DNA of 6,536 nucleotides from Acidobacteriaceae bacterium (GTDB lineage Bacteria > Acidobacteriota > Terriglobia > Terriglobales > Acidobacteriaceae): contig PLHN01000534.1 of assembly GCA_003139975.1 (NCBI GenBank), forward strand, positions 948 through 7,483, read 5' to 3'. Each line of letters starts with the position of its first letter. Position 1 is the stretch's first letter. The position numbers were made by a program, and so were the translations under genes. Below are positions 1 through 6,536 of this stretch, one piece after another. The notes below the pieces were generated by a model. The model was given only the letters and a program-made list of their open reading frames with translations. It was not told where the DNA came from and did not search any database.

Positions 1-28
1 TGGGTGGCGCAGCGCTTCCAGCGCTGCG
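1..28. repeat. REP-like palindrome, left outer arm of the RAYT unit
   Basis: A perfect 9-bp hairpin (8-16 with 20-28, loop TCC) follows the head TGGGTGGCGC. The whole element recurs inverted at 561-587, with one substitution and one 1-base indel. Hairpin repeats in inverted pairs around a RAYT gene are the hallmark of REP/BIME units. The repeat starts at the first base of the window, so it may extend further left. It lies immediately downstream of the transposase stop and could also act as a transcript end. Confidence 0.8.
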
Positions 29-29
29 T

Positions 30-515
30 TCACACCGCCACAACTCCCGACGGCTTCAGCCGCTGAGGGACGGCATCCAACTCCATCCCCACCTTGGCGG
101 AAGAATAAGCGTACTGCTCAGGAGCAACAGCCAATCCCTTCTTCACTGGATTCAAGTGAATATGCCGCCGGAAGGCACAATACTCCTCCCAATCCCGAAC
201 CCGATGGTCATGGAAACTTTTCTCCCAAATCTCCCCGCCAAACCCAAGCTCCCTCTTGGCGCGAAATGAAAACCCGCCCTTAATCAACTGCAGCGCCCGC
301 TCCAATGTCGATGTCGGCGTAATCAGCAGATGAAAATGATCCGGCATAATGACAAACTCATGCAGCAGATATTTCCCCTGCGCCCGGTAAGAGAGGAGAA
401 CATCCAGAAACAAGCCCGCCATCCTATCAGACTGAAACAGGCCGTGCGTTTGGAACGTATCTGCGGTAATGAAGTAAGTTCCGAGCCCGGTATTGCCCCG
501 GTAAGGCGCAGCCAT
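30..515 (-). CDS. REP-associated tyrosine transposase (RAYT, Y1/IS200-like), catalytic Tyr position is His
   Basis: This 161-residue protein has the Y1 transposase fold signature. A strand ending in MPDHFHLLI (residues 58-66) carries the HUH metal-binding pair H60/H62. It is followed by the family block SFHDHRVRD (100-108) and the C-terminal motif IHLNPVKKG (119-127). RAYT enzymes cut and rejoin single-stranded DNA at REP hairpins and are thought to spread REP sequences. In the well-studied E. coli enzyme (from memory) the nucleophile Tyr lies directly before the IxxNPVKHG motif; here that position is H118 (codon CAT, one transition from TAT). Y112 lies six residues earlier, where E. coli also has a Tyr. 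The ATG at 515 is preceded by GAGGT with 5-nt spacing, and this Shine-Dalgarno lies inside the inner REP arm. The length is normal and the frame intact. The family call is secure; activity is doubtful because of H118. Confidence 0.88.
   Translation of the reverse strand: MAAPYRGNTGLGTYFITADTFQTHGLFQSDRMAGLFLDVLLSYRAQGKYLLHEFVIMPDHFHLLITPTSTLERALQLIKGGFSFRAKRELGFGGEIWEKSFHDHRVRDWEEYCAFRRHIHLNPVKKGLAVAPEQYAYSSAKVGMELDAVPQRLKPSGVVAV
51..68. repeat. Inner inverted repeat of the RAYT unit, left arm
   Basis: Positions 52-68 match the reverse complement of 522-538 at 16 of 17 bases. Within it, CGGCT (51-55) and AGCCG (58-62) form a tight hairpin. This arm lies inside the 3' end of the transposase reading frame, so it is coding as well as repeated. 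Confidence 0.65.
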
Positions 516-521
516 AACTGA

Positions 522-538
522 CCTCAGCGGCTAAAGCC
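522..538. repeat. Inner inverted repeat of the RAYT unit, right arm
   Basis: This is the partner of 52-68 (16/17 in inverted orientation). It contains CGGCT...AGCCG, able to form a short hairpin, and on the minus strand it supplies the GAGGT Shine-Dalgarno of the transposase. A hairpin here could hide the ribosome site, which suggests, as an inference only, that translation of the transposase is linked to REP folding. Confidence 0.65.
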
Positions 539-560
539 GCCCTCCTCTAACCGACCTTAT

Positions 561-587
561 CGCAGCGCTGAAGCGCCGCGCCACCCA
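561..587. repeat. REP-like palindrome, right outer arm of the RAYT unit
   Basis: This is the inverted copy of 1-28. CGCAGCGCT (561-569) faces AGCGCCGCG (572-580). The single non-Watson-Crick position is an A/C mismatch on the plus strand but a G-T wobble on the minus strand. The copy ends at the CCACCCA corresponding to the TGGGTGG head at position 1. The two outer arms delimit a unit of about 587 bp. Confidence 0.78.
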
Positions 588-656
588 AAAGCTCATCATC
601 CGCACCTCACCCTTCCCATTCTGGAACTCACAATTCACCCCACCCTCACTTATTTC

Positions 657-685
657 TTGACTTAAGCGAGCAACACCCCACTAAT
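657..685 (+). promoter_or_regulatory. Possible sigma-70-like promoter (distal)
   Basis: TTGACT (657-662) is separated by 17 bp from ACTAAT (680-685, 4/6 to the -10 consensus). It lies in the roughly 350-bp gene-free stretch 589-938. If used it would give the 939 gene a leader of about 245 nt. The region has no credible coding frame of its own. Confidence 0.28.
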
Positions 686-795
686 AGAAGTACCCGCCCA
701 ACTTACAAACACTGACGCGGCCCTCCTGCCACGAGCCCGAGGTCTCGCCAGCGAAAGCCAGAGAATGTGGGGGATACGATCTTCAGGACACTAAC

Positions 796-824
796 TTCCA
801 AAGAATCAAGACTTTACTTATAAC
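796..824 (+). promoter_or_regulatory. Possible promoter for the 939 gene (proximal)
   Basis: TATAAC (819-824, 5/6 to consensus) stands 17 bp downstream of a weak -35 TTCCAA (796-801). Transcription would start near 831, leaving a leader of about 108 nt. The -10 lies between the two copies of a 13-bp direct repeat, an arrangement expected if a regulator binds there. Confidence 0.33.
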
Positions 825-846
825 CAATTTCATATCAAGACTTTAC
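805..846. repeat. 13-bp direct repeat pair, possible operator
   Basis: ATCAAGACTTTAC occurs at 805-817 and again, identically, at 834-846, a period of 29 bp. Two exact 13-mers this close in non-coding DNA are unlikely by chance. They bracket a TATAAC -10-like box, so a DNA-binding regulator is one reading; a relic duplication is the other. Confidence 0.6.
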
Positions 847-938
847 CCTTAAGTCCCTGATTCCAATAGACCGGGAGGGGGAGGGGTACATGCGAGAAGC
901 TAGCAGCTGGCAGCCAGAAGCTGCCCTAAGGAGCATTC

Positions 939-1538
939 ATGCCAACCAACGAAGCACCCAAATGTCAGCACATCAAGACCAACGGAACCCAGTGCGGATC
1001 GCCCGCCCTCAAGGACAACCAGTTCTGTTACTACCATCAGCACTGCCGTCCTCTAACCTGGACCTATCAGTGCGGCTCATATCGCAATTATTCTCAAACG
1101 GAATTCACGTTGCCTGTCTTGGAAGACGCACATGCAATCCAGATGACTCTCCGGCAAGTCGTCGAACTCGTCCTCAAGCACAGAATCGACGACAAAAAAG
1201 CCGGTCTCGTTCTCTACGCCCTGCAAATCGCTCCCTCCAATCTCAAGCGCATCGAGCGCGAACAACCCAAACCCGAAGAAGTCGTCACCGACACCGAAAT
1301 GAGGCCCGCAGTCGAAACACCGGAAGAAGAGGAAGCCAATCGCGAACCCCAAAGCAACAACATCGACACAATCTACGGCTCGGCGTCCGACACCGAAACC
1401 AGCCCCGACGATCTTCCGTCGGTGGCCGCGTTTCACAACCTGAGTGAATTTTTGAGAAGCGCAGTGCCTAGCTCTTGCCACGAGCAAGCACAGCGAGCAG
1501 TTCCGCCGGTTCTGCGTTATCTCCGAACGTGCGGCTGA
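939..1538 (+). CDS. Small putative zinc-binding protein, acidobacterial CxH...C...FCYYH type
   Basis: The protein has 199 residues and no assigned function. Its N-terminus carries C9-x-H11, C19 and FC30YYH33, a spacing that suggests one small zinc site (C9, C19, C30, H33 as likely ligands, H11 as a spare). A predicted helical segment follows at about 62-108 (LEDAHAIQMTLRQVVELVLK onward), then an acidic, low-complexity tail (about 109-165, Glu/Pro rich). I recall near-identical N-terminal motifs in orphan, multi-copy proteins of Acidobacteriota; this cannot be verified here. The ATG at 939 is set by a strong TAAGGAG at 927-933 with 5-nt spacing. A hairpin (GGCAGC 909-914 with GCTGCC 920-925) sits directly upstream. 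The last 24 codons lie antisense to the end of the convergent redoxin gene, so the tail may be a read-on extension of a shorter ancestral protein. A DNA or RNA role is possible but unproven. Confidence 0.72.
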   Translation: MPTNEAPKCQHIKTNGTQCGSPALKDNQFCYYHQHCRPLTWTYQCGSYRNYSQTEFTLPVLEDAHAIQMTLRQVVELVLKHRIDDKKAGLVLYALQIAPSNLKRIEREQPKPEEVVTDTEMRPAVETPEEEEANREPQSNNIDTIYGSASDTETSPDDLPSVAAFHNLSEFLRSAVPSSCHEQAQRAVPPVLRYLRTCG

Positions 1539-2010
1539 CGTGCACGAACAGATCGCGATTGCCGGGAGCGAAGATGAAACTGGCTCCGAGTTGGAAAGGA
1601 TTCTTCCCCAGCCGGTGCTGGCGGTGGCCGGCGCGCTTGGCGCGACCGCGCGCCTGCGCGTTCTCGGAGCGCAACAGATGGAGCAAGTTTGCGGACCTTA
1701 ATTCGGCGGCCTGGTAAGCGGTGCGCTCGGCATCCACCAGCAGCGGAAAGGTGATGCCGGTTTCCTCGCGGAACAGCCGGGCATAGTTCATGTCGCCCAA
1801 TCCGATCGCCGCCAGCGTGGCCCCGGCCTGCTTGAATTCGCTTTCGTGCTCGCGTAACTGCGCGGCATGCTCGCGGCAGAAGATTCAACCATAATGCCGC
1901 AAGAAAACAATCACGGCGGGATTCGTCTCCCACAGCGAGCCGAGGCGGACATCGCCGCCGCTGGCTTCCGGCAAGACGATATTCGCAAGCTTTGTGCTGA
2001 ATGTTTCCAT
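1468..2010 (-). CDS. Peroxiredoxin-like (AhpC/TSA, PRXL2/SelL-related) redox protein, probable selenoprotein with in-frame TGA (UxxC)
   Basis: One frame runs from ATG (2008-2010) to TAG (1468-1470), 180 residues, broken only by TGA at 1885-1887. The protein starts METFSTKLANIVLP, a typical redoxin opening. A strand VIVFLRHYG (33-41) leads to residue 42 (TGA), then IFC45REHAAQLREHE. In this family the motif is HFG-C-xx-C-RE, so TGA replaces exactly the first, reactive cysteine. Later landmarks are GDMNYARLFREETG, FPLLVDAE and SRTFGDNAEPAELLAVLA, all PRXL2-like, and the length is normal for the family. The intact frame on both sides, the exact position and a hairpin just after the TGA favour selenocysteine; SelL-type relatives are known selenoproteins. 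The expected role is thiol/peroxide reduction in the cytoplasm. No Shine-Dalgarno precedes the ATG, but TACAAT ends 5 nt upstream, compatible with a leaderless mRNA. The alternative is a recent Cys-to-stop mutation or a sequencing error (TGC or TGT to TGA). Confidence 0.7.
1858..1879 (-). promoter_or_regulatory. Candidate bacterial SECIS hairpin downstream of the in-frame TGA
   Basis: Read on the minus strand, CTG-CGCG pairs with CGCG-CAG (7 bp, one bulged C on the 5' side) and closes a 7-nt loop AGCATGC, with G as the second loop base. Bacterial SECIS elements lie inside the coding region just after UGA and commonly have a G in the first two loop positions. Here 13 nt separate the UGA from the loop, somewhat short compared with E. 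coli fdhF. A second, shorter option is CGCG-CAGTTA-CGCG further downstream (1851-1864). The sequence is GC-rich, so some pairing is expected by chance. Confidence 0.4.
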
Positions 2011-2015
2011 GCCCG

Positions 2016-2021
2016 ATTGTA
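2016..2021 (-). promoter_or_regulatory. Possible -10 box of the redoxin gene (leaderless start)
   Basis: TACAAT on the minus strand (5/6 to consensus) ends 5 nt before the ATG at 2010, so transcription would begin at or next to the start codon. No clear -35 is seen. The space upstream is filled by the direct repeats at 2021-2047. Confidence 0.3.
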
Positions 2022-2047
2022 TCGGATGATCGGCCGGATCGGATGAT
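2021..2047. repeat. 10-bp direct repeat upstream of the redoxin start
   Basis: ATCGGATGAT is present at 2021-2030 and 2038-2047 (period 17 bp), each copy followed by (C)GGCC. The pair lies in the 109-bp divergent gap, just upstream of the TACAAT box of the minus-strand redoxin gene, where an activator might bind. Confidence 0.5.
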
Positions 2048-2070
2048 GGCCTGTAGCGTTCGGCGGCCAG

Positions 2071-2099
2071 TGGAGCCACTCTTCAAGGCAGCGTATGAT
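2071..2099 (+). promoter_or_regulatory. Weak possible promoter for the patatin gene
   Basis: TATGAT (2094-2099, 5/6) lies 17 bp after TGGAGC (2071-2076, 3/6). The implied start point near 2106 is very close to the Shine-Dalgarno at 2108-2113, leaving only about 14 nt of leader, so this is tentative. Confidence 0.22.
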
Positions 2100-2119
2100 T
2101 GCGCTCTCAGGAGCAACTT

Positions 2120-3289
2120 ATGAGCAGCAATGTCGTTCCCTCAAATCGCCCGCGCCGTCTCCTCTCGATTGATGGCGGAGGTTTGTGCGGGATCATTCCC
2201 GCGCAGGCCCTGATCGAAATCGAGCAGCAACTCGATGCGCTCACCGGCGGTCCGCAGCCCCTGTGCAACCGCTTTGACCTGATTGGCGGCACCAGCACCG
2301 GCGCGATTCTTGCCGCGGGCCTCGCGCTCGGATTCAGGGCGCAGGAGATGCGCGATTTCTATCTGAACCTGGGGCCAGAAATCTTCAGGAAAGATTGCTT
2401 GCTCGAGCGTCCCTGGCACAAATATCCCAGCGCGCCGATCGAACAGTGTTTGAAAGATAAGTTTGGCGAAGCAACTACTTTAGGTGACTCTCGCCTGCAG
2501 ACCATGATTCTCCTGGTTGCCAAGAATGCCACCCAGGGCAATGACTGGTTTTTCACAAACAATCCTGGGAACCGCTTCATTGAGCATAATAAGACGCTTC
2601 CTCTCTGGCATATTGTGCGCGCCAGCTCCGCCGCACCAACTTACTTTCCGCCGCACGCCTTTGCCGTTCCCGACCACAATGGCACGCCGCAGACTTATGA
2701 GTTTATCGACGGCGGAGTTAGCAGTTACAACAACCCTTCCTTTCAGGTGTTTTTGGAAGCCACGGCTCCGGAATACGGAATCGGGTGGCCGATGGGGGTG
2801 AGCAACTTGCTTCTCATGTCGCTCGGTACAGGCTACGCTCCCGTTACCATCAAAGCCGGGGAAGCCAAGGACTATACCCTGCTGAGTTGGGCTGGATATG
2901 TGCTTAAGGAATTGATGAACGAAGCGAACCTGGAGCAAAACGTGCTGATGAGCCTGATCGGCGAACGCCCCGTGCACGCGTCGGGGGCAAGTGCGGGTGC
3001 CGCGATCTCCACGGCGCCTTCCGGCACGCCAAGTGAATCCGCCCTCACGCACACCAGCGCGGGCCTGGGAACCAGGAAACTTCTGACTTACCAGAGAGTC
3101 ACCGTTGAACTTACCCGGCAGCGACTGGACGACCTCACCAAGGAGACCGACATTTGCCTGGACAACGTAGATCCCACAAAGGTGCGCGAGTTGGATGCCG
3201 TCGACCAGATCCCTAACATGCAACTCGTAGGCGAGGCCGTGGCCAAAGAGCAGGTCCACATGGAGCGGCTGATCTCATTTTTCAGATAA
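2120..3289 (+). CDS. Patatin-like phospholipase
   Basis: This complete 389-residue protein of the patatin family (Ser-Asp dyad acyl hydrolases that release fatty acids from phospholipids or other acyl lipids) has all three signatures. The oxyanion loop is DGGGLCG at 18-24, the nucleophile elbow is G57-T-S59-T-G61 with Ser59 as nucleophile, and FID197GG supplies the catalytic Asp. Strand and helix context (LLSIDGGG, RFDLIGG, ILAAGLALG) is typical. No signal peptide is visible, so it is probably cytosolic. A Gly/Ala/Ser-rich stretch at about 287-317 looks like a flexible linker before the C-terminal helical part. ATG 2120 is chosen over an in-frame TTG at 2099 because CAGGAG (2108-2113) lies 6 nt upstream of it. 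The gene stands alone: no cyclic-nucleotide synthase or other CBASS partner is adjacent, so a role in phage defence (CapV-like) is not supported here. The natural substrate is unknown. Confidence 0.92.
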   Translation: MSSNVVPSNRPRRLLSIDGGGLCGIIPAQALIEIEQQLDALTGGPQPLCNRFDLIGGTSTGAILAAGLALGFRAQEMRDFYLNLGPEIFRKDCLLERPWHKYPSAPIEQCLKDKFGEATTLGDSRLQTMILLVAKNATQGNDWFFTNNPGNRFIEHNKTLPLWHIVRASSAAPTYFPPHAFAVPDHNGTPQTYEFIDGGVSSYNNPSFQVFLEATAPEYGIGWPMGVSNLLLMSLGTGYAPVTIKAGEAKDYTLLSWAGYVLKELMNEANLEQNVLMSLIGERPVHASGASAGAAISTAPSGTPSESALTHTSAGLGTRKLLTYQRVTVELTRQRLDDLTKETDICLDNVDPTKVRELDAVDQIPNMQLVGEAVAKEQVHMERLISFFR

Positions 3290-3378
3290 GTTCGCCGTGG
3301 AAACGATGTCACGCGACACCGTATCAAATGTCACCGACAACTTTCCGCGCTAAGCACAGACTTTCGTTCCGAGGCTGG

Positions 3379-3406
3379 GTTGCAATCGAAAGCTCGAAGT
3401 TGCAAC
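3379..3406. other. Long hairpin in the gap after the patatin gene
   Basis: GTTGCAATCGA (3379-3389) pairs over 11 bp with TCGA-TTGCAAC (3394-3406, a 2-nt AG bulge on the 3' side), closing a 4-nt AAGC loop. The gap 3290-3595 has no coding frame I can support. It holds this hairpin, the intrinsic terminator at 3461-3498 and a third hairpin at 3550-3568, so it may encode a structured 3' UTR or a small RNA. Confidence 0.55.
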
Positions 3407-3460
3407 AGGGAAATTCCAGTTTCGACCGTTGGGAAAGCGCAACTCGTACCCACACAGAAG

Positions 3461-3498
3461 AACCCGGCGCGCTTCGGGGGAGGGGCGCCGGGTTTTTT
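3461..3498 (+). terminator. Intrinsic terminator
   Basis: AACCCGGCGC (3461-3470) and GCGCCGGGTT (3485-3494) form a perfect 10-bp GC-rich stem with a 14-nt loop, followed at once by a run of six T (3493-3498). It would end transcription on the plus strand, about 170 nt after the patatin stop, and insulate the gene at 3596. Confidence 0.85.
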
Positions 3499-3549
3499 GC
3501 CTCTGTTATTCCTTCTTGACGCAGCCCATTTCCCGGCGTAGGCTCACCT

Positions 3550-3568
3550 GCGAATCGTGGGGATTCGC
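3550..3568. promoter_or_regulatory. Hairpin upstream of the ribosome site of the 3596 gene
   Basis: GCGAATC (3550-3556) and GATTCGC (3562-3568) form a perfect 7-bp stem with a 5-nt loop, 12 nt before the TAAGGAG Shine-Dalgarno (3581-3587). It may be a leader element or chance pairing. Confidence 0.3.
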
Positions 3569-3595
3569 TGTTCAAATCACTAAGGAGACTTTTCC

Positions 3596-4153
3596 ATGGT
3601 CCCTCTTGCCGCGCTCTGGCTGCCGATCGTCTTGTCGGCGGTCATCGTTTTCGTGGCCAGTTCCATCATGCACATGGTGTTGCCCTACCACCGCAGCGAC
3701 TACAACGGACTTCCCGACGAGGACAAGATTCGTGCGACGCTTCGCGCCGCCAACTTGAAGCGCGGCTTGTACATCTTCCCCTTCTGCACGCACAAGGATA
3801 TGAAATCGCCCGCCCTCATAGAAAAGTACAAAGAGGGCCCGGTCGGATTTCTGAACATCATGCCCAGCGGCCCGCCTGCCATGCCCAAGTTCCTTGGGCA
3901 GTGGATAGTGTTCTGCCTGGTCGTCGGCTTCTTCACCGCCTATCTCACCGCGCACACGGTTGCCGCGGGAGCGAATTACCTCGTGGTCTTTCGCGTGGCG
4001 GGAGCAGCGGCTTTTATGGCTTACGGCCTCGGGCATTTGAGCGACGGCATCTGGAAAGGCCAGATGTGGTCGTCGGTGATTAAGGAAGTGATCGACGGAC
4101 TCGTGTATGGGCTGCTGACGGCAGGCGTTTTCGGCTGGCTCTGGCCGCGCTAG
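3596..4153 (+). CDS. Four-helix integral membrane protein, function unknown
   Basis: The protein has 185 residues. TM1 is about residues 5-29; a long polar segment follows (30-98); three more helices lie near 101-119, 126-147 and 165-183, ending at WLWPR. The first helix leads into MHMVLPYHRSDYNGLPDED (25-43), a polar, His/Tyr/Asp-rich stretch that looks constrained. GHLSDGIWKGQMW (146-158) between TM3 and TM4 is the second such patch. The ATG at 3596 is preceded by TAAGGAG with 8-nt spacing. I do not recognise a named family, although I have the impression that similar LPYHRSDY proteins occur in Acidobacteriota and other phyla. His residues at or near membrane ends could bind metal or haem, but nothing in the sequence shows this directly. 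It is a single gene behind a terminator, convergent with the reductase gene downstream. Confidence 0.85.
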   Translation: MVPLAALWLPIVLSAVIVFVASSIMHMVLPYHRSDYNGLPDEDKIRATLRAANLKRGLYIFPFCTHKDMKSPALIEKYKEGPVGFLNIMPSGPPAMPKFLGQWIVFCLVVGFFTAYLTAHTVAAGANYLVVFRVAGAAAFMAYGLGHLSDGIWKGQMWSSVIKEVIDGLVYGLLTAGVFGWLWPR

Positions 4154-4190
4154 ATTCGCGCGAACGCCGCTGCGAAACGGCGCGATAGTC

Positions 4191-4218
4191 AGCGCGGACA
4201 AGGGTGTCCGCGCCACAC
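4191..4218. repeat. REP-like palindrome between convergent genes
   Basis: GCGCGGACA (4192-4200) and TGTCCGCGC (4205-4213) form a perfect 9-bp stem with an AGGG loop. Read on the minus strand, the hairpin is preceded by GTGGCGC, the same head that precedes the RAYT hairpins at 1-28 and 561-587. There is no T run, so it is a poor intrinsic terminator, but it lies where both convergent genes (ends 4153 and 4237) need one. Confidence 0.5.
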
Positions 4219-4236
4219 GATCATTCTGCCGCCGGC

Positions 4237-5274
4237 TTACGCCCAGCGCCTGAAGAATAGCGCCTGGCGCGCCACGGGCTGCGCCTTGTCACTCAGGGCG
4301 GCAAGTTGGCGCTCGCTCAGAGGCGTGAAGTCGCGCGCGAACTGCACGTTTTCTTCCAGCTGCGCAACTGTGTCGCTCCCGATAATCACCGTGCTGACGG
4401 GCTGCGAAAGAACGTAGTACATCGCCTCTTTCATCGCCAGCGTTCCGGGGCCAGGAGCGGTGCCTTCAAAGCCGCTGTGCGAATGCTCGTCCGGCTTCCA
4501 CTTCGCAAGGATGCGTCCGCGGGCCGGAATCTTCATGCCGATGATTCCCATCTGCTTTTCGACCGCCAGAGGCAGCAGCTTTTCCTGGAAGCTGAGGTGA
4601 TGCTTGTCGGCCGCGTTCAGCGCCAACAGGATCTGGTCGAAGGGAAAACGCTCGATGCACTGGATCAGCGGATCCGGGTCACGATGTCCGGTAACGCCGA
4701 GGAAGCGCACCATCTTTTGTTCCTTAGCCTGCTGGAACGCCTCGATGGCGCCGCCTTTGCCGAAGATGCGGTCCACGTCTTCCTGCCCATCGATGTGATG
4801 AAGCTGCCAGGCGTCGAGGTGGTCGGTGTTGAGCAGCTTGAGCGACTGTTCGAGCAGCTTGAGCGAGCCGTCACGCGTGCGGTCGTGCGTCTTCGAGGCC
4901 AGATAGGCTTGATCGCGCCGGCGCTTCATGACCTGCCCGATATAGCGCTGGCTCCAGCGCTCTTCGCCGCCATACATGGCCGCGGTATCGATGTAATTCA
5001 CTCCCAGGTCAAGCGCCCGTTCAACGATGGGCACCGCAACGGCTTCGTTGTTGGGTTGCTCGATGGAGGCTTGTCCGCCCAGGCTGAATATGCCGACGCG
5101 ATACCCGGTGCGCCCCAGATTGCGCGTGGGCATGGCCTTTTCCGTGGCCGGATTCGAGGGCAGCGGCGGCAGCACGCTGGCACCCTCGGCCACCTTGCCC
5201 GCCATCGCGGCAACACCGAGCACGCTGGAAGTTTTCAGGAAGTTACGACGAGAGGAATCGGGAATGTGAGGCAT
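4237..5274 (-). CDS. Tat-exported aldo/keto reductase
   Basis: The protein has 345 residues. Residues 1-33 form a twin-arginine signal (SSR9R10NFLKTS, then VLGVAAMAGKVAEGAS), so it is probably exported folded, with its cofactor. The reductase domain starts at about 49 (PTRNLGRTGYRVG). The AKR catalytic tetrad is visible as D96 (YIDTA), Y101 (MYGGEE), K128 (ASKTH) and H159 (WQLHH). GVTGHRDP (193-200) and VIIGSDTVAQLEENV (296-310) match the barrel end and the nucleotide-phosphate-binding segment. The family reduces aldehydes or ketones, or oxidises alcohols and sugars, with NAD(P)H; the substrate here is unknown. An in-frame upstream start at 5364 exists, but ATG 5274 is chosen because GGAGGT lies 4 nt before it and the Tat motif then sits near the N-terminus. 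There is no C-terminal ferredoxin domain. Periplasmic Tat-AKR proteins are common in Acidobacteriota and Planctomycetota, by recall. Confidence 0.93.
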   Translation of the reverse strand: MPHIPDSSRRNFLKTSSVLGVAAMAGKVAEGASVLPPLPSNPATEKAMPTRNLGRTGYRVGIFSLGGQASIEQPNNEAVAVPIVERALDLGVNYIDTAAMYGGEERWSQRYIGQVMKRRRDQAYLASKTHDRTRDGSLKLLEQSLKLLNTDHLDAWQLHHIDGQEDVDRIFGKGGAIEAFQQAKEQKMVRFLGVTGHRDPDPLIQCIERFPFDQILLALNAADKHHLSFQEKLLPLAVEKQMGIIGMKIPARGRILAKWKPDEHSHSGFEGTAPGPGTLAMKEAMYYVLSQPVSTVIIGSDTVAQLEENVQFARDFTPLSERQLAALSDKAQPVARQALFFRRWA

Positions 5275-5371
5275 GGGGACCTCCGAACAGAAATGGTATG
5301 CCCGAGCGGAGGCGTGCGCAAGCGCTCGTGTTGGTTTCACGGGGCCTGCCCTTTTGCCAACCAAACATTAC

Positions 5372-5454
5372 AACGAAGCTGAGTATTAATCATTAGGGCA
5401 GCCGGCAACGCGGTGCGCGCTGAGTCATCTAACATGGTTGCGCGCAGCTTCGTT
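5372..5454. repeat. 10-bp inverted repeat in the divergent gap
   Basis: AACGAAGCTG (5372-5381) and its exact reverse complement CAGCTTCGTT (5445-5454) lie 63 bp apart between the reductase and propeller genes. A nested pair TGCGCGC / GCGCGCA (5414-5420, 5440-5446) lies inside. They could be regulator sites or a weak cruciform. I see no clear promoter in the rest of the 237-bp gap. Confidence 0.4.
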
Positions 5455-5469
5455 TCACAACCCAGTTGC

Positions 5470-5493
5470 GGAGCCATGCTTCCCCGTGGCTCC
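5470..5493. promoter_or_regulatory. Hairpin upstream of the ribosome site of the 5512 gene
   Basis: GGAGCCA (5470-5476) and TGGCTCC (5487-5493) form a 7-bp stem with a 10-nt loop, 8 nt before the GAGG at 5502-5505. It may be a leader structure; chance is not excluded. Confidence 0.3.
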
Positions 5494-5511
5494 CAGCTCT
5501 TGAGGTGCCAT

Positions 5512-6536
5512 ATGAAACGAACTTCTGTCCGACGAGTCTTCCCGTTTGCCCTTCCAATTCTGCTGGTCAGTTGCTTTTTTGTTCTCGAGGCGCGGCGGGA
5601 AACCGTCGCCCGTGCTGCACCGAAGTTTCCGGGCGTGCTGACCTGGCACAACGACAATATGAGAACAGGCCGCAATCCAGCGGAGACCACGCTCACGCTC
5701 AAGAATGTGAACTCAACGACTTTTGGGAAGTTATTTGTTCTGGCCACCGACGGCCTGGCCGATGCGCAACCTTTATATGCACCCAATTTGACGGTGGGAG
5801 GCAATCCCCACAATGTCGTGTTTGTAGCGAGTGAACACGGCACGGTCTACGCATTTGACGCCGATAACGGCGCGAGCCTCTGGAAGGTCACGACGCTGAA
5901 GTCGGCGGAGAAACCCTCCGACAATCGGGGCTGTAGCCAGGTTACGCCGGAAATCGGAGTCACTTCGACCCCGGTGATCGATTTGACGGCGGGCCCGCAT
6001 GGCACCATTTACCTGGTCGCGATGAGCAAGGATTCAGCGGGTGATTATCATCAGCGGCTACATGCGCTCGATGTCACCAGCGGAGCGGAACAATTCGGAG
6101 GACCGATGGAGATTGCCGCGCAATATCCGGGAACCGGAGACAACAGCCAGGGCGGGTATGTGATTTTCGACCCCGCGCAATATAAGGAGCGGGCGGGACT
6201 GCTGCTGTTGAATCATATTGTGTACACATCGTGGGCGTCGCATTGCGATAACCGTCCTTATACGGGCTGGATCATGGGCTACAACCAGACGACGCTGGCG
6301 CAGCAATCGGTTTTGAACGTGACTCCTAACGGCAATGAGGGCGCAATCTGGGCGGCGGGCGCTGGACCAGCCGCCGATGGAGCCGGCAACATCTTTTTTC
6401 TCGACGCCAACGGCACGTTCGATACCACGCTGGATGCCAACGGCTTCCCGGAGAACGGCGATTATGGGAACGCGATCGTCAGGCTCTCCACCAAAGGGGG
6501 AAAGCTCTCGGTGGCCGATTACTTCAATATGTACAA
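5512..6536 (+). CDS. Exported PQQ-type beta-propeller protein (3'-truncated by the window)
   Basis: An open frame from ATG 5512 runs 341 codons and off the end of the window without a stop. GAGG (5502-5505) lies 6 nt upstream of the start. The N-terminus MKRTSVRRVFPFALPILLVS is a signal sequence. Cleavage is ambiguous: L18-V-S-C21 fits a lipobox, whereas TVARAAP (31-37) would suit signal peptidase I. The mature part has repeated blade-like segments: VVFVASEHGTVYAFDADNG (with ASLWKV following), GTIYLVAMSKD with RLHALDVTSGAEQFGG, and GNIFFLDANG. This is the quinoprotein-dehydrogenase-like (PQQ) propeller pattern. The opening TWHNDNMRTGRNPAETTLT is like a frequent acidobacterial group of secreted propeller proteins, many of which I recall carrying Ig-like C-terminal domains. 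No enzymatic residues can be assigned from this part, so catalysis and PQQ binding are unproven; a surface or periplasmic binding role is equally likely. Confidence 0.88.
   Translation, partial: MKRTSVRRVFPFALPILLVSCFFVLEARRETVARAAPKFPGVLTWHNDNMRTGRNPAETTLTLKNVNSTTFGKLFVLATDGLADAQPLYAPNLTVGGNPHNVVFVASEHGTVYAFDADNGASLWKVTTLKSAEKPSDNRGCSQVTPEIGVTSTPVIDLTAGPHGTIYLVAMSKDSAGDYHQRLHALDVTSGAEQFGGPMEIAAQYPGTGDNSQGGYVIFDPAQYKERAGLLLLNHIVYTSWASHCDNRPYTGWIMGYNQTTLAQQSVLNVTPNGNEGAIWAAGAGPAADGAGNIFFLDANGTFDTTLDANGFPENGDYGNAIVRLSTKGGKLSVADYFNMY

Follow-up and report, generated by a model that had tools for sequence, protein, structure and literature searches.

The TGA at positions 1885-1887 of the window (the whole stretch of 6,536 nucleotides analysed here, none of which is an N) lies in a conserved PRXL2/SelL-like redoxin and, judged from the sequence evidence, is very probably decoded as selenocysteine (Sec), with a probability of roughly 0.94, which would give the protein a UxxC active site. 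No other reading of the locus comes close to that of a UxxC selenoprotein, with which nearly all of the computational criteria tried agree. The window occupies positions 948-7483 of one contig (C110) of a 3.9-Mb draft genome (G000), which consists of 545 contigs and is 72.7% complete. The features of the locus are the following.

1468-2010, minus strand: gene for a PRXL2/SelL-like redoxin of 180 residues, with a single in-frame UGA (Sec42); a predicted selenoprotein on the basis of profile matches and orthologues.
1885-1887, minus strand: TGA, codon 42, predicted selenocysteine and first residue of the UxxC motif (UIFC); TGA in 31 of 32 orthologues and Cys in distant homologues.
1876-1878, minus strand: TGC for Cys45, the putative resolving residue of the UxxC motif; all 32 orthologues have Cys here, in an invariant alignment column.
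1851-1864, minus strand: candidate apical hairpin of a bacterial SECIS, CGCG-CAGTTA-CGCG, located 20 nt past the UGA.
1885-2079, minus strand: 64-aa ORF from a GTG, upstream of the TGA, as a standard ORF caller sees it.
1468-1857, minus strand: C-terminal part (residues 52-180), listed in databases as a separate 129-aa protein from codon 52.

The redoxin frame runs from an ATG at 2010-2008 to a TAG at 1470-1468, and its sole in-frame TGA (1887-1885, codon 42) is the only break in 180 codons. An earlier note on this DNA had described a 180-codon frame with a lone TGA at 1885-1887, which is borne out, the frame being on the minus strand, a point that the note had left unstated. The peptides around the TGA are also as it described them, with VFLRHYG before the TGA and IFCREHAAQLREHE after it (motif RHYG-U-IFC), and its placement of the TGA at the first position of a CxxC motif holds as well, given that homologues carry Cys at codon 42 and that Cys45 lies downstream. 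The read-through product passes the Pfam gathering thresholds of AhpC-TSA_2 (PF13911; 58.3 bits against 27, residues 51-160), AhpC-TSA (45.9 bits against 26, residues 7-105, spanning the TGA), and Redoxin (27.2 bits against 26.6), and the only NCBIfam family matched is SelL_rel_redox (NF040769), at 116.7 bits and thus below the curated cut-off of 120. The plus-strand reading of 1468-2010 was rejected because it is interrupted even when TGA is taken as a sense codon. An Rfam scan of the window gave five sub-threshold matches, none of them relevant, a search of 1380-2180 gave no promoter-like site, and inside the redoxin frame, ahead of the TGA, there are two terminator-like sites, for a chance expectation of 0.7 (SD 0.9). 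A plasmid origin was likewise set aside after tblastn against a plasmid collection returned four distant records only.

Among the distinct orthologues of more than 50% identity with readable DNA (n = 32, the window gene included), pooled without duplicates from named genome contigs and 200 genomes of the family, codon 42 is TGA in 31 and GGA in one, and neither TGC nor TGT occurs there, so that the TGA of the redoxin is more than chance. The nearest relatives in named genome contigs are metagenome assemblies of Acidobacteriaceae/Terriglobales, which makes an acidobacterium the likely host; at 17 loci in named contigs the codon is TGA in 14, TGC in two, and GGA in one, and the two TGC loci, at 33-35% identity, come from records titled Chloroflexi and Planctomycetia. 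Within 200 genomes of the same family, 20 carry an orthologue at 55% identity or above, with TGA in all 20, and 19 of these are in one piece while that of G170 is split over two contigs. Some redoxin match at E ≤ 1e-3 is present in 117 of the 200, and the remaining matches, among the matches listed, have at most 36% identity, some of them also with TGA. A phylum-wide search of 396 genomes recovered matches at E ≤ 1e-15 in 21 genomes, and 21 of these 22 matches contain the in-frame TGA, the other (L079) having TGC (Cys); TGC at this position is found in L017, L018, and L079. Extra stops in the phylum-level matches comprise a TAG in G213 and a second TGA in G074 and G426. In L073/L006 the second TGA falls at residue 177, and no second stop occurs in the aligned parts of L077 (up to residue 175) and L021 (up to residue 168), which places the extra stops at or near the C-terminal end. 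The earlier note had regarded further frame breaks in close relatives as a sign of a mutant, an error or a pseudogene, and none occurs apart from these few near-terminal TGA or TAG codons; both of the homologue types that it had proposed to look for at position 42 were found, TGA in the orthologues and Cys in database proteins.

The same distribution bears on the possibility that the window copy is a decayed Cys-type redoxin gene, a pseudogene in which the active-site codon was turned into TGA. A Cys form at 74% identity does exist (P0003), no orthologue was found in the seven other genomes of the genus, so that the gene is patchy, and the hairpin of the window copy, discussed below, is weakened by two changes. 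However, the TGA is shared by orthologues down to 55% identity and by homologues across the phylum, the frame has no other break, and a protein that is 100% identical from residue 52 is encoded in nine contigs (possibly counting the window's own record), all of which makes a pseudogene very unlikely. The preference of the earlier note for a selenoprotein over a lone nonsense mutation is thus supported by the conservation of the TGA across orthologues and phylum. A sequencing or assembly error at codon 42 could be suspected in a draft of 545 contigs whose selA contains an N and a frame break, but TGA stands at the same codon in other assemblies of the relatives, and the probability of an error is negligible.

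In the best 120 database proteins, position 42 is Cys in 21, Trp in five, Gly in one, and Arg in one, and the sequences of 92 entries start downstream of the TGA, in 87 cases with residue 52, inside the hairpin, so that most of the family is stored truncated in databases. The Cys-type proteins share 59-74% identity with the redoxin, although U may have been stored as C in some sources, and the five Trp proteins are probably products of TGA read with another code. For example, P0004 is 100% identical to residues 52-180 of the redoxin, P0002 has 84% identity to the window redoxin, and P0003 is the Cys form mentioned above. At the level of sequence comparison, the database set shows pairs of Cys and predicted Sec forms at one site together with an annotation artefact. 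The forecast of the earlier note that standard gene calling would split the frame agrees with the 64-aa ORF upstream and the 129-aa database protein downstream of the TGA. The truncated entries could also be taken to mean that the locus holds two genes, one a short N-terminal ORF and the other coding on its own for 129 residues from codon 52, but the orthologues and the full-length Cys proteins (21 of 120; 27-row alignment) conserve the N-terminal half, RHYG included, the modelled redoxin would lose its first strands and active-site residues without residues 1-51, and the conserved TTG sits in the hairpin loop, where the constraint fits an RNA element. Two genes are an extremely unlikely arrangement, and a single frame read through a Sec codon is preferred. 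Ordinary annotation truncates or drops genes with selenocysteine codons, and correction of these entries would add a Sec redoxin to likely acidobacterial genomes.

A SECIS-like hairpin soon after the UGA is conserved in the redoxin family. Its usual form in the relatives is TCGCGC-AGTT-GCGCGA, starting from the 20th nucleotide past the UGA. Since simple MFE folding of 46 nt was inconsistent, hairpins with a GU loop were tested against synonymous re-codings instead, and the hairpin ranked at or below 0.05 in 29 of 32 orthologues, whereas each of seven control windows taken from these genes gave such a rank in one to three of 31-32; a looser loop rule was less discriminating, with such a rank in 26 of 51 TGA genes. 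Stems of 5 bp or more occur in 23 distinct forms among the 51 TGA genes. The synonymous entropy deficit over the 32 orthologues is 0.87 in codons 43-54 (11 columns) versus 0.19 elsewhere (91 columns), for which the Mann-Whitney p-value of 3e-5 is a guide only, because related sequences are not independent. Similarly, Leu52 is encoded by TTG in 31 of 32 orthologues (TTA in the window copy), and TTG accounts for 69 of 610 Leu codons elsewhere. In seven distant Cys homologues (25-39% identity), the best hairpins reach -0.1 to -4.8 kcal/mol with ranks of 0.47-0.93, and none comparable to those of the Sec forms was found there. The hairpin of L031/L036 is TTGCGC-AGTTGA-GCGCAA, and remoter Sec homologues retain similar loops but on other complementary stems, including TCCGCC-AGTT-GGCGGA (L041), GCGGCGC-AGTT-GCGCCGC (L090), and GCGGTGC-AGGT-GCATCGC (L081); the loop of L084/L088 differs (CGGGCT).

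The hairpin of the window copy, with 4 bp and -3.9 kcal/mol against a mean of -8.3 over the 32 orthologues, owes its place among the weakest to GCC at codon 49 and TTA at codon 52, and it ranks at 0.05 among synonymous re-codings in the GU-loop test and at 0.39 in the looser test. The window redoxin might, therefore, be a true member of the family by descent whose SECIS hairpin has lost the capacity for efficient Sec insertion; the changes at codon 49, where GTC is commonest, and at codon 52, where TTA is unique in the 32, break the outermost and innermost stem pairs, and the looser-test rank fits such a loss. On the other hand, AGUU is kept in a six-base loop of the same size as that of L031/L036 (AGTTGA) over a GC-only stem of 4 bp, the protein is otherwise intact and close to P0002, and two further hairpins are similarly weak (L034, -2.5; L013, -3.7). 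A loss of efficient insertion has a slim chance, and decoding of the UGA as selenocysteine in the window copy remains the preferred reading.

Components of the Sec decoding machinery, for which the earlier note had proposed a search, were found in the window's genome as tRNA-Sec, SelB, and SelA (in pieces), while SelD was not found above its cut-off in the 72.7%-complete draft (best 75 bits, cut-off 125). The tRNA-Sec scores 70.9 bits with RF01852 and is also reported by ARAGORN (97 nt, tca), SelB, encoded by an open frame of 650 codons, reaches 368.3 bits against a cut-off of 242.25, and SelA lies on contig C230 in two pieces of 219.9 and 56.7 bits, each below the cut-off of 267.9, which adjoin an N, a frame break, and the contig end. 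SelD is present in all seven other genomes of the genus, six with TGA, so that its absence from the draft is plausibly a matter of incompleteness. All 19 orthologue-bearing relatives possess SelA and 17 possess SelD (absent from G198 and G007), with an in-frame TGA in the SelD of all 17, three of which read KAAG-U-ASK. Across the family, SelB exceeds its cut-off in 19 of the 20 genomes with a redoxin orthologue versus 90 of the 180 without one (Fisher p = 5e-5), the exception being G125 (71% complete), and tRNA-Sec exceeds 62 bits in 16 of 20 versus 84 of 180 (p = 0.004), scored per genome on 20 first-look candidates only. These counts rely on gaps in the bit scores (tRNA-Sec above 62 bits in 100 of 200 genomes, SelB over cut-off in 109 of 200). 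Raw E-value tallies for both were discarded as uninformative, with matches in 200 of 200 genomes and 14 of 14 controls that presumably come from ordinary tRNAs and EF-Tu-like factors. In addition, a formate dehydrogenase alpha frame on contig C102 (L093, about 1093) has an in-frame TGA followed by HGP, and downstream of it a hairpin with an AGUU loop, GGTCTCA-AGTT-TGGGACC. Its best piece scores 169.8 bits, below the model cut-off. This frame is likely a second selenoprotein of the window's genome, and the UGA-HGP together with the AGUU hairpin is an independent sign of UGA decoding in that genome.

An AlphaFold2 model of the redoxin, built with Cys in place of Sec42, has a mean pLDDT of 89.8 and places a strand (residues 32-39) and a helix (43-54) on either side of the motif. 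The best PDB match by structure is human prostamide/prostaglandin F synthase (9usa/9us9), which we take to be PRXL2B, with a TM score of 0.80 over the query and 22% identity, and the same synthase is the best PDB match by sequence; C44/C47, the CxxC pair given in the title of 9usa, would be the counterparts of residues 42 and 45. The predicted fold is thus of the PRXL2 kind, thioredoxin-type, the redox pair standing where a helix begins after a central strand. The name PRXL2/SelL-like, given in the earlier note, is right as a relation, in view of the structural match to the synthase and of SelL_rel_redox as the only NCBIfam family, and falls short as membership by score (116.7 against 120). 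In UxxC redoxins, Sec attacks and Cys resolves. By analogy, SelB carrying Sec-tRNA-Sec would bind the hairpin about 20 nt downstream of the UGA and incorporate Sec42. Placed just before the following helix, this residue would attack a disulfide or peroxide, and the intermediate would then be resolved by Cys45 as a selenenylsulfide, to be reopened by a thioredoxin-type reductant. Sec42 would accordingly be the attacking and Cys45 the resolving residue.

Several homologues differ at the motif or in the hairpin. L014 has GGA (Gly) for TGA with the downstream hairpin intact, a recent change or an error, and the database protein P0036 may come from the same organism. L039 (GUQFY) and L040 (AUPFG) have TGA at the same site and no resolving Cys, with strong hairpins in both. 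L090 (1501-2004, minus strand) and L091 (1510-1914, plus strand) are homologues with two in-frame TGAs (A-U-L-P-U-R), the second at residue 45, which would make them UxxU (ULPU) redoxins; they come from two genomes in one other genus of the phylum, each has a 7-bp AGUU hairpin right after, they score 179.5 and 156.6 bits with NF040769, and UxxU was seen only in these two among the loci examined. Another redoxin group from the same family (L041 and L042; RGHWUPFC), at 30-32% identity, also has the TGA, with a hairpin 9 nt nearer to it. An orthologue of 59% identity (L015/L078) comes from a record titled Acidimicrobiia, and the genome set places a match of the same identity in the phylum of the window, so that the title is probably wrong.

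The Sec or Cys label needs 11 changes on the best tree of 61 proteins (39 Sec, 21 Cys, and 1 Gly), with five of them forced by well-supported branches; the bootstraps of this tree are rough and not settled, and the most distant rows were left out of it. The tree excludes L038, which lacks residue 42, leaves L014 (Gly) unlabelled, and includes as full-length database proteins 19 of the 21 Cys and four of the five Trp forms. It is an evenly balanced question whether the UxxC branch of PRXL2/SelL represents a widespread, unannotated selenoprotein family of Acidobacteriota with UxxC, CxxC, UxxU, UxxY, UxxG, and Gly forms, repeated switches between Sec and Cys, and a G- or GU-bearing hairpin loop kept by most Sec forms on different complementary stems. 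If this is true, the redoxins of the branch would form a natural series in which to ask when the use of selenium repays its cost, and a family with several Sec/Cys swaps would be useful for testing why Sec is kept.

The surroundings of the redoxin gene vary, and open frames read by eye revealed no neighbour common to the redoxin loci of all ten relatives, with aminotransferase-like and SDR-like frames shared by L004 and L027. In the window, a REP-associated tyrosine transposase lies at 30-515 on the minus strand (NF047646, 97 bits against a cut-off of 80), and a patatin-like phospholipase at 2099-3289 on the plus strand is the divergent neighbour of the redoxin, its nearest NCBIfam model being a CBASS phospholipase (138 bits, below the cut-off of 200). 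An open frame with a Cys/His-rich start at 939-1538 on the plus strand overlaps the 3' end of the redoxin by 71 bases at its own end and has no Pfam or NCBIfam match; a protein similar to it (CQHIKTSGAQCGSPAL...) is encoded near the redoxin in L002.

In comparison with known systems, the NF040769 cut-off is exceeded by the relatives L016 (126.6 bits), L004 (123), L081, and L086, in a range of 122.5-136.1 bits, whereas L002 (115.9), L039 (109.5), the Cys form P0003 (108.5), and L040 (100.8) lie below it like the window copy, and the strongest scorers of the ten scanned are the UxxU proteins (L090 and L091) and not the UxxC ones. The human synthase has Cys where the window redoxin has its predicted Sec, and the likeness lies in the fold and the position of CxxC. 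SelL itself carries a diselenide UxxU. It is called "a Prx-like protein" in a passage of one report (PMC2398784), and a table of another contains a "ULPU-containing selenoprotein" with counts of 26 and 28 (PMC5029168), which would presumably be SelL. Sec at the first motif position and a Prx-like fold would be common to SelL/ULPU and the window redoxin, but the latter has UIFC, with one Sec and one Cys, in place of UxxU. Since the NF040769 score is missed narrowly and UxxU clearly, the window redoxin is filed under neither NF040769 nor SelL.

Other peroxiredoxin-like selenoproteins resemble it in part. A peroxiredoxin-like AhpC/TSA protein (cd02970) with UxxS appears as a predicted bacterial selenoprotein in sections of two reports (PMC13188914; PMC9312934, under PF13911), and it shares the Pfam family AhpC-TSA_2 with the window redoxin, although the motif is UxxS there and UxxC here. 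Different Sec motifs are counted as distinct subfamilies in a passage of the former (PMC13188914), and by that rule, as worded there, the UxxC form of PF13911 may be a subfamily of its own. Table 1 of the same report also includes a Prx-like thiol:disulfide oxidoreductase (PF00578) with UxxC/UxxU as a predicted selenoprotein; compared by description, it has an AhpC-TSA-type fold and UxxC in common with the window redoxin, but the latter scores higher for PF13911 (58.3 versus 45.9 bits). A PF08534 redoxin with UxxC is likewise in the table, which, by the text around it, holds 119 families (PMC13188914). For the phylum, sections of earlier reports give three selenoprotein families in Acidobacteria in 2006 (PMC1794560) and three known selenoprotein genes in the acidobacterium Occallatibacter riparius (PMC12013277), and a search of openly licensed literature found no description of a PRXL2/SelL-type redoxin with Sec from Acidobacteriota. 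The redoxin is unsurprising in kind, related Prx-like selenoproteins being already known.
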